A stretch of DNA of 64,000 bases from Oscillatoria sp. CS-180 (GTDB taxonomy: Bacteria > Cyanobacteriota > Cyanobacteriia > Phormidesmidales > Phormidesmidaceae). A program made the translations under genes and the position numbers. Positions 1 through 64,000 of this stretch are shown piece by piece. The stretch spans positions 1 to 64,000 of the forward strand of contig NZ_JAQMUB010000079.1 of the NCBI RefSeq assembly GCF_028330965.1, in the 5' to 3' direction. The notes beneath the pieces are model-generated. The model had not been told where the DNA came from, searched no databases, and saw only the letters and a program-made list of their open reading frames with translations. The first letter of the stretch is position 1; each line of letters begins with the position of its first letter.

Positions 1-579
1 CCCCCCCTTTTTTGGGTCTTGTCTAGCAGAGATGTTCGTTACAGTAGACTTTTGGTTAAGGCATTATTTGTGATAAGGAATTTCTTGGATGAACAATGCA
101 GCTCAATTCGGGTAGTCTCGTTCATGAAGTGTTTAGATGCTAGTCGTGCGATCGCGGGCTCACTGCATTGTCACCGGATTTGACAAATTCCTGTCACTAA
201 TATCTTCTAGCTTGCAGTCCTACAGTTTTGTCTCGACACCCTGGTCACTGGACACTCTGGTCACCGATATAAAAGTAAATGAGTTGCCGGAATAGCCTAA
301 ATCGACAAAAAACCGTTACAGACCAACTTTGCAGATGAATCGTAAAAAGATAACATTTGGCACACCGAAATTTTACATAGCCGGGCTGCTTGGCCTGAGA
401 TAACTACATGTGATAGATTGCTTCCCCTGCAACAATCTGATTTATCCTTGTATCTTCTACCTTCAACCTTTTGCTATAACTCTTACAGGCAGAAACTGTA
501 GGGTTCCTGGCGAGACTGCAACCTGACTCAGCTGTCGAACAGCTATTCAATCGCGTAAACGTTGGTTGAAATAATCAAA
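1..579. other. Non-coding stretch upstream of the radical SAM gene
   Basis: I see no convincing gene here. There is one HIP1 octamer near 148 and two short repeats of a TGGTCAC motif near 242-263. Around 374-400 a CATAGCCGG..GCTTGGCC string faintly resembles the dispersed intergenic repeat described elsewhere in this window, but the match is too degraded to call. The promoter of the downstream gene should lie here; I cannot place it. Confidence 0.5.
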
Positions 580-2406
580 ATGCTCAAAAAGATTCCTTTA
601 AAGCTTGCAAAAGCCTTTTCCATACCTTCTGAAGCAGTAATTATTGAGAAAAGTGGACTGCTGGATAATATTTATTATCTAAGCCAGAATGCGGATGTCA
701 GAAATGAGAACATTTCACCCGTTGCGCACTATATCCATCATGGGGCGGAAGAAGGGCGAAACCCCAGCCCTTTTTTTGATACGCTCCATTACTTTGAACA
801 AAACCCAGAGTTAGCTGCAAAAAAAATCAATCCGCTTGCCCACTACATCAAAAACAAGCAGCAAAACCCTAACGCATATTTCAATTCTCAATCCTATTTG
901 AACGCTTTTCCAGAACTCTGGAAATCAGCCCTATCCCCGCTTTGTCATTTTGTTCTGCAATTTCAAGATGAGCAAGTGTCCTTTATTGACTTGCTTAGAA
1001 AAGTGGTTGGAGCAGATGATTTTGACAAGATTGTGCAGCCTCTTCTCCAAGAGATTTTTTATGTTTATCGAACATTTCTTTTTAGAGAACCATCAAAAGA
1101 AGAAGTCTTGTCTTGTATTGAACACTACTACAAACAGGTAAAGACTTTTGAAACGCGAATTGATGTTGTTAAAAATGGAAATCCTCGAACATTTTTGAAC
1201 ATCAGACCGCTTAATCTCGAAATGGATATTGTGAACCAATGTAATCTTCGCTGCATCATGTGTCACTTCAGTGACGTAGCTACGGCTAAGCGCAAGAAGA
1301 CGGAAATGTCTGTCGAGAATTTTCACAAAGTGGCCGATCGCATGTTTCCGTTGTGTTCAGAAATGTCTCTTTCAATTAGCACAGAGCCATTACTCCACAG
1401 CGAATTTGGTCAATTGCTCAAAATCACAAAAGATTACCAGGTTCCGACCGTTCGCATGTATACGAATGGTTTGCTCTTAAACAAAAAGACAATCGCTGAA
1501 GTCATTCACGGTGGCTTGGACCAGATTTGCATTTCAATTGACGGTGCAACAAAGAAAACCTATGAATACGTCAGGGTGGGGGCTAAGTTTGAGAAATTGA
1601 TCTCTAATATCAAAGCTCTTAATCAGGCAAAAGAAGCAGCGAGCTCTCCAACACCCCATATTGGATTTGGCATTGTCATCATGCGTTCCAATATTGAAGA
1701 ACTTCCTACGCTGATGCATCTGGCTCATGAGTTGAAGGTTGAAGCTGTATCAGCGGTTCATATGGTGCCCTTATCAGAAGCCGTCATTGACTACAACAAA
1801 GAGTCTCTGGAATCTCACAAAGAACTGTGTAACACGATGCTTGATGAAGCACGAGATCTAGCCAGCAAATATGGCATTAGTGTAGTCTTCCCTGAAAAAT
1901 TTGACCTGACATTAGAGCCAATTTCAGCAATCGAGATCGAGGCAGTTCCCCAAACAGTTCCCTCTGATGTAGCAATCCCTGAGTTACCCATCGAGCCAAT
2001 GCCGGAGGTTGTTTCGTCCGATCACTCTTCAACAGAGCAACCCTCAGGCCCTGGTGATCTAGTAGATCTCTCTCATGAAGAGCAGGCTAAGGGTCACGTC
2101 AGTATTCAAAACATGATGTTTAACTTTTCTGTTGAGGGGCAAGTCGAAAATCAGCCCTGTTGTTCATTCCCCTGGCATTTTGTTGGACTACAGCCCGATG
2201 GTTATGTCGTGCCCTGTGGTTGGTGGTACAACGAGCCGCCATTGGGCAACGTATTCGATGACTCGTTTGAAACGATTTGGAATAATCCCAATTACGAGAA
2301 ACTTCGCTCCGAGCTTTTAACAGGCTCACTCAGGAAAACGTGTCAAACCTGTCCCGTAGCAGGCATGGGGGATGTGAACAATGCCAGCAGTTTTATCGAA
2401 CGATGA
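580..2406 (+). CDS. Radical SAM/SPASM enzyme with N-terminal glycan-type repeats
   Basis: This 608-residue protein has three parts. Residues about 25-115 hold repeated units of the kind YYLSQNADVR..HYIHHGAEEGRNPSPFFD, known from glycosyltransferases and polysaccharide proteins. The radical SAM core carries C221-x3-C225-x2-C228, the ligands of the SAM-binding 4Fe-4S cluster. A C-terminal SPASM-type region has cysteines at 527/528, 546, 588 and 591, which would bind an auxiliary cluster. A Pro/Glu-rich insert of about 60 residues separates the core from the SPASM part. ATG at 580 is preferred over an in-frame TTG at 562; neither has a clear ribosome site. Such enzymes modify peptides or sugars; the substrate is unknown. 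The repeats suggest surface-glycan work, which is inference. Confidence 0.85.
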   Translation: MLKKIPLKLAKAFSIPSEAVIIEKSGLLDNIYYLSQNADVRNENISPVAHYIHHGAEEGRNPSPFFDTLHYFEQNPELAAKKINPLAHYIKNKQQNPNAYFNSQSYLNAFPELWKSALSPLCHFVLQFQDEQVSFIDLLRKVVGADDFDKIVQPLLQEIFYVYRTFLFREPSKEEVLSCIEHYYKQVKTFETRIDVVKNGNPRTFLNIRPLNLEMDIVNQCNLRCIMCHFSDVATAKRKKTEMSVENFHKVADRMFPLCSEMSLSISTEPLLHSEFGQLLKITKDYQVPTVRMYTNGLLLNKKTIAEVIHGGLDQICISIDGATKKTYEYVRVGAKFEKLISNIKALNQAKEAASSPTPHIGFGIVIMRSNIEELPTLMHLAHELKVEAVSAVHMVPLSEAVIDYNKESLESHKELCNTMLDEARDLASKYGISVVFPEKFDLTLEPISAIEIEAVPQTVPSDVAIPELPIEPMPEVVSSDHSSTEQPSGPGDLVDLSHEEQAKGHVSIQNMMFNFSVEGQVENQPCCSFPWHFVGLQPDGYVVPCGWWYNEPPLGNVFDDSFETIWNNPNYEKLRSELLTGSLRKTCQTCPVAGMGDVNNASSFIER

Positions 2407-2429
2407 CACAGACTCATACAGCCATAGTT

Positions 2430-2873
2430 TCAAAGTACTTGCGTCATTAGCTCTGCACCTTGAAATAACAGAATTGGCAGCCAGCTCAGCCCTAGTCCAA
2501 TGATGGACAGTAGGACTAGGGTAAGGAATGAAAGACGATCGCCCAGTCCCAAAATCAAACAATCCACCCGTGCTAACAAAGCCGCTGCCATTAGCACAAT
2601 CACATAGGCAAACGCTCGAAATTGAACGACGGCCAGCACTGCCAGAGACGCAAGCAGGAGGACCATGACGGTATAACCCACGTCAGTCTTGAATCCCCTC
2701 AGCGCAAAATCTCTTACAGGTTGCCAAACCAGCGTCAGGATACCAGCCTTGACAATGATGAAAGCCAGTGTTGCCCACCAAACATACTGTCTCGGCTCTC
2801 CTGCATGTAGCAGTTGTCCATAGGTCGCATAGGCTAATATCAACAATCCCCAGGAGAGCCAGTAGCTTTTCAT
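2430..2873 (-). CDS. Small multi-pass membrane protein
   Basis: The protein has about 147 residues and four to five hydrophobic helices. It begins MKSYWLSWGLLILAYATYGQ and ends with a helix rich in Leu and Ile. I do not recognise the family. The ATG at 2873 is chosen because AGAAGG sits seven bases before it; ATGs at 2894 and 2906 are also in frame. The gene starts within about 35 bases of the stop of the ferredoxin gene upstream on the same strand, so the two are probably cotranscribed. The function is unknown, and a membrane partner for the ferredoxin is only a guess from position. Confidence 0.7.
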   Translation of the reverse strand: MKSYWLSWGLLILAYATYGQLLHAGEPRQYVWWATLAFIIVKAGILTLVWQPVRDFALRGFKTDVGYTVMVLLLASLAVLAVVQFRAFAYVIVLMAAALLARVDCLILGLGDRLSFLTLVLLSIIGLGLSWLPILLFQGAELMTQVL

Positions 2874-2907
2874 CCTTTTGCCTTCTGCCGTCATCCTTTC
2901 ACCCATC

Positions 2908-3312
2908 TTACAGATTTGTTGAAATGGCTTGTACTGGACAAGTTGGAATACATTGTTCGCAGACAATGCAGCGCGATCGCGCAAACATTAGCTTGAACGA
3001 GTCAGGATGCAGGCTGAGCGCCCCCGTTGGACAGACCCCCGTACAAAGACCGCAGTGAACACAGATGTCTTCGTCGATTTTGATTTCGCGACTGGTCTGC
3101 GAGACGCCAATATCTTGTTCTTGTAGCCAAACGATCGCGTCCTCCAGCTGATCAATATCCCCAGACAATTCGACCAACAGCTTGCCGACTTGGTTGGGGG
3201 CGACCTCAGCCCGAAAAATATTCGCCGCCACGTTAAAATCCTTTGCCAATCGATACGTAATCGGCTGATGCACTAAACGCTTTGGAAAGGTCAGCGTGAC
3301 TCGTTTTTTCAT
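2908..3312 (-). CDS. NIL-domain 4Fe-4S ferredoxin
   Basis: This 134-residue protein has an N-terminal NIL domain (about 1-75), a fold also found at the C terminus of methionine ABC-transporter ATPases. It is followed by a two-cluster ferredoxin: CVHCGLCTGVCP and CIVCEQCIPTCP, each a CxxCxxCxxxCP motif. It is a soluble electron carrier. In bacteria NIL-ferredoxins often accompany sulfur or methionine metabolism, but nothing of that kind is next to it here. It is followed closely by a small membrane protein on the same strand. Family assignment is firm; the electron partners are not known. Confidence 0.9.
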   Translation of the reverse strand: MKKRVTLTFPKRLVHQPITYRLAKDFNVAANIFRAEVAPNQVGKLLVELSGDIDQLEDAIVWLQEQDIGVSQTSREIKIDEDICVHCGLCTGVCPTGALSLHPDSFKLMFARSRCIVCEQCIPTCPVQAISTNL

Positions 3313-3500
3313 TGCGATCGCCTAGCCATATCTTGTGACGACTCGGAATTCTAAAAGCCTATAAGCTTCATTATTGCAGAGGCTCAAACCTCCCCAGCCA
3401 TTCGTATCGTGCGTGTCTCTACGTCACGTTTCCAGAACTGAACTCACACCAATAGACTGTGTTGCCCTGCCTGTAGCTATTTCGATGTCTCCGTCATGGG

Positions 3501-6032
3501 TTATTTGTCATCTGTCTCTGTCACCGTCAAAAGCTGTTGCTCGCCGCCTAGTCCCTTTAGCCACACGATAACGACACTCCAGTGAATCAGCACGATCGCC
3601 CAAAATGCTCCCGTCAGGCCATACACAACCGTACAGGTGATGCCGAGCAGCAGCGTGAGGCTCAGAAATCGACCGTCCCAAAACGTTTTGCGCCCCGGGG
3701 GATAAAACAGCAGGGCATTCAAGGGATGGTAGACGAGAAATAAGAACAGACTCAGACAGGCCCAAAGCAGCCAGCGCAGGGGAGCAACTCCTTCCAAAGG
3801 ATGAGGCAGCAGGAAGACTCTAAACAGAATTTCTTCCAGAATGGCAGGCATGATCAGCAGACGCAGCAGCAAACTGGGACGCAACCATTCTCTGAGACTG
3901 GTTGGCGTGAGTTCTAGAAAACCACTGCGGAATCCGTAAAGGACAGCGATCGCACCGTAGATTGATAAGGCCCCTGCCGTGATTAGCCCAACTCGTGAGT
4001 TGATGGAAGCACTTACAGCATCGCTCAGGCGCTTGATCAGCGTACCGAAAACGGGCGATCGACCAAATAGTTCGGTGGGAGCTAATGGGACAATCTCAGG
4101 GTTTCGCCCTCCGACTTGATTGGTCCGAAAAAACCAAAGCTGCGCGCCGTGTTTGAGAAACACCTGACTCAGGTCATCGTGGGCCCGTCTGGGCAGCATG
4201 GAACGCCAGCTTAGCAAGACATTGATGAAATTCTGACTGCTGACGAATTGATCGCGACGATTGACGCCTGCTAGAGCTTTCGCGTTTTGTTTCCAGTCAG
4301 AGCGCACAACCCCATAGGGAACGAGCAGATTTTCCAGTGATCGACCGAGCTTGACTAATTCCTGAAAATTCTCAGCATCGGGGATATCAGGACTAATGTC
4401 TGACTGGACTGTCAGTGCTGGTGTTGCCGTCGCCTGCTGTTTCAACTGTTCGATCGCAATATATAACGCCTGGCCGGAATCCTGAACGCAAGAGGTAGCG
4501 GGGGTTACAGGCGTAACGCCAGTGCCATCTCCGGTACGATACCGGGCAGCAATAATTTGTATCTCCGTCAATAGAGTGTCAAGGGGCAAGAGAGAGCGGC
4601 TGCCCACATCCAGAGCATCCGTCAGAATATCCAGCTTCACCGCTACATCAGAAATTGGACGGCTGCCGAGCCAGCCTTTTTCCAGATCCCCGGTGTAGGC
4701 ACTCCAGTCAATGACGCCAGAGACAATGCCGTTGGGATTATGGCCATATACCTGGTGATAGGTGATTTGAAATTGAGGTTCGTTGGTGAAGCGATCGCGG
4801 ACAATTTCCCAAAGTCCAAAGGAGAAGTGTCCTGTCACGGTTCCAGGCACGCCGCCTTCAGCCCGATCGCCCCCAATGCCCCCAAAGAGATGCATGAGCA
4901 GACCGCGATCGCCGAGTTGCCATTGATCAACGACTGCCGAAGCTGCTGCAATTGATTCCTCTGTGATTGATTCATCTAAGGCTTCGCCAGGATCAGCGAC
5001 AACGATGGTACGATCCAACGTGCCCTGCTGGTCTTCAATGTCACGCCAGTTCTGCCAAGTAATGAAGTTAGAGGCCGGCGTTGTCCCAAGAACAACCTCA
5101 TCGGCGGTAAGCTGCATTAGCGATCGCGGCTGAAGCGCTTCAGCCGTGAATACCCCTTCGGTATCGAAGGCCCCGTAGACATACCAACCCGCATTTCCAG
5201 CTGGTGATTCTTCCAAATCAAGAATGCTGGACATCAAGCGGTCATTGCGATCGCGGGGCTGCTGTGGAATACGGATAACTGTTTCTAAGCCATCGAACTG
5301 CTGGGTTGCAGGATTGTAATGACGGACGCGAAAGGATTCACTTGGACAGGGCTGCTGGCCTGGGCAAGTGAGGGAACGAGGCGATCGCGGCACCGATTCC
5401 AGAATTTGGACCAAAGCCATTAGTCGACCGCTAATTTGCACAGGAACTGACCGAATTGCCAATGTCATGGGGTCGTCCGCCTGCTGTTCGACTTCAGACA
5501 GACGCACAACTACCTCATCCATCGGTAGCGCTCCTGCTAGTGATTGGAGCGGTCCAACTTGGCGACGCCCATCAAGTCGATTAGGGACAACATCCCCTTT
5601 AAGGCGCGATCGTGCCGCTGCCTCACCCATATTTACATCGACAGTAACCGCAGCCAGATACTGCTGAATTGCTGGAGTTTGCTGCCAGGTCAGCTTCACG
5701 GTTTGCCCAATCAGATCAGGCTGCGGCGCATTCTGAATCTCTAGCCAAACCCAATCGCCCGTGGCCTGTTCGTAGTCTGCCTCTGTGGGTAGGATCAGTC
5801 GCCCAGTCCACTCTGCAATAGGACGATACCAGTCATCCCCTGCGAAAGATGCGTTGGTTAGGGTCAAATAATTGCTAGAGCGGCTGAACGCAGCAATTTG
5901 GATTTTTTCATAACTTGACGCTTGAGGTGCAGGCGGCGGCTTGGGCAGCAATAGATGGATTGCCAAGCCTAAAAGTAAGCCCAGCCCGGCTAGAAACCAA
6001 AGTATTCTTTTCGGCTTCAGCCAGTTCACCAT
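3501..6032 (-). CDS. CPBP-family intramembrane protease with large N-terminal domain
   Basis: The 843-residue protein has an N-terminal membrane anchor (about residues 10-28), then roughly 600 residues without long hydrophobic runs, then a C-terminal membrane domain. That domain has the CPBP (Abi) protease signature: EEILFR near residue 732, an FxxxH-like FLVYH near 764, and a third histidine in IHWSVV near 818. These residues form the glutamate/histidine active site in Rce1-type proteases. Typical CPBP proteins have 200-300 residues, so the N-terminal part is unusual. I recognise no domain in it; it is probably extracytoplasmic by topology, which is inference. Substrate unknown. Confidence 0.8.
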   Translation of the reverse strand: MVNWLKPKRILWFLAGLGLLLGLAIHLLLPKPPPAPQASSYEKIQIAAFSRSSNYLTLTNASFAGDDWYRPIAEWTGRLILPTEADYEQATGDWVWLEIQNAPQPDLIGQTVKLTWQQTPAIQQYLAAVTVDVNMGEAAARSRLKGDVVPNRLDGRRQVGPLQSLAGALPMDEVVVRLSEVEQQADDPMTLAIRSVPVQISGRLMALVQILESVPRSPRSLTCPGQQPCPSESFRVRHYNPATQQFDGLETVIRIPQQPRDRNDRLMSSILDLEESPAGNAGWYVYGAFDTEGVFTAEALQPRSLMQLTADEVVLGTTPASNFITWQNWRDIEDQQGTLDRTIVVADPGEALDESITEESIAAASAVVDQWQLGDRGLLMHLFGGIGGDRAEGGVPGTVTGHFSFGLWEIVRDRFTNEPQFQITYHQVYGHNPNGIVSGVIDWSAYTGDLEKGWLGSRPISDVAVKLDILTDALDVGSRSLLPLDTLLTEIQIIAARYRTGDGTGVTPVTPATSCVQDSGQALYIAIEQLKQQATATPALTVQSDISPDIPDAENFQELVKLGRSLENLLVPYGVVRSDWKQNAKALAGVNRRDQFVSSQNFINVLLSWRSMLPRRAHDDLSQVFLKHGAQLWFFRTNQVGGRNPEIVPLAPTELFGRSPVFGTLIKRLSDAVSASINSRVGLITAGALSIYGAIAVLYGFRSGFLELTPTSLREWLRPSLLLRLLIMPAILEEILFRVFLLPHPLEGVAPLRWLLWACLSLFLFLVYHPLNALLFYPPGRKTFWDGRFLSLTLLLGITCTVVYGLTGAFWAIVLIHWSVVIVWLKGLGGEQQLLTVTETDDK

Positions 6033-6572
6033 GCAGCTTTAAACGTCATTACCACCTGCTTTGCACCCCTAAACCCTCCGCCCAGAAATCTAGCCCATAC
6101 AGGCTTATACAGAACTATATAGCAAGAAATAGACTTGAGCCGTCCGAGCCGGTTCCCCTCAGATCTTGCCGTTGTCCCGACATTGCCTGGTCTGGCCCCC
6201 CTGCCCCCAAATTTGGGGGGTTCTGAGATCGAAGTCCCCCAGAATTGGGGGCTTTTGGGGGACAAATGCAGGATGCTGATGTACTAGTACAAGATCTCAG
6301 TTCCCACTATCACCCTTTTCCCTGCCGCCTACAGTATTAAGGCTTTGTCTTCTGCAGGCGATATGAAATCCGAGCCTGATAGCGCACGAGATGTTGCGAA
6401 TGAAGGTATAGGGCCACGCGATCGCATCTTTTACCATCAACATGGGGATATTAGAAGGGGATATTAGAAATAGAAGCATAGCGCTACATCATCCCTCTGC
6501 TCTCATTTCATTCCTTAGCGAAATATTAACTTTGCGACCTCCTGCATAGCTTGATGCTGACAGACACCACTT
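6033..6572. other. Spacer with G/C-run hairpins
   Basis: No gene is supported here. The divergent promoters of the CPBP protease (minus) and the histidine kinase (plus) must lie in this spacer. The only clear structure is a cluster of C-run/G-run palindromes at 6195-6262, listed separately. Confidence 0.5.
6195..6262. repeat. Clustered C5/G5 palindromes
   Basis: CCCCCAAATTTGGGGG at 6204-6219 is a perfect 16-bp palindrome. CCCCCAGAATTGGGGG at 6236-6251 is a near copy, followed by another G5 run. Similar C-run/G-run intergenic elements are common in filamentous cyanobacteria. The function is unknown; a hairpin in RNA is possible, but no T-tract follows. Confidence 0.6.
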
Positions 6573-9500
6573 ATGTCTAACGACCGCCCGAACGAATGCA
6601 ATCTTTCAACAACAATGATGGTGACGTCTGAGCTTTTGCATCAGGCTCTTAACGGAGTATCCACAGCGATCTATATCAAGGACAGAGAGCAACGTCTGTT
6701 GTTCGTCAATGATGCCTGCTGTAAGTTGTTGGGGCGATCGCGCAATCAGTTACTCAACGCTCTGGAATCTGAAATGTTGCCCTCAACAATGGCTTTGCAG
6801 CTGCAAGCACAGGATCAGGCCATGCTGCAAGGCAACGCCGCGATCGCCGCAGAGCCAAAAGTCATTATGCTTCATCTTCCCAACGGTCGGTGCCAAACCG
6901 TTACTCGGCGGGTAGAACTGGCTGCCCAGGGTGAGCATATCCTCTGTTTTTTAGAAGACGCTGAGCCTAACAGCCCACCGTCAGAACAGACTGCAATATT
7001 GCAAGCTCCACTATGGCAAATCCCCCAGGTGCATACGCTTTTATCCAATGTCCCTGCTGCAATTTATCAGCTCTATCGTCAGGCTGACGGAACACTACGG
7101 TTCACCTTTATCAGTCCTGGGGCATCTGAGATTTTTGGGATTGCACCCAACACGGTTGGCACCCATGTCGATCACGTACTCGCTCGAATTCACTCTTTAG
7201 ATCGGTCCACTTTTGACCAGTCGCTAGCCTGCTCTGCTGAAACTTTGGAATTTTGGCTCTGGGAAGGGCGTTATTACCAACCGGATGGAGAAACAGGTTG
7301 GATACAAACTGCTGCTCGTCCCCATGGCTTGCCAGATGGCGGCGTTGTGTGGAATGGCCTGCTTATGGACATCACCGATCGCAAACAAGCCGAAGCTGCC
7401 ACTATCGAGCAAGCGGTGATGGAGCAGGCTCTCGCCGATAACGAAGCGCGATTTCAGACCATTACGGAAACCATCCCCGGTGCTCTGATTCAGTTTCGGG
7501 TTCAAGAGGATAACTATTTCGTTGATTTTGTGAGCGATCGCATCCAGGACATTGTGGGGTTGACGCCTAATACGCTCATGGCAAATGCCAATGCCTTGTT
7601 AGAGCGCATTCATCCCATGGATAGCCAACGCCTGCAAGACACTATCAAGGAGGCTGTTGCCCATATCAGTGCTTGGCAATTTGAAGGCCGGATCGTGACG
7701 CCAAGAGGCAGATCTCGATGGTGGCGAATTGATGCCATGCCCCTGCCCCACTTACAAAACGGAGTGGTTTTTTGTGGCGTTATCCTTGATACGACAAACC
7801 GCAAGGCAATTGAGGAAGCTTATCGGGAGAATGAGCGGCAGCTCCGGATGGCTCTCAACGTTTCAGGGATGGGAGTTTGGACCTGGGATATCGCGACTGA
7901 CCAAATGATCTGGAAAACGGAACCCGGAACTTTGTTCAGCACCACCGGCGTGAGCTTTTGCGATACTTTCGAGGCCTATTTGCAGAATGTCCATGTCGAC
8001 GATCGCGCTGTTGTCAAAATGGCGATTAGTCAAGCGCTCAAGGTGGGGCAGGATTATCAGATTGAATATCGCCTCCTTTTGAGTAATGGTGATGTTCGCT
8101 GGGTCGGCGAGCGGAGCGGTATCTGGCGCGATCCAGATGGCTTTGTCTTGGGCTTGATGGGAACCGTTGTAGACATTACCAGTCGAAAGAGCGCAATCAC
8201 CGCTCTGCGAGACAGCGAAGAACGCAATCGTACGCTGATTAACAACATTCCTGGAGCCGTCTATCGTTGCCAAGCTGACAAAACCTGGACCCTAGTGTTT
8301 ATGAGTGATGCAATCTTAGACATCACCGGATATCCAGCCAGCCATTCCATTCACAAGAAGGATTGGGCACTGATTCACCCTGATGACTACGCCCAGGTGA
8401 AACAGGTGATTTCTCAGGCGATCGCTCAAGGTCAGCCCTTTGCAATGGAATACCGCATCTTCCATGCGAATGGTTCCATTCGATGGGTTGAAGAGGCAGG
8501 CCAACCGGTACTGAATGAAACAGGAACAGTCCATCTCCTGGATGGCGTCGTGACGGATATTACCCGCCGTAAAGAGTCTGAAAATCGATCGCGAGAACTG
8601 GCTCACCGAGAGGGACTCATTAACCGCATCTCTACCCAGATTCGTGATTCGTTAGAGTTGATGCCAATTTTACAAACCACTGCGCAGACTGTCCGTAGTC
8701 AGCTCAAAACGGATCGTGTGCTCGTTTATCGCTTCAGGGAAGATGGGTCTGGGGAAGTCGTTGTTGAAGAGGCCACTTCTCAATGGCGGTTATCTCTCAA
8801 CGATCTGGATATCTGCTGTCATGAAATGTTGGCTCAGCGTTATGAAACAGAACGAGTTTCTGCTATCGATGATATCTACACCCCAGAGTTAAACCGCTGC
8901 TACGTACGATATTGCGAAAACCTGCAAATACGCGCTGAACTCATTGCTCCAATCTGGCTCAAAAGAAGACTCTGGGGCTTGTTGATTGCCCATGAATGTG
9001 AGGCAGCTCGCTGCTGGAACAACACTGAGATTGAATTGTTGATTGCGCTTTCTGGACAAGTAGGAATTGCGATCGGTCAAGCGGATCTCTATCGACAGGC
9101 AACCGAGAATGCAGCTCGTGCCCGTCAAAAAGCAGAAGACCTGGAAGCAACTCTGGCAGAACTTCGTCAGACTCAAGCCAAACTGGTACAAACCGAAAAG
9201 ATGTCGAGTTTGGGACAATTAGTGGCGGGTGTGGCCCACGAGATCAACAACCCAGTGAGTTTTATCGATGGCAACATTCCATATGCAGCCCGATATGCCC
9301 AGGGCCTCTTGCAACTGATTGAACAATATCAGGCTGCTTATCCTAAGCCATCTTCAGCCATATCGAGTCTTCGGGAGGACATTGATCTGGATTTTCTCAC
9401 TGAAGATTTCCCCAAGCTTTTAAACTCAATGCGGATAGGGGCTGAACGAATTAAAAACATCGTCACTTCTCTGCGCACGTTTTCCCGCACCGACGAAGCA

Positions 9501-9998
9501 GATTTAAAGATCGTTGATATCCACGAAGGTCTAGACAGTACAGTAATGATTTTGCAGCATCGCCTGAAAGCAGATGGCGATCGCCCCCTCATCACCCTAG
9601 CTCGTTACTATGGCAATCTGCCGCTCGTGGAATGCTATGCAGGTAAGCTCAACCAGGTGTTCATGAATCTTTTGAGCAATGCAATTGATGCCCTTGAGGA
9701 GCAATGTCACCAGGGCCATCAAAACCAATCGCCTACCATTGCCATCACTACACGATTCCACCCACCCACTCAAATCCAGATTACTATTGCTGACAACGGT
9801 CCTGGTATTTCTCGCGAAAACCGTCAGCGCATCTTTGAACCTTTTTACACCACCAAGCCTATTGGTAAAGGAACGGGCATTGGACTATCTATTAGCTATC
9901 AGATCGTCACTGAAAATCATCTTGGCACCCTGGACTGTGACTCAGAAATTGGGCGAGGAACTGCATTTCACATCACCATTCCGACCCAACAGTCATAG
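6573..9998 (+). CDS. Multi-PAS histidine kinase with cyanobacteriochrome-like GAF domain
   Basis: This 1141-residue sensor kinase has five PAS/PAC units in series (about 12-125, 145-265, 285-405, 415-535 and 548-665), one GAF domain (about 680-845), a coiled coil and a kinase core. The phosphoacceptor is His889 in GVAHEINNP. N, G1 and G2 motifs follow (NLLSNAIDAL, DNGPGIS, GKGTGIGLS). The GAF has phytochrome-family marks (RVLVYRF, RAELIAPIW, LWGLLIAHEC). It also has Cys748 in a DICC string and Cys776 in RCYVRY, 28 residues apart. This is the spacing of the DXCF and canonical bilin cysteines in TePixJ (494 and 522). It may thus bind a bilin and sense light; that is inference. There is no membrane segment, so it should be cytoplasmic. 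No response regulator is adjacent. Confidence 0.9.
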   Translation: MSNDRPNECNLSTTMMVTSELLHQALNGVSTAIYIKDREQRLLFVNDACCKLLGRSRNQLLNALESEMLPSTMALQLQAQDQAMLQGNAAIAAEPKVIMLHLPNGRCQTVTRRVELAAQGEHILCFLEDAEPNSPPSEQTAILQAPLWQIPQVHTLLSNVPAAIYQLYRQADGTLRFTFISPGASEIFGIAPNTVGTHVDHVLARIHSLDRSTFDQSLACSAETLEFWLWEGRYYQPDGETGWIQTAARPHGLPDGGVVWNGLLMDITDRKQAEAATIEQAVMEQALADNEARFQTITETIPGALIQFRVQEDNYFVDFVSDRIQDIVGLTPNTLMANANALLERIHPMDSQRLQDTIKEAVAHISAWQFEGRIVTPRGRSRWWRIDAMPLPHLQNGVVFCGVILDTTNRKAIEEAYRENERQLRMALNVSGMGVWTWDIATDQMIWKTEPGTLFSTTGVSFCDTFEAYLQNVHVDDRAVVKMAISQALKVGQDYQIEYRLLLSNGDVRWVGERSGIWRDPDGFVLGLMGTVVDITSRKSAITALRDSEERNRTLINNIPGAVYRCQADKTWTLVFMSDAILDITGYPASHSIHKKDWALIHPDDYAQVKQVISQAIAQGQPFAMEYRIFHANGSIRWVEEAGQPVLNETGTVHLLDGVVTDITRRKESENRSRELAHREGLINRISTQIRDSLELMPILQTTAQTVRSQLKTDRVLVYRFREDGSGEVVVEEATSQWRLSLNDLDICCHEMLAQRYETERVSAIDDIYTPELNRCYVRYCENLQIRAELIAPIWLKRRLWGLLIAHECEAARCWNNTEIELLIALSGQVGIAIGQADLYRQATENAARARQKAEDLEATLAELRQTQAKLVQTEKMSSLGQLVAGVAHEINNPVSFIDGNIPYAARYAQGLLQLIEQYQAAYPKPSSAISSLREDIDLDFLTEDFPKLLNSMRIGAERIKNIVTSLRTFSRTDEADLKIVDIHEGLDSTVMILQHRLKADGDRPLITLARYYGNLPLVECYAGKLNQVFMNLLSNAIDALEEQCHQGHQNQSPTIAITTRFHPPTQIQITIADNGPGISRENRQRIFEPFYTTKPIGKGTGIGLSISYQIVTENHLGTLDCDSEIGRGTAFHITIPTQQS

Positions 9999-10083
9999 CG
10001 AAACGATGCAAGACTAGTAGTGACAGACTGTTCAATGCAATTGAAGCGTTCAGCAAACCCTAGAACTCACTCAGATTCCTATT

Positions 10084-10896
10084 TCATCCTTCTGCTTTGT
10101 GCTGCAAGTGGGCGATCGCCTCAATTTTTGCGGGTGTTAGTGCGCTGAGAGAGGGTAATACCACTTTGGCTCCAGCTGCTGTGAGGCGATCGCTGTAGTC
10201 TGCGGCATAGACCGTCCCGGCTCTCACAACATGGGGCGGCAAGATGCCCACTCCAATCCATTCCCGCTCAGGACGCTGTTGACAGGCATGTAACACTGTT
10301 TGCATGTCAGCAACAGTATCCCCTGCATATAGCACAGGAACTACTTCATGGTCAGGATTCAGCTGGTCTGCCATCTGAAAGAGTCCAGTCGGATCGGGTT
10401 TTCCAGGGGCATCATGCATCGCTATCAATAGCGGAGCCGCTAAGCCAATGCGATTTTTCAACACGAACAAGGCCGATCCTCGGGTTGCCCCGCTAAAAAA
10501 TCCCCAAGCGACTTGACCTTGGGTGAGCTGCTCGAAGTAGGAGGCTTGTATTAAAAGCGGTTCCTCGGCAATATAGCCCGTCCACTGAGTGGGATCATCC
10601 AGCACTGGGCCGCGATAGCGTTTCTGAAAGAAGTCTACGAGTGCTTCAAACTCTAGCTTCACCTCAGAGCGCGATTTTGCCTGAGATTCAAAATAGCGAT
10701 AAATCAATTCTTGCGATGCGTCCCAATCGTTGTTCCAAGCACCTTCTGACTTGAGAGCATCAATGTCTTCAGAGGTCGGGCGATAGCAATTATCGGTATA
10801 CCGCTCAACAGTGTCAGCCAGAGCACGACGATACGAACCGCTGACATCTCGAATGACGCCATCAATATCAAAAATCGCGATCGCCTTCAAACCCAC
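10084..10896 (-). CDS. HAD-superfamily phosphatase (TIGR01548-like)
   Basis: A 270-residue HAD subfamily IA hydrolase. Motif I is FDIDGVIRD near the N terminus, followed by the GAWNNDWD string typical of the cyanobacterial TIGR01548 group. Later there is a motif II Ser/Thr region (GFFSGATRGS), a conserved KPDP and a motif IV region YAGDTVADM. The start is GTG at 10896, with AAAGGA eight bases upstream. It should be a Mg-dependent cytoplasmic phosphatase; the substrate is unknown. It faces the upstream PSRP-3 gene divergently. Confidence 0.85.
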   Translation of the reverse strand: MGLKAIAIFDIDGVIRDVSGSYRRALADTVERYTDNCYRPTSEDIDALKSEGAWNNDWDASQELIYRYFESQAKSRSEVKLEFEALVDFFQKRYRGPVLDDPTQWTGYIAEEPLLIQASYFEQLTQGQVAWGFFSGATRGSALFVLKNRIGLAAPLLIAMHDAPGKPDPTGLFQMADQLNPDHEVVPVLYAGDTVADMQTVLHACQQRPEREWIGVGILPPHVVRAGTVYAADYSDRLTAAGAKVVLPSLSALTPAKIEAIAHLQHKAEG

Positions 10897-11028
10897 TGCT
10901 CATGTCCTTTGGTATCTCTGGCCTACATCATGTCATATGGAGGCCGGATCTCCAGGGCATCAATTTTTCCACCGTAGCTATACGATTTGAGATATCATGG
11001 AGAACTGTTGTCTTGAAAGGGGGTTGCG

Positions 11029-11352
11029 GTGGAGGTTGCTGCGTTAGAAACTGATGCCAGATTTGTCCTTAAGGTTCTTTGGCTAGATAAAGATGTTGCG
11101 CTGGCGGTTGATCAAGTTGTAGGTAAGGGCACAAGTCCTTTGACTGCATATTTCTTTTGGCCTCGCAATGATGCTTGGGAGCAGATGAAGACTGAGCTAG
11201 AAAATAAAAGCTGGATTTCTGAAGAAGAGCGCGTAGATTTGCTCAACAAAGCTACCGAAATTATCAATTATTGGCAGGAAGAAGGTAAGGGTAAGCCCAT
11301 GCGGGTTGCTCAGGAGAAGTTCAAGAGCGTTTTGTTCACAGGTAGTTCGTAG
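11029..11352 (+). CDS. ycf65: Plastid-type ribosomal protein PSRP-3 (Ycf65)
   Basis: A 107-residue protein matching the PSRP-3/Ycf65 family, a small-subunit ribosomal protein of cyanobacteria and plastids. Recognisable strings are [36 protein letters not shown] and [16 protein letters not shown]. The start is GTG at 11029, preceded by AAAGGGGG. The length is normal for the family. The gene stands alone and ends before a perfect hairpin shared with the convergent ATP synthase genes. Confidence 0.9.
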
Positions 11353-11472
11353 GTCAGCGGCTATCCACGTTAGTTCACTGTGCGAGAATGCAAAGCCTGC
11401 ACTCGGTTCAACGCTCATCTACAAGACGCTGGATGACTCCTCCAACTTAAATCCTAAAGTCATTGACTCATG

Positions 11473-11504
11473 AAAGGGGTGGTAGACACATCTACCACCC
11501 CTTT
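11473..11504. terminator. Bidirectional hairpin terminator
   Basis: AAAGGGGTGGTAGA (11473-11486) and its exact complement (11491-11504) form a perfect 14-bp stem with a CACA loop. The stem ends in A and T runs, so it can act for both the PSRP-3 gene (plus) and atpC (minus), which converge on it. Confidence 0.75.
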
Positions 11505-11548
11505 GGCATAGCTATGAGATTTCCTCGGTTTTGAGCAACCGACAGAAG

Positions 11549-11959
11549 CTATTCAGGACTACCGCCTGCTGCCTGAAAGCGTGCTCGCGCTCGTTGCAGA
11601 GCTTGACGCGCTTCTAAGGATGCTCGTCGGTCGTCCGATGAGGTTGCGCCCATCTTTGCTTGTGCCGCTTCATACTCAGAACGCGCTGCGTCTTTGTCAA
11701 TGCCGTCACCCCGCTCGGCACCTCTGACGAGAATGGTGACTTCGTTTTCATCAACCTCAGCGAACCCACCCATGAGCGCGATCGCCACCCAGTTTTTGTC
11801 AGGTCGCACTCGCATGACCCCGACATCCAGGGCGGTCATCAGCGGGGCATGACCACTTAAAATACCCAATTGCCCAGTGGTGCTAGGCAAGATAACCTCT
11901 TCAGCTTCAGCATCCCAGACTGTTTTGTCTGGAGCTATTACGCGCACGGTTAGAGACAT
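11549..11959 (-). CDS. atpC: ATP synthase F1 epsilon subunit
   Basis: A 136-residue protein beginning [20 protein letters not shown], the standard epsilon-subunit start, followed by the beta-sandwich string [21 protein letters not shown] and a C-terminal helical hairpin ([26 protein letters not shown]). It belongs to the central stalk of the thylakoid F1Fo ATP synthase and inhibits ATP hydrolysis. In plastid-style naming it is atpE. It lies 88 bases after the beta-subunit gene, as usual in cyanobacteria, where these two form an operon apart from the other subunits. Confidence 0.97.
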
Positions 11960-12047
11960 CGTGAATTAAACCGCTCTTTTGAAAACGATAAGTGTTGCAT
12001 TAAAACTAGCGTCGGCTTCCAAGACAGAAGCCGACCCTTCCATCCCA

Positions 12048-13517
<1,470 letters not shown>

Positions 13518-13717
13518 TCAGCTGTTCTGGCCGCTTTCTAAAGACAACATTAGGTTTTCGCAGCGCCATCTAACACATTATCACTGAACGTGCTACTTCT
13601 TAGCGATCGCCTCTCGCAAGTTTCGGGACTTTCCTGCCCTTCGCTCACTGGGCCCTTAAGCAGACGATTACTTTGTCGACTTAGTGTTATAAGGTCAAAG
13701 TGAAATTGGAATAAAGC

Positions 13718-15859
13718 GTGATGACTCCAGTGTCTTCAAGCAAGGAGCTGAGCGATCCTCAGTATTACTTCAATCGAGAATTGAGCTGGTTGAAATTTAA
13801 CGATCGCGTTCTGCACGAAGCGATCGATCCACGAACTCCCTTTTTGGAGCGACTCAAATTCATCGCGATTTATAGCTCTAACCTAGACGAATTCTTTATG
13901 GTGCGGGTTTCTGGTCTGATGGACCAGGTGAGTGAGGGGGTTCAGTCACAAACGATAGATGGACTGACTCCCGGTGAAGCCATTCAGGCAGTACGGAAGC
14001 ACGTCAAGCCTCAACTGCGACAGCAGCATTCCTTATTCCAGGAGGAGTTACGACCTCAACTCAAAGATCACGATATCTTTCTGTTGAATTACGACCAGTT
14101 CAATGACGCCCAAAAAGACTACCTACAGCATTATTTTGAAAGTCAAATTTTTCCTGTACTCACGCCTTTGAGCGTTGACCCTGCCCATCCATTCCCACGG
14201 CTCTCCAATCTCAGCTTGAACTTGGCCGCCGCAGTCACTGATCCAGAAACGGAGATCCAAAAGTTTGCTCGCATCAAAGTCCCGAATAACCTACCGCGTT
14301 TTATTGGCTTGCCCGAAGAGCTGTCCAAAGTAGGGGGCGCTGACCCGGTTTGGATAGGGACAACCTTAGAAGAGATCATTGCCAACAACCTGAATTACCT
14401 TTTCCCAGGCATGGAAATCTCTGGTCGGTATCTGTTTCGTATTACGCGCAACGCCGACTTCACGATTCGCGAGGATGATGCCGATGATCTGCTAGTTGCG
14501 ATTGAAGAAGAAATCAGCAAACGGCGTTTAGATGGATTTGTTTGCCGCTTGGAAGTAGAAGAATCGATGCCCGAGGAACTGCGTCAAGGATTGATGCAAG
14601 AACTGAACGTCAATCAGGCCGACATTTATGAATTGCAGGGCGTCCTTAATCTAAAGGACTTATTCTTCTTCCTATCGATGCCGCTGCCTCATCTGAAAGA
14701 TGCTCCTTGGAAGGCGGTTGTTCCTCCCCGTTTAAAGGACGTCGAACGAGGCGAAAAAAGCATCTTCAACGCTATTCGAGGGGCAGATATCTTGCTCCAT
14801 CATCCCTATGAATCCTTTGCGTCTTCAGTGCAACTGTTCATTGCCCACGCAGCTCACGACCCACATGTTCTGACCATCAAGATAACGCTCTATCGCACAT
14901 CAGGAGATTCGCCTATCGTGCAGTCGCTGATTGCGGCAGCAGAAAACGGGAAGCAAGTTGTCGCTTTAGTTGAACTCAAGGCTCGCTTTGATGAGCAAAA
15001 CAATATTATCTGGGCGCGCAAGTTAGAGGATGCTGGGGTCCATGTAGTGTATGGCGTTGTTGGTCTCAAAACGCATACTAAGACGACCCTAGTAGTACGG
15101 CGAGAGGGCGATCGCATTCGCCGCTATGTCCACATTGGGACGGGCAACTACAATCCCAAAACGTCCAAACTCTATACTGATCTGGGTCTCCTCAGCTGTC
15201 GAGAGGCCTTGGGGGCAGACTTAACGGATCTCTTCAACTTTTTGACGGGTTATTCTCGACAAACCAATTATCGCAAGCTGCTGGTTGCGCCGCTTACTCT
15301 ACGACAGGGCATGGTCAAGCTGATTGAACGGGAAATTCAGCATGTCGTAGCGGGTAAGGAGGGACGCATTATCGCCAAGATGAATTCTCTCGTGGATCAG
15401 AATATGATTCAGGCGCTTTATCGAGCATCGCAGGTTGGAGTTGAAATCGATTTGATCATACGCGGTATCTGCTGCTTGCGACCTGGCGTGGCAGGGATAA
15501 GCGATCGCATTCGCGTCATCAGTATCATTGGCCGCTACCTCGAACACGCCCGTATTTTCTACTTTGCTAACGATGGAGACGAAGAATTCTATGCGGGGAG
15601 TGCAGACTGGATGCCGCGCAATTTAGATCGACGGGTAGAGGCAGTAACGCCAGTACTCGAACCCGCAGCCATTCAGGAACTGAAAGATATCTTAGATATC
15701 ATGCTGACGGACAATCGGCAGGCTTGGGAACTGGGTGAAGACGGCAACTTCACCCAGCGATCGCCAGGAGAAGACGGGGATGTTCGCAATACTCACGATC
15801 TTTTAATGGAACGAGCGGCTAAGCGCGATCGGGGTGGCACGATTGACAATATTAGCTAG
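13718..15859 (+). CDS. ppk1: Polyphosphate kinase 1
   Basis: A 713-residue PPK1, which makes polyphosphate from ATP reversibly. The N-terminal FNRELSWLKFNDRVL is typical. The catalytic region includes LYRTSGDSP, ELKARFDEQNNI, the histidine in GLKTHTK (the likely phosphohistidine site) and HIGTGNYNPKTSKLYTD. It is divergent from atpD across about 220 bases; whether ATP synthesis and polyphosphate storage are co-regulated is not shown by the sequence. The length is as expected for bacterial PPK1. Confidence 0.96.
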   Translation: MMTPVSSSKELSDPQYYFNRELSWLKFNDRVLHEAIDPRTPFLERLKFIAIYSSNLDEFFMVRVSGLMDQVSEGVQSQTIDGLTPGEAIQAVRKHVKPQLRQQHSLFQEELRPQLKDHDIFLLNYDQFNDAQKDYLQHYFESQIFPVLTPLSVDPAHPFPRLSNLSLNLAAAVTDPETEIQKFARIKVPNNLPRFIGLPEELSKVGGADPVWIGTTLEEIIANNLNYLFPGMEISGRYLFRITRNADFTIREDDADDLLVAIEEEISKRRLDGFVCRLEVEESMPEELRQGLMQELNVNQADIYELQGVLNLKDLFFFLSMPLPHLKDAPWKAVVPPRLKDVERGEKSIFNAIRGADILLHHPYESFASSVQLFIAHAAHDPHVLTIKITLYRTSGDSPIVQSLIAAAENGKQVVALVELKARFDEQNNIIWARKLEDAGVHVVYGVVGLKTHTKTTLVVRREGDRIRRYVHIGTGNYNPKTSKLYTDLGLLSCREALGADLTDLFNFLTGYSRQTNYRKLLVAPLTLRQGMVKLIEREIQHVVAGKEGRIIAKMNSLVDQNMIQALYRASQVGVEIDLIIRGICCLRPGVAGISDRIRVISIIGRYLEHARIFYFANDGDEEFYAGSADWMPRNLDRRVEAVTPVLEPAAIQELKDILDIMLTDNRQAWELGEDGNFTQRSPGEDGDVRNTHDLLMERAAKRDRGGTIDNIS

Positions 15860-16330
15860 TCTGAGTTTGGAATAAGAAGATATATAGCCCTGTGCAGATA
15901 GGTCAAGTCCATCTCAGTGTCTTAAGAGAGCAGGGAATAGGGAAGAGGACATGGGGTGTGCTTGATGCAAGTGCATGCCGCTATAGCTTTGGCTATTTGG
16001 GATTTTGTACCCAACAGCATCCGATGCTGAGCTTAGGGGATCTCCAGAAGAGAATTGACCGCTGGTAAGGTGTCATTAGCGCAGCGTAATGCACCATAGC
16101 CAAGTAGCTTTATTGTCAGAAGTCTACTTATGTCAGGTGACTCGCCGTTTTGTCCTAACGCAATTGGCGATCGCATAACGGGCGTAACAGAAGAGTTTGA
16201 GCGCTACTCGGCAATCCCCGATGCATTATGGTATCAGGAATAGATTGAGGAATCCTTACGTCCAGTGATACTGGTCGCTAACCCTCCTTACAATAGATCC
16301 CGTTTGTTGAAATCATCCCAGGAGACTCCC
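15860..16330. other. Spacer with a long variant of the dispersed repeat
   Basis: There is no supported gene. The interval contains an expanded reverse-strand copy of the dispersed repeat family. GTACCCAACAGCATCCG at 16008, CACCATAGCC near 16092 and the core at 16138-16174 all have counterparts in the copies at 42180 and 58229. An in-frame GTG at 16265 would extend the next gene, but a better ribosome site supports the start at 16331. Confidence 0.5.
16138..16174 (-). repeat. Dispersed intergenic repeat, copy A
   Basis: Read on the minus strand it gives GTTAGGACAAAACGGCGAG, close to the core of copy C (42180). On the plus strand it is followed by AATTGGCGATCGC, exactly as in copy D (58229-58309). 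The wider match probably starts near 16008. Confidence 0.65.
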
Positions 16331-17167
16331 TTGAAATCTCAATCGCTCGGTTGGCAACCGGTTGCACTAGCCTTTGTAGCGCTGGCGCTGTTTGCAGTTG
16401 CCTCTAGTAGTTTTGTCATCATAAACCCTGGTCAGGCAGGCGTACTCAGTGTTTTGGGTAAGGCACAAGATGGGGCATTGCTAGAAGGTGTTCACTTCAA
16501 GCCACCCGTTGTTTCGGTGGTGGATGTGTACGATGTCACCGTGCAGAAGTTTGAAGTTCCGGCTCAAAGCTCCACCAAGGATTTGCAAGATCTGTCTGCC
16601 CGTTTTGCTATTAACTTTCGCCTAGATCCCAGCGAGGTCGTCACCGTTCGCCGGACTCAAGGCACCTTGGCAAACATTGTGTCTAAAATCATCGCGCCCC
16701 AAACTCAAGAATCCTTCAAAATTGCTGCGGCTCGGCGAACAGTCGAAGAGGCCATTACCAAGCGAGAAGATCTAAAGGAGGATTTTGATGAGGCACTGGG
16801 TGCCCGACTTGATAAGTACGGCATCATCGTACTCGATACCAGCGTTGTTGACCTTCAGTTTTCGCCAGAGTTTGCTCGGGCTGTGGAAGAAAAGCAGATT
16901 GCTGAACAGCGTGCACGTCGAGCCGTGTATGTCGCCCAGGAAGCGGAACAGGAAGCTCAGGCTGAAGTTAACCGAGCAAAAGGTCGGGCTGAAGCTCAGA
17001 GACTGTTAGCTGAAACCTTGAAAGCTCAAGGGGGTGAACTTGTTTTGCAGAAAGAGGCGATCGAAGCCTGGAAAGAGGGCGGCGCACAAATGCCTCGTGT
17101 ATTGGTAACCGGCGGACAATCCTCAAGCGTTCCATTCATTTTCAACATGGCTGATCTCCAGGAATAA
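16331..17167 (+). CDS. Prohibitin-like SPFH/Band 7 membrane protein
   Basis: A 278-residue protein with one N-terminal membrane helix (about residues 10-30, VALAFVALALFAVASSSFVI), an SPFH/PHB domain (about 33-215) and a long charged helix (EEKQIAEQRARRAVYVAQEAEQEAQAE region). It resembles prohibitin, which forms ring scaffolds in membranes and influences protein quality control. The start is TTG at 16331 because AGGAG lies six bases before it; the GTG at 16265 lacks such a site. A strong hairpin follows. It stands alone. Confidence 0.88.
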   Translation: MKSQSLGWQPVALAFVALALFAVASSSFVIINPGQAGVLSVLGKAQDGALLEGVHFKPPVVSVVDVYDVTVQKFEVPAQSSTKDLQDLSARFAINFRLDPSEVVTVRRTQGTLANIVSKIIAPQTQESFKIAAARRTVEEAITKREDLKEDFDEALGARLDKYGIIVLDTSVVDLQFSPEFARAVEEKQIAEQRARRAVYVAQEAEQEAQAEVNRAKGRAEAQRLLAETLKAQGGELVLQKEAIEAWKEGGAQMPRVLVTGGQSSSVPFIFNMADLQE

Positions 17168-17194
17168 GTCCAAAAGCGATCTGCCTACAAAATG

Positions 17195-17232
17195 AGAACC
17201 CCAACGAGAGCGTAGGATCTCGTTGGGGTTCT
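17195..17232 (+). terminator. Hairpin terminator after SPFH gene
   Basis: A perfect 15-bp stem: AGAACCCCAACGAGA at 17195-17209 and its complement at 17218-17232, with an eight-base loop. No long T-tract follows, so efficiency is uncertain. The next gene is on the opposite strand and converges, so it may serve both. Confidence 0.65.
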
Positions 17233-17262
17233 CTGTTGCACTCGATGGCTGTTATCAGTTCT

Positions 17263-17318
17263 GGTAGGACAAGATAGCGAGCCATTTGGCGATCGCTACC
17301 CAGATACCACTGGATGCT
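17263..17318 (+). repeat. Dispersed intergenic repeat, copy B
   Basis: The core GGTAGGACAAGATAGCGAGC matches copy C at 42180 with few differences, and the similarity continues more weakly for about 35 bases (CCATTTGG..CCCAGATACCACTGGATG). It lies between two convergent genes. Confidence 0.7.
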
Positions 17319-17344
17319 CTAGCCTCAGTGCCTTAAGCTAGAAT

Positions 17345-19285
17345 TCAACGCTTGCGCAGATCTTGCTGGATAGTGTCCAGTTCTTTGAGCGCGCCTGAAA
17401 TCATATCTTGGCTCAATCTGGGTTCACGAGCAGAGGTCTCTTGCTTGCGCTCCTTATAAGTTGACTTACTATCTTCGTCATTCCCAGAGATATTGTCGTC
17501 TGAAGGATAAGAAACAAATGGCTCAGAAAAGGCCGCTGTTGGTTCTGTTAAGTCGCTGACCGGCTTTTGATCATGCTCAGATGGGATTGCCAGCACATCA
17601 TCCGTCATGTCGATCAAAGCATCCTGATCCGCCGTCACTGTGCTGGTTGCAGTCTGAGGAAACTCAACCCGGTTGGCTGATAATGGCTCAACGTCTTCGG
17701 GTTGGGGAGAATGATTCAACTGCTCCACATCTGCCGAAGCCGCTTCTGACCACGGTTCAGGTGTTGTCTTGAAAGGCTGATTTGAAGCAGGTTCTAGTCC
17801 CTCGCTTGCCGCTGGAGGTTGGGGAATCATACCCTTTTCCCTGGGGTCTGAGGTAGCTGTCAACAAGGAACTTTCTGCATCAGCAATCGTGTCTGGCAGT
17901 TCTGATTGCTTCAATGCTGGCAGCTGTTCACCTTCAGAAGGCGGTTGGGAAGAAGGCGGCTGAGGTGCTGATGATACTGACGGAGCTTCCTGCTGAACGA
18001 TCGCGGGCGGCTGACTAGCGGCGGGCGCCGGCTCTCCAAACAAGAAATTGAGGGCTACATCATCAGAGTTTTCTAATGCTTCAGTCGTTCCCTGCATCAT
18101 CGGCTGAAGCACTTCTTGGATGGCTACCTCACGGGTGTCTGCGACTTGGGCAGAACGACTGATCGGGCTAGTTGCTGAGATAGCGCGGGTGATCGCATGA
18201 GCCCGTCGTTCCTGATCGCTGTGGATGGAGTAAATGTTGTTCCCTAAACCAGGCGCATTCCACCGTTGAGTATCCGGATCGATAAACGATCGCGTGCGGG
18301 CCCAAATAATGGCTTCTGATCCCTCCATACCCAGAGCTTGGGCTTCTTTAAGCCAATCGATATAGCCACCCCGATCTAACGCAGCCAGGGGTGCTTGGTT
18401 GGCCAGATCGATGCCGTTCAAAAGCTCCTCGTCAGAAAGCTCTAGCCCTTTAGTCTGGGCCTTACGCTGCAACACTTCCGTTTGTCGCTGTAGTCGCCGC
18501 ATTTGCTTGTCGTCGGCTTCTTCAGGGTTTTGAGCACCGTGCTGATAGGAGAACGTCCCCAGATTCCATACGCCATTCCCTGGATCGACGTGGCCAAAGT
18601 AAGCAGGGGTTTTGTGTCCCTCTGGAGTCCGTGTTCCTTCGGCACTGCCCACAGCGCGAGCTACCAAGGAATCGGTCCCGCCGTCAAACAGCGTTTGAAC
18701 ACTGCTCCAAGTACTATCGACTGATGCTGTTAAAGCGTCATTCCGAACGTGTGATTTACTAACCGAGTCGGATGAGTTCAAGCTAGGAGCAACGTCGGCA
18801 ATCGTTTCAGCTGCCTCAGTTTCTGCACCAAAGTCAAGCTCCAAATTGAACGCTAGCGTATCGTCGATCGCTTCCTGAGGCGCGTTTTCTTCCAAATCAG
18901 CCTCGGGGGCTTGAGGAATTTTGGGAAAGTTGCCCGCTATCTGAACTGGAGTTGGCGGCGGTGCGGGTAGCAGCTCTTGCACCGACTGAGTAGCGCCCAG
19001 TGCCAAAGCATCAAGCCCACCGTAGACGCCGTTGGGCCGTGTCGTTTCGCTAGAAATAGGCGGATTTTCGGCACCTGCTGGTATTGCTAGCGGAGCCTCC
19101 GGATCCACCTCAACCACAGAGACATCGATAGTTTGTGCTTCAGCAGCATCCTCTGTGATGTCATCGCTACCAGCAGGTTCCAGATCAAACGAAAGCGCAA
19201 TTTCATCTTCGGCTCTAGCTGTGGTACCAAGGCCTACCGTGAATGCTAGGGTTCCAAGGGTTAATAGGACTTTGGAGGGTTTCAT
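17345..19285 (-). CDS. Exported proline-rich protein of unknown function
   Basis: A 646-residue protein with a clear signal peptide (MKPSKVLLTLGTLAFTVGLG, then a TARA-E cleavage site). Long low-complexity stretches rich in Pro, Ser, Glu and Ala (about 40-190 and 395-600) flank a folded-looking core at about 225-380. The core has GHVDPGNGVWNLGTFSYQHG, a charged helix, and IDWLKEAQALG..AIIWARTRSF. I do not recognise the family. The GHVDPGNG..GTFSYQHG string could belong to a catalytic domain, but I cannot name one. It is the last of four minus-strand genes for envelope-type proteins. Confidence 0.8.
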   Translation of the reverse strand: MKPSKVLLTLGTLAFTVGLGTTARAEDEIALSFDLEPAGSDDITEDAAEAQTIDVSVVEVDPEAPLAIPAGAENPPISSETTRPNGVYGGLDALALGATQSVQELLPAPPPTPVQIAGNFPKIPQAPEADLEENAPQEAIDDTLAFNLELDFGAETEAAETIADVAPSLNSSDSVSKSHVRNDALTASVDSTWSSVQTLFDGGTDSLVARAVGSAEGTRTPEGHKTPAYFGHVDPGNGVWNLGTFSYQHGAQNPEEADDKQMRRLQRQTEVLQRKAQTKGLELSDEELLNGIDLANQAPLAALDRGGYIDWLKEAQALGMEGSEAIIWARTRSFIDPDTQRWNAPGLGNNIYSIHSDQERRAHAITRAISATSPISRSAQVADTREVAIQEVLQPMMQGTTEALENSDDVALNFLFGEPAPAASQPPAIVQQEAPSVSSAPQPPSSQPPSEGEQLPALKQSELPDTIADAESSLLTATSDPREKGMIPQPPAASEGLEPASNQPFKTTPEPWSEAASADVEQLNHSPQPEDVEPLSANRVEFPQTATSTVTADQDALIDMTDDVLAIPSEHDQKPVSDLTEPTAAFSEPFVSYPSDDNISGNDEDSKSTYKERKQETSAREPRLSQDMISGALKELDTIQQDLRKR

Positions 19286-19461
19286 GGCAAAGTTAGCGGA
19301 TGAAAGAAATGAGGTCGATGGGGCAAACCAGTTTTTGAGACAGCAACACGTCGAAGACAGTAACGAGAGTCCAATGGACTTTCAAATGGAGCATCAGCCA
19401 GCTCTAAACCACTCAAGATTGGCCGAGTAGAAGCGGTCATAAGACGAAACGAGACAGCCAG

Positions 19462-19944
19462 TCAATAGCGTTCAAGCGATCGCTCTAGCACATAGGTCGA
19501 GGGTTCAACAATCGCCCATGTTCCCTCAGGTTGCCGCCGCAGGGTGGCGAAATGAAGATAATCGGCAGATCCCATTGATTCTCCCCGCTCCACCAGTCCA
19601 ATACGCGGTCGTTTAATACCGCAGAATCGAAACAAATAGGCAGGGACTTCAGGTGATGAGAAAAAAACGCAGTTCTGCTCGTTGGCGGCAGTTTGAACCT
19701 CGCCATCAAAGGGTGCTCTCACCCGTGCGCCCCTCAGGTGAACCGAAACATCGCCTAGCCCGGCAACAATCTTGAAGCCCTCTATGACATCACCTAGATC
19801 GAGTTCCCAAGATTGATCCAGCGCTACCGAGCGAGATGATGCAACCGCCTCTTCGCGGCAACTGGTCAAAGTGACTCCCAAGCCAATACACATCACGACT
19901 GTCAGGCTCCACCTAGCAACTGAACCGATTCTCAGCGACCCCAT
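19462..19944 (-). CDS. Putative lipoprotein
   Basis: About 160 residues, starting at ATG 19944, which has GGGAG five bases upstream. The N-terminal helix WSLTVVMCIGLGVTLTSC ends in an LTSC lipobox, so Cys should be lipidated. A longer frame starting at 20028 would overlap the previous gene and hide the lipobox. The mature part has beta-rich strings (VHLRGARVRAPFDGEVQ) and a lone FCGIKRPRIGLVERGE motif. I do not recognise the family. The 'RAPFDGEV' string recalls biotinyl/lipoyl-like hairpin folds, but that is weak. Confidence 0.65.
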   Translation of the reverse strand: MGSLRIGSVARWSLTVVMCIGLGVTLTSCREEAVASSRSVALDQSWELDLGDVIEGFKIVAGLGDVSVHLRGARVRAPFDGEVQTAANEQNCVFFSSPEVPAYLFRFCGIKRPRIGLVERGESMGSADYLHFATLRRQPEGTWAIVEPSTYVLERSLERY

Positions 19945-19993
19945 CTGCTCTCCCAGTGCAACCTGAATAGAGTTGTCTAGACAGTGGCGCAGC

Positions 19994-20404
19994 CTATTCG
20001 AAATTAAATCGATACCCAGCATACTCATTGTCTTCGTACAGGATGACTAATTGTGTCTTGGGATCAAATTCCAAAGGATAGGCTTCTCGTTCTGCTTTGA
20101 CCCCAGCTCGAACAGATAAACCGGCCATTCTGCAATACGGTTCAGCCACAACTTGGCGGACACGTTCCTTAGAATCCCGTTCGGGAATCGTCAGCAGTTC
20201 TGCAAGCTGTTGACGAGAGAGGGTCGCCTCAGTTTGCACAAACTCCTCACAAGCCTTCTCATTAACGCTGGTTTGCGATCGCGATAACCACGACCGCATG
20301 TTTTGCACATCGACCAGTACTAGGGTCGCGGCGATGATGACACCCCCTGCTACCAAAGACTTCATCGGTGAGGCTTGAGAGGGTCTAGACGGTTGACTCA
20401 CCAT
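19994..20404 (-). CDS. Membrane-anchored protein of unknown function
   Basis: A 136-residue protein with one N-terminal membrane helix (MKSLVAGGVIIAATLVLVDV, about residues 14-33) and a soluble domain outside it. The domain includes SRQQLAELLTIPERDSKERVRQVV and two cysteines (in ACEEF and PYCRM). SRQQLAELLTIPERDSK has the look of a small helical domain seen in cyanobacterial proteins. Function unknown. It lies 50 bases before the putative lipoprotein gene on the same strand, probably in one transcript. Confidence 0.75.
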   Translation of the reverse strand: MVSQPSRPSQASPMKSLVAGGVIIAATLVLVDVQNMRSWLSRSQTSVNEKACEEFVQTEATLSRQQLAELLTIPERDSKERVRQVVAEPYCRMAGLSVRAGVKAEREAYPLEFDPKTQLVILYEDNEYAGYRFNFE

Positions 20405-20542
20405 AGCATTCAGCTCCTAAGCGATAAAATCAAAACGTAGAAAATACGACAAAATCCAATCCTGAACAGTTCAAAGAAACTTCAACAAACCTGAAATGGT
20501 CTAAGCCCCTCATTGTCAATTAGTCAGCGGCTCATCTCGTAC

Positions 20543-21451
20543 TTAAAACTGCCCCCCCAGCCACAGCCCGACCAAAGCTAAGAAGAGACGAGTGATGAAC
20601 GCTGAATCCGGACGTTCTGAAAATAAAAGCCGATAAAGCCCTAGCACGACAGCTCCTACAATGGCTCCTACAATCCAGTGCCAAAGCCAAGGGGTCGCCG
20701 ACAAAGCCAGGTCTAAGGCCACCCGACTGATTAATCCACCGCCAAACCATGCCAGCATGTGTAGCGGGGTCAGCGGCGATCGGTTTTCTAACGTGGCGGT
20801 AACGGATTGCCAAACAGTTTCAAACGCCGCCATAGGCTCTGCAATCAGCGATCGCACAGCATGAACGTTTGGCCTTAGCCGTTGTGGACGAGACCGCCCA
20901 TAGGTGCGAATTTCTGCGGCATTTTGAGAGGCCTGATGCTCATCAAGATTCAGATCAATATCAACCGCCATCAAGACGTAGCACCCATTTTCATCTTGAA
21001 CTACGTTGGTGAGGGCGGCGTCTCTCAACTCACAGAACTGCTCTCGTGCTAAACCGCTACCTTGCGCCTGACGCGGCAGAATGATGTCGAGCGCCTTGGC
21101 CGTCCGTTGAAATTTTTGGATAGCTAGTTCCTGCTGTCGATACAAGTCATTGATCCGGTCAGCTTCGTTGCGGAGCCGCTCCAGATGACTGTTGACGCTA
21201 GGCGGTATGGTGACCTCTGGCGTTTCCAAATGAGGTGTTGGCTGAGGCGATCGCTGCCGCAGCGCCTGCACCATATCTGTCTGATGAGTCTGATGCGATT
21301 GCCGTGCAGCACTCCCCTCCATTCCAGCAAAAGGCAAGTCCGGCGATCGCGCGCTGTCTTCACTGAGGGCAGGAGTCTGATGGCGGGCATTGGTCTCATT
21401 TTGAAGGGCGAGCAGTTGTTCGCGAATGGAGCTGAATTCGGAGTTATTCAT
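20543..21451 (-). CDS. Protein with disordered N-terminus and C-terminal membrane helices
   Basis: A 302-residue protein. Residues 1-85 are polar and low in complexity. About 88-130 is a likely coiled coil (NSHLERLRNEADRINDLYRQ). A small domain follows with two cysteines. The last 85 residues hold three to four hydrophobic helices (WLWHWIVGAIVGAVVLGLY, LFLALVGLWLGGQF). I do not recognise the family. It is first in a minus-strand run of four envelope-type genes. Confidence 0.75.
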   Translation of the reverse strand: MNNSEFSSIREQLLALQNETNARHQTPALSEDSARSPDLPFAGMEGSAARQSHQTHQTDMVQALRQRSPQPTPHLETPEVTIPPSVNSHLERLRNEADRINDLYRQQELAIQKFQRTAKALDIILPRQAQGSGLAREQFCELRDAALTNVVQDENGCYVLMAVDIDLNLDEHQASQNAAEIRTYGRSRPQRLRPNVHAVRSLIAEPMAAFETVWQSVTATLENRSPLTPLHMLAWFGGGLISRVALDLALSATPWLWHWIVGAIVGAVVLGLYRLLFSERPDSAFITRLFLALVGLWLGGQF

Positions 21452-22031
21452 CAGGACACACCAGACAGTGTTAAGTCAAATCAGGATTCAGTACAGACGT
21501 ACTAATTAATAAGTATAAGTGTACTTTCTTTTTCTTGATTTGCAATACATTGGTGTGATCTCTTCAATCGCTGCTGGCGATCGTCGCTCTGATAAGCTGC
21601 TGACCGTCAGTTTTAACGGCCTCCTTTGTTGACTATCTCGGTGGCGGATAGAGCAAGATGGTGTGAAGGATGATTACAGGCACCCTTGTGAACAAATGCT
21701 GATCACTGGTCGTCTTAAAGAAGTATGTTATTTTCCTTTTCAGCCTTGCAACGGCACAAAACGCTTTAAAGCAAAGGGATTGATAGGCAATCGCTGATGG
21801 AGTTTTGTTCTGCAGGTTAGAAAAGCCAAGACTTACGCAATCAATCTTGGTTGCAACACTCCAAGCCGTGATCTCGAAGATCTAACGTCTGGGGTGCCCT
21901 TAGTATTGAGGGATTCAGGGGGCTAATGCGGAAGTCTGACGCTGATGAATGTGGGCGATCGCCTCCAGGGCTTTTTCTGGATGTTCGTCTGACAACTCAG
22001 TAAGGCACTTTAAGCAAGAAACGGTGCATTC
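21452..22031. other. Spacer between divergent genes
   Basis: There is no credible gene on either strand. Promoters for the membrane protein (minus) and the MlaE-type permease (plus) must lie here. I see only scattered GATCG motifs and no repeat-family copy. Confidence 0.5.
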
Positions 22032-22886
22032 ATGATCAATCCTTTTCGGCTCAGCTCTCCTGACAACTATGCTGCGGCAAGGAAGCGCCCCCTGATAACG
22101 ACATCGCTGTCCCCCTACACTCACATACGAACTCGGTCTTGTGCTTATCACATCATGATGGCGGTGTTGTTAGGTGGACAGGTCCTTATGCGGATTTTGC
22201 GGGGCCGGGTCCGACGTCATCAGGTCATGGAACAAATGGTCATGGCAGGTCCTGGCGCACTCATGCCCGTCCTGATGACTAATCTGTTTGCAGGGATGAT
22301 CTTTTCAATTCAAACTGCTCGCGAGATGGCCCGTTTTGGTGCCATTAGTGCTTTAGGTGGAGCCTTTGCCATGGGTTTTTGTCGGGAGCTTGCACCCATT
22401 TTGACTGCGGCCATCTTGGCGGGACAGGTTGGTTCAGCCTTCGCTTCTGAAATTGGCAGTATGAAAATTACGGAGCAAATCGACGCGCTTAAAGTTCTCC
22501 GCACTGATCCGATTGATTATCTTGTCGTTCCCAGAGTCGTTGCTTGCTGTGTGATGTTGCCTGTGCTGACCGTCACAGGTTTGGTTCTGGGCGTGGTAGG
22601 CGGACTTTTTGCTGCCAGTTTTTTCTTCAACGTCCAGGGGGCTATTTTTCTAGAGTCTGTGCAAACACTTCTAGAGCCCATGGATTTGGTTGCAGTTTTG
22701 TTAAAAGCGGTGATTTTTGGGACCATGATTGCTTTGGCAGGTTGTACCTGGGGCCTAACGACGACGTGTAGTAAAGGATTAGGGCGATCGGCAACTTCCG
22801 CTGTGGTAACAACCTGGGTTGGTTTATTCGTTGTTGATTTCTTTATCACTGTCTTACTCTTCCATGGCCTGCAAATCACGTATTAA
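22032..22886 (+). CDS. MlaE-family ABC transporter permease
   Basis: A 284-residue permease of the MlaE/Ttg2B family, the inner-membrane part of ABC systems that move phospholipids or other lipids between membranes. The strings VLLGGQVLMRILRGRVRR, FAGMIFSIQTAREM, GFCRELAPILTAAILAGQVGS and EQIDALKVLRTDP are family marks. It has about five membrane helices. ATG at 22032 leaves some 40 residues before the conserved part, slightly long; an in-frame ATG at MMAVLLGG is an alternative. No MlaF ATPase or MlaD (MCE) partner is adjacent; in cyanobacteria these are often encoded elsewhere. Confidence 0.9.
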   Translation: MINPFRLSSPDNYAAARKRPLITTSLSPYTHIRTRSCAYHIMMAVLLGGQVLMRILRGRVRRHQVMEQMVMAGPGALMPVLMTNLFAGMIFSIQTAREMARFGAISALGGAFAMGFCRELAPILTAAILAGQVGSAFASEIGSMKITEQIDALKVLRTDPIDYLVVPRVVACCVMLPVLTVTGLVLGVVGGLFAASFFFNVQGAIFLESVQTLLEPMDLVAVLLKAVIFGTMIALAGCTWGLTTTCSKGLGRSATSAVVTTWVGLFVVDFFITVLLFHGLQITY

Positions 22887-22944
22887 TGCCGTTCTCAAGA
22901 GAGCTGAAAGACGGGGAGCGTAGGCTTCACGGGCAAAAAAGTTT

Positions 22945-24189
22945 TCAGCCAGCTCGATCATGTTTGAGCATGAGGCTCGCAATCACAATGCCAACGATTG
23001 CAAATCCAGCCATGGGGGAAAACGCTTGCGTGTAGGACCCGAACAAATCTCGAATGCGTCCCGTAACAAATGTCCCTATCAGGGCACCAACCCCATAGGC
23101 CGTAAACACAATGCCATAGTTTTGCGCATATCGGTCAGGGTTGAAAAAACGCAGTGTGGTGGCTGGGGCCATGGCCAACCAACCGCCTAAACAGAACCAG
23201 AAAATGCAGAAGGCTAATAGGTAGGTAACGACTTGCCCTGATTGGGCATGAAACATCAAAATACAGGCGATGATCGTCAAGGTATAGGAGACGATCGCAA
23301 CGTAGTGGGGTTTGAAGCGATCAGTCAACCACCCGAACAGCGGACGACTGAAGCCATTGAAGAGGGCGAATAGCGAAATGCTGTTGGCCGCCAAGGTCGG
23401 ATTAATATTGATGATTTCTTCCGCCACAGGACTGGAAATACCAATGGCACTTAACCCCACCAAGGTGCCGATCACATAGCAAATCCACAAACCATAAAAC
23501 GACCGACTTTTGAAGAGACTGCTGGGATAAGACTTGTTTGGAATTGTTGTAGCGCGAGTAATCTGTTGCCGAGGTTGCCAGCCGGGTGGGGGCAATTTGA
23601 GGGCGATCGCGATCGCTAGAATAATTGCCATAAAAGCAATGCCTAAGATTCTTAGCGTCGGTCGAGCCGTATACGTATTGATGAGGTGATTGGCGAGGGG
23701 AGCTGTAATTAGCGGTGACAGTCCGAACCCTCCGATCATCCAACCCACCGCCAGACCTTTCCTATCAGGAAACCACCGCGACGCTACGATCATAGGCACA
23801 CCATAGGTGATGCCGACTCCCGTCCCGCCAATCACACCATAGGTGAGGGTGAGCATGGCAACGTGGTCGACAAAGCTTGCCAGGATATATCCTGACCCTA
23901 AAACAATGCCACCAATCACTGTTGTAGTTCGGGTACCGATGCGCGGAATGAAAAAACCTGCAACCGCTACGAATCCAGCATAAAAAAGCAATACAAAGGT
24001 GTAGGGCAGTAGGCTTTCAGTCGCGGTAAGGTCTAGTTCAGCTTCTAGCGGTTTTCTAAAAATACTCCAGGAATAGACTGTCCCCAGGCATAGCGAGACG
24101 ATCATACCTAAAGGAATCAACAGCCATCTGCCTTTGTCCGCAGGCAGGCCCAACACAGTTATCTCGGACTCATGACCGATTGTGCTCAT
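22945..24189 (-). CDS. MFS transporter, oxalate/formate antiporter-like
   Basis: A 414-residue major facilitator carrier with twelve predicted membrane helices. The GCVYSW-like GTVYSWSIFRKPLEAEL near the N terminus, GGTGVGITYGVPMIVASRWFPDRKGLAVG and FGWLTDRFKPH fit the OxlT-type family of monocarboxylate or oxalate/formate exchangers. The substrate cannot be read from sequence. It converges with the MlaE-type gene, with 58 bases between stops. Confidence 0.85.
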   Translation of the reverse strand: MSTIGHESEITVLGLPADKGRWLLIPLGMIVSLCLGTVYSWSIFRKPLEAELDLTATESLLPYTFVLLFYAGFVAVAGFFIPRIGTRTTTVIGGIVLGSGYILASFVDHVAMLTLTYGVIGGTGVGITYGVPMIVASRWFPDRKGLAVGWMIGGFGLSPLITAPLANHLINTYTARPTLRILGIAFMAIILAIAIALKLPPPGWQPRQQITRATTIPNKSYPSSLFKSRSFYGLWICYVIGTLVGLSAIGISSPVAEEIININPTLAANSISLFALFNGFSRPLFGWLTDRFKPHYVAIVSYTLTIIACILMFHAQSGQVVTYLLAFCIFWFCLGGWLAMAPATTLRFFNPDRYAQNYGIVFTAYGVGALIGTFVTGRIRDLFGSYTQAFSPMAGFAIVGIVIASLMLKHDRAG

Positions 24190-24607
24190 AGGCTATGTCT
24201 ACTGTGGTCGCTCCTCCATAAATTTCCAACATTTTAGGGGACAGATTCGAGTCAGTTTGTTGATAAAGCGGACTTCAGCATATCGGTTCTCTTGAGTAGC
24301 GATAGACAAAGCGGGGGGTGAGTTATGGCTTTAGCTTAAGCTTGTGCACCCATTCGTATCTGGGTTAGGACTGACGCATGAACCCCCTCACCCCAAAAAC
24401 TGGGACGTTGAATCTGGCTTCTCCATATTTGGGATTGAGAACCTGAAGTTTGGATGTAACCGTGCAAGGATGTCTTCCCTAATTATGGGCAAGGCTCAAA
24501 ATTTAGCCTCTGCCATACAATTGTGCTGCCAACTTCAAGAGATTGGGGGGAGTCTGTCGTACAGTAAGAATCATCTTTTGGATTTAGAAAAACATAGTCT
24601 GTCACCT
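24190..24607. other. Spacer upstream of the KaiC-like gene
   Basis: The MFS start and the KaiC-like gene diverge here. The reading frame of the KaiC-like gene stays open back to a GTG at 24344, but the added 88 residues show no domain and no ribosome site. I treat them as non-coding, with some doubt. Confidence 0.45.
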
Positions 24608-26122
24608 ATGAAAAATGATGGTCAACTAATCAGAATCTCAACTGGAATAACCTCGCTTAACGACATTACCTGTGGCGGTCTACCCAAAGGTGAAATCTAC
24701 GTTGTCAATGGTGCGCCCGGTGCGGGAAAGACTATTTTGGGACTCCATTTTCTCCAAGCAGGGATACAGGCGGGTGAAAAAGTCTTGTGTATTGCTCTAT
24801 CTCAACGGGTACAAAGCCTACAGCAGACAGCAACTTCTGTAGGCATAGATACAAGCGGCATTGTTTTTGAAGAATTCAGTACTCCGCAAGCGCTGGAGGT
24901 GACAGCGCGACAACAGACTGTTTTTGATACGTCTGAGGTCGAGTTGGAAGAGATGATGACTTATTTTACGAAGGTCATTGAAGCGATGCAGCCTCAGCGC
25001 GTCATGTTTGATGGTATTGAGTATCTGCGCATGCTCGCCAACGATGCTTTGGTCTATCGACGTAATTTATTGATACTGCGGGATTATATGTACACCCGCA
25101 ACATCACTGTAATGTTGACGGATACTCAAGAGGTAGCCCTTAGTGATCTCGAACTAGTCTCCACCGTTCACGGCATTATCACCTTATTTAAGGAGACGAC
25201 TGATTACGGTCAAGATTACCATTACCTGCAGGTATCCAAAATCCGAGGCAGTGACTTTCAGTCGGGCATTCACGATTTGGAAATCACCAATCAAGGCATG
25301 CGCGTCTATCCCATTCGTCATCAGTCTTCTAATCAAATTCCCCAGATTTCAAGCCCCACTAAGGTTCCTTATCAGCTTGTTTCGAGCGGCGTCGAGCCAT
25401 TAGACAAACTGATTGGCGATCATCTCCTAACTGGTACTTCGTGCTTATTTATTGGTCCGTCAGGCACAGGAAAGACGACGATCGCTAGCTTGTTTATTCA
25501 TCATTTCATCAAGCAAGGTGGCAAAGCCAGCGTTTTTCTGTTTGATGAGTTGGCAACCACCTTTCTGGAGCGGTCCAAAGGACTAGGCATTGGCTTAGAT
25601 CGGGCAGAATATTCAGATCAAATTCGAATTCATGAACTGGGACTGAGCAACAGTAACCTAGGCAAATTCACGCATCTGATTGACCGGGAGATCAAGGAAT
25701 GGGGAGCGAGAATTGTTTTGATTGATAGCTTAACGGGCTATGTCAATTCTATGCCCAGCACTCAGAAGCTCATTACCCAACTACATGACTTGCTGATTGC
25801 ACTGAATCGGCAAAATGTTCTGACATTGTTAGTTGTGGCACAACATGGCGTAATTGGTAATCAGCTCAGTGAAGAAATCGATATTAGCTACTTAGCTGAC
25901 GCCGTGCTGTTACTGCGGCATTTTGAAGCTCAAGGAGCGTTACATCGAGCGATCGGTGTCTATAAAAAGCGTTACGGTACACATGAAACGCGAATTCGTG
26001 AAGTGCAGTTGAGTTCAGCGGGCATTCATATTGGCGAACCGCTCGAACAATTTATAGGTGTGCTTTCGGGTATTCCTAACTATATTGGCGATGCTCAAAG
26101 TTTGATGGATGCTGATGGATGA
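24608..26122 (+). CDS. KaiC-like two-domain ATPase
   Basis: About 504 residues from ATG 24608, with two RecA-like KaiC domains. The first P-loop is GAPGAGKT (35-42) with Walker B VMFDGIEYL. The second is GPSGTGKTT (283-291) with IVLIDSLTGYV. KaiC-type proteins normally have two acidic residues after the second strand. Here domain 2 has Asp313-Glu314, but domain 1 has Ser65-Gln66, so its hydrolysis may be lost. It is not KaiC proper: no KaiA or KaiB is nearby. It overlaps the next gene, a histidine kinase, by 14 bases, so the two are cotranslated and probably act together in signalling (inference). Confidence 0.88.
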   Translation: MKNDGQLIRISTGITSLNDITCGGLPKGEIYVVNGAPGAGKTILGLHFLQAGIQAGEKVLCIALSQRVQSLQQTATSVGIDTSGIVFEEFSTPQALEVTARQQTVFDTSEVELEEMMTYFTKVIEAMQPQRVMFDGIEYLRMLANDALVYRRNLLILRDYMYTRNITVMLTDTQEVALSDLELVSTVHGIITLFKETTDYGQDYHYLQVSKIRGSDFQSGIHDLEITNQGMRVYPIRHQSSNQIPQISSPTKVPYQLVSSGVEPLDKLIGDHLLTGTSCLFIGPSGTGKTTIASLFIHHFIKQGGKASVFLFDELATTFLERSKGLGIGLDRAEYSDQIRIHELGLSNSNLGKFTHLIDREIKEWGARIVLIDSLTGYVNSMPSTQKLITQLHDLLIALNRQNVLTLLVVAQHGVIGNQLSEEIDISYLADAVLLLRHFEAQGALHRAIGVYKKRYGTHETRIREVQLSSAGIHIGEPLEQFIGVLSGIPNYIGDAQSLMDADG

Positions 26123-27254
26123 ACTCGCTGATACTCTAGCGCTCTCCGCAGACGCAATTGTTGTTGCGACGCAACTTGAGCAGAATGCCGAGGTTATCCA
26201 ACAGGTTCTCGCAGCCCAAGGATGGTCCTGCGTTGATGCGACCACAATAGAGACAGTGTTGGCTGCCATCCAGGCGGAAGTTAGCTTGGTGATTGTTTCT
26301 GAAGAGATGCTATCGCTTGGTAATAACTTTGAGCAATTAGTGACTGGCTTAAATGAGCAGCCAGAATGGTCTGACATTCCCATAATTTTCTTGCTCAAAC
26401 ACTGTCGCCGCTTCCCGAACTGCCTAGCGATGTTACGGTCTGCCCGTTATCAGCGCAGCATCACCCTGCTTGAAATGCCGCTCAAGCGCCATGAGTTTAC
26501 TTCAATTGTGCAGACTTGCCTGAGCAATCGACAGCGCCAGTTTCAACTGCGAGACACACTGCGGCAGCTACACGAGAGCAATCTTGCCCTTGAAAGTTTC
26601 AACCATATGGTGGCCCATGAGCTGCGCAACCCGCTCAACGTTGTGACTGTTAGCTTGGATTTGCTACAGCGAATGTCGCTAGAGAGTAGTGAACAAAAAC
26701 TCGTACAAAAGGGTTTGCAAACTTCCCGCAAAATGAACCAAACGCTGAAAGCGCTGTTAGAGTACGGCAAGCTCGAATCTCGGCGTAATCTCACGTTTGA
26801 GACTACTGATATGAGTGTTGTCGTTGAGCAAGCAGTGAATGGATTACAAAACATCATCAATGCTTACCAAGCTACAGTCGATTGGACTGATTTGCCAGTT
26901 GTGCAAGGCAATGCAAAGCTGTTAGAGAATTTGGTCAATAATTTAATTAAAAACGCTATTCTTCACAATGAAGCAGTCAAACCTATCGTCATGATTGAGA
27001 GTGAATCGCGGGGCGATCGCTATCACTTTCGAGTCATCGATAATGGACCTGGTATTTCCTTCGAAGATCAGCAAAAAATATTTCAGCTGTTTGTTCGGGT
27101 TGGTAAAAGTCAGGTCGAGGGCAGTGGATTGGGTCTGGCCCTCTGTCAACGAATCGTTAACCAACATGGTGGAACGCTGGGCGTTAACTCGGAGCTAGGT
27201 CAAGGTAGTACCTTTCATTTTGACCTGCCAAGAGCTGTCACTACTCAAGCCTAG
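26109..27254 (+). CDS. Histidine kinase with receiver-like N-terminus, partner of KaiC-like ATPase
   Basis: A 381-residue soluble kinase. Residues about 15-140 look like a receiver fold (ADAIVVATQLEQNAEVIQQV..LVIVSEEML..DIPIIFLLK). The usual phosphoacceptor Asp appears replaced (VSEEM), so this is likely a pseudo-receiver. The HisKA motif is FNHMVAHELRNPLNVV, followed by NLVNNLIKNAI, DNGPGIS and GSGLGLAL. Its start overlaps the end of the KaiC-like gene. KaiC-like ATPases next to such kinases are a recurring arrangement. No output regulator is adjacent. Confidence 0.88.
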   Translation: MLMDELADTLALSADAIVVATQLEQNAEVIQQVLAAQGWSCVDATTIETVLAAIQAEVSLVIVSEEMLSLGNNFEQLVTGLNEQPEWSDIPIIFLLKHCRRFPNCLAMLRSARYQRSITLLEMPLKRHEFTSIVQTCLSNRQRQFQLRDTLRQLHESNLALESFNHMVAHELRNPLNVVTVSLDLLQRMSLESSEQKLVQKGLQTSRKMNQTLKALLEYGKLESRRNLTFETTDMSVVVEQAVNGLQNIINAYQATVDWTDLPVVQGNAKLLENLVNNLIKNAILHNEAVKPIVMIESESRGDRYHFRVIDNGPGISFEDQQKIFQLFVRVGKSQVEGSGLGLALCQRIVNQHGGTLGVNSELGQGSTFHFDLPRAVTTQA

Positions 27255-27593
27255 AGGATCGCATATCAAGAAAAACACCTCTGAGCCTCACGAATACATG
27301 CTGTATGGCTTTTAGTGAAGCCTATGATGCCTCCCATGCATGCCGCTATATCTCAAAACTCAACGGAGTCTGCACAAAGAGAAGTCTGGCATCCGTTGAA
27401 GATTATGGGACTGGCGACGGCTGTAATAGAGGTCTTGAGAAGTTCAATGGTTCGCCTGTGCAAGGCAGGGTGTGCAGTGATTGAGAACCTCAAGAAAAGG
27501 ACTAAAGGGTCGTCATCCAGGTGGGTGAATCCGATCGCACGATGGCAGGTTCTATGGGTCCACCTAAGCTAGAAAGACAGGATGAGGTGTTGT
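27255..27593. other. Spacer without a supported gene
   Basis: An 85-codon frame from a GTG at 27315 is open but has atypical composition, no ribosome site and no recognisable motif. I leave it out. No hairpin terminator for the kinase is evident. Confidence 0.4.
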
Positions 27594-27890
27594 ATGTCAT
27601 CAGACGATCTCTCTAAAGCTCAGGTCCAGCAGTCAGACGCTAATAGGTCGACAGTGCCGAAGCTGGCTCAAAACTTTTTAGCTGGCGCTTTCTTGAGTGG
27701 CTTACCTATCTTCGTTTACCTAGTGTTGTCTCTAGAGATGACCCATACTTCTGTAGCTGAGGTGGGATGGGTGACGTTAGGCAGTGCGATCGCACTTCCC
27801 GTGTTCGTGGGTTGTTTGGCAGCCCTTTTACCCAAGACAATCATCAAGGCTTTGTCAGAGATGTTGGAGTCTATCAACCTTCCCTTCTGA
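27594..27890 (+). CDS. Small two-helix membrane protein
   Basis: About 98 residues from ATG 27594, which has GAGGTG seven bases upstream; an earlier in-frame start at 27582 adds four residues. A polar N-terminal tail is followed by two membrane helices (LAGAFLSGLPIFVYLVLSL and VTLGSAIALPVFVGCLAALL) and a short amphipathic end. I do not recognise the family. The next gene begins 19 bases after its stop, so they may share a transcript. Confidence 0.65.
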   Translation: MSSDDLSKAQVQQSDANRSTVPKLAQNFLAGAFLSGLPIFVYLVLSLEMTHTSVAEVGWVTLGSAIALPVFVGCLAALLPKTIIKALSEMLESINLPF

Positions 27891-27909
27891 AGTCTGTCCA
27901 GGATGGATT

Positions 27910-28485
27910 ATGAAATCAATTTGCTTGTTCGGGTACTGTGGCTGGATATCTCTCGTCTCAATAGCCAGTGTGGCCTTGCCGACAAACCTGGCATACGCCT
28001 CTCCGAGCTATCAAAGCCAAGACATCTTTGACTATTCTCAGAACGTAGAAGCCGAGAATAGTTTTGCATCGGAGGCCGTAGGCTTTCAGGTGGTCCATAT
28101 CAACAACCGTGGCCGAGTTCTAGAAACCTTTGTCAACATTCCTGGGGCCACCATCAAAGTCCACGCTGGGGGACGTGTAGAGATTGCGGAGCAGAATTAC
28201 TCAGTCGAAGTTGATTATTCGACCGGGGGGCGTATCCGCCGCATTGGCAATACGGGCTTTTATTACTTCAGCAGTGGTCGCGTCCGAGCTATTGATGACA
28301 TTCGCTTCAACTATTTCAGTAATGGTCGCTTCAACTCCATCGATAACGTGGATTTCAACTATTTCAGAAGCGGTCGTATTCGCAGCATTGACAATATTCG
28401 CTTCGATTACAACTCCCTTGGCATGTTAGAAACCGTCACAGCCAACCAAACCGCTAATGGTGTTCGCATCGTCGTTGTCGATTAG
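27910..28485 (+). CDS. Exported protein with 16-residue tandem repeats
   Basis: 191 residues from ATG 27910 (AGGA eight bases before). A signal peptide (ISLVSIASVALPTNLAYA) is followed by a short spacer and then tandem 16-residue units: YSTGGRIRRIGNTGFY, YFSSGRVRAIDDIRFN, YFSNGRFNSIDNVDFN, YFRSGRIRSIDNIRFD and a degenerate fifth. The pattern Y-F/S-x-x-G-R-x-x-x-I-D-x-I/V-x-F suggests stacked beta hairpins, like YD or MORN-type repeats. I do not recognise a named family. It is probably periplasmic or secreted; function unknown. Confidence 0.75.
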   Translation: MKSICLFGYCGWISLVSIASVALPTNLAYASPSYQSQDIFDYSQNVEAENSFASEAVGFQVVHINNRGRVLETFVNIPGATIKVHAGGRVEIAEQNYSVEVDYSTGGRIRRIGNTGFYYFSSGRVRAIDDIRFNYFSNGRFNSIDNVDFNYFRSGRIRSIDNIRFDYNSLGMLETVTANQTANGVRIVVVD

Positions 28486-28616
28486 GGCATTCAGGGGAAC
28501 AGGGGACAAGGGTAAGGAATTAGGGAACAGAGGGACTTGTTTCACTTGTACACTGCTATATTTTCAAAAATCTCCTAAGGCTAAGGCGTGAAGCGAAGCA
28601 ACACGACTTTCACACT

Positions 28617-29645
28617 CTACGAAGCAGTGAGGGGTAGCTCTTGACTCAGTGAGGCGCGATCGCAAGGCTCAGACCATATTTTGGGATCAGCGCCCAAAGG
28701 AATGATGCCACCAGGATTGAGGGGAAACAAATTGCCAAAATAGTCGGCGCGGATAGCGGCTAAATCACAGGTTCGGGCAACACCAGGCTGCTGATAGATA
28801 TCACGTGCATAGGGCCACAGCTGCGGATAGTCACAGATACGGTGGCGATCGCACTTGAATAAACTGTAGTAAACAGCATCGAAGCGGAACAGAGTCGTGA
28901 ACAACCGTACGTCTGCTAAAGTCAGGCGATCGCCGCAAAGATATCGATGTCCTTTGAGATGAGCGTCAATGTCATCTAGCGCTGTGAACAATGCAGTGCA
29001 GGCGGACTCATAAGCGGCTTGAGATTGGGCAAACCCGGTACGATAGACGCCGTTATTGATAGCCGGATAGATGCGTCTGTTCCAGGCTTCGATCTGTTCT
29101 CTTAGATCTTCTGGGTAGAGGTCAAGTTCGGGGTGAGCAGCGTATTCATCGAATCCTTCATTCAAGATTTTGATGATGTCTGCGCTTTCGTTGTTGACGA
29201 TTGTGCGGGTCTGAGTATCCCAGAGGACGGGAACCGTACTGCGCCCTGAGTAGCCGGGTTGAGCCGTTTGGTAGAGTTCGGGGAGCGATCGCCAGCCCAA
29301 ACCAGGATTATCAAACAGCCAAATGCCTTCATTAGGAGATGGAGATACCCGCCAGAGTGGAATGACATTCTCCAGACCTTTCAGGGCTTGAGTCACCAAC
29401 GTTCGATGTGCCCATGGACAACCCATACCCACGATCAGACAGTAGCGTCCGGTGGCGGGAGAATAGGGACTGTCTGGTGCAATCATGGAGCGAAAACCAC
29501 TCTCCGGGCGAGTATAAGCGCCGGATTTGTCAGACGGCGCAAGCCGAGCCATCATCACCTGCCACAAAGTATGCCAAACCGTTTTACCCAGACGAACAAT
29601 CAGTCCGGGAGGAAGACTAGCCTTGAGTTTGGGGGAGCTTGACAT
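28617..29645 (-). CDS. Glutathionyl-hydroquinone reductase (GST family)
   Basis: A 342-residue enzyme of the Xi-class GST family (YqjG/EcmB type). The catalytic Cys76 lies in GMGCPWAHRT, the signature CPWAHR string; the C-terminal helical GST domain includes LCGDRLTLADVRLFTTLFRFD. These enzymes use glutathione to reduce glutathionyl-hydroquinones to hydroquinones in the cytoplasm. A quinone-oxidoreductase-like gene lies about 1 kb away, though on the other strand. Confidence 0.92.
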   Translation of the reverse strand: MSSSPKLKASLPPGLIVRLGKTVWHTLWQVMMARLAPSDKSGAYTRPESGFRSMIAPDSPYSPATGRYCLIVGMGCPWAHRTLVTQALKGLENVIPLWRVSPSPNEGIWLFDNPGLGWRSLPELYQTAQPGYSGRSTVPVLWDTQTRTIVNNESADIIKILNEGFDEYAAHPELDLYPEDLREQIEAWNRRIYPAINNGVYRTGFAQSQAAYESACTALFTALDDIDAHLKGHRYLCGDRLTLADVRLFTTLFRFDAVYYSLFKCDRHRICDYPQLWPYARDIYQQPGVARTCDLAAIRADYFGNLFPLNPGGIIPLGADPKIWSEPCDRASLSQELPLTAS

Positions 29646-29687
29646 GGTAGAGGGTTGGAGGAATGGAGGGTTGGGAAAAATGGAGCG

Positions 29688-30506
29688 TTATTCGGTCACG
29701 GAACTGAGGTACACCAGCATTTCATCGACTGTTAGGTTGAGCATCGCTAGATTGGGATTATCGGATGAAAAGAGTTCATCACCTTGAACTGCTTGCAGGG
29801 CTTCAGAGGACTGGGCGATCGCCGCTGAATCAGGCTGCAATCGTAGAATGAGCATGCCATAATACGCTTCTAGGTTCGATCCTTCGAGCACAACGGTACC
29901 GCCATAATCCCAACCAAAGCCATAGAGATCGAAGGAACCCAGCAGGGTTTGCAACCTAGAAAAAGAGGTGCCAATCTGAATCCCTTCTGAAAGTTGCCAA
30001 GCAGACCCAAAATCTCTAATTAACAGCGGTTGAGTGCGATCGTTATCCAACCAGATCACAGAAAATGCCTGATCGGTGCCCGCATTGACGACCGTACCGG
30101 ATTCTGTAAACCCTTCTCCTACAGCAATTTCAGTATCGTCTAAGGCCGCCTCACCAAAGATCTCTGCTAAGTCGGCACGGCTAGTCGTTTCGCTCACAGG
30201 CCCTACTCGTTCACCAGGAACGATGGTGAGGTCGGAGTCAATCGCTTGAGCCAGCTGTGATGATGAAGAGGAGTTGGCCTTTGAGACATTGGTCGATTCG
30301 AGGAACGCTTCCGAGGATGGCGACTTGTCAGACCAATTTTCAGCAGCTTCTGAAGTTTGCTGCGGTGTGGACATGTCGGACTTAGGGGAAACATCAGCGC
30401 GATCGCTGACAGGTTCTTGGGCACTACAGCCTGCTGTCAAACAAAGAGCTGTCGCCCACACAAGAGCACGCCAACGAGTCGTTACGGAAAAGTTCTGAAA
30501 GGCCAT
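29688..30506 (-). CDS. Putative lipoprotein of unknown function
   Basis: About 272 residues from ATG 30506; the frame is open to a TTG at 30545. The N-terminal helix ends in the lipobox LTAGC, so the protein should be lipid-anchored. A Ser/Glu-rich linker (about 25-95) precedes a beta-rich domain with GERVGPVSETTSRADLAEIFG, LLIRDFGSAWQLSEGIQIGT and FDLYGFGWDYGGTVVL. I recognise no named family. It is followed by the GST gene on the same strand, 42 bases on. Confidence 0.75.
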   Translation of the reverse strand: MAFQNFSVTTRWRALVWATALCLTAGCSAQEPVSDRADVSPKSDMSTPQQTSEAAENWSDKSPSSEAFLESTNVSKANSSSSSQLAQAIDSDLTIVPGERVGPVSETTSRADLAEIFGEAALDDTEIAVGEGFTESGTVVNAGTDQAFSVIWLDNDRTQPLLIRDFGSAWQLSEGIQIGTSFSRLQTLLGSFDLYGFGWDYGGTVVLEGSNLEAYYGMLILRLQPDSAAIAQSSEALQAVQGDELFSSDNPNLAMLNLTVDEMLVYLSSVTE

Positions 30507-30686
30507 AGCAGTAGTTATTTCTCCAGTCGCGAATAACGCGAACAAGTCATTCGATCATAGCGATCTCTTTTGGTAAAAAGAGGCCGCTTAAAAAGAGTCT
30601 GCCCATGGGCGCATCCATTAAAGTAAAAAATGGGAAGTCATTCTCGATACCCGTAGCGAGTTTCCGACTTATCAGTTTTAGTTCGT

Positions 30687-31685
30687 ATGAAAGCCTGTCT
30701 CTTTAAACATCCTGGGTCTGTAGACGTTCTTGCCTACACCGATGTCCCCCTCCCCACCATCAGCCGGGATACTGAAATTCAAGTCAGGCTGAAAGCGGCG
30801 GGCATCAATCCTATTGACACGAAGATTCGCCGACGTGGAGCATTTAGGAAAGACGCTGCCTTTACAATTCCGGGTTGCGATGGTGCGGGAATTGTTGAAT
30901 CGGTAGGGGCAGGGGTCCGTAAGTTTAGTGTGGGCGACGAGGTCTTCTTTTGTAGTGGTGGTTTGGGTGGCGATCGCGGCAACTATGCAGAGTACGCCAT
31001 TGTGGATGAACATGACGCCATTCATAAGCCCGCTCGTTTGAGTTTTGCAGAGGCGGCGGCGGCACCGCTTGTGCTGCTTGCCGCTTGGGAAGCATTGTAT
31101 GACCGCGCTCGTATAACGGCTCATCAGCGTGTTTTGATTCATGCCGGAGCGGGCGGGGTGGGCCACGTTGCGATTCAATTGGCCAAGCTGCGAGAGGCTC
31201 ATGTGGCGACCACCATTAGCTCTGAGTCCAAGGCCCAGCTTGTTACCCAACTCGGGGCCGATCACTGCATTTATTACGATCGCATTCATTTTGTCGAAGC
31301 CGTCATGGCTTGGACAGATGGCCATGGTGTTGATATTACTTTTGATACGGTTGGCGGTCCGGTATTGTCTGACAGCTTTAAGGCAACTCGATATGGAGGC
31401 GATGTCATAACGCTCCTAGCACCGACCGAGAGCACGGACTGGAAAACGGCTCGCGATCGCAATCTTCGCCTCAGCTTTGAACTGATGCTAACGCCGCAGC
31501 TGCAAACTCTTCCTGAAGCTCGTGCTCATCAAGCTAAGATTTTGGCGAGCTGTGCAAAACGTCTGGATACAGGTCAACTGCACATTCATGTCGACAAAAC
31601 GTTTCCGCTGAGTCAAGCTGCTACCGCTCACCGATGGATTGAGGAAGGTCAGGGCATGGGCAAAGTGGTTTTGGTGATGGACTGA
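30687..31685 (+). CDS. Quinone oxidoreductase-like MDR dehydrogenase
   Basis: A 332-residue medium-chain reductase of the zinc-free quinone oxidoreductase branch. It has an N-terminal GroES-like domain with AAGINPIDTKIR and GCDGAGIVESVGAGV, and a Rossmann NADPH site HAGAGGVGHVAIQLAKL (about 151-167). The zinc ligands of alcohol dehydrogenases are absent. It probably reduces quinones or enones with NADPH. It is divergent from the lipoprotein gene and stands alone. Confidence 0.88.
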   Translation: MKACLFKHPGSVDVLAYTDVPLPTISRDTEIQVRLKAAGINPIDTKIRRRGAFRKDAAFTIPGCDGAGIVESVGAGVRKFSVGDEVFFCSGGLGGDRGNYAEYAIVDEHDAIHKPARLSFAEAAAAPLVLLAAWEALYDRARITAHQRVLIHAGAGGVGHVAIQLAKLREAHVATTISSESKAQLVTQLGADHCIYYDRIHFVEAVMAWTDGHGVDITFDTVGGPVLSDSFKATRYGGDVITLLAPTESTDWKTARDRNLRLSFELMLTPQLQTLPEARAHQAKILASCAKRLDTGQLHIHVDKTFPLSQAATAHRWIEEGQGMGKVVLVMD

Positions 31686-31796
31686 TAGGTGCTGGACAGT
31701 AATTCGATTGCGGCGAATTTTACTCAACGTTAAGCACAGAGAGAATGGGGAGATTTTCGCCTCACAATACTAGAAGGTCCCATCAAATACATTTAG

Positions 31797-32150
31797 ATGA
31801 CTTCTCAAACTTCGGCACAAATTACGCTCAATCTGCTGCAGGGTTCTGTTCGCTTCAACTTCTCAGAGGCCGCAGCTCAAGATTTAAAGGTTGCTCTCGT
31901 CAAGTTAGTGACTCAACTTAAGGCGATCGCGGCTCAGCCTGTGGGTTCCAGCAAACGTACTCCAGAACCCACCCTGGAGTATCAGCATGCGGGTGACGTT
32001 TTCTTCGAAGTGTTTTGCAATCCTAATATTTGGCCAAGCCCTTTTGCTGCCAAGCTGTTGATTACAGTTCGTGATGATCGTATTCGCTTGACGACAGAAG
32101 CCGAACTTCCTCGCGTCTTAGAGGACCTGAATCACTATTTGGAAGCATAG
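31797..32150 (+). CDS. Small conserved-looking hypothetical protein
   Basis: A 117-residue soluble protein with no cysteine cluster or membrane helix apart from one cysteine. It alternates helical (FSEAAAQDLKVALVKLVTQL) and beta-rich parts (GDVFFEVFCNPNIWPSPFAAK, LLITVRDDRIRLTTEAELP). Codon use matches its neighbours. I do not recognise it. It precedes the arsenic cluster, but a regulatory spacer separates them, so membership is unlikely. Confidence 0.65.
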   Translation: MTSQTSAQITLNLLQGSVRFNFSEAAAQDLKVALVKLVTQLKAIAAQPVGSSKRTPEPTLEYQHAGDVFFEVFCNPNIWPSPFAAKLLITVRDDRIRLTTEAELPRVLEDLNHYLEA

Positions 32151-32378
32151 CCGATACAGAACTACTCAATTCTACGTAGTTCAATGCTTCAAAAAAATAC
32201 ACATTGATGAGTCATCTCTCATGAGAACTTTTGCAGCTTATTTATAGACTCAAGTTTATCTAAAAACCAGCATTAATTTGACTCATTAATAAGCATAGAT
32301 TTTTAGTTTTTTAGATGGCTTTTTTTGATGATGGAAATCCCCCCTCGGGGCAATGGCATCTCTAGATTTACTAATTAG

Positions 32379-32399
32379 ACTTGATTCAAGTAGTCAAGT
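32379..32399. promoter_or_regulatory. Candidate ArsR operator
   Basis: ACTTGATTCAAGT at 32379-32391 is a perfect inverted repeat (6-bp arms, 1-bp centre), and a further half-site TCAAGT follows at 32394-32399. It ends 17 bases before the arsR start, where ArsR repressors usually bind their own promoter. Confidence 0.55.
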
Positions 32400-32416
32400 A
32401 ATAAACATCTGAGAAA

Positions 32417-32728
32417 ATGTTTTCAGGAGAGAAAATTTCCACGGCAAAATCCTTTCATGCTCTTTCTGATCCACTGAGACTTCGCATCATTGAGAGCCTA
32501 AGAAAACAGGAGTATTGCGTTTGCGATTTGTGTAAACATCTAGACGTTAGTCAATCTAAATTATCGTTTCATTTGCGAGTCTTAAAGGAATCGGCCATTG
32601 TACGCTCACGATCCCAAGGTCGTTGGACCTATTACAGTCTCAATCTTCCTCAAATCGTTGCTATTGAGCAGCATCTAGCCGATTTCCGCCTTGATGGTAT
32701 ACCATCTCCCCTGCCCGTCTACACCTGA
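32417..32728 (+). CDS. arsR: ArsR-family arsenical repressor
   Basis: A 103-residue winged-helix repressor. Cys34, Cys36 and Cys39 in EYCVCDLC are the classic trivalent-arsenic site of ArsR, placed at the start of the recognition region; SQSKLSFHLRVLKESAIV is the DNA-binding helix. On binding arsenite or antimonite it should release the promoter. It heads the arsenic cluster, with an inverted repeat just upstream. Confidence 0.93.
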   Translation: MFSGEKISTAKSFHALSDPLRLRIIESLRKQEYCVCDLCKHLDVSQSKLSFHLRVLKESAIVRSRSQGRWTYYSLNLPQIVAIEQHLADFRLDGIPSPLPVYT

Positions 32729-33099
32729 TTCAGTTGAACAAAATTGCGACGCAAGAAGCCGTAATTTTGTTCCTCTCAATGATCGTTTGAAATCTCTTTC
32801 TTCACTTCATACAGCGATCAACAGGCTAAATCACTAGTGTTAAAGCTCAACCCTAAAATTTCCGTCGTTTAAAATACCTTAAGGCCCATTGCCGAACAAG
32901 TTTTCTAAGAAAACTCTCACTTAGAACTCATCATCATTCCTAAGAAAAAATCAAAAATATTTGATAAAATGCTACGCAGATGGATTTTACGTATTCCTCG
33001 AACTTTCTGAGTATAGAAATTCGAGCTTCTTCGTTGTGCTCATCTTGTTGAGCGTGGTGAAAGATTTCCCTGTGTTTCAGTGTTCTTTGGAGATGATCA
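32729..33099. other. Spacer between arsR and acr3 with a second inverted repeat
   Basis: No gene. ATCAAA-AATA-TTTGAT at 32950-32965 is an inverted repeat loosely like the site before arsR, so acr3 may have its own promoter and operator. This is a weak call. Confidence 0.35.
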
Positions 33100-34251
33100 A
33101 TGACAACTCACTCTTCGGGCGATACCAAAGCCCGACAGATTGGAGGTCGGCTGAGTTTTTTCGAACGATATCTAACGGTTTGGGTTTTTCTGTGCATTGT
33201 GGCAGGCATTCTGCTGGGACGGCTGTTGCCAGAGGTAGCCGTCGTCCTGGATACCATGAGCGTTTATCAGGTATCGATCCCTATTGCGGTTTGTCTGTTT
33301 TTCATGATGTATCCAATCATGGTCAAAATTGACTTTTCGCAAGCAAAGCGGGCTGCCCAAGCTCCTTGCCCAGTCATGCTGACCTTGATCATTAATTGGT
33401 TAGTTAAGCCATTCACCATGGTAGTGTTTGCCCAATTCTTTCTTGGGTGGCTATTTCAACCGCTGTTAACCGGTAGCGAGACAATCCGTGGGGCGGAAAT
33501 TGCGCTGGCAGATTCCTACATCGCTGGCGCCATTTTGTTGGGGATTGCTCCCTGCACGGCCATGGTTTTGATGTGGGGCTACCTGTCTTTTAGTAACCAG
33601 GGCCATACGCTGGTGATGGTGGCAATCAATTCCCTGGCAATGCTGTTTTTGTACGCTCCTCTGGGACGGTGGCTGCTGGCAACCAACAATCTCACTGTTC
33701 CGTGGGAAACGATTGTGATATCGGTGTTGGTCTATGTCGGGTTGCCGCTCTTGGCAGGTGCGATAACGCGAACGTGGATTTTAAGGCATAGGGGCAAGGT
33801 TTGGTTCGATCAGGTTTTTCTGAAATATCTTGGTCCCGTTTCAATCGCAGCCTTGTTGACGACGTTAGTCTTACTCTTCGCATTGAAAGGAGACTTGATT
33901 GTACGGAACCCGCTTCACATTCTTCTGATTTCAGTTCCATTATTCCTGCAAACTAACTTCATCTTTTTGATCACGTATGTTGCCGCTCAGAAGATGGGCT
34001 TGTTTTATGAAGATGCTGCTCCGGCAGCCTTGATCGGAGCGAGTAATCATTTCGAAGTGGCGATCGCAACTGCTGTCATGCTGTTTGGCCTGAGCTCTGG
34101 TGCAGCCCTCGCGACGGTGGTTGGAGTCCTGATCGAGGTGCCTGTCATGCTGATGCTGGTGGAGTTTTGCAAAAGGACGGCTTTTTGGTTTCCACGAGAG
34201 CCAGAGAAGGCATCTTTGCCAGATCCTCGATGCATCAGCATGCTGCGATGA
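33100..34251 (+). CDS. acr3: Arsenite efflux transporter Acr3
   Basis: A 383-residue carrier of the Acr3 (BASS-related) family with ten predicted helices. Family marks are [20 protein letters not shown], the conserved cysteine in [17 protein letters not shown], and [18 protein letters not shown]. It exports arsenite using the proton gradient. ATG at 33100 has GGAGATGATCA directly upstream. Synechocystis has an arsB/acr3-arsH-arsC operon under ArsR; here the order is acr3-arsC-arsH. Confidence 0.94.
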
Positions 34252-34283
34252 CGCTGATGACAAAACGAACAGGGAGAGTTTCG

Positions 34284-34676
34284 ATGAAACGGGTCATGTT
34301 TGTGTGTAAGAAAAATTCTTCTCGTTCTCAGATGGCAGAAGGGTTTGCTAAGTCGCTGGGCCAAGACAAAATCGAGGTGACGAGTGCGGGCTTGGAGGCG
34401 AGTCAGGTCCGGCCTGAGGCGATCGCGACAATGAAGGATGTTGGCATCGATATTAGCGACCAGACGTCTAATGCGCTGAGTGAGTTTAGGCCGGAGGATT
34501 TTGATGCGGTCATTTCTCTCTGCGGCTGTGGGGTTAACTTACCGCCGGAATGGCTGACTCGTGACTATTTCGATGACTGGCAGTTGGATGATCCGGCTGA
34601 GCAGCCAGAGATTTTTCCTCGGGTTCGTGATGAGGTTGAGGAACGAGTTAAGACGTTGATTGAGGGGTTGGTCTAG
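34284..34676 (+). CDS. arsC: Arsenate reductase, LMW-phosphatase fold, cyanobacterial type
   Basis: 130 residues from ATG 34284 (AGGGAG seven bases before). It resembles Synechocystis ArsC, which needs glutathione and glutaredoxin. The catalytic loop VCKKNSSRSQ carries Cys8 and Arg14; Cys80 and Cys82 in SLCGCGVNLPP complete the redox relay, at the same numbers as in Synechocystis. Two other cysteines of that enzyme (13 and 35) are Ser and Ala here. It reduces arsenate to arsenite for Acr3. The stop lies inside the first unit of a tandem repeat. Confidence 0.9.
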   Translation: MKRVMFVCKKNSSRSQMAEGFAKSLGQDKIEVTSAGLEASQVRPEAIATMKDVGIDISDQTSNALSEFRPEDFDAVISLCGCGVNLPPEWLTRDYFDDWQLDDPAEQPEIFPRVRDEVEERVKTLIEGLV

Positions 34677-34778
34677 ATCCGCAGATGGCGCAGATGGCGC
34701 AGATGGTGCGGGGAGGGGTAGGAGGCTAGATCCGCAGATGGCGCAGATGGCGCAGATGGTGCGGGGAGGGGTAGGAGG
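34673..34778 (+). repeat. Perfect 53-bp tandem duplication after arsC
   Basis: Units at 34673-34725 and 34726-34778 are identical. Each starts CTAGATCC, contains three 9-bp steps of GCAGATGGC/T and ends in a G-rich run. The arsC stop codon is inside the first unit, so the gene end is duplicated without changing the protein. Confidence 0.85.
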
Positions 34779-34965
34779 TGATCCACGCGGAAAGGTGGCA
34801 GTGCTGGACTTAGGCTGAAGACGGTTGTCTTTTGCTGCCGCTTTGAGGCGTTGGTTAGGAGGGGGGGAATAGTGTGGGGCGCTGTTGATGTTGAGGTTGC
34901 AAGTGATATAAGCCAGGTTGGCTTGAATTCACAATCGAAACTCTAAAATTGCAAAGTAGGTTCCT

Positions 34966-35610
34966 ATGGTGTTTGCTCATCCACCTCGTATTCTTTTTCT
35001 CTATGGTTCTTTGCGGGAACGGTCGTATAGTCGGTTGTTGGCTGAGGAGGCTGCGGGGATTATTGAGGGGTTTGGTGCTGAGGTGAGGTTTTTTGACCCG
35101 CATGGTTTGCCTGTGTATGGGGCTGAACCGGATACTCATCCTAAAGTGCAGGAGTTGAGGGAGCTGTCGCTCTGGTCTGAGGGGCAGGTTTGGTCGAGTC
35201 CGGAGCTGCATGGCAATATCTCGGGTTTGATGAAAACGCAAATTGATTGGATTCCGCTGACGTTGGGGGCTGTTCGGCCTACTCAGGGGCGGACGCTGGC
35301 TGTGATGCAGGTTTCGGGTGGGTCACAGTCTTTTAATGCGGTGAACACGATGCGGATTTTGGGACGCTGGATGCGGATGTTTACGATTCCGAATCAGTCT
35401 TCGGTGGCGAAGGCTTATCAGGAATTCCATGAGGATGGAACGATGAAGGAGTCGGCTTATCGCGATCGCGTTGTCGATGTGATGGAGGAGCTGTATCGAT
35501 TTACTCTGCTGTTGCGAGATAGGGTGGATGAACTAACGGATCGATACAGTGAACGCAAGGTGAAGGCGGCTGAAGCTATGGCTGAGTCTGCTCAGAAGGC
35601 ACTTCAATAA
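34966..35610 (+). CDS. arsH: ArsH NADPH-dependent FMN reductase
   Basis: A 214-residue flavodoxin-like enzyme of the ArsH family: [20 protein letters not shown] (flavin phosphate loop), [44 protein letters not shown]. ArsH proteins oxidise trivalent methylarsenicals and can reduce quinones and metals. It lies 290 bases after arsC beyond the tandem repeat, and eight bases before the phosphatase gene. Confidence 0.93.
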
Positions 35611-35618
35611 CAAGGCCG

Positions 35619-36068
35619 ATGACTCAATCTTCGCTTGAGGAAAGTGTTTGGTGGCTTATTCCTGGAAAGTTGGCGGGGATGCGAAAGCCTCATATTAGTG
35701 AGGTGAATACGCTTGGAATGCTGGGAGTTGGGGCTGTTGTTTCGGTGATGGACGATCCATCAAATCTGGAGGCTTATGAGGCGGCTAAGCTTCCGTTTTT
35801 ATGGCTACCAACGACGGGGGGAACTGCGCCTACACGGCAACAGATTGAAGGGTTTCGCACTTTTGCGGTTGCTCAAATAGCAGCTGGAAGAGCGGTTGCA
35901 GTGCACTGCTCAAGCGGTCGTCGCCGCACAGCAACTTTTTTAGGAGCCTATCGTATTCTGATGGGGGCTGGCTATGAGGAGGTTTTGGAGGCGATCGCCC
36001 GCGCTAATCCAAGGGTCGAAATGAGAGCGGTTCAGCTCGACTTTTTGAAAACGCTGGCTACAGAGTGA
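35619..36068 (+). CDS. Dual-specificity-type protein phosphatase in arsenic cluster
   Basis: A 149-residue phosphatase of the cysteine-based (DSP) fold. The P-loop is HCSSGRRRTA near residue 94, matching HCx5R, with Cys as nucleophile. It has the compact length of atypical DSPs. It starts eight bases after arsH, so the pair is cotranscribed. A phosphatase is not part of the well-known cyanobacterial arsenic operon. It could detoxify through arsenate handling, since arsenate mimics phosphate in such sites, or have a signalling role; both are inference. Confidence 0.85.
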   Translation: MTQSSLEESVWWLIPGKLAGMRKPHISEVNTLGMLGVGAVVSVMDDPSNLEAYEAAKLPFLWLPTTGGTAPTRQQIEGFRTFAVAQIAAGRAVAVHCSSGRRRTATFLGAYRILMGAGYEEVLEAIARANPRVEMRAVQLDFLKTLATE

Positions 36069-36160
36069 CTCTTGACGTGCGTCAACTTCTAGCTGGCGAC
36101 AATAATCAACAATGTGAAAACGTCTAAGGAGTCGCTGTTCGCCTCACTACCTGGGCAGCG

Positions 36161-36649
36161 TTAGGCAGCCATCGGCCAGTCCTCTACAAAGCCGTGCTCG
36201 ATAGGCTGCAAGTTTGAATCTAATAAGCGGCGTAGGCGTGGAATTTCAGCGCTGTTGTAAACCCGAAATTCACTTTTGATAGACGCTCGCGCAGTACGGA
36301 CTGCTTGGTTTAAAACCAGAGAACCGTTGGGATCGGAAACTGAGCGGTGAAACGTGCCGGGGGGGAGGCGCAAAATATGCTGGTTGGCGTCCAGGCGAAC
36401 TTTGTGGAACGGATATTCCCAGGAAAAGTTCACTAAGTAAAATGTCCGTCCACCCGCAACCGCTAGCAGGTTATCTTCTTGATTGGGATGTAGGTAAAAT
36501 TGCCAAGCACCTTCTGAAGAATTATTGGGACTCGTTGCAGGTCCTTCATGAAAAACTAGATCGCGGGCGTTGGAGTCTAAAACAGTGATGTCAAAAAACT
36601 GGACACTCGGCGTGTCTCGAAAACGATGGAAAGAAAGGAGTTCGAACAT
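36161..36649 (-). CDS. Cupin-like protein
   Basis: About 162 residues from ATG 36649 (a TTG at 36664 is also in frame). The middle reads as a beta-barrel of the RmlC/cupin type: FYLHPNQEDNLLAVAGGRTFYLVNF, then FHKVRLDANQHILRLPPGTFHRSV, with histidines at the places used for metal in cupins. I cannot name the reaction. It is divergent from a LysR-type gene across a short spacer holding a perfect palindrome, so it is probably that regulator's target. Confidence 0.72.
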   Translation of the reverse strand: MFELLSFHRFRDTPSVQFFDITVLDSNARDLVFHEGPATSPNNSSEGAWQFYLHPNQEDNLLAVAGGRTFYLVNFSWEYPFHKVRLDANQHILRLPPGTFHRSVSDPNGSLVLNQAVRTARASIKSEFRVYNSAEIPRLRRLLDSNLQPIEHGFVEDWPMAA

Positions 36650-36739
36650 GGCAACCTGTAGCAATTCAATGATGAAATCAGCTTGCCCGTCACCCTAACT
36701 GTTGTGCTCAGTTGGGATCAAAACAGTCGGCGTGTCCTA

Positions 36740-36762
36740 TCTATTCGGTTTGCGAATAGATC
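36740..36762. promoter_or_regulatory. Palindromic operator in LysR divergent promoter
   Basis: ATCTATTCG at 36740-36748 and its exact complement at 36754-36762 are separated by five bases. It ends six bases before the LysR-type start codon. Perfect dyads with AT-rich ends in a divergent spacer are typical LysR binding sites, here well placed for autorepression. Confidence 0.65.
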
Positions 36763-36768
36763 ATTACT

Positions 36769-37638
36769 ATGAACATTCATCACCTGGAAGTGCTGGTTGC
36801 GATCGCTCGTGAGGGAACGTTTTCTAACGCAGCTCTTGTATTGGAAACGTCTCAGGCAGCAGTCAGTCGCGCGATTGCGTCTCTGGAAGCGGAATTAGGC
36901 GTCCCTTTACTGAAACGCGGGCGATTCGGTGCCAAACCGACTCAGGTAGGGGAACGAGTGCTGCGGCATGCTCAAGACATTTTGGAACTCCGGGAGCAGA
37001 TTGATTATGAGGTTAATCTGGAAAAGGGACTATACGCTGGACGGCTTAGAATTGCGTCCTTTCGGAGTGCATCGACTCATCTTTTGCCGCCTATTCTAGC
37101 CCGTTTTCGCGATCGCTTTCCCCGTGTGGAAGTCAGTCTGTCTGAGTTGGAGCCAGCCGGTGTGGAACAGGCTTTGCGGGAAGGTCAGGTTGATATTGGA
37201 CTGGTGCCGCTCCCCCGATCGGAGGAATTTGTGGTGTGGGAGATTGCTAGGGATGAATATGTGGCACTTTTGCCTCGTTCGTCACGGTCGATCGCTAAGG
37301 TGCTGACGTGGCATGACCTCTCCGATTACGATTTCATTCTGTATAACTATGCCGAATGTACTAACGCTGTGCGTGAACATTGGCAACGATGGGGACAAAA
37401 GCTTGAGGTGGCTTATGTTGTCAAAGAGGATTCGACGATTGTCAGTATGGTGGCAGAAGGCTTAGGGGCGGCAGTTCTTCCTAGACTCGCAGCGTTACCC
37501 ATTCCTAAATCCGTCCAGGTGCGATCGCTGCCAGAACCTTTGGAACGGGTTATTGGCGCAGCAACGCTTGCTCAAACCCCCCGGACACCAGCTGTAGACG
37601 TTTTCATTGCCATGCTGTGTGATGAGGCCGGCTTATAG
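36769..37638 (+). CDS. LysR-family transcriptional regulator
   Basis: A 289-residue regulator. The N-terminal winged helix covers residues 1-60 (LEVLVAIAREGTFSNAALVLETSQAAVSRAIASLE), followed by a linker helix and a periplasmic-binding-like effector domain (about 92-288; LRIASFRSASTHLLPPIL). It should act as a tetramer on DNA. The effector is unknown. The divergent cupin-like gene is the likely target. Confidence 0.92.
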   Translation: MNIHHLEVLVAIAREGTFSNAALVLETSQAAVSRAIASLEAELGVPLLKRGRFGAKPTQVGERVLRHAQDILELREQIDYEVNLEKGLYAGRLRIASFRSASTHLLPPILARFRDRFPRVEVSLSELEPAGVEQALREGQVDIGLVPLPRSEEFVVWEIARDEYVALLPRSSRSIAKVLTWHDLSDYDFILYNYAECTNAVREHWQRWGQKLEVAYVVKEDSTIVSMVAEGLGAAVLPRLAALPIPKSVQVRSLPEPLERVIGAATLAQTPRTPAVDVFIAMLCDEAGL

Positions 37639-37667
37639 GTCTAGGTGATTTCTACCGACAGGTCGAG

Positions 37668-38480
37668 TCAGATCGAACTTTGCTTGAGCCAAGTTTGGAT
37701 GTCATCAACTGCTTGATGCCAGAGTCCTGTTTCAGTCCCTGGAACAATTTGGATGTACGCCTCCGGAGCGAGTTGATGAACCAGAGCGTTGATTAAGGTC
37801 GTTCTGTGGGATGCAATTGCTGGCTGGAGAATCAGCATTGGCGTTGACAGCTGGGGCAAGGCTTCATTCAATCCCTCAGCTTGTAAAACCGTTCTCTGCC
37901 GCTGAAACAGCAGCCGACAGGCAGCCGTATTTTGTCTCAACTGCTGGCGTCGTGCTTTGATCTGCCGCAACCAAGTCTTCTGTTGACCAAAGCGGATAAT
38001 GAGTGGCGCAAACGTTTGAATGATCCAGTAGCGGGGTGCCCAAGCACGAGCCAACCATCGATATGGCTGCCAATACTGCTTTAGCTGAGGATGCGTTAAT
38101 CCTTCTGGAGTCGCTATGACAAGTTGCTTAACCTGGTGAGGATGTTTGAGGCAATAGCGAATTGCGACCCAGGCTCCTAGGGAATCTGCCACGATGAATT
38201 GCGGTGAGGTGCGTAACTGCTTTAAGCACTCAGTGAGAGCATTCACCTCCGTTTCAATGGAGTAGGTCTTGAGTGGCAACGTACTCGATTCTCCAAATCC
38301 CAATAGGTCAGGAGCAACACAGTGAAATTGCCGCCCTAATGCCTCCATCAGAGGAACCCACTGATCGCTGCTAGACCAACTGCCGTGAAGCATCAGAAGG
38401 GTTGGACCATGCCCGATTTCTCGCCAAAAGAAAGTTCCCTGTGAAACGCGAACTCTGACACTCCGAATTGGTCGTACCAT
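37668..38480 (-). CDS. Alpha/beta hydrolase
   Basis: A 270-residue alpha/beta-hydrolase. The oxyanion loop is LLMLHGSWSSSDQW, followed by DLLGFGESS. The nucleophile elbow reads VADSLGAW, with Ala at the place of the first Gly of GxSxG. The acid is probably in the strand before IASHRTTLIN, and a late His lies in ETGLWHQAV. The substrate is unknown. It converges with the LysR gene, stops 29 bases apart. Confidence 0.85.
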   Translation of the reverse strand: MVRPIRSVRVRVSQGTFFWREIGHGPTLLMLHGSWSSSDQWVPLMEALGRQFHCVAPDLLGFGESSTLPLKTYSIETEVNALTECLKQLRTSPQFIVADSLGAWVAIRYCLKHPHQVKQLVIATPEGLTHPQLKQYWQPYRWLARAWAPRYWIIQTFAPLIIRFGQQKTWLRQIKARRQQLRQNTAACRLLFQRQRTVLQAEGLNEALPQLSTPMLILQPAIASHRTTLINALVHQLAPEAYIQIVPGTETGLWHQAVDDIQTWLKQSSI

Positions 38481-38512
38481 TCTGGTCGTTGGTCCCTTTT
38501 ACTCGTTGGACA

Positions 38513-38968
38513 CTAAGCGATGACGGTTCTCTTAGCCAGATAATCTTCTACGTGCTGGGCATGATCGTGGGCCATGTCAAGTTCTGCCAAATCAGTCCAA
38601 GCGAATGACGCGATCGCTGCAACCTCTGCCGGATCATTTACTACAGGCGTCCCCATGACGCGAACTTCCAGCGCAATACAAATGGAGTGAAAACGCGAAT
38701 CTCGATTGGGGGCGGAGTAAACGCCGACGAGCCGCCCCACTTCGGATACGTCCAAACCCGTTTCTTCTTCCAATTCTCGCTGGGTAGCCGTCAGAATGTT
38801 CTCTCCCCAATCAACCAGCCCGCCTGGAAACCCCCATCGCCCTGAATCCTGACGACGAATCAGCACTACCTTACCATCAGGCAGAATAGGGAGAATACAC
38901 ACACCAACAATGGGTCTTCGAAGAATCAGACCCAACAAAACTCGTCCTGCACGCCAAATTGATTCCAT
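38513..38968 (-). CDS. Nudix hydrolase
   Basis: About 151 residues from ATG 38968; a GTG at 38989 overlapping the upstream stop is also possible. The full Nudix box is present: GGLVDWGENILTATQRELEEETG, that is Gx5Ex7REUxEExGU, which binds Mg and hydrolyses nucleoside-diphosphate-linked substrates. The substrate is unresolved. It directly follows the peroxiredoxin gene on the minus strand, so they are probably cotranscribed. Confidence 0.92.
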   Translation of the reverse strand: MESIWRAGRVLLGLILRRPIVGVCILPILPDGKVVLIRRQDSGRWGFPGGLVDWGENILTATQRELEEETGLDVSEVGRLVGVYSAPNRDSRFHSICIALEVRVMGTPVVNDPAEVAAIASFAWTDLAELDMAHDHAQHVEDYLAKRTVIA

Positions 38969-38988
38969 TGATAAAGACTGCAAGCACA

Positions 38989-39465
38989 CTAGGTGCTTGC
39001 TGAAAGAGCTGCAATATCTGCCAAGACTTCCTGAGCATGGGGCTCAGGTTTGACCTTGCGGTAAATCTTGGCTAAATGACCTTCAGGATTGATAACAAAA
39101 GTACTGCGAGTAATGCCCATGTACTCTTTACCCATAAATTTCTTTAGACCATAGCTGCCATAGCTGCTAGCGATCGCCCCTCCTTCATCCACCAACAAGG
39201 GAAAAGGCAAATTGTGCTTGGTCGCAAACTTGGTATGAGACTTGGCATCGTCTGTGCTGACGCCGAGTACAACAATGTCACTATCTTGATAGTCCGCGTA
39301 AGCCTCCCGAAAACCACAAGCTTCTTTCGTACAGCCGGGAGTATTGTCACGGGGATAAAAATACAAAACGACCCACTTCCCCCTCAGGTCTTGCGATTTG
39401 ATGACCTCACCTTCAGCGTTTGGTAACTCGAAATCAGGTGCTAGGTCCCCAACGGTCAATGTCAT
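38989..39465 (-). CDS. bcp: Peroxiredoxin, BCP/PrxQ type
   Basis: About 158 residues from ATG 39465; another ATG five codons earlier (39480) is in frame. The peroxidatic Cys lies in FYPRDNTPGCTKEACGFRE, and the second Cys five residues later (CTKEAC) is the resolving residue in PrxQ proteins. It reduces hydroperoxides with thioredoxin in the cytoplasm. It is followed closely by a Nudix gene. Confidence 0.95.
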   Translation of the reverse strand: MTLTVGDLAPDFELPNAEGEVIKSQDLRGKWVVLYFYPRDNTPGCTKEACGFREAYADYQDSDIVVLGVSTDDAKSHTKFATKHNLPFPLLVDEGGAIASSYGSYGLKKFMGKEYMGITRSTFVINPEGHLAKIYRKVKPEPHAQEVLADIAALSAST

Positions 39466-39985
39466 AAAAATTTGTTGCATAAAGATCGTGATGTCATTCT
39501 ATACCGGCTTATACCTGGTCAAGAACACGCTAATATAAACTCATAATGATTTTGGTTAAGTGGTTTTGGCTAGAGTGAAGTGAGTCTATAGATTGACCTG
39601 AAGACCTCCCTGACGGGTGAACGCTATCAAGGTTTATGCAGCTGAATCTGTTCTTAGCCCTGTAATTTCCAAGCCTGAGGAAGTCGAATTCGGCGTCTCC
39701 TAGAATTTAGGGATAAGGGGATATGGGGATGTCAGTCCTGGTTGAAGATCGAACTGTTTTCCTAATACCTAGATCTAAAAGTCAGCGCAGCAAAGCTTCC
39801 CATTCGAAAAAGTGCTGTGATGTTGTGTTTAAAGTCAAAAGAGGCTTCAAGCTCAGCGCGTTGACAGGGGTTGAAGGCCGCACCCAAACTGAGTGAAGAA
39901 GCGCGATCGCCTTTTGCTCCTATCCATTCAATCCTCCTGTCTCATTACGTGTTTGACCGAATCTGTAAAGCTAATCGAGAGTGCT
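39466..39985. other. Spacer without a supported gene
   Basis: It lies between divergent peroxiredoxin (minus) and oligopeptidase (plus) genes. The oligopeptidase frame is open back to 39893, but conserved sequence begins at the ATG 39986. I see no repeat-family copy or hairpin. Confidence 0.5.
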
Positions 39986-42064
39986 ATGAGTGCAACTGTT
40001 CAAACAAATCCACTACTGATTGGTCAGGGGCTACCTCCCTTCGATGCCATTCGTCCTGAACACATCGTTCCAGGCATTGAAGAGCTGCTGAGCACGCTGA
40101 CATCTGATCTAGAACATTTGGAAGCTACCGTTCAGCCGACTTGGGAGGGTTCGGTTGAGCCCCTCACCAAGATTGAGGAGCGCTTAGGCTGGAGCTGGAG
40201 CATTATTGGGCATTTGATGGGCGTAAAAAACAGCCCAGAACTACGGGAAGCCTATGAAACGGTGCAACCTGGCTTAGTTCAATTCGGCAATCGTTTGGGA
40301 CAAAGCAAACCGCTCTACCAGGCTTTCAAGCAAATTCGAGAAGGCACGCAATGGCAGCAGCTTACTTCTGCCCAAAAGCGAATTGTTGACGCAGCTATCC
40401 GTGACGCTGAACTGTCAGGTGTGGGTTTAGAAGGTGAAGCCAAGGAAGCCTTTAACCAGATTCAGCAGCAGCTAGCTGAGCTTTCAACGAAGTTCTCCAA
40501 TCACGTCTTAGACGCAACGAAGGCATTTAGCCTAACGCTGTCAACGTCTGAAGAGATTGAGGGACTGCCTCAAAGTCTATTGGCTTTAGCGGCTCAGGCT
40601 GCTAAAGAAGCGGATCATGAGGAAGCTACAGTCGAAAACGGGCCTTGGCGCATCACGCTGGACTACCCCAGCTACGTTCCTTTCATGCAGCATAGCCGTC
40701 GTCGTGATCTGAGAGAGAAGATCTATCGGGCCTTTATCACTCGCGCTGCCTCCGGTGATCTCGACAACCAACCGCTGATTGAACGTATCCTGGAGCTTCG
40801 TCAGCAGATGTCAAACATTTTGGGCTACGACACCTATGCTGAGTTGAGTATTGCTCGGAAGATGGCTCCTTCGGTGTCAGCCGTTGAACAACTGATGGAG
40901 GAATTACGGAGCGCTAGCTACAAGGCAGCCACTCGTGAACTGGAGGAGTTGACAACCTTTGCTCAAGATCACGGGTTTACCGATGACGTTAAGCAGTGGG
41001 ATGTGTCCTTCTGGGCAGAGCGCATGCGGGAAGAGCAGTATGGTCTGAACGACGAAGAGCTGCGTCCTTATTTTCCGCTGCCTCAAGTGCTGGAAGGTCT
41101 GTTTACGCTAGCTCATCGCCTATTTGGCATTACGATTGCTGCTGCCGATGGCGAAGCACCTGTGTGGCATCCTGATGTGCGCTATTTTCAGGTAACTGGG
41201 GAAGAGGGGCAGACGATCGCGCATTTCTATCTCGATCCCTATAGCCGTCCTGCTGAAAAACGGGGAGGTGCTTGGATGGATGATTGCGTCAATCGAGGTC
41301 AATCCAACGGTCAAGTCCGTTTGCCGGTTGCCTATTTGGTTTGCAACCAGTCACCGCGTGTTGAGGATAAACCTAGCTTAATGACCTTCCGAGAAGTTGA
41401 AACGCTGTTCCATGAATTTGGCCACGGGTTACAGCACATGCTCACAACCGTCGACTACTCCGGTGCAGCGGGCATCAACAATGTGGAATGGGATGCTGTC
41501 GAGCTGCCTAGCCAGTTCATGGAAAACTGGTGTTATCACCGTGAGACGTTGCTGACCCTAGCTCGCCATTATGAAACAGGACAGCCTTTGCCGGACGATC
41601 TGTTTCAAAAAATCGTTGCAGCTCGTAACTTTATGACGGGTAATGCAATTTTGCGACAGGTGAATTTTGGCTGGCTTGATATTGAACTCCATCATCGCTA
41701 TCAGCCAGGAGGTGAAGAAACGATCTGGGATGTCCGCGATCGCTTGGCTGAAAAGACAGCTGTTCTGAAACCGTTACCTGAAGACGCATTTCTCTGTGCA
41801 TTTGGACACATCTTTGCCGGTGGATATGCCGCTGGCTACTACAGCTATTTCTGGGCGGAAGTCCTTAGCGCCGATGCATTTGCAGCGTTTGAAGAAGCAG
41901 GATTGGAAAACGAGCAGGCCATTACAGCGACTGGGCGTCGCTTTAGGGATACCGTTCTCTCGTTGGGTGGCAGCCGTCATCCAATGGAGGTCTTTACGTC
42001 TTTCCGTGGTAGAGAACCCAGCACCCAGGCACTCTTACGCCATCGTGGATTAGTTGCTGCGTAA
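39986..42064 (+). CDS. prlC: M3-family oligopeptidase A
   Basis: 692 residues from ATG 39986. It is a zinc metallopeptidase of the M3 (thimet) family: HEFGH in VETLFHEFGHGLQHML is the zinc/catalytic motif, with the third ligand glutamate in the following helix region (NNVEWDAVELPSQFMENW). It degrades short peptides in the cytoplasm, such as cleaved signal peptides. The length is standard. A hairpin with a T-rich tail follows. Confidence 0.95.
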   Translation: MSATVQTNPLLIGQGLPPFDAIRPEHIVPGIEELLSTLTSDLEHLEATVQPTWEGSVEPLTKIEERLGWSWSIIGHLMGVKNSPELREAYETVQPGLVQFGNRLGQSKPLYQAFKQIREGTQWQQLTSAQKRIVDAAIRDAELSGVGLEGEAKEAFNQIQQQLAELSTKFSNHVLDATKAFSLTLSTSEEIEGLPQSLLALAAQAAKEADHEEATVENGPWRITLDYPSYVPFMQHSRRRDLREKIYRAFITRAASGDLDNQPLIERILELRQQMSNILGYDTYAELSIARKMAPSVSAVEQLMEELRSASYKAATRELEELTTFAQDHGFTDDVKQWDVSFWAERMREEQYGLNDEELRPYFPLPQVLEGLFTLAHRLFGITIAAADGEAPVWHPDVRYFQVTGEEGQTIAHFYLDPYSRPAEKRGGAWMDDCVNRGQSNGQVRLPVAYLVCNQSPRVEDKPSLMTFREVETLFHEFGHGLQHMLTTVDYSGAAGINNVEWDAVELPSQFMENWCYHRETLLTLARHYETGQPLPDDLFQKIVAARNFMTGNAILRQVNFGWLDIELHHRYQPGGEETIWDVRDRLAEKTAVLKPLPEDAFLCAFGHIFAGGYAAGYYSYFWAEVLSADAFAAFEEAGLENEQAITATGRRFRDTVLSLGGSRHPMEVFTSFRGREPSTQALLRHRGLVAA

Positions 42065-42093
42065 TCTTGAGCTCTCTCATCGGAGTACTAAAG

Positions 42094-42126
42094 GCAGGGT
42101 GGGATTAGCTCGCCCTGCTTTATTTT
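42094..42126 (+). terminator. Terminator of the oligopeptidase gene
   Basis: GCAGGGTG (42094-42101) pairs with CGCCCTGC (42111-42118), with one GU pair; TTTATTTT follows. It begins 30 bases after the stop codon. Confidence 0.75.
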
Positions 42127-42567
42127 GAAGGGGCAGCGTCGAGGCAGAACGCTATAGCTGTAAGCTTGTTGTCAGTTTCGTTAGAACAAGACGGCGAGCC
42201 ATTGGGCTATGGTTAAGGACCCGAATGCTATTGGGTGTACCAGCCTGGATGGCTGAAGCTACAGTTGTGAGGACTCACTCGCAGGTGGCAATACATCACA
42301 TTTCTGCCTATTCAATTTCCCCTTTTTGAGAGAAATGCTAAGGCATGTGTAGCTGGTGCGGAGTCATTCAAAAACGTTAGAAAAACGCTAGAACCTAATC
42401 TAGAAAGGGGATTGATTCATTTCTTTGCCTTTTTCTTCTGAATTTCGGCCTATGCTTTTTCAGAAAAACAGGACATTTTTAGGAAGAAGCGCTATCCTAA
42501 AAGGCAGCTATATATCAATATAAATCAACCCGATAAATCAAAAACTTGAATCCAAAATATCATCACT
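42127..42567. other. Spacer between two terminators
   Basis: No gene is supported. It holds repeat copy C at 42180-42244. Its AT-rich end (42508-42567, with TATATATCAATAT) leads straight into a second strong terminator. A short non-coding transcript could start here. Confidence 0.45.
42180..42244 (+). repeat. Dispersed intergenic repeat, copy C
   Basis: This is the reference copy, with core TTAGAACAAGACGGCGAGCC, then GGCTATGG and GTGTACCAGC. Copy D (58229-58309, minus) matches it over about 65 bases, copies B and E over the first part. Confidence 0.75.
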
Positions 42568-42593
42568 AGCCCAGCATCGCTGGGCTTTTTTTT
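42568..42593 (+). terminator. Strong orphan terminator
   Basis: AGCCCAGC-ATC-GCTGGGCT is a perfect 8-bp stem with a three-base loop, followed by seven more T residues. No plus-strand gene precedes it after the oligopeptidase, which already has its own terminator, so it probably ends a separate, possibly non-coding, transcript. Confidence 0.85.
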
Positions 42594-42731
42594 GACTTTA
42601 TGAATGTCGGGGGCTGGCATTATTGACCCATTCTCTACCCTCTGCACAAAGGTGAATTTAGCCCCCGACTAAATTTGCTGGCGAGCACACCACAAGTGTT
42701 ATCAAACCTATCGTGTTGAACAAAATAGTCT

Positions 42732-43475
42732 TTAGCGAGCGATCGCATGAGAATAGGCTGTGTCAAGGGCTTCAGCCAAGCTTCGGACAGCTGCAATCAT
42801 GGCGAGTTCGCTATCAAGCTTATTCACGGCAGAGCCAACACCAATACCTGAAGCTCCAGCGGCGATCGCCATGGGTGCAGTGACATCCGACAACCCAGAC
42901 GCACAGAGAACTGGGATCGTCACCGCCCGAGAAATTTCTCGCGCCGCCGCTAGGGTCGGAGCAGCCTTTTCGATCAGTCCTAGCGTGCCGCCGTGACTAG
43001 GCTGACTGCTAGTCCCGCCCTCGGTTTGAATGATGTCCGCCCCAGCGGACACTAATGCTTCAGCCAGTTGTACCTGTTCATCTAGAGCGAGAATGTGGGG
43101 AACCGTGACCGAAAGGGTCATGCCGGGGAACTGCTGACGGGTTGCCTGAGTTAACGCCAGCACCTCTGCGGCTTCGAATCGAATGCCCTGGGCATAAAAA
43201 GCGTCGAAGTTACCAATCTCAATTAGGTCAGCGCCCGCCTGAACAGGAGCGGCAAATGCATCGACATCAACTGCCGATACGCAAATGGGTAAATCCGTTA
43301 GCTGTTTAGCCAGCCGCACAAGGTCAGCATCTGCTGCAATATCAACACAGGTCGCGCCGCCTTGATCCGCTGCTCGAATGACAGATGTGACGCGATCTCG
43401 ATTAAAGTTGGTTAGCCCACTGATAATCTTGAGCGCTCGGCCTTGGGCAAATGCTGTTTGAAGCTTGGCGTGCAT
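42732..43475 (-). CDS. ycf23: Ycf23 / DUF561 protein
   Basis: 247 residues from ATG 43475, where family similarity begins (ALKIISGLTNFN); the frame is open 41 codons further. It is a TIM-barrel-like protein: CVDIAADADLVRLA, LPICVSAVD, IIQTEGGTSSQPSHGG, PVLCASGLSDVTAPMAIAAGASGIGVGSAVN. Ycf23 is conserved in cyanobacteria and red-type plastids, and its biochemical role is unknown. It is divergent from a high-light-inducible protein gene. Confidence 0.9.
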   Translation of the reverse strand: MHAKLQTAFAQGRALKIISGLTNFNRDRVTSVIRAADQGGATCVDIAADADLVRLAKQLTDLPICVSAVDVDAFAAPVQAGADLIEIGNFDAFYAQGIRFEAAEVLALTQATRQQFPGMTLSVTVPHILALDEQVQLAEALVSAGADIIQTEGGTSSQPSHGGTLGLIEKAAPTLAAAREISRAVTIPVLCASGLSDVTAPMAIAAGASGIGVGSAVNKLDSELAMIAAVRSLAEALDTAYSHAIAR

Positions 43476-43641
43476 AGTCAAAGAATCCCCGTAATCAGGT
43501 TCATAACTGCTATATTCTGCCATGCACTTTACCGCTTTCAGGGAAGCTAGTTTAGGACTTGGCAAGGGTATAATTGATTGTGTTACGCTCTGTAACAAGG
43601 GGTTGCATTAAAACCTAAATTAACCATTATGAATAACTATC

Positions 43642-43782
43642 ATGGAAAACGAAGGTAAGTTTGGTTTTGTTCGCTTTGCTGAAACGTGGAATGGTCGCTT
43701 AGCAATGTTGGGTTTTGTGATTGGGGTGGCTACTGAATACTTCACAGGACAAAGCATCCTGTCTCAGATTGGCTTGATGTAG
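43642..43782 (+). CDS. hli: High-light-inducible protein, one-helix
   Basis: A 46-residue protein, MENEGKFGFVRFAETWNGRL continuing AMLGFVIGVATEYFTGQSIL. It has the chlorophyll-binding ExxNGRxAMxG motif of the Hli/Scp family (E14, N17, R19), with one membrane helix. Hli proteins pair in thylakoids, bind chlorophyll and carotenoid, and protect photosystem assembly under strong light. A perfect terminator hairpin follows 32 bases on. Divergent neighbour: ycf23. Confidence 0.93.
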   Translation: MENEGKFGFVRFAETWNGRLAMLGFVIGVATEYFTGQSILSQIGLM

Positions 43783-43814
43783 AGATATCAGTTGACTTTT
43801 AAGGGCGGTATTAG

Positions 43815-43846
43815 GCCTGGAGAGAGATCGCTCTCCAGGCTTTTAT
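43815..43846 (+). terminator. Terminator of hli gene
   Basis: GCCTGGAGAG (43815-43824) and CTCTCCAGGC (43831-43840) form a perfect 10-bp stem with a six-base loop, followed by TTTTAT. Confidence 0.88.
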
Positions 43847-43950
43847 GTTTCTCAATTTTCCTGTCGGTTTGTTCCCGTCTCAAGATGAACAAAGTCGTAT
43901 TCGAAAATGAACATTATTATGGAGAATGTCGCGAATTCTAGCAGCAGCTT

Positions 43951-45111
43951 ATGACTTCAGTGGTTACCTCCAATCAGGCTAAGGGCATGGACGACACAAA
44001 GCAGGGGATGCCCGTCACAATCATCACTGGCTTTTTGGGCAGTGGGAAAACAACGCTGCTGAACCACATCTTGAGCAACCAAGAGGGGCTGAAAACTGCT
44101 GTTCTGGTCAATGAGTTTGGTGAAATTGGCATCGATAACGACTTGCTAGTCACGACTGGAGAAAGCGATGACACGATGGTAGAACTCAGCAACGGCTGTA
44201 TTTGCTGCACTATCAACGACGATTTAATGAACGCTGTCTATAAGGTTCTGGAACGGCAGGACAAAATTGATTATCTAGTGGTTGAAACAACTGGATTGGC
44301 CGATCCTCTGCCCATTGCTCTAACGTTCTTGGGTACAGAATTGCGCGATTTGACTCGTCTTGATTCCATTGTGACTGTTGTCGATTCCGAGAATTACAGT
44401 CTCGATTTGTTCAATAGCCAAGCTGCCTATAACCAAATTGCCTATGGCGACATCCTTTTATTGAACAAGGCAGATTTGGTAGACGATGCCAAGCTGGAGC
44501 AGCTGGAAGGTAAAATTCGTGACGTTAAAGAAGGCGCGCGCATCATTCGTACAACGAAGTCAGAGGTACCGCTGCCTTTGATCCTGAGCGTCGGATTGTT
44601 CGAGTCGGATCAGTACTTCGACAATTCTGATCACCACGACCACGAGCACAGTCACGACCACGAGCACAGTCACGACCACGAGCACAGTCATGACCACGGG
44701 CACCATAGCCATGCCGAACACGATCATGACCATGCTGACTGTGACCATGACCATGAGCACGAACACCACCATCATCACTCTGATCACCTAGCAATCGATG
44801 GCTTTACATCGTTGTCATTCGCAAGCGATCGCCCCTTTGCCATCCGCAAATTTCAGTCTTTTCTAGATAATCAACTGCCAGAAAATATCTTTCGTGCCAA
44901 AGGTATTATTTGGTTTGATGAAAGCCCTAAGCGACATATCTTCCACCTCAGCGGCAAGCGGTTTTCCCTAGACGATGACGAATGGAAAGGCAATCCTAAA
45001 AATCAGGTCGTTTTAATTGGGCAGAATTTGGACCACAACACACTTCGGACTCAGCTTAATGATTGTTTATGCGAACCCTCGGAAAATCGAGAAAAGGGAT
45101 TTGGTCGCTAG
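43951..45111 (+). CDS. COG0523/CobW-family GTPase with His-rich loop
   Basis: A 386-residue G3E GTPase. The P-loop is GFLGSGKT (27-34), the metal site is CICC in NGCICCTIND, and the guanine motif is NKAD. A loop of about 55 residues (about 228-282) is nearly all His, Asp and Glu, with tandem HDHEHS units; the CobW C-terminal domain follows. Such proteins are metallochaperones or metal-insertase GTPases, usually for zinc when His-rich. The metal here is inference. ATG 43951 is taken; an in-frame ATG at 44008 fits the family core more tightly. Confidence 0.9.
   Translation: MTSVVTSNQAKGMDDTKQGMPVTIITGFLGSGKTTLLNHILSNQEGLKTAVLVNEFGEIGIDNDLLVTTGESDDTMVELSNGCICCTINDDLMNAVYKVLERQDKIDYLVVETTGLADPLPIALTFLGTELRDLTRLDSIVTVVDSENYSLDLFNSQAAYNQIAYGDILLLNKADLVDDAKLEQLEGKIRDVKEGARIIRTTKSEVPLPLILSVGLFESDQYFDNSDHHDHEHSHDHEHSHDHEHSHDHGHHSHAEHDHDHADCDHDHEHEHHHHHSDHLAIDGFTSLSFASDRPFAIRKFQSFLDNQLPENIFRAKGIIWFDESPKRHIFHLSGKRFSLDDDEWKGNPKNQVVLIGQNLDHNTLRTQLNDCLCEPSENREKGFGR
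44635..44688 (+). repeat. 18-bp tandem repeat coding HDHEHS
   Basis: Three identical copies of CACGACCACGAGCACAGT lie head to tail within the His-rich loop; a fourth, diverged unit follows. Being 18 bp, changes in copy number keep the frame. Confidence 0.85.
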
Positions 45112-45346
45112 CACGTAGGATAGTTCTATCCAGTTTTATCGCCTTAGTCTCTTATGGTCGCTGAAGACAAAGGTTTCCTAGCATTTGAGTGCAAGGGTGT
45201 TGCATCTACGACCTGTAGAGAATCTGTGGAAGTACCTCTGGCATTAGCGTGAGGAGAGTTAGGCCGGAAAAAATTACTGGATGAGTCTTGTCTATTGATA
45301 AGGCGGCGGGTGGATTTATCTCATAGCATTCTGTTGTCGCGATCGC

Positions 45347-45847
45347 ATGTCTAACACTCATCCCAACAACGGCAATCAGCCTCACCCGGATTGCCTTGCC
45401 TGTCAAATCGTTCAGGGCAAAGTATCTGTTCCGGGCGGCATCATTGCGGAAAATGCTTGGTGGATGGCCGACCACTGTCTAGGCAGCCACGGTATTGGTG
45501 CAGTTGTGATTAAAACTCGTGCCCATCGGGAGAATTTTTGGGACTTGTCTGCCAATGAAGCAGCGTCTCTAGGGCCTTTTTTGCAGCAAATGACTTACGC
45601 AATGCAGCAGGCTCTAGGGGCAGAGCGTATTTATATTAACTCCTGGGTCGATCAGCCGCCTTACCACATTCATTTCGTTTTACAACCTCGCTTTGCGGGC
45701 AAAGCTGAACTAGGGCTACAAGGGTTGGAACTCCAAATTTATCGATCGCTACAGTCGAAACCAACCGATACCGAGATGATCACTGCGGCCCATAAGATTC
45801 GTCAAATGTATGAGCAGCTTTACCACCAGCGTTCCTTGAGTCATTAA
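45347..45847 (+). CDS. HIT-like hydrolase family protein
   Basis: A 166-residue protein of the HIT superfamily. [11 protein letters not shown] near the N terminus resembles the zinc-site CxxC of HIT proteins, and [12 protein letters not shown] carries the HxHx core of the triad. The second histidine pattern is shorter than HxHxHxx, so it may belong to a GalT/DcpS-like side branch. It presumably acts on a nucleotide conjugate. It starts in a run with dtd six bases downstream. Confidence 0.75.
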
Positions 45848-45852
45848 TCGCT

Positions 45853-46317
45853 ATGCGTGTTTTAGTTCAGAGGGTCATTGAATCGCGTGTACAAGTGGAT
45901 GGGCACACGATAGCCGACATTGCTCAGGGATTGAATCTTTTGGTTGGCCTTACCGATACGGATACCGAGGTCGAACTGGATTGGATGGCACAGAAATGTC
46001 TCAATCTGAGGCTGTTTCCGCAGGGAGAAGATGATCGCTGGGACGCCTCTGTACAAGAGATTGGAGGTGAAATTCTGGTGGTGAGCCAATTCACGCTTTA
46101 TGGAAATTGTCGTAAAGGACGACGCCCATCGTTCGATAAAGCAGCTCCTCCACCTGTGGCAGAACCCCTCTTTGAACAATTTGTGGATAAGCTGCGTGTC
46201 AGCGGTTTGAAAGTGGTGACCGGACAATTCGGTGCCAACATGCGGGTGGATATTCAGAACAATGGTCCAGTCACGTTTTTGCTAGAACGAGAAGCTCCCA
46301 ATACGTTAAAAGCATAA
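45853..46317 (+). CDS. dtd: D-aminoacyl-tRNA deacylase
   Basis: A 154-residue DTD that removes D-amino acids or glycine from mischarged tRNA. The SQFTLYG and NGPVTF motifs (with the chiral-selective Gly-cisPro) are present, and MRVLVQRV is the normal start. It lies six bases after the HIT-like gene, probably cotranscribed. Confidence 0.96.
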
Positions 46318-46454
46318 AGTAAAGCTTATTCTTGATCGATAAGCAATAAGTCGAGTCTATATGAAACCTGCTAATAATCATCCCATTCCGCGAAAATGGC
46401 TGTTAAGGTGTAGTAGATTTTTGAACTTTGTAATTAAACTTAAAGTCTTGCTTT

Positions 46455-47291
46455 ATGCAGAACGCTCTTTCTCTCTCTGCACGTCTGCCCCACCGGTCAA
46501 AGACTTCGTCCAGGTCGAGTTCAGCACTGGGCAACCGTACTCTATTTTGTGATTTTGACGGTCCTATTGCAGACGTTTCTGAACGATACTACAGCACTTA
46601 TAAGCTAGCGCTTTCAGCTGTCCGATCAGACTATGCTGAGCGAGGTGAACGGCTGCCCATTCGTCGCTTGACTAAGGCGCAGTTTTGGTACATGAAGCAA
46701 AACCGAACTCCTGATACCACAATCGCAGACTGGTCTGGTTTGTCAGGAATCCAAGTGGATGATTTCTTGAATCACGTTGCGACGATAGTCAATCAGACCA
46801 CTTTGTTGCAACAAGATCAACTTCAACCGGGTGCTAAGGCGGCCCTTCATGCTTTACAGGATCGAGGTCACCGGATCGTGATTGTTACGCTGCGGCAGGC
46901 TGCTCAGGTATTAGATTTTCTGCATCAACATGACTTAGCGACGACAGTTAGTCAGATCTATGGTGCTGACACGACAACAGCCGCTTACCCAAACCGTACA
47001 GAACACAAGATTGCTCGCCTAAAAGATGCGATCGCGGATCAGCAACGCCTCGGTTGCGATACGACTCAGAGCTGCATGATTGGTGATACGGAAGCCGACA
47101 TTTGTGCCGGACAGGCGGCTGACATCCCAGCTATTGCCGTCACCTGTGGTATCCGGAGCTCTGCTTACCTGAAAGGGTTTACGCCCAGTGCCCTGCATCG
47201 TGATCTCTATGCCGCAACTCAACAGCTGATTCTGCATCCCAAAACGCTGTTTCGTGACTATCACAGTTATGCTACGAAATCAGTGCGTTAA
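46455..47291 (+). CDS. HAD-family hydrolase
   Basis: A 278-residue protein. An N-terminal tail of about 25 residues precedes motif [12 protein letters not shown] (DxDGPxxD). Motif II-like VTLRQAA, a later basic K region and motif [14 protein letters not shown] follow. It differs from the other two HAD proteins in this window in its cap. Substrate unknown. It overlaps nrdR tail to tail by 20 bases. Confidence 0.82.
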
Positions 47292-47784
47292 GACGAGAGT
47301 TAACGGTTGTATCAGGTGACGTTTCCACTTGAGTCTCCGAATTCAAGTGATTTAAGGTTTCGGTAAAATCTTGAATCCCCTTAAACTGACGATAGACAGA
47401 GGCAAAGCGAATGTAGGCTACCTCACTGATATCTTTGAGTCGTTTGAGCACTAAATCGCCAATTTCTGTGCTTTCAATTTCTCGACGTGCCCGCTGCTGC
47501 AAATCCGCCTCAATATCATCTACTAAGGAATCGAGGGTGCTGGCCTCAACCCCGGTTTTCTCGCAAGCCCGGATAACGCCTCGTAATACTTTAGACCGAT
47601 CAAAGGACTCACGATCGCCACTCTGCTTGATCACCGTGATCGGAACGTATTCAATCCGTTCGTAGGTCGTAAATCGTCTTCCGCACTCTAGACACTCGCG
47701 TCTGCGACGAATACTTCTGCCGCTCTCAGCCGAACGAGACTCTAAAACGCGGTTGTTAGGATGCTGGCAGAAGGGACACTGCAT
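47272..47784 (-). CDS. nrdR: Transcriptional repressor NrdR
   Basis: 170 residues from ATG 47784 ([17 protein letters not shown]); the frame runs further upstream without similarity. The zinc ribbon CPFC..CLEC (residues 3-37 region) and the ATP-cone (about 48-138) are typical. It represses ribonucleotide reductase genes when dATP is bound. Its end overlaps the convergent HAD gene. Confidence 0.95.
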
Positions 47785-48010
47785 GCCGCTATGTCTCCAG
47801 TAGAACTCAACTAAGTCAAAAAAATACCTACATATCGCCGAACTTAACAACAAAGTTGTCAAGTCTTAAAGCATTCTTAGGTAGTCTCCTTTTTAATAGT
47901 ATCTAACTCTAGAAAAATGAAGCAGCGGTCCGCATAAACGAACCGCTGCCCAGTGCTCTGTAAGCTTTTGCAGAATCAGCGAATCTGACCAGCAAAATCA
48001 GATCTCGAAG

Positions 48011-48109
48011 CTAGTCTTTAGAAATCCGGGGAGGTTCGCGAAACGCGATCGCAAAAAACAGCGTACCAATGATGCAAGTGAAAATAAAAATGTAAGCAAC
48101 GGCTTCCAT
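48011..48109 (-). CDS. psbT: Photosystem II protein T
   Basis: A 32-residue protein, MEAVAYIFIFTCIIGTLFFA then IAFREPPRISKD: the standard PsbT sequence with one thylakoid helix, located at the PSII dimer interface. The gene lies 137 bases after psbB on the same strand, the conserved psbB-psbT order. Confidence 0.96.
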   Translation of the reverse strand: MEAVAYIFIFTCIIGTLFFAIAFREPPRISKD

Positions 48110-48246
48110 CTTTAGGGCCTCCTACTCTACTTACTCTACGTTTAGTCTAAGGTATTTCGATGAAAAAGCGTTCAGCTATTTAATATCCTTACTGAAAGGG
48201 AAAAAGCTGAACGCTTGATCAATTGATCTGCAAAGCTCAGAACTGC

Positions 48247-49779
48247 TTATACAGTCTCTTTGCTACGGGTCGAGCGGTCACCCACTTTCTGGAAGAAACC
48301 CCACTCCACCTGCTCGGCAGAAAGCTCGGGGTCGATACCTGCAAAGACGTCCCGGTATAGTGTCCGAGAACCATGCCAGATATGCCCAAAGAAGAAGAGC
48401 AGTGCGAAGACAGCATGAGCATAGGTGAACCAGCCACGGGGACTTGTCCGGAAGACACCGTCTGATTCTAGAGTTTCGCGATCGAACTCAAAAGGCTCAC
48501 CGAGCTGCGCCTTACGAGCAATTCGCTTCACCTCAGCGGGATCCGTAACGGTCTCACCAGCACGCTCTCCACCGTAGAACGAAACGGTCACACCAGTTTG
48601 CTCAAAGCTGTACTTAGACTCAGCTCGACGGAAAGGAATATCGGCACGAACAATGCCATTTTTGTCGGTCAGAACGACCGGGAACGTCTCAAAGAAGTTA
48701 GGCAAACGACGGACGCTCAGCACTCGGCCTTCGCCATCCTTGAAGACAGGGTGACCCAGCCAGCTGCGGGCAATCCCATCACCTTCGTTCATCGGCCCTA
48801 CGCGGAACAAACCACCCTTCGCAGGGCTGTTACCCACGTAATCGTAGAACGCCAGCTTCTCAGGAATAGCTGCATACGCCTCTTCAGCGGAAGCACCTGT
48901 TGCGGAAGCCGCTTGAGCGCGTCGCTGAATTTCTTCCTGGAAATAGCCACTATCCCACTGATAGCGAGTAGGGCCAAACAGTTCGATCGGCGTTGCTGCA
49001 TTGCCGTACCACATCGTTCCGGCAACCACAAAAGCGGCGAAGAAGACAGCGGCAATACTACTAGACAGAACTGTTTCGATGTTACCCATCCGCAGAGCCT
49101 TGTAGAGACGCTGAGGAGGACGCACTGTCAAGTGAAACAATCCAGCGATGATGCCAACAATACCAGCAGCAATGTGGTGGGCAACAATGCCCCCAGGATT
49201 GAACGGGTTGAATCCGGCGGGTCCCCATTCAGGCGCTACCCCCTGAACGTGACCTGTGACGCCGTAAGGATCAGAAATCCACATGCCAGGTCCCCATAGA
49301 CCTGTTAGGTGGAACGCGCCAAAGCCGAAGCACAGAAGACCCGATAAAAATAGATGAATACCGAACATCTTGGGCAAATCCAGAGCAGGCTCGCCTGTTC
49401 TGGGATCGCGGAAGAGATCCAAATCCCAATACACCCAGTGCCAACAAGCCGCCAAGAACAGCAGACCCGAAAGCACGATATGCGCTGCGGCAACACCCTC
49501 AAAGCTCCAGAAGCCAGGATTGACAGCGGGCTCACCCGTAACGCTCCACCCCCCCCAGGACTGAGTGACTCCCAAGCGGGCCATGAAGGGAAGCACAAAC
49601 ATTCCCTGACGCCACATCGGATTCAAAACAGGATCACTGGGATCAAAGGTGGCTAACTCGAACAAAGCCATAGAGCCAGCCCAGCCTGCTACCAATGCCG
49701 TATGCATGAGGTGAACAGATATTAGGCGACCAGGGTCGTTAAGAACGACCGTATGTACTCGATACCAGGGTAGTCCCAT
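48247..49779 (-). CDS. psbB: Photosystem II CP47 chlorophyll protein
   Basis: A 510-residue inner antenna protein with six thylakoid helices and a large lumenal loop (about 258-450). [20 protein letters not shown] is the invariant start, and histidine ligands of chlorophyll lie in [27 protein letters not shown] and [19 protein letters not shown]. It binds the PSII core and passes energy to the reaction centre. It is followed by psbT. Confidence 0.98.
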
Positions 49780-50149
49780 CGACTACTCTCCTCCTCTTAG
49801 TTTCAACAATTCCTTTTGCAGGTTTATTAAGAGTCATGATTATTGATAGCCTACCAGACTTGCCGCCTCCCAATCGCCCAGAGGGGACCCAAGAAGCTCA
49901 TTCAGGTGATCGGTTCACCCACGCAAGACAAAAAAGATCAGATCCCATCTGGTCAGTTCGACCTTGCAATGATAAGTCTTGTAGACAAGATATAAAGAAG
50001 TGTAACTAGTGTCACATCCCTACGCAATCGACTTCAGCGGATAAACGCTGACCCTGACCGCGATCGCAATTCGCTAGGATTGAGATCAAGGCAGTTTAGG
50101 GATGAAAACTAGCTGATTGAGCCAATTTGAATCCTTGAGGAGAACACTG
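49780..50149. other. Divergent promoter spacer psbB / ferredoxin
   Basis: No gene. Promoters for psbB (minus) and the ferredoxin gene (plus) lie here; I cannot place their boxes with confidence. GAGGAG at about 50137-50142 is the ribosome site of the ferredoxin. Confidence 0.5.
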
Positions 50150-50467
50150 ATGGCGGTTATTAAGTTTCTTGAAGAAGGGAAGGAGGCAAAGGAAGTTGTC
50201 GCAGCGGATGGGGCTAATCTCCGATACAAAGCGATGGAGAACGGGGTTGATATCTATACCTTTACTGGGAAGCTGACGAACTGTGGTGGTTATGGCCAAT
50301 GTGGCACCTGTGTCGTTGATGTCATTGAAGGTGCAGAAAATTTATCACCGCGTACCAAGGTTGAAGAGCGAAAGCTTCGTAAGCGTCCTGAGAGCTGTCG
50401 TCTGGCCTGTCAAGTCGTTGTTAATGGCCCTGTCACGGTGCAAACCAAACCTAAGAAGAAGAAATAG
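50150..50467 (+). CDS. 2Fe-2S ferredoxin
   Basis: 105 residues from ATG 50150 (GAGGAG seven bases before). The plant-type cluster ligands are Cys45, Cys51, Cys54 and a Cys in ESCRLAC (Cys87 most likely), spaced CX5CX2CXnC rather than CX4CX2C of PetF. A Lys tail (KPKKKK) ends the protein. It is a soluble electron carrier, distinct from PetF. Its place opposite psbB hints at a photosynthetic link, which is inference. Confidence 0.88.
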
Positions 50468-50599
50468 GTCATCAACGTTTGCGCTTATGTGAGTTAGGTG
50501 CTTGGGTTTTTGGGGAAGGACGAAGACTAAACGATTCGTTAGCGCGATAGCGTAGACTGTAGATGCTGATGTTGTGCTTGAGAGTTAAGGTTTTACATC

Positions 50600-50710
50600 A
50601 TGGAAGTTAATAATCTAGGCTTTGTCGCGAGCATTTTGTTTGTTTTAGTGCCCACGGTCTTTCTTCTCATTCTGTATATTCAGACTTCTAGTAAGCAGAC
50701 AGGTTCTTAA
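50600..50710 (+). CDS. psbM: Photosystem II protein M
   Basis: A 36-residue protein, [20 protein letters not shown] then [16 protein letters not shown]. This is PsbM, a single-helix subunit at the PSII dimer interface. It lies 132 bases after the ferredoxin gene, with a hairpin terminator about 130 bases downstream. Confidence 0.96.
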
Positions 50711-50843
50711 GTTCGATCAGATTTTGTTTCACAAGTTAGGCCTCTGTCTTAGCCAAATAAGGCGGTTTAGACTGGGGTCTATGCTTGATTGCATCGCCAG
50801 CTCGATGCAGAAAAAGGCTTGAACCTTTGACTAATCACACTGT

Positions 50844-50885
50844 TTTGGGCTGTTTGTTCGTTGAGAATAGGCAGCCCAAATTTTT
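50844..50885 (+). terminator. Terminator after psbM
   Basis: TTTGGGCTG (50844-50852) and its complement CAGCCCAAA (50872-50880) form a 9-bp stem with a 19-base loop; TTTTT follows. The rest of the spacer 50711-51058 shows nothing else. Confidence 0.75.
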
Positions 50886-51058
50886 GCCGATGGCATCAAA
50901 ATGCCCTAACTAAAAAGTGGTCGTTTCTGCTGGTTGAGTTGAAGCGGAAAATCTCCGCAACCCTGTGTCATTGTTGAACGACTTCCCTAGAGGGTGAAGT
51001 CAGTATTGAACAGACTACCGATAAACTACAGCTTGAGACCTGATCGCTGAGTAAGCGT

Positions 51059-51820
51059 TCAAAGCGTGAGTAGCTGTTGAGCGATCGCCACACTGAAATA
51101 CGCCTGGTTCATAGACATCCCTTGCAAAACTTGGCAAGGATGGGTTGGCTCTCCTAAGTGATTGAGAACCAAAGACGCTTTTGAAAAGTTCTGCTGCACC
51201 GTGTAGCCATTGATAGTCACTACTGTTTTCAAGCCTGCACCGGTGGCCGCAGCCAGGCCATGTTCAGTATCTTCAATCACGATGCAGTGGCTTGATGAAA
51301 GAGCCGTTTTGTCGAGGACGTAGTGATAAATATCGGGCGCTGGTTTTTTATGCGGCACGATATCACCCGCCGCAATGACTGCAAACCAGTTAGCTGCTTC
51401 AGGATCGAGCGCTGTTTCTAACAAGGTAAGAGCATTTTCTAAGCGACTGGTGGTGGCGATCGCCAAACAAAGACCCGCTCGTCTTGCTTCAGAAATTAGC
51501 CTCTCGACGCCGGGCCTCAGCTGAATATTGCCAGTCTTCAGCAGAGCCGTGTAGCGTTCAGTTTTAGTGCGATGGAGATCAGCGATGAATTCCGTCCAAT
51601 TGTGGATTTCCGGAACATGCGGTGAGTAGTGCTCAATGAAATAGCGAATGCGCTCTTTGCCCCCTGCTACCTGCAGGAGATCGCCATAAAGCGCCGTTGA
51701 CCAGTGCCAGTTCAGACCTGCGGCTTGAAAAGTTTGATTAAAAGCAACGCGATGTCCATCCCGTTCAGTTTCTGCCAAAGTCCCATCGACGTCAAAGATG
51801 ATGGCTTCGAGCGTAGTCAT
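51059..51820 (-). CDS. cbbY: CbbY-type HAD phosphatase
   Basis: A 253-residue HAD-IA protein of the CbbY group. Motif I FDVDGTLAETERDGHRVAFN is the hallmark; ATTSRLENA is motif II, KKPAPDIY motif III and VIEDTEHGLAAATGAG motif IV. CbbY hydrolyses xylulose-1,5-bisphosphate, an inhibitor formed by Rubisco, in photosynthetic bacteria and plastids. A small membrane-peptide frame lies 48 bases upstream on the same strand. Confidence 0.9.
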   Translation of the reverse strand: MTTLEAIIFDVDGTLAETERDGHRVAFNQTFQAAGLNWHWSTALYGDLLQVAGGKERIRYFIEHYSPHVPEIHNWTEFIADLHRTKTERYTALLKTGNIQLRPGVERLISEARRAGLCLAIATTSRLENALTLLETALDPEAANWFAVIAAGDIVPHKKPAPDIYHYVLDKTALSSSHCIVIEDTEHGLAAATGAGLKTVVTINGYTVQQNFSKASLVLNHLGEPTHPCQVLQGMSMNQAYFSVAIAQQLLTL

Positions 51821-51868
51821 GAATAATCTCTGTCAGGAAGATTCGCTGCGATCGCCATACTCTCATGT

Positions 51869-51976
51869 TTAGCGATCGCTAGATGAAGAGACAATGACGC
51901 GCCAAGCAATAAACAGAAGGAACGACACATATCCAATCACAAATATCCACTCCTGAAGCGTATCTCTTGGAAACAT
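51869..51976 (-). CDS. Possible 35-residue single-helix membrane peptide
   Basis: The frame reads MFPRDTLQEWIFVIGYVSFL then LFIAWRVIVSSSSDR. It has one membrane helix flanked by charged ends, like the many small subunits of thylakoid complexes. GAGAG lies a few bases before the ATG. It does not match PsbM, PsbT, PetN, PetL or Ycf12 as I know them. It could be a chance frame. Confidence 0.45.
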   Translation of the reverse strand: MFPRDTLQEWIFVIGYVSFLLFIAWRVIVSSSSDR

Positions 51977-52329
51977 TGCTCTCTCTGTGAGGGAAATAAG
52001 GGGGAAATGTGAAAAAGGATGCAGTTTGGTCCTGCGCAACAGGAGGAAGACAATAGCAAGAAGGAGGACTGCAATTATTTACGCAGTAACAACAATTATG
52101 GTTCTGTAGTTACCCCGTCACCCACTTCAGGGTCATTTTCTCATACCATCACAGCAGCTTATCCCCAAACGCTCACCGACCGTGGATATAGCCCTCGTCG
52201 TTCCGCTAAGGCAAGACGACAACCTATTCGGTGATGTGCTCAATATCTGAACGCTGCGCTAACGTGCCGCCGCATCGTGAAGGTCCCTTAACGCCAGCCT
52301 AAACCTCTAACCTCGTATAAGCTTTGGTC
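51977..52329. other. Spacer before the AddB-like gene
   Basis: A 71-codon plus frame from 52019 is open, but it lacks a ribosome site, known motifs and typical codon use; I do not call it. Otherwise nothing is seen. Confidence 0.4.
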
Positions 52330-54444
52330 ATGGAGAACTTGACCTGGATCGAAGGCACAACTCGCAGTGGCAAAACAGCCCAGCTGCTAGCCCATTTATC
52401 GGGGCTGGCTGAACGCGATCGCGTCGAGACCGGAACCGTGTTTCTGATGTTTGCGGCTAACGGAGATAACCGCTTAGTCCTAGCTGACCGCTTGGCGGAG
52501 ACAATTCCTGCTAGCGTGCCCGTAACCACCTCAACGCCAGCCGGCTTCATTCAAAACGAAGTCGCTTTATTCTGGCCTGTGTTAGTCGAGGCCTTGGGTC
52601 TGAGTCCACAGTTTCCCATGAAGCTGCGCCCCGAAAACGAGCAGGAACTGGCAACTCAGGTCTGGCGAAGTGAGCTTGAAGGAGATGCCCTATTGGTTCC
52701 CGGCTGGACAGAAGCACAGACCGTCCGGCGATCGCTTGATTTCCTGTTGCTTGCAGCCAACAGTGGCATTCCGGCGGAGGACCTCTCCACGCTTTTACCA
52801 GAAGGTATGCCCAACGGCATTGCTCCGGTCGAAGTCTGGGAGGCGATCGCGCAAGCAATTGTCACCTGGCGAGATTGGTGTCTCAAGCGAGGCTTCTTGA
52901 CTTACAGCATCGCGACAGAACTCTATTGGCGCTACCTCTTACCGCATTCGCTCTATCTCGAAAAGTTTACTCAGCGATTCTGTGGTGTCTTGGCGGACGA
53001 CTTGGATGAATATCCGGCCATTTTTCGCATGATTCTGGCGCATGCAGACAGCTTGGGATTACCGACTGCCATCACATGGAATCCCTATGGCAAAGTCCGG
53101 CTAGGTGTTGGTGCCGATCCTGGTGCCTTAGAGAAGCTGCGGAATCAGGCAACCGTGCTGGATGACACATCAAATATTGCCTCAGATACCATCGCAGCAA
53201 CTTGGGGTGAACTCCTTGTCACCGCTGTGCTCGACCCTGTGGCCGTACCTGAGCCTATCGAAGCTATCCAGGTCATTCAATCAACATCAAGAGGAGAGCT
53301 GTTGCGTAGAACTGCCGAAGCGATCGCCCAAGCGATTCAGCAGGAAGCAATGACGCCGGGAGAGATCGCCGTAATTGGTCCTGGATTCGACGCGATCGCC
53401 CGCTACACCCTAGCTGAGATCCTCCAAAAACAGGGCATTCCCGTGGTCTCCTTGAACGACCAGCGCCCCCTAGTCAGTACACCGTTAGTGCGATCAGTTC
53501 TGACCTTAATTCCCTTCATCTATTCCGGATTGGGACGATTCCTTGACAAGGATGCCGTCGCTGAGATGCTGGTTGTTCTCAGTCAGTCTGCTCAAGGCAG
53601 CCCTAACCAGTCCTGGTTTGAGCGCGTACAAATTGATCCGGTGCGGGCAGAATTGATTGTCGACCATTGCTTCCAACCGGATCTCGAACATCCTGACCTG
53701 CTGGAAGTGACTGAATTTCCTCGTTGGGATCGACTGGGATATCAGGCAACAGAGGCATACAACACCCTACGAGAGTGGATTGCTCAACAGCGGCAAGCGC
53801 GTCAGCAGCGCCTCATCACAAGTCCCGTAAGCCTGATTGATAGAGCCATCCAATCTTTCTTGTGGCGCGGCAACTATTTACCCTATGACCAGTTGGCTGC
53901 TCTACGAGAACTGGTTGAGACGGCACAGCACTTTTGGGAAGTACAGGGCCGTCTGCAACTACAGCGGCGGTTCTCCAGCGATGCTCTAGACACCGAATTG
54001 TCCCCCGAAGGACGATTTCTGCATTTGCTGCGTCAAGGTATCGTTACCGCCAATCCCTTTCCGGTCAAACCTTTGGAGCAGGGGCAGCAGGGAATTACCC
54101 TCTCAACGGTTTTTCAATATCGCTCACAGCGGCTAACGCATCGTTGGCAATTTTGGCTGGATGCAGGATCACCGCGATGGCTTACAGGGACTGACGCTCT
54201 CTTTGGCTATCCCATTTTCCTGGAAGGTCGGCAAGGTCGTCCGTGGACAGCAGACTTTATTGAACAAAGTCATGAGGCCCGTCTAGAACGCATCTTGCGG
54301 GATCTATTGGGCCGCGCGACCGAGCAGGTCATTCTCTGTCACAGCGATCTGGCTGTTAATGGACAAGAACAAACTGGACCGCTCCTGACCTTAATCGATG
54401 TTGCAGAGGAGTGGTCACTGGCGACTTTGGAGACCGCCCCTTAG
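52330..54444 (+). CDS. UvrD/AddB-like ATPase
   Basis: About 704 residues from ATG 52330. It begins MENLTWIEGTTRSGKTAQLL with a P-loop GTTRSGKT (residues 9-16), and LADDLDEYPAIFR resembles an SF1 Walker B. IAVIGPGFDAIARYTLAEIL..GIPVVSLNDQRPLVSTPLVRSVL matches the second RecA-like part of UvrD/PcrA/AddB helicases. I see no C-terminal nuclease motif. It may be a RecBCD/AddAB-type accessory subunit in DNA repair; that is inference. It ends tail to tail with a coiled-coil gene. Confidence 0.75.
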   Translation: MENLTWIEGTTRSGKTAQLLAHLSGLAERDRVETGTVFLMFAANGDNRLVLADRLAETIPASVPVTTSTPAGFIQNEVALFWPVLVEALGLSPQFPMKLRPENEQELATQVWRSELEGDALLVPGWTEAQTVRRSLDFLLLAANSGIPAEDLSTLLPEGMPNGIAPVEVWEAIAQAIVTWRDWCLKRGFLTYSIATELYWRYLLPHSLYLEKFTQRFCGVLADDLDEYPAIFRMILAHADSLGLPTAITWNPYGKVRLGVGADPGALEKLRNQATVLDDTSNIASDTIAATWGELLVTAVLDPVAVPEPIEAIQVIQSTSRGELLRRTAEAIAQAIQQEAMTPGEIAVIGPGFDAIARYTLAEILQKQGIPVVSLNDQRPLVSTPLVRSVLTLIPFIYSGLGRFLDKDAVAEMLVVLSQSAQGSPNQSWFERVQIDPVRAELIVDHCFQPDLEHPDLLEVTEFPRWDRLGYQATEAYNTLREWIAQQRQARQQRLITSPVSLIDRAIQSFLWRGNYLPYDQLAALRELVETAQHFWEVQGRLQLQRRFSSDALDTELSPEGRFLHLLRQGIVTANPFPVKPLEQGQQGITLSTVFQYRSQRLTHRWQFWLDAGSPRWLTGTDALFGYPIFLEGRQGRPWTADFIEQSHEARLERILRDLLGRATEQVILCHSDLAVNGQEQTGPLLTLIDVAEEWSLATLETAP

Positions 54445-55436
54445 GACGGGTCGTTCGGTAACTTAAGCGGCTGAATGGGTTGTGAGGGCTGCGATCGCCG
54501 ACGAGCCCGATGGGTACGGTTTTGGGCAACCGATGGGTCAGCAGTAGCGGAAGACTGGACCGTTTGGATCTGTCGTAGCTTATGCAGCTCGCGCTTATAG
54601 CGATCGCGCTCGGCAGCAACGGCTTGATAACGCTGTCGAAGCTGAGCCTCCTGTTCGACGTGGTCCATCAACATCGCTTCTAGCTCATGAATACGATGCT
54701 CCTGCCGATGCAAAGCCATCTCCAACACACCCGTGTCGGCATCGCCATCCCCCACAGAATCCATCACATCTTCTGGATCTAAGATCGACATGGATTCTCG
54801 GGTATTGGCATCTTCCTCTACGGAATCGGCCTGAGTTGTTGCATCCGTTTCCTGAAAAGCTTCTAAATCGGCGATCATCGCCTGAATCGTCTTAATAATT
54901 TGACTCAAATGGGTGTGATGTCCACCTAGATCTGATTTCAGGCTAGTTAGGTGCTGCTTAGCGGCACTCAGATGTTGACTGAGGTTAACTGACATGGAAC
55001 GGGCCACCATCACCTCGGCTTCCAAAGCTAGCTGATAGTCTGGTGATTCTTTGTTTGCGCCTTTGCCAGATTGTTGCTGCTGCCCCAAATACTGTAAGTA
55101 CCCCTGCAGTTCTGCATTGGTTTGATGGAACTGAATATTGAGGTAGTCAAACTCTTGCTGTTGATGATCAATCAGCTCGTTCAAGCGATAGCCCATGACG
55201 CTGAGGAGATGATTTTGCACCTCGGTAAACTGAGCAAGTTGCTGCTTTAAATGAGCGATCGCCTGCTGCTGAACATTCGCATATTTCTCAGTATTAGCAA
55301 GCTGAGTCTCAACCCATTGCTTATCTCGAACTTGAGCGGTCAATTCGTCAAGCGAACCTAAAGCCTGATCTAGAGCCTGCTGTAGTAGACACACCCGCTG
55401 AACAAGTTTGAAATCCAGAGAATTGCTCTGTTGCAT
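54441..55436 (-). CDS. Long coiled-coil protein of unknown function
   Basis: A 331-residue soluble protein, Gln-rich, mostly helical. Coiled-coil stretches lie at about 10-130 and 145-205 and again at 238-285 (HRQEHRIHELEAMLMDHVEQ), separated by an acidic linker (about 205-235) and ending in a basic, Pro-rich tail. I do not recognise it; a structural role is likely. Its stop and that of the AddB-like gene overlap within the four bases TTAG. Confidence 0.78.
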   Translation of the reverse strand: MQQSNSLDFKLVQRVCLLQQALDQALGSLDELTAQVRDKQWVETQLANTEKYANVQQQAIAHLKQQLAQFTEVQNHLLSVMGYRLNELIDHQQQEFDYLNIQFHQTNAELQGYLQYLGQQQQSGKGANKESPDYQLALEAEVMVARSMSVNLSQHLSAAKQHLTSLKSDLGGHHTHLSQIIKTIQAMIADLEAFQETDATTQADSVEEDANTRESMSILDPEDVMDSVGDGDADTGVLEMALHRQEHRIHELEAMLMDHVEQEAQLRQRYQAVAAERDRYKRELHKLRQIQTVQSSATADPSVAQNRTHRARRRSQPSQPIQPLKLPNDPS

Positions 55437-55704
55437 AGTTGAGAATTAACTACGATTTGGCGGGCAATGTGAAAGCTTGAAGACTCAATTTATCAGAGCT
55501 GGCAGGAGAATGTTGTCTGGTACACAACACCTGTAGTGTAGAGAGACAATTCTTTACCAAGATGCACGGATGCAGTAATGTTTAGGAAAATCTAGAAATT
55601 GTTCAAACAACCGTAGGAACACTGATATTTGAGCACTGTAGACACGCTGTTTTTCTGAAATTGTCGTGCGATACGATGACTTCACTTTCACACCTTAGAA
55701 TGGG

Positions 55705-56538
55705 ATGACTTTCTCTGCACGACCTCGAAAACAATTTGGGCAGCATTGGCTTCAGAGTGAAACGGTTTTATCCAAAATTGTTGAGGCAGCAGCTCTAAAA
55801 AATGACGATTGCATCCTGGAGATTGGTCCAGGCACAGGGGTGCTGACTCATCGGCTGTTATCCCAGGCGCAGCAAGTCGTAGCGGTCGAAATCGATTATG
55901 ACCTGTGTCACAAACTCGTCGCAAAATTTGCTGGAGCGCAAAATCTGTTGCTGCTGCAGGGCGATTTCTTGACCATGAACTTAACCGAAAAGCTCTCAGG
56001 CTCAGGATTTCAGGATCCGAATAAAGTTGTTGCCAACATTCCTTACTACATTACGGGACCGATTTTAGAGCGTTTGCTGGGAACGATTATTCAACCTCAA
56101 ATCGCTTCTTTCGACCAGATTGTCTTGCTCGTTCAACAGGACATTGCTAATCGCCTCTGTGCTCAATCTGGAACCAAAACTTTTGGTGGCTTAACAGTCA
56201 AAGTGCAATACCTAGCAGATTGCGAAATCATCTGTTCAGTGCCACCCAAAGCTTTCCATCCGCCACCCAAGGTTTGGTCAGCCGTCATTCGGCTATCTCC
56301 GCGTCCATTCCCCTTACAGGCTCAAGATCCTCAGCTGTTGCAACAGCTTGTGAAATTGGGGTTTGCTAATAAGCGCAAGATGCTGCGGAACAATCTGTCG
56401 TCCATAATTGAGCGATCGCAGCTACTGGCATTGTTTGAAATGCTAAACATTGCTGACAACGTGCGAGCAGAAGACCTGTCTGTGGCAGAGTGGGTGTCGT
56501 TGAGTAATAAGATGCTTGAGCAAGGGCATCTCACGTGA
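55705..56538 (+). CDS. rsmA: 16S rRNA dimethyltransferase RsmA (KsgA)
   Basis: A 277-residue SAM methyltransferase that dimethylates two adenines near the 3' end of 16S rRNA. RKQFGQHWL, the SAM loop EIGPGTGVLTHRLL and the catalytic NIPYYIT (NxPY motif) are present. It is followed by ispE, a common order in cyanobacteria, with 65 bases between. Confidence 0.97.
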   Translation: MTFSARPRKQFGQHWLQSETVLSKIVEAAALKNDDCILEIGPGTGVLTHRLLSQAQQVVAVEIDYDLCHKLVAKFAGAQNLLLLQGDFLTMNLTEKLSGSGFQDPNKVVANIPYYITGPILERLLGTIIQPQIASFDQIVLLVQQDIANRLCAQSGTKTFGGLTVKVQYLADCEIICSVPPKAFHPPPKVWSAVIRLSPRPFPLQAQDPQLLQQLVKLGFANKRKMLRNNLSSIIERSQLLALFEMLNIADNVRAEDLSVAEWVSLSNKMLEQGHLT

Positions 56539-56603
56539 AGACTGGATGCAGCTCCGGTTTTCTAGATCTAAAGGGCCATTTTCGGAGACAGCAGCAAAAC
56601 GAT

Positions 56604-57548
56604 ATGGATTCCTATTCTCTCTCCGCCGCCGCCAAAATCAATTTGTATTTGGAGGTCATCGGCGATCGCCCAGACGGCTATCACGAATTGGTGATGGTGA
56701 TGCAAAGCGTCAGCTTGTCAGATCGACTGACGCTGCGACGTCTAAACGTTCCTGCGATTCGGCTGAACTGCGATCATCCTCTAGTCCCCAACGATTCCAG
56801 TAACCTTGTACACAAGGCTGTGGTTCTACTCCAGTCTCGGTTTCCTCAGGCTTGGAAGCAGTACGGAGGCGTTGAAATTACCCTTGAGAAAAATATTCCT
56901 GTCGGAGCCGGCCTGGCTGGGGGGTCTACGAATGCGGCAGCAACGCTCATCGGCTTAGATATGCTGTGGCAGTTGGGACTGACCCAAATTGAGCTACAGA
57001 CATTAGGCGCCGAGTTGGGTTCAGATGTCCCTTTTTGTATCGCCGGGGGGACCGCGATCGCGACCGGACGGGGCGAACAAGTCGATTCGCTGTATGGCAT
57101 CGACAACCTCTATGTTGTATTGGCGAAGTATCAAAATTTATCCGTCTCGACCCCGTGGGCCTATCAGACCTATCGACAGCAGTTTGCCTCAACTTATGTC
57201 AGCGTCAGCGTCGAGCGAGAAAGTCGTCAAGAAGCACTGCGCTCAGGTGCAATGGTGGCAGCTATTTCCCATCAGAACGGTTCTGAGATTGGGGAACATC
57301 TGCATAACGACCTCGAAAAAGTTGTATTGCCGGCTCATCCCGATGTGCAAAAGCTGAAGGAGACGATGGTGAGTTGTGGCGGTTTGGGAACGTTGATGTC
57401 TGGCTCAGGCCCAACGGTGTTTACCCTAACGGCAACTCAGGCTGAAGCTGAAGCGATCGCAGAGCAAACCCGAAGTCGTCTGTCTGATCCCGATTTGCAG
57501 CTGTGGGTAACGTCGTTTACGCCAACGAGCATTCAGATGGTGACGTAA
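56604..57548 (+). CDS. ispE: 4-diphosphocytidyl-2-C-methyl-D-erythritol kinase
   Basis: 314 residues from ATG 56604, where family similarity starts (SAAAKINLYLEVIGDRPDGYHE); a GTG at 56535 overlapping rsmA is in frame but would add unlike sequence. The GHMP kinase ATP loop is PVGAGLAGGSTNAAA, and the third motif is LGTLMSGSGPTVF. It phosphorylates CDP-ME in the MEP route to isoprenoids, needed here for carotenoids and chlorophyll tails. Confidence 0.96.
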   Translation: MDSYSLSAAAKINLYLEVIGDRPDGYHELVMVMQSVSLSDRLTLRRLNVPAIRLNCDHPLVPNDSSNLVHKAVVLLQSRFPQAWKQYGGVEITLEKNIPVGAGLAGGSTNAAATLIGLDMLWQLGLTQIELQTLGAELGSDVPFCIAGGTAIATGRGEQVDSLYGIDNLYVVLAKYQNLSVSTPWAYQTYRQQFASTYVSVSVERESRQEALRSGAMVAAISHQNGSEIGEHLHNDLEKVVLPAHPDVQKLKETMVSCGGLGTLMSGSGPTVFTLTATQAEAEAIAEQTRSRLSDPDLQLWVTSFTPTSIQMVT

Positions 57549-57702
57549 TTGAAGATTGAGGTTACAGTCCACTTTGATAACTCAAATGTCACTAATTGCG
57601 CGGGTCGGGGTAGGCTTGACCTTTTGAGTAGCAACGACAAACAAAGCCTAGCTTTTTCAGATGCAAAGATTACTCGACATCATTGAGAGGTAGCGGCACA
57701 GG

Positions 57703-58158
57703 ATGAAAATACAGTTTCGTGAGTGTGATTTCTTCAACCTTTGGATTTGGATACGGTTCGCAACCGCACCCTCCACGATGGAGCAGCAGTACGTCGATGA
57801 AATTATGAACTCTTGGTTCTTTTTGGGTAAGTTGGGCGGTTTTAACGCTGAGAATTTGCAAGTTCAAGACACGGGCTTGGAAATTAGCTACATGAACTAT
57901 GACCCCAATCCAACTGACGACACGCTGGTGGCTCTGATGCACAACATGGCAGAGGTAGAGTATCAGGGTGTTTGGGCACGCTGCTGGTTTGACTTGGGAA
58001 CCACTGATGCGATCGCGCTAGATATTCTCCTCAATGCTTTGAGGCAGTTTAGCGAAGATTATGTGGCGATCGAGGAAATCATCGTAGGCGGTGAGAACGA
58101 AGATTGGCCGACACCTGATCACTACCAGCCCGATTTCGTCACTGATGGCCGCAACTGA
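57703..58158 (+). CDS. DUF3531 protein
   Basis: A 151-residue protein of a family restricted to cyanobacteria and plants. Clear strings are FNLWIWIRF, IMNSWFFLGKLGGFNAENLQV and MAEVEYQGVWARCWFDLGTTDAIALDILLNAL. It is soluble. Role unknown. It converges with prs over a terminator-like hairpin. Confidence 0.88.
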   Translation: MKIQFRECDFFNLWIWIRFATAPSTMEQQYVDEIMNSWFFLGKLGGFNAENLQVQDTGLEISYMNYDPNPTDDTLVALMHNMAEVEYQGVWARCWFDLGTTDAIALDILLNALRQFSEDYVAIEEIIVGGENEDWPTPDHYQPDFVTDGRN

Positions 58159-58165
58159 TCGACAC

Positions 58166-58205
58166 TCAAAAGGGCCATCAGCTCAGTGACTCATGACCCT
58201 TTTGA
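58166..58205. terminator. Bidirectional hairpin between DUF3531 and prs
   Basis: TCAAAAGGG at 58166-58174 and its complement CCCTTTTGA at 58197-58205 form a 9-bp stem that can extend inward with a mismatch. It sits eight bases after the DUF3531 stop and within the gap to the convergent prs. Confidence 0.65.
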
Positions 58206-58228
58206 TGATTGACAACTTTCGCCAGTTA

Positions 58229-58309
58229 GCTTGTACGCCAAACACTATCTGGGGGCTTAGACCATAGCCGGCTGGCTTGCCATCTTGGCCTAATGGAATT
58301 GGCGATCGC
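58229..58309 (-). repeat. Dispersed intergenic repeat, copy D
   Basis: On the minus strand it reads ATTAGGCCAAGATGGCAAGC then CAGCCGGCTATGG, aligning with copy C for about 65 bases. Its far plus-strand side is AATTGGCGATCGC, as in copy A. Confidence 0.72.
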
Positions 58310-58344
58310 TGCCACAATCCGTTCTTCTGCCTGAGCTACCGCCC

Positions 58345-59337
58345 TTAACGAAACATGCTGCTGACGGAGCTTTCTTCGTGAATCCGCCAAATTGCCTCTC
58401 CCAACAGATTAGCAACAGAAAGGGTCATTAGCTGATCGAATCGATGCTCATCGGGCACAGGAATAGTATTGGTGACAATGACCTCTTCAAACAGACCATC
58501 GGACAAGCGCTCAGAAGCGGGAGGAGAAAAGACTGCATGAGTTGCGCAAGCATAAACTCGCTCTGCGCCTTCACTACGAAGTAGCCGAGCACCTTCGCAA
58601 ATGGTGCCCGCAGTATCAATCATGTCATCCACCAGAACGGCTGTTTTGCCCTTCACATCTCCGATAAGGTTCATCACCTCAGCTACGTTGTGAGCTTGTC
58701 GACGTTTGTCGATAATCGCGAGCGGTGCATCATCCAGCTTTTTAGCAAACGCTCTGGCACGCGCCACACCCCCTACGTCAGGGGAGACGACAACCAGGTC
58801 ATCAATAGCCTTCTTGGCGATGTAGTCGATCACGACCGGAGAGCCATAAACATGGTCGCAAGGAATATCAAAATAGCCTTGAATCTGCGCTGAGTGCAAA
58901 TCCATCGCCAAGACTCGATTGGCACCAGCCTTAGTCATCAAATTGGCAACTAATTTGGCAGTGATGGATTCACGCCCAGCAGTTTTGCGGTCTGCTCTGG
59001 CGTAACCATAGTAAGGAAGCACTGCTGTGATTTGGCGAGCAGAGGCCCGACGACAAGCATCGATCATGATGAGGAGTTCCATCAGATGATCGTTTACGGG
59101 ATGGCAGGTTGGCTGCACCAGATAAACGTCACATCCTCGAATCGACTCTTGAATCTGAATGTAAAGTTCGCCATCAGCAAAGCGCTTGCGAACCATCGGC
59201 CCCAAGTCGATCCCTAAATAGCGAGCAACCTCCCGCGAGAGATTGACATTGGCTGACCCTGAAAACAGCTTCAATCGACTGTTATCACTCAGAGTCGGCA
59301 GTGTCGTCTGGAGCGGCAGCGTGGCAGAACGAATCAC
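58345..59337 (-). CDS. prs: Ribose-phosphate pyrophosphokinase
   Basis: 330 residues from GTG 59337 (GGGGG seven bases before), giving (V/M)IRSATLPLQTTLPTLSDN, the usual cyanobacterial start; a TTG at 59358 is less likely. It makes PRPP from ribose 5-phosphate and ATP. Marks include RFADGELYIQIQESIRG, ITAVLPYYGYARADRK and the PRPP loop VLVDDMIDTAGTI. It is cytoplasmic and feeds nucleotide, His and Trp synthesis. Confidence 0.97.
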   Translation of the reverse strand: MIRSATLPLQTTLPTLSDNSRLKLFSGSANVNLSREVARYLGIDLGPMVRKRFADGELYIQIQESIRGCDVYLVQPTCHPVNDHLMELLIMIDACRRASARQITAVLPYYGYARADRKTAGRESITAKLVANLMTKAGANRVLAMDLHSAQIQGYFDIPCDHVYGSPVVIDYIAKKAIDDLVVVSPDVGGVARARAFAKKLDDAPLAIIDKRRQAHNVAEVMNLIGDVKGKTAVLVDDMIDTAGTICEGARLLRSEGAERVYACATHAVFSPPASERLSDGLFEEVIVTNTIPVPDEHRFDQLMTLSVANLLGEAIWRIHEESSVSSMFR

Positions 59338-59743
59338 AGCAAGCCCCCAAAAACCCAAATCATCACGGTAATGCTAACACTCCCTTTTGTGATCCCCACT
59401 AAGCAATTTCTCTTAGTTACCGGACAGCGTATCGTTGGACGCCCGTGTTGTTAAGGATGACAAACATGAAAGTTCTTTGAAGAGACTGGAATTTGGGTAG
59501 ATGCCCTGTGATTTCTATGTTTAGTACACCAGCGCGAACATTTACTTTGGCCGTAGATATATTTTATGTAATTTTACTGAAGCGACGTAACGATTACTCC
59601 AACTGTCATAACCCTACCCGTTCCGTTAGAACAAGACAGCAAACCATTTTGACTCTCCAAAAAGTCGAAGCAGGCATCCATCCGCCTTGACAATCAGCCC
59701 AAAAACAGGGCTTTACTCTTTTTAGATACTTTTTGGGATCAGC
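59338..59743. other. Spacer upstream of prs
   Basis: No gene. It contains the prs promoter (minus) and repeat copy E at 59625-59648. Confidence 0.5.
59625..59648 (+). repeat. Dispersed intergenic repeat, copy E (core only)
   Basis: GTTAGAACAAGACAGCAAAC plus CATT differs from the start of copy C at three of 24 positions. Beyond that the match fades. Confidence 0.65.
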
Positions 59744-60058
59744 TCAAAATTCCAAAAGCCACTCTGAGCGGCGTTCTCCCAAATCGAGAGGAATGCTGAC
59801 AGCTTTGCCCAAGCGAGGGCGATCGCGAGTTTCTGCAATGACCTGACGAATGTAGTCGGCTTGCCCCCACCCCACGAGATAAGTTGCCACCTCGTTCAAG
59901 TGAGCTAGATACTCATCTTCTGAAAGGGGAAACGACGCTTGCTCCAAATATCGCCACATAACCTGCAGGAAAATTTGATCCTGTAAACGCCGAAATTGAA
60001 CGTCAAAAGAATATCCCCACTTGGACAGTATGAGTTCGTGCAACTCTAGCCCTGTCAT
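59744..60058 (-). CDS. DUF3067 protein
   Basis: About 104 residues from ATG 60058, where family similarity begins (MTGLELHELILSKWGYSFDV); the frame continues eight codons upstream. Typical strings: FLQVMWRYLEQASFPLSE, RDRPRLGKAVSIPLDLGER. The family is found in cyanobacteria and plastid lineages, often divergent from petC, as here. Function unknown. Confidence 0.88.
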   Translation of the reverse strand: MTGLELHELILSKWGYSFDVQFRRLQDQIFLQVMWRYLEQASFPLSEDEYLAHLNEVATYLVGWGQADYIRQVIAETRDRPRLGKAVSIPLDLGERRSEWLLEF

Positions 60059-60485
60059 TGCCTTACACTCCAAGGTCAGCATTAATATTTTGTAACACTG
60101 ATTCGACCAACTTTTCCGAACGCTACCACAGTCGCTAACAATTCATCTCATAAGAGGACAGAAAGTAGAGTACGTAAAGCATCCGACCAATTAGGTGGGG
60201 CTCAGATGGTTTCGCATTTTCCCCTGTGAGAGCGGCATTTTATGCGGTCAAGCAAAATTACGCTGCCGATCGCGTATCTGAAAGTTTGATTCTGCTGACC
60301 CGACACACAGTGAAATGCAATAATACTTAGCAAGAATCTGACCTTATTCTCATCCTAAGTGTCGCTAGGGTCTTGATCTAGGGTGCCCTGTAGGCTTCCC
60401 TTAATAAGGCGAAAGGTTGAGCAACTTTTTGTAATAACCCTAGTGCACTTTCTGGTCTGTCCTAAAAGAAACGTGTCTTTAGACT
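60059..60485. other. Divergent promoter spacer DUF3067 / petC
   Basis: No gene. This is the promoter region of the petC-petA operon (plus) and DUF3067 (minus). I cannot assign boxes with confidence. Confidence 0.5.
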
Positions 60486-61028
60486 ATGACTCAAGCCTCT
60501 GAAATGTCTGACGTCCCCAGTTTGGGACGGCGTCAGTTTATGAACCTCTTAACCCTTGGTGCAGCAAGCGGAGCCGTAGGCGGCATGTTGTATCCAGTCA
60601 TCAGTTACTTCATTCCACCGTCTAGCGGTGCTGCTGGGGGCGGCACCCTGGCCAAGGATTCTCTAGGAAAGGATGTTGTTGCCAGCGAATTTCTTGCCGA
60701 GCATGCTGCTGGCGATCGCGTGCTAGCTCAAGGTTTGAAGGGTGATCCCACTTACCTCGTTGTCACCGAAGATGGCAGTCTTGAGAGCTACGGCATCAAC
60801 TCCGTATGCACGCACTTGGGCTGTGTAGTTCCTTGGAATGCCAGTGAGAACAAGTTCATCTGCCCTTGTCACGGTTCCCAATACGATTCCACGGGTAAGG
60901 TTGTGCGTGGTCCTGCACCTTTGTCTCTAGCCTTAGCTCACGCAGATGTCACTGAAGATGACAAGGTTTCTCTCTCTGAGTGGACTGAAACTGACTTTAG
61001 AACTGAAGAATCTCCTTGGTGGACCTAA
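60486..61028 (+). CDS. petC: Cytochrome b6f Rieske iron-sulfur protein
   Basis: A 180-residue subunit. A twin-arginine-like start ([13 protein letters not shown]) and one membrane anchor are followed by a Gly-rich hinge and the Rieske domain. CTHLGC and CPCHGSQYD hold the two Cys and two His ligands of the 2Fe-2S cluster. It oxidises plastoquinol and passes electrons to cytochrome f. It is 56 bases before petA, as in the standard petCA operon. Confidence 0.98.
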
Positions 61029-61084
61029 CACCTCCAAGGTCTGCTTGCTGTGTTGTTTTTAAGTTTGGATAACTAAGACTTCTG

Positions 61085-62068
61085 ATGAAGACCCCATTGT
61101 TGAGAGGCCGTTTCCAGTGGGCACCCGTTGTTAAGCGCCTGTCCGTGGCGATCGCGGCTGCCTTTATCGTTCTATCTGGCATCGTCGCTACGCCAGAAGC
61201 CGCCCAAGCCTATCCCTTCTGGGCGCAAGAAAATTATGATTCCCCTCGGGAGGCGACAGGTCGTATTGTTTGTGCCAACTGTCACTTGGCCGAGAAGCCG
61301 ACCTATGTTGAGGTTCCCCAGTCTGTTAAGCCCGACTCCGTTTTTAAGGCTGTCGTGGAAGTTCCCTATGACTTAGATACGCAACAGGTTCTGGGTGATG
61401 GTAGCAAAGGCGGACTCAATGTTGGTGCTGTGCTGATGCTTCCTGAAGGCTTTAAGATTGCTCCGCCAGATCGGATTCCAGAAGAGCTGAAAGAAGAAGT
61501 CGGCAGCACTTACTTCATGCCCTACTCTGAGGAGCAAGACAATATTATCTTGGTGGGTCCACTCCCTGGCGAACAGTACCAAGAGATTGTTTTTCCTATC
61601 TTGTCTCCAGACCCTGCTAAAGATAAAAACATCAAGTTCGGTAAGTATGCCGTGCATGTTGGCGGCAACCGGGGGCGTGGTCAGGTGTATCCAACGGGTG
61701 CCAACAGTAACAACAATGTGGTTAAGGCTCCTGTTGCAGGCGTTGTCACCAGCGTCAATGCGGCTGATGCTGGCGGCTACGAGTTGACCATTCGACTAGA
61801 CGATGGTGCGACTGAGACCGTTTCTGTTCCCCCTGGCCCTGAACTGATTGTTGCCGAAGGCGATGCTGTTAGTGCAGGTTCACTGTTGACCACTGATCCC
61901 AACGTGGGTGGTTTTGGTCAGCGAGATACCGAAATTGTGCTCCAAAGCCCAGCCCGTATCAAAGGACTGATTGCCTTTATTGCAGCAGTCATGCTCACGC
62001 AAATCATGCTGGTGTTGAAGAAGAAGCAGGTCGAGCGGGTTCAAGCTGCCGAAGGTCTAAGTCTCTAG
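61085..62068 (+). CDS. petA: Cytochrome f
   Basis: A 327-residue precursor. A signal peptide ending AQA precedes mature [10 protein letters not shown], whose Tyr amine is a haem ligand. The covalent haem motif is CANCH. A large lumenal domain and a C-terminal membrane anchor ([20 protein letters not shown]) follow. It receives electrons from the Rieske protein and gives them to plastocyanin or cytochrome c6. A strong terminator follows. Confidence 0.98.
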
Positions 62069-62096
62069 TTGCGAGACCAATCAACTGAATTGGAGA

Positions 62097-62127
62097 AGGG
62101 GGTGCCGCTAGGCCCCCTCTTTTTTTG
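62097..62127 (+). terminator. Terminator of petCA operon
   Basis: AGGGGG (62097-62102) pairs with CCCCCT (62113-62118) across a ten-base loop; CTTTTTTT follows. It starts 29 bases after the petA stop. Confidence 0.85.
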
Positions 62128-62194
62128 CCCTGTTTTCTTATGATGAATGTAGATCTTACCTAGTCAGGATCGAGGACAGCACTTGTGTGACGTT

Positions 62195-62959
62195 ATGGCT
62201 AATCCGTTTCCAGGAATGAATCCATATCTAGAACAGTCAGACTATTGGTCGGATTTTCATAACCAACTCATTGCTGCGATCGCCCGTACTCTCATTCCTC
62301 AACTACTGCCCAAATACCGAGTCGTTACGGACAAATGGGTCTACACCATTACCGATGACTTAGCGATCGCATTGGGTCGTCCTGATGTGAGCATTCAGCA
62401 GCGACGTCAACCGCCTCCCCCTCTTTCAACAACCGCCGTCACTTCGGTACAACCCATTAAAGTGAGTGTTCCTCTTCCAGTAGAGGTACAACAGTCTTTC
62501 CTAGAGGTCAAAGATACTGCAACGCAGTCTGTGGTGACGGTCTTAGAAGTGCTATCTCCCGCTAACAAATACGGAGAAGGACGAAGTCAATATCAGGCAA
62601 AACGACAGCAGATCCTAGAAAGCTCGACTCATCTAGTAGAAATCGATCTGTTGCGAAGTGGGAAACCCTTTTTGCTAAAGAGTGAAGCTGTTCAAAGCCA
62701 CTATCGAATTTTGGTCAGCCAGGCGCAGCACAGACCTGTGGCAGACCTCTATCCTTTTGATGTATCCGTTCCGATTCCAGCTATCCCATTACCGCTGCGC
62801 TCCGAAGACGGAGATATCTTGCTCGACGTACAGACAGTGTTCAACGGGTTGTATGAACAACTGGGCTATGACTACTTCATTGACTATGCTCAGTCACCTC
62901 CAAGACCCTGGTCATGGGATGATATTATGCCGTTCCTCTCTAGTGCTTCAGGATTGTAA
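62195..62959 (+). CDS. DUF4058 protein
   Basis: 254 residues from ATG 62195 (MANPFPGMNPYLEQSDYWSD), the typical start of DUF4058, a family common in cyanobacteria, often in many copies. LEVKDTATQSVVTVLEVLSPANK..YQAKRQQILESSTHLVEIDLLRSG recalls the core of PD-(D/E)XK-like nucleases (E..ExxSPxNK, then ExDLLR). That relation is inference. Function unknown. The neighbours give no hint. Confidence 0.85.
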   Translation: MANPFPGMNPYLEQSDYWSDFHNQLIAAIARTLIPQLLPKYRVVTDKWVYTITDDLAIALGRPDVSIQQRRQPPPPLSTTAVTSVQPIKVSVPLPVEVQQSFLEVKDTATQSVVTVLEVLSPANKYGEGRSQYQAKRQQILESSTHLVEIDLLRSGKPFLLKSEAVQSHYRILVSQAQHRPVADLYPFDVSVPIPAIPLPLRSEDGDILLDVQTVFNGLYEQLGYDYFIDYAQSPPRPWSWDDIMPFLSSASGL

Positions 62960-63012
62960 TGGAATGCTTAAAGCCTGTAATTAGCGACTGGAAATCCGCA
63001 ATGGCCCATCGA

Positions 63013-64000
63013 CTAGTTATCCCGTTCAACGACGATGACATTCTCTGTAACCTTCTCAAAGGTGTCGTCATGGCTAATGACAAATAGCTGATTGAAGCTG
63101 CGAATACGGGCGATCGCCTCTGCCAAACTTTCTCGTCGCGATCGATCCATATTAGTCGTCGGTTCATCGAAAAAGGCAATGTCAATATCTGCCAGAACCT
63201 TCAAGAGAGCTAGGCGAATTGCAAGGGCTGCACACATCTGCTCTCCCCCCGACAAGTTGACAAAGCGACGAGTGTTAGGACCTTCCTGGACGAGAATTTC
63301 GTAGTCACGAGTCCAAGTTAAAGCCACGTTAGGACGATTCAACAACTCGCGGAACAGGCGATCGCCCTCACGAGCAATCTGCTGCACATAGCGTTCCGTA
63401 ATGCGAGGCCCGGCTTCCTTGTAAGCCTTGCGAGCGAAATTGATGAAGCGTTTGATCCGCTCCCGCTTCTTGCGTTCCTCCAATGCAGCGTCACGTTTTT
63501 GCGCCGCATCTGTCAAAGCATCAATCTGACGCTGAAGCTCTGCCAATAGCTGCTGCTGTTGAGGCAGGCTCCCCGACAAGCGATCGTGCTGTGAGCGAAT
63601 CTCCTGATAAGCGGCATCTACCTGCTGAGCCTTTTGGGGATCAAAATCAGCTTGAGCTTTGTCCAAATCGGCCTGAACAGTGTCACGAGTGTGCTGCAAC
63701 TGGGTGAGTGCTTGCTGAGCCGTGGTCAGGTCTTGCGTCAATTGAGCCTCACCGTGAGCCGCGCGTTCATACTGCAAATATTGTAGGTAGCCCGTTTGGT
63801 GAGTCTGCTTGATTTGATTCTGGGCTGCGATCGCTTCGTCCAATTGCTCAAAGGCTTTAACCTGAGTGTCCACTGCCTCAATCTGCTGTTGAATGCCGGA
63901 CTGAGCTGCCTGCATTTCGTCATACCGTTTCTGGACCGTAGGCTGCTGTTTGCGCGATCGCTCCAAAACGGCACAGCGCCCTTTGGGGTCTTCTAAACCT
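63013..64000 (-). CDS. sbcC: SbcC/Rad50-like ATPase, 3' part only
   Basis: The frame stays open to the window edge, so the start is missing; at least 328 residues are present. A long coiled coil (up to about 190 of the visible part) leads to the C-terminal ATPase half: signature LSGGEQMCAALAIRLALLKVL, Walker B DIAFFDEPTTNMD, and the switch HD in ISHDD. It is the DNA-end-processing partner of nuclease SbcD. It could be another SMC-like protein of this group. Confidence 0.85.
   Translation of the reverse strand, partial: GLEDPKGRCAVLERSRKQQPTVQKRYDEMQAAQSGIQQQIEAVDTQVKAFEQLDEAIAAQNQIKQTHQTGYLQYLQYERAAHGEAQLTQDLTTAQQALTQLQHTRDTVQADLDKAQADFDPQKAQQVDAAYQEIRSQHDRLSGSLPQQQQLLAELQRQIDALTDAAQKRDAALEERKKRERIKRFINFARKAYKEAGPRITERYVQQIAREGDRLFRELLNRPNVALTWTRDYEILVQEGPNTRRFVNLSGGEQMCAALAIRLALLKVLADIDIAFFDEPTTNMDRSRRESLAEAIARIRSFNQLFVISHDDTFEKVTENVIVVERDN

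Follow-up and report, generated by a model that had tools for sequence, protein, structure and literature searches.

Does the GAF domain of a five-PAS histidine kinase in the cyanobacterium Oscillatoria sp. CS-180 still hold a bilin and sense light? The domain has both cysteines of the DXCF cyanobacteriochromes in a pocket that is altered at other positions. The gene lies in a window of 64,000 nucleotides, by which we mean the whole stretch of DNA analyzed (contig NZ_JAQMUB010000079.1 of assembly GCF_028330965.1, positions 1 to 64,000, forward strand). By homology and by its place in a tree, the GAF domain descends from a DXCF cyanobacteriochrome, and it may now be a light sensor that is either retuned or fading. 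We put at roughly 0.5 the probability that the protein is a DXCF-derived sensor kinase that would still ligate a bilin, with a colour that cannot be predicted.

Domain layout and cysteine motifs

A sequence-only reading of this DNA had described a five-PAS histidine kinase whose GAF domain carries Asp746-Ile-Cys748-Cys and Cys776-Tyr. Both parts of that description hold: five of five segments passed a Pfam PAS cut-off, and the residues are present in the open reading frame at 6573-9998(+) (Table 1). The motif had been recognized correctly, but the start given for the site, 8811, is one codon past Asp746. The PAS and kinase parts of the protein are intact. Pfam gave no match to a PHY domain after the GAF domain; HisKA comes next, unlike the PAS-GAF-PHY order of phytochromes.

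Table 1. Features of the kinase gene and its GAF domain, in positions of the window
Feature	Position	Strand	Basis or remark
Sensor kinase open reading frame	6573..9998	+	1141 aa; PAS x5 - GAF - HisKA/HATPase_c
Five PAS domains	6573..8597	+	Five segments, each above a Pfam PAS cut-off
Cyanobacteriochrome-type GAF domain, aa 672-857	8586..9143	+	
Histidine kinase, HisKA + HATPase_c	9144..9998	+	Pfam
D746-I747-C748-C749, TePixJ 492-495 DXCF motif, Phe to Cys	8808..8819	+	Alignment
Codon of D746	8808-8810	+	
Codon of C748	8814-8816	+	
Codon of C749	8817-8819	+	
C776-Y777, TePixJ C522-H523, canonical bilin Cys, His to Tyr	8898..8903	+	Alignment
Codon of C776	8898-8900	+	
C781, TePixJ L527, Leu/Tyr colour-tuning position near ring D	8913..8915	+	Alignment; PMC7504144 (excerpts)
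E789, TePixJ N535, ring-D neighbour	8937..8939	+	Alignment; PMC6955287 (excerpts)

Alignment pairs D746-I747-C748-C749 with D492-P493-C494-F495 of TePixJ, and C776-Y777 with C522-H523. The 28-residue distance between the cysteines, which had been likened to that of TePixJ, equals the C494-C522 distance in the TePixJ chain. When the domain was aligned with a solved cyanobacteriochrome, as had been proposed as a check, C748 and C776 fell on C494 and C522. Two of the residues sought are present: the Asp that contacts the bilin is D746 (492), and a conserved His is H807 (TePixJ 553). Equivalents of Tyr503 and Arg507 are retained along with these equivalents of Asp492 and His553. This sequence alignment puts both cysteines in the pocket; an AlphaFold single-sequence model of the CS-180 GAF domain had a pLDDT of 42 and was unusable.

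Descent of the GAF domain

A phmmer search against solved structures gave 6oap as the top match to the CS-180 GAF domain (E 5e-33), with 3vv4 at 3.5e-19 and 2m7u at 7.5e-18. We take 6oap to be a cyanobacteriochrome and 3vv4 and 2m7u to be TePixJ; the matches after 6oap are chains that we take to be other cyanobacteriochromes, with bacteriophytochromes further down the list.

Relatives were sought in 142 related genomes beyond CS-180's own and in 62 others of the order. Among the matches listed, ten GAF domains (L067-L076) were 55-66% identical to that of CS-180. Of their proteins, five are complete and share the five-PAS layout of CS-180; contig ends truncate three, and the other two show frame problems. 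The motif is D-x-C-F in all ten and C-H in nine; in the remaining one, L046 (=L075) of genome G001, Asp replaces the canonical cysteine C522. FastTree nested the CS-180 GAF domain within a clade of eleven that it forms with these relatives (local supports from that clade down to CS-180 of 1.0, 0.97, 0.87, and 0.88). Because the domain is nested there, its DICC and CY are read as changes from D-x-C-F (mostly DNCF) and CH. Viral contigs yielded no relatives in two scans, and a plasmid search matched 15 records, every one below 60% identity. A scan of genome contigs with the whole protein returned 7 Paenibacillus loci, which were set aside; their similarity lies chiefly in the kinase part.

DXCF descent, which the sequence-only reading had implied, is thus upheld by the alignment of both cysteines to TePixJ and by the nesting of the domain among DXCF relatives. 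The domain belongs to the clade and has C522 (C776), D492 (D746), and C494 (C748), but lacks F495 (C749) and His523 (Tyr777), the His after the canonical cysteine not being strictly defining for the DXCF class. Because Phe495 is C749, we call the domain DXCF-derived and not a strict DXCF member.

Other GAF domains in the tree have lost one or both cysteines. L062, L066, L102, and L153 form a clade without both bilin cysteines (N-x-x-F, H-H or H-Y) that adjoins the DXCF relatives. GAF domains from ten genomes read D-[DN]-C-[FA]-P with the canonical cysteine replaced by A, N, S, E, D, or T (L060, L115, L140 [=L208], L064 [=L206], L065 [=L202], L203, L204, L205, L207, and L209); this combination gave a match in 8 of 291 genomes. 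The tree includes five of them, which group as a single clade (support 0.999) and retain the other checked pocket positions. This clade is similar to the DXCIP group, although the residue in place of the DXCIP Ile is mostly Phe.

Changes in the pocket

In TePixJ, the bilin is bonded at C10 to C494 and has its second thioether cysteine in C522; D492, Q526, and N535 adjoin the moving ring and H523 shifts upon excitation, according to excerpts of PMC6955287. The canonical cysteine binds ring A (PMC5578081, excerpts), and L527 is a Leu/Tyr tuning position by ring D (PMC7504144, excerpts). The changes found in CS-180 beyond those already noticed are a two-residue deletion right before D746, relative to close relatives; Cys781 (Leu527) and Glu789 (Asn535), at positions that these excerpts place near the bilin; and changes at conserved positions such as Glu760 (Gly506) and Gly725 (469; Trp in 9/10 relatives).

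The domain was compared with a background of 143 GAF domains, mostly a selection from the best matches listed in a search with the CS-180 GAF domain, together with 7 sequences from CS-180's own genome (of 29 GAF matches there) and five solved chains; removal of four duplicates had reduced the alignment from 148 to 144 sequences, CS-180 included. D492, C494, and C522 occur together in 110 of the 143, hereafter dual-cysteine GAF domains. Position 495 is Phe in 100 of these and Leu in 10; position 527 is Leu in all 110; position 535 is Asn in 94, Ser in 9, Thr in 5, Tyr in 1, and Lys in 1. CS-180 has Cys, Cys, and Glu, respectively, and each of these residues is found at its position in 0/110 dual-cysteine and 0/143 background GAF domains. 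Sequencing error is unlikely, because two base changes separate Leu from Cys and likewise Asn from Glu. At position 523, His occurs in 74/110 and Tyr, as in CS-180, in 36/110, so the earlier supposition that Tyr after the canonical cysteine marks a variant type is not supported. Cys-Tyr is ordinary among dual-cysteine GAF domains, yet was gained in CS-180 within a Cys-His clade. A search for "cyanobacteriochrome" with "DXCC" found no paper in one open-access collection, subscription journals being outside its scope.

Some of these changes have parallels in an engineered protein. Counting from Cys86 of miRFP670nano, we take its substitutions H87Y and N99I to lie at positions 523 and 535. H87Y stacks on the bilin and N99I is tolerated, both being compatible with bilin binding (PMC6336887, excerpts). 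Because miRFP670nano tolerates both changes, Tyr777 and the lost Asn535 alone do not exclude a bilin.

The measure of divergence set in advance was the 40 columns conserved in at least 85% of dual-cysteine GAF domains. CS-180 retains 33 of these and alters 7; the ten relatives alter 0-4, and the average over the 110 is 2.4. The maximum among the 110, 9, belongs to TePixJ itself, and therefore a functional receptor distant from the set can deviate as far. The 33 retained columns indicate that the fold of the CS-180 domain is still constrained. CS-180 retains 69, and L046 76, of the 83 columns that do not vary in eight relatives; with 14 of these 83 changed in CS-180, the retention of a few key residues is only weakly informative.

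At seven positions, which were picked after the CS-180 GAF domain had been inspected, CS-180 departs at 5, and more than 2 departures occur in 0/127 other GAF domains with Cys522. The own-genome fragments L097 and L101 were excluded from this test and from the tree, leaving 141 sequences. Among the 14 GAF domains without C522, three have at least 3 departures and six have none. Gly469, one of the five departures of CS-180, is also present in 17/127 of those with Cys522. These post hoc departures and the fast GAF domain described below make loss of photoactivity a serious alternative.

Kinase copies in the genus and rates of change

The GAF domain could be blind, its two cysteines leftovers, and serve as a structural relay that joins the PAS domains to the kinase. 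We regard this as a real prospect, though at somewhat less than an even chance. Changed copies of the orthologous kinase within the genus favor it. The kinase is intact with DNCF/CH in two of the five other genus genomes (G003 and G004) and is damaged or changed in the other three. The G001 copy (L046/L075) has lost C522 and, like CS-180, Trp469 and Gly506, and its GAF domain is fast as well; the G002 copy (L069) has three in-frame stops; and the G005 copy (L070) has a frame change in PAS4, near residue 455, that may be an assembly error. The 7 altered conserved columns, above the range of the ten relatives, point the same way. However, CS-180 retains both cysteines and the equivalents of Asp492, Tyr503, and His553, as well as most conserved columns.

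Branch lengths also bear on a blind domain. With the topology fixed, the CS-180 branch measured 0.52 in the GAF domain, compared with 0.42 in PAS5 and 0.34 both in the kinase and in PAS2-4, so that the GAF rate is 1.2 to 1.5 times that of the PAS and kinase parts. The reverse holds for L067, L068, L073, and L074, whose GAF branches are shorter than their kinase branches. Multiplying the CS-180 branch by 2, the best multiplier tried, gave 2dlnL of 12.0 in the GAF domain, compared with 0.04 for the best multiplier in the kinase. However, the GAF branch also exceeds the kinase branch in L071 (0.065 vs 0.045), whose DNCF/CH pocket is normal, and in L075 (0.202 vs 0.079). Other branches depart too, with 2dlnL in the GAF domain of 41.9 (L075), 17.8 (L074), 15.9 (L073), and 10.2 (L071), and in the kinase control of 14.9 (L075) and 10.5 (L074); because of this overdispersion the values are unfit as exact probabilities. 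In Tajima tests with two outgroups, CS-180 had 34 changes vs 7 and 32 vs 6 for L067 (nominal p about 2e-5) and 28 vs 11 with both outgroups for L068 (nominal p 0.01), but the comparison with L071 was not significant (25 vs 16 and 30 vs 16; nominal p 0.21 and 0.05). The CS-180 branch is fast in the GAF domain and not in the kinase, in a test that is noisy. With a rate just 1.2 to 1.5 times that of the other parts and most conserved columns retained, the GAF domain appears still constrained. We infer that predicted bilin binding with light sensing, on the one hand, and loss of function, on the other, are about evenly balanced.

Bilin supply and gene neighborhood

Genes for a heme oxygenase and for a bilin reductase of PF05996, to which PcyA belongs, are present in the CS-180 genome. 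Together with a Ycf65-type protein, these fit a cyanobacterium able to make phycocyanobilin. No response regulator was found among 8 CS-180 open reading frames scanned in the first 20 kb (7 of the 11 others of at least 130 aa, plus one shorter) or among 9 adjoining the kinase in four relatives. The scanned CS-180 neighbors include genes for a radical-SAM protein, an Rce1-like protease (the upstream neighbor of the kinase), a HAD hydrolase, the Ycf65-type ribosomal protein, polyphosphate kinase, and a Band 7 protein; two nearby open reading frames are, by eye, presumably ATP synthase subunits. Because the neighbors differ between genomes, they point to no function.

A phycobilisome-family protein is encoded in G004 and G003 (L229:6848-7396 and L230:6376-6837; 60 and 62 bits) by the closest open reading frame of at least 130 aa that lies upstream of the orthologous kinase, on its strand. 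In G012 and G011, the upstream neighbor of the kinase is a divergent leucine-rich-repeat gene (L228:6235-7182 and L231:11642-12676).

A possible photocycle and what it would mean

If the DXCF-derived domain still ligates a bilin, C776 would hold it at ring A, as phycocyanobilin perhaps isomerized to phycoviolobilin. D746 would contact the pyrroles, and C748 could add to C10 to give a blue- or violet-absorbing dark state. Light would then turn ring D and the bond at C10 would open, a movement that might pass through the helix after the GAF domain to the kinase, to be integrated there with the PAS inputs. Because the pocket is remodelled (Cys749, Tyr777, Cys781, and Glu789), the colour and photocycle are unpredictable and may differ from those of the relatives. 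The violet or blue sensing suggested by the sequence-only reading therefore went beyond the evidence.

A bolder proposal is that Cys749 and Cys781 give another mode of bilin attachment or redox chemistry, making the domain a sensor of both light and redox state. With four cysteines (748, 749, 776, and 781) at bilin-lining positions and an acidic residue at ring D, the result might be a new photocycle, possibly a light/redox gate on the five-PAS kinase. We consider either form improbable. The absence of Cys495 and Cys527 from the background, the two base changes behind Cys781 and Glu789, the adjacency of C748 and C749 where C10 would be attacked, and the place of C781 by ring D speak for it. 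However, it concerns one genome, none of the ten close relatives has the extra cysteines, and drift can accumulate cysteines too. That an ordinary GAF domain resembles TePixJ by chance is most improbable of all: GAF domains abound (29 matches in the CS-180 genome), but the best solved-structure matches are chains that we take to be cyanobacteriochromes, and the tree, which nests the domain among DXCF GAF domains, and the alignments refute a chance TePixJ-like spacing.

The locus offers a natural test of how much alteration a dual-cysteine bilin pocket tolerates without losing light sensing. Copies of this kinase in a single genus have a standard pocket, a remodelled pocket that keeps both cysteines, a pocket from which the canonical cysteine is gone, or stops, so that their GAF domains can be compared side by side. 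Counts of bilin cysteines alone may predict poorly: CS-180 keeps both cysteines in a changed pocket, and the converse is seen in a neighboring clade that keeps the checked pocket residues without the canonical cysteine.

Comparison with known systems

Insert-Cys cyanobacteriochromes have a CXXR/K insertion loop ahead of the Asp motif (PMC5240096, excerpts); CS-180, in contrast, has a two-residue deletion there relative to its close relatives and no insertion. DXCIP cyanobacteriochromes, like CS-180, keep the second cysteine and replace the Phe, and are described in excerpts of PMC5578081 and PMC6628166 as lacking the canonical cysteine. Unlike them, CS-180 keeps canonical C776 and has C748-C749-H750, with no Ile-Pro. 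Receptors without the canonical cysteine were reportedly described by Fushimi et al. in 2016.

The engineered miRFP670nano (6mgh, from NpR3784) shares with CS-180 a Tyr after the canonical cysteine and a substituted Asn535. However, it has D-R-Y-F without the second motif cysteine and binds biliverdin (PMC6336887, excerpts). The best match in the PDB, 6oap, a dual sensor histidine kinase, has a homologous GAF domain with the canonical cysteine, but reads D-Q-Y-F and Cys-His, whereas CS-180 has a second cysteine and lacks the His.

TePixJ (DXCF; PDB 3vv4, 4fof, 2m7u, and 6p58) shares with CS-180 Asp492, C494, C522, and their spacing, as well as Tyr503, Arg507, and His553. CS-180 differs from it by Phe495 to Cys, His523 to Tyr, Leu527 to Cys, Asn535 to Glu, and Gly506 to Glu, and the TePixJ deposition is labelled a methyl-accepting chemotaxis protein, whereas the CS-180 protein is a PAS-rich histidine kinase. 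The relatives L067-L076, which belong to the same order as CS-180, have the same five-PAS layout in the five full-length proteins but, unlike CS-180, are all D-x-C-F and, in nine of ten, C-H.
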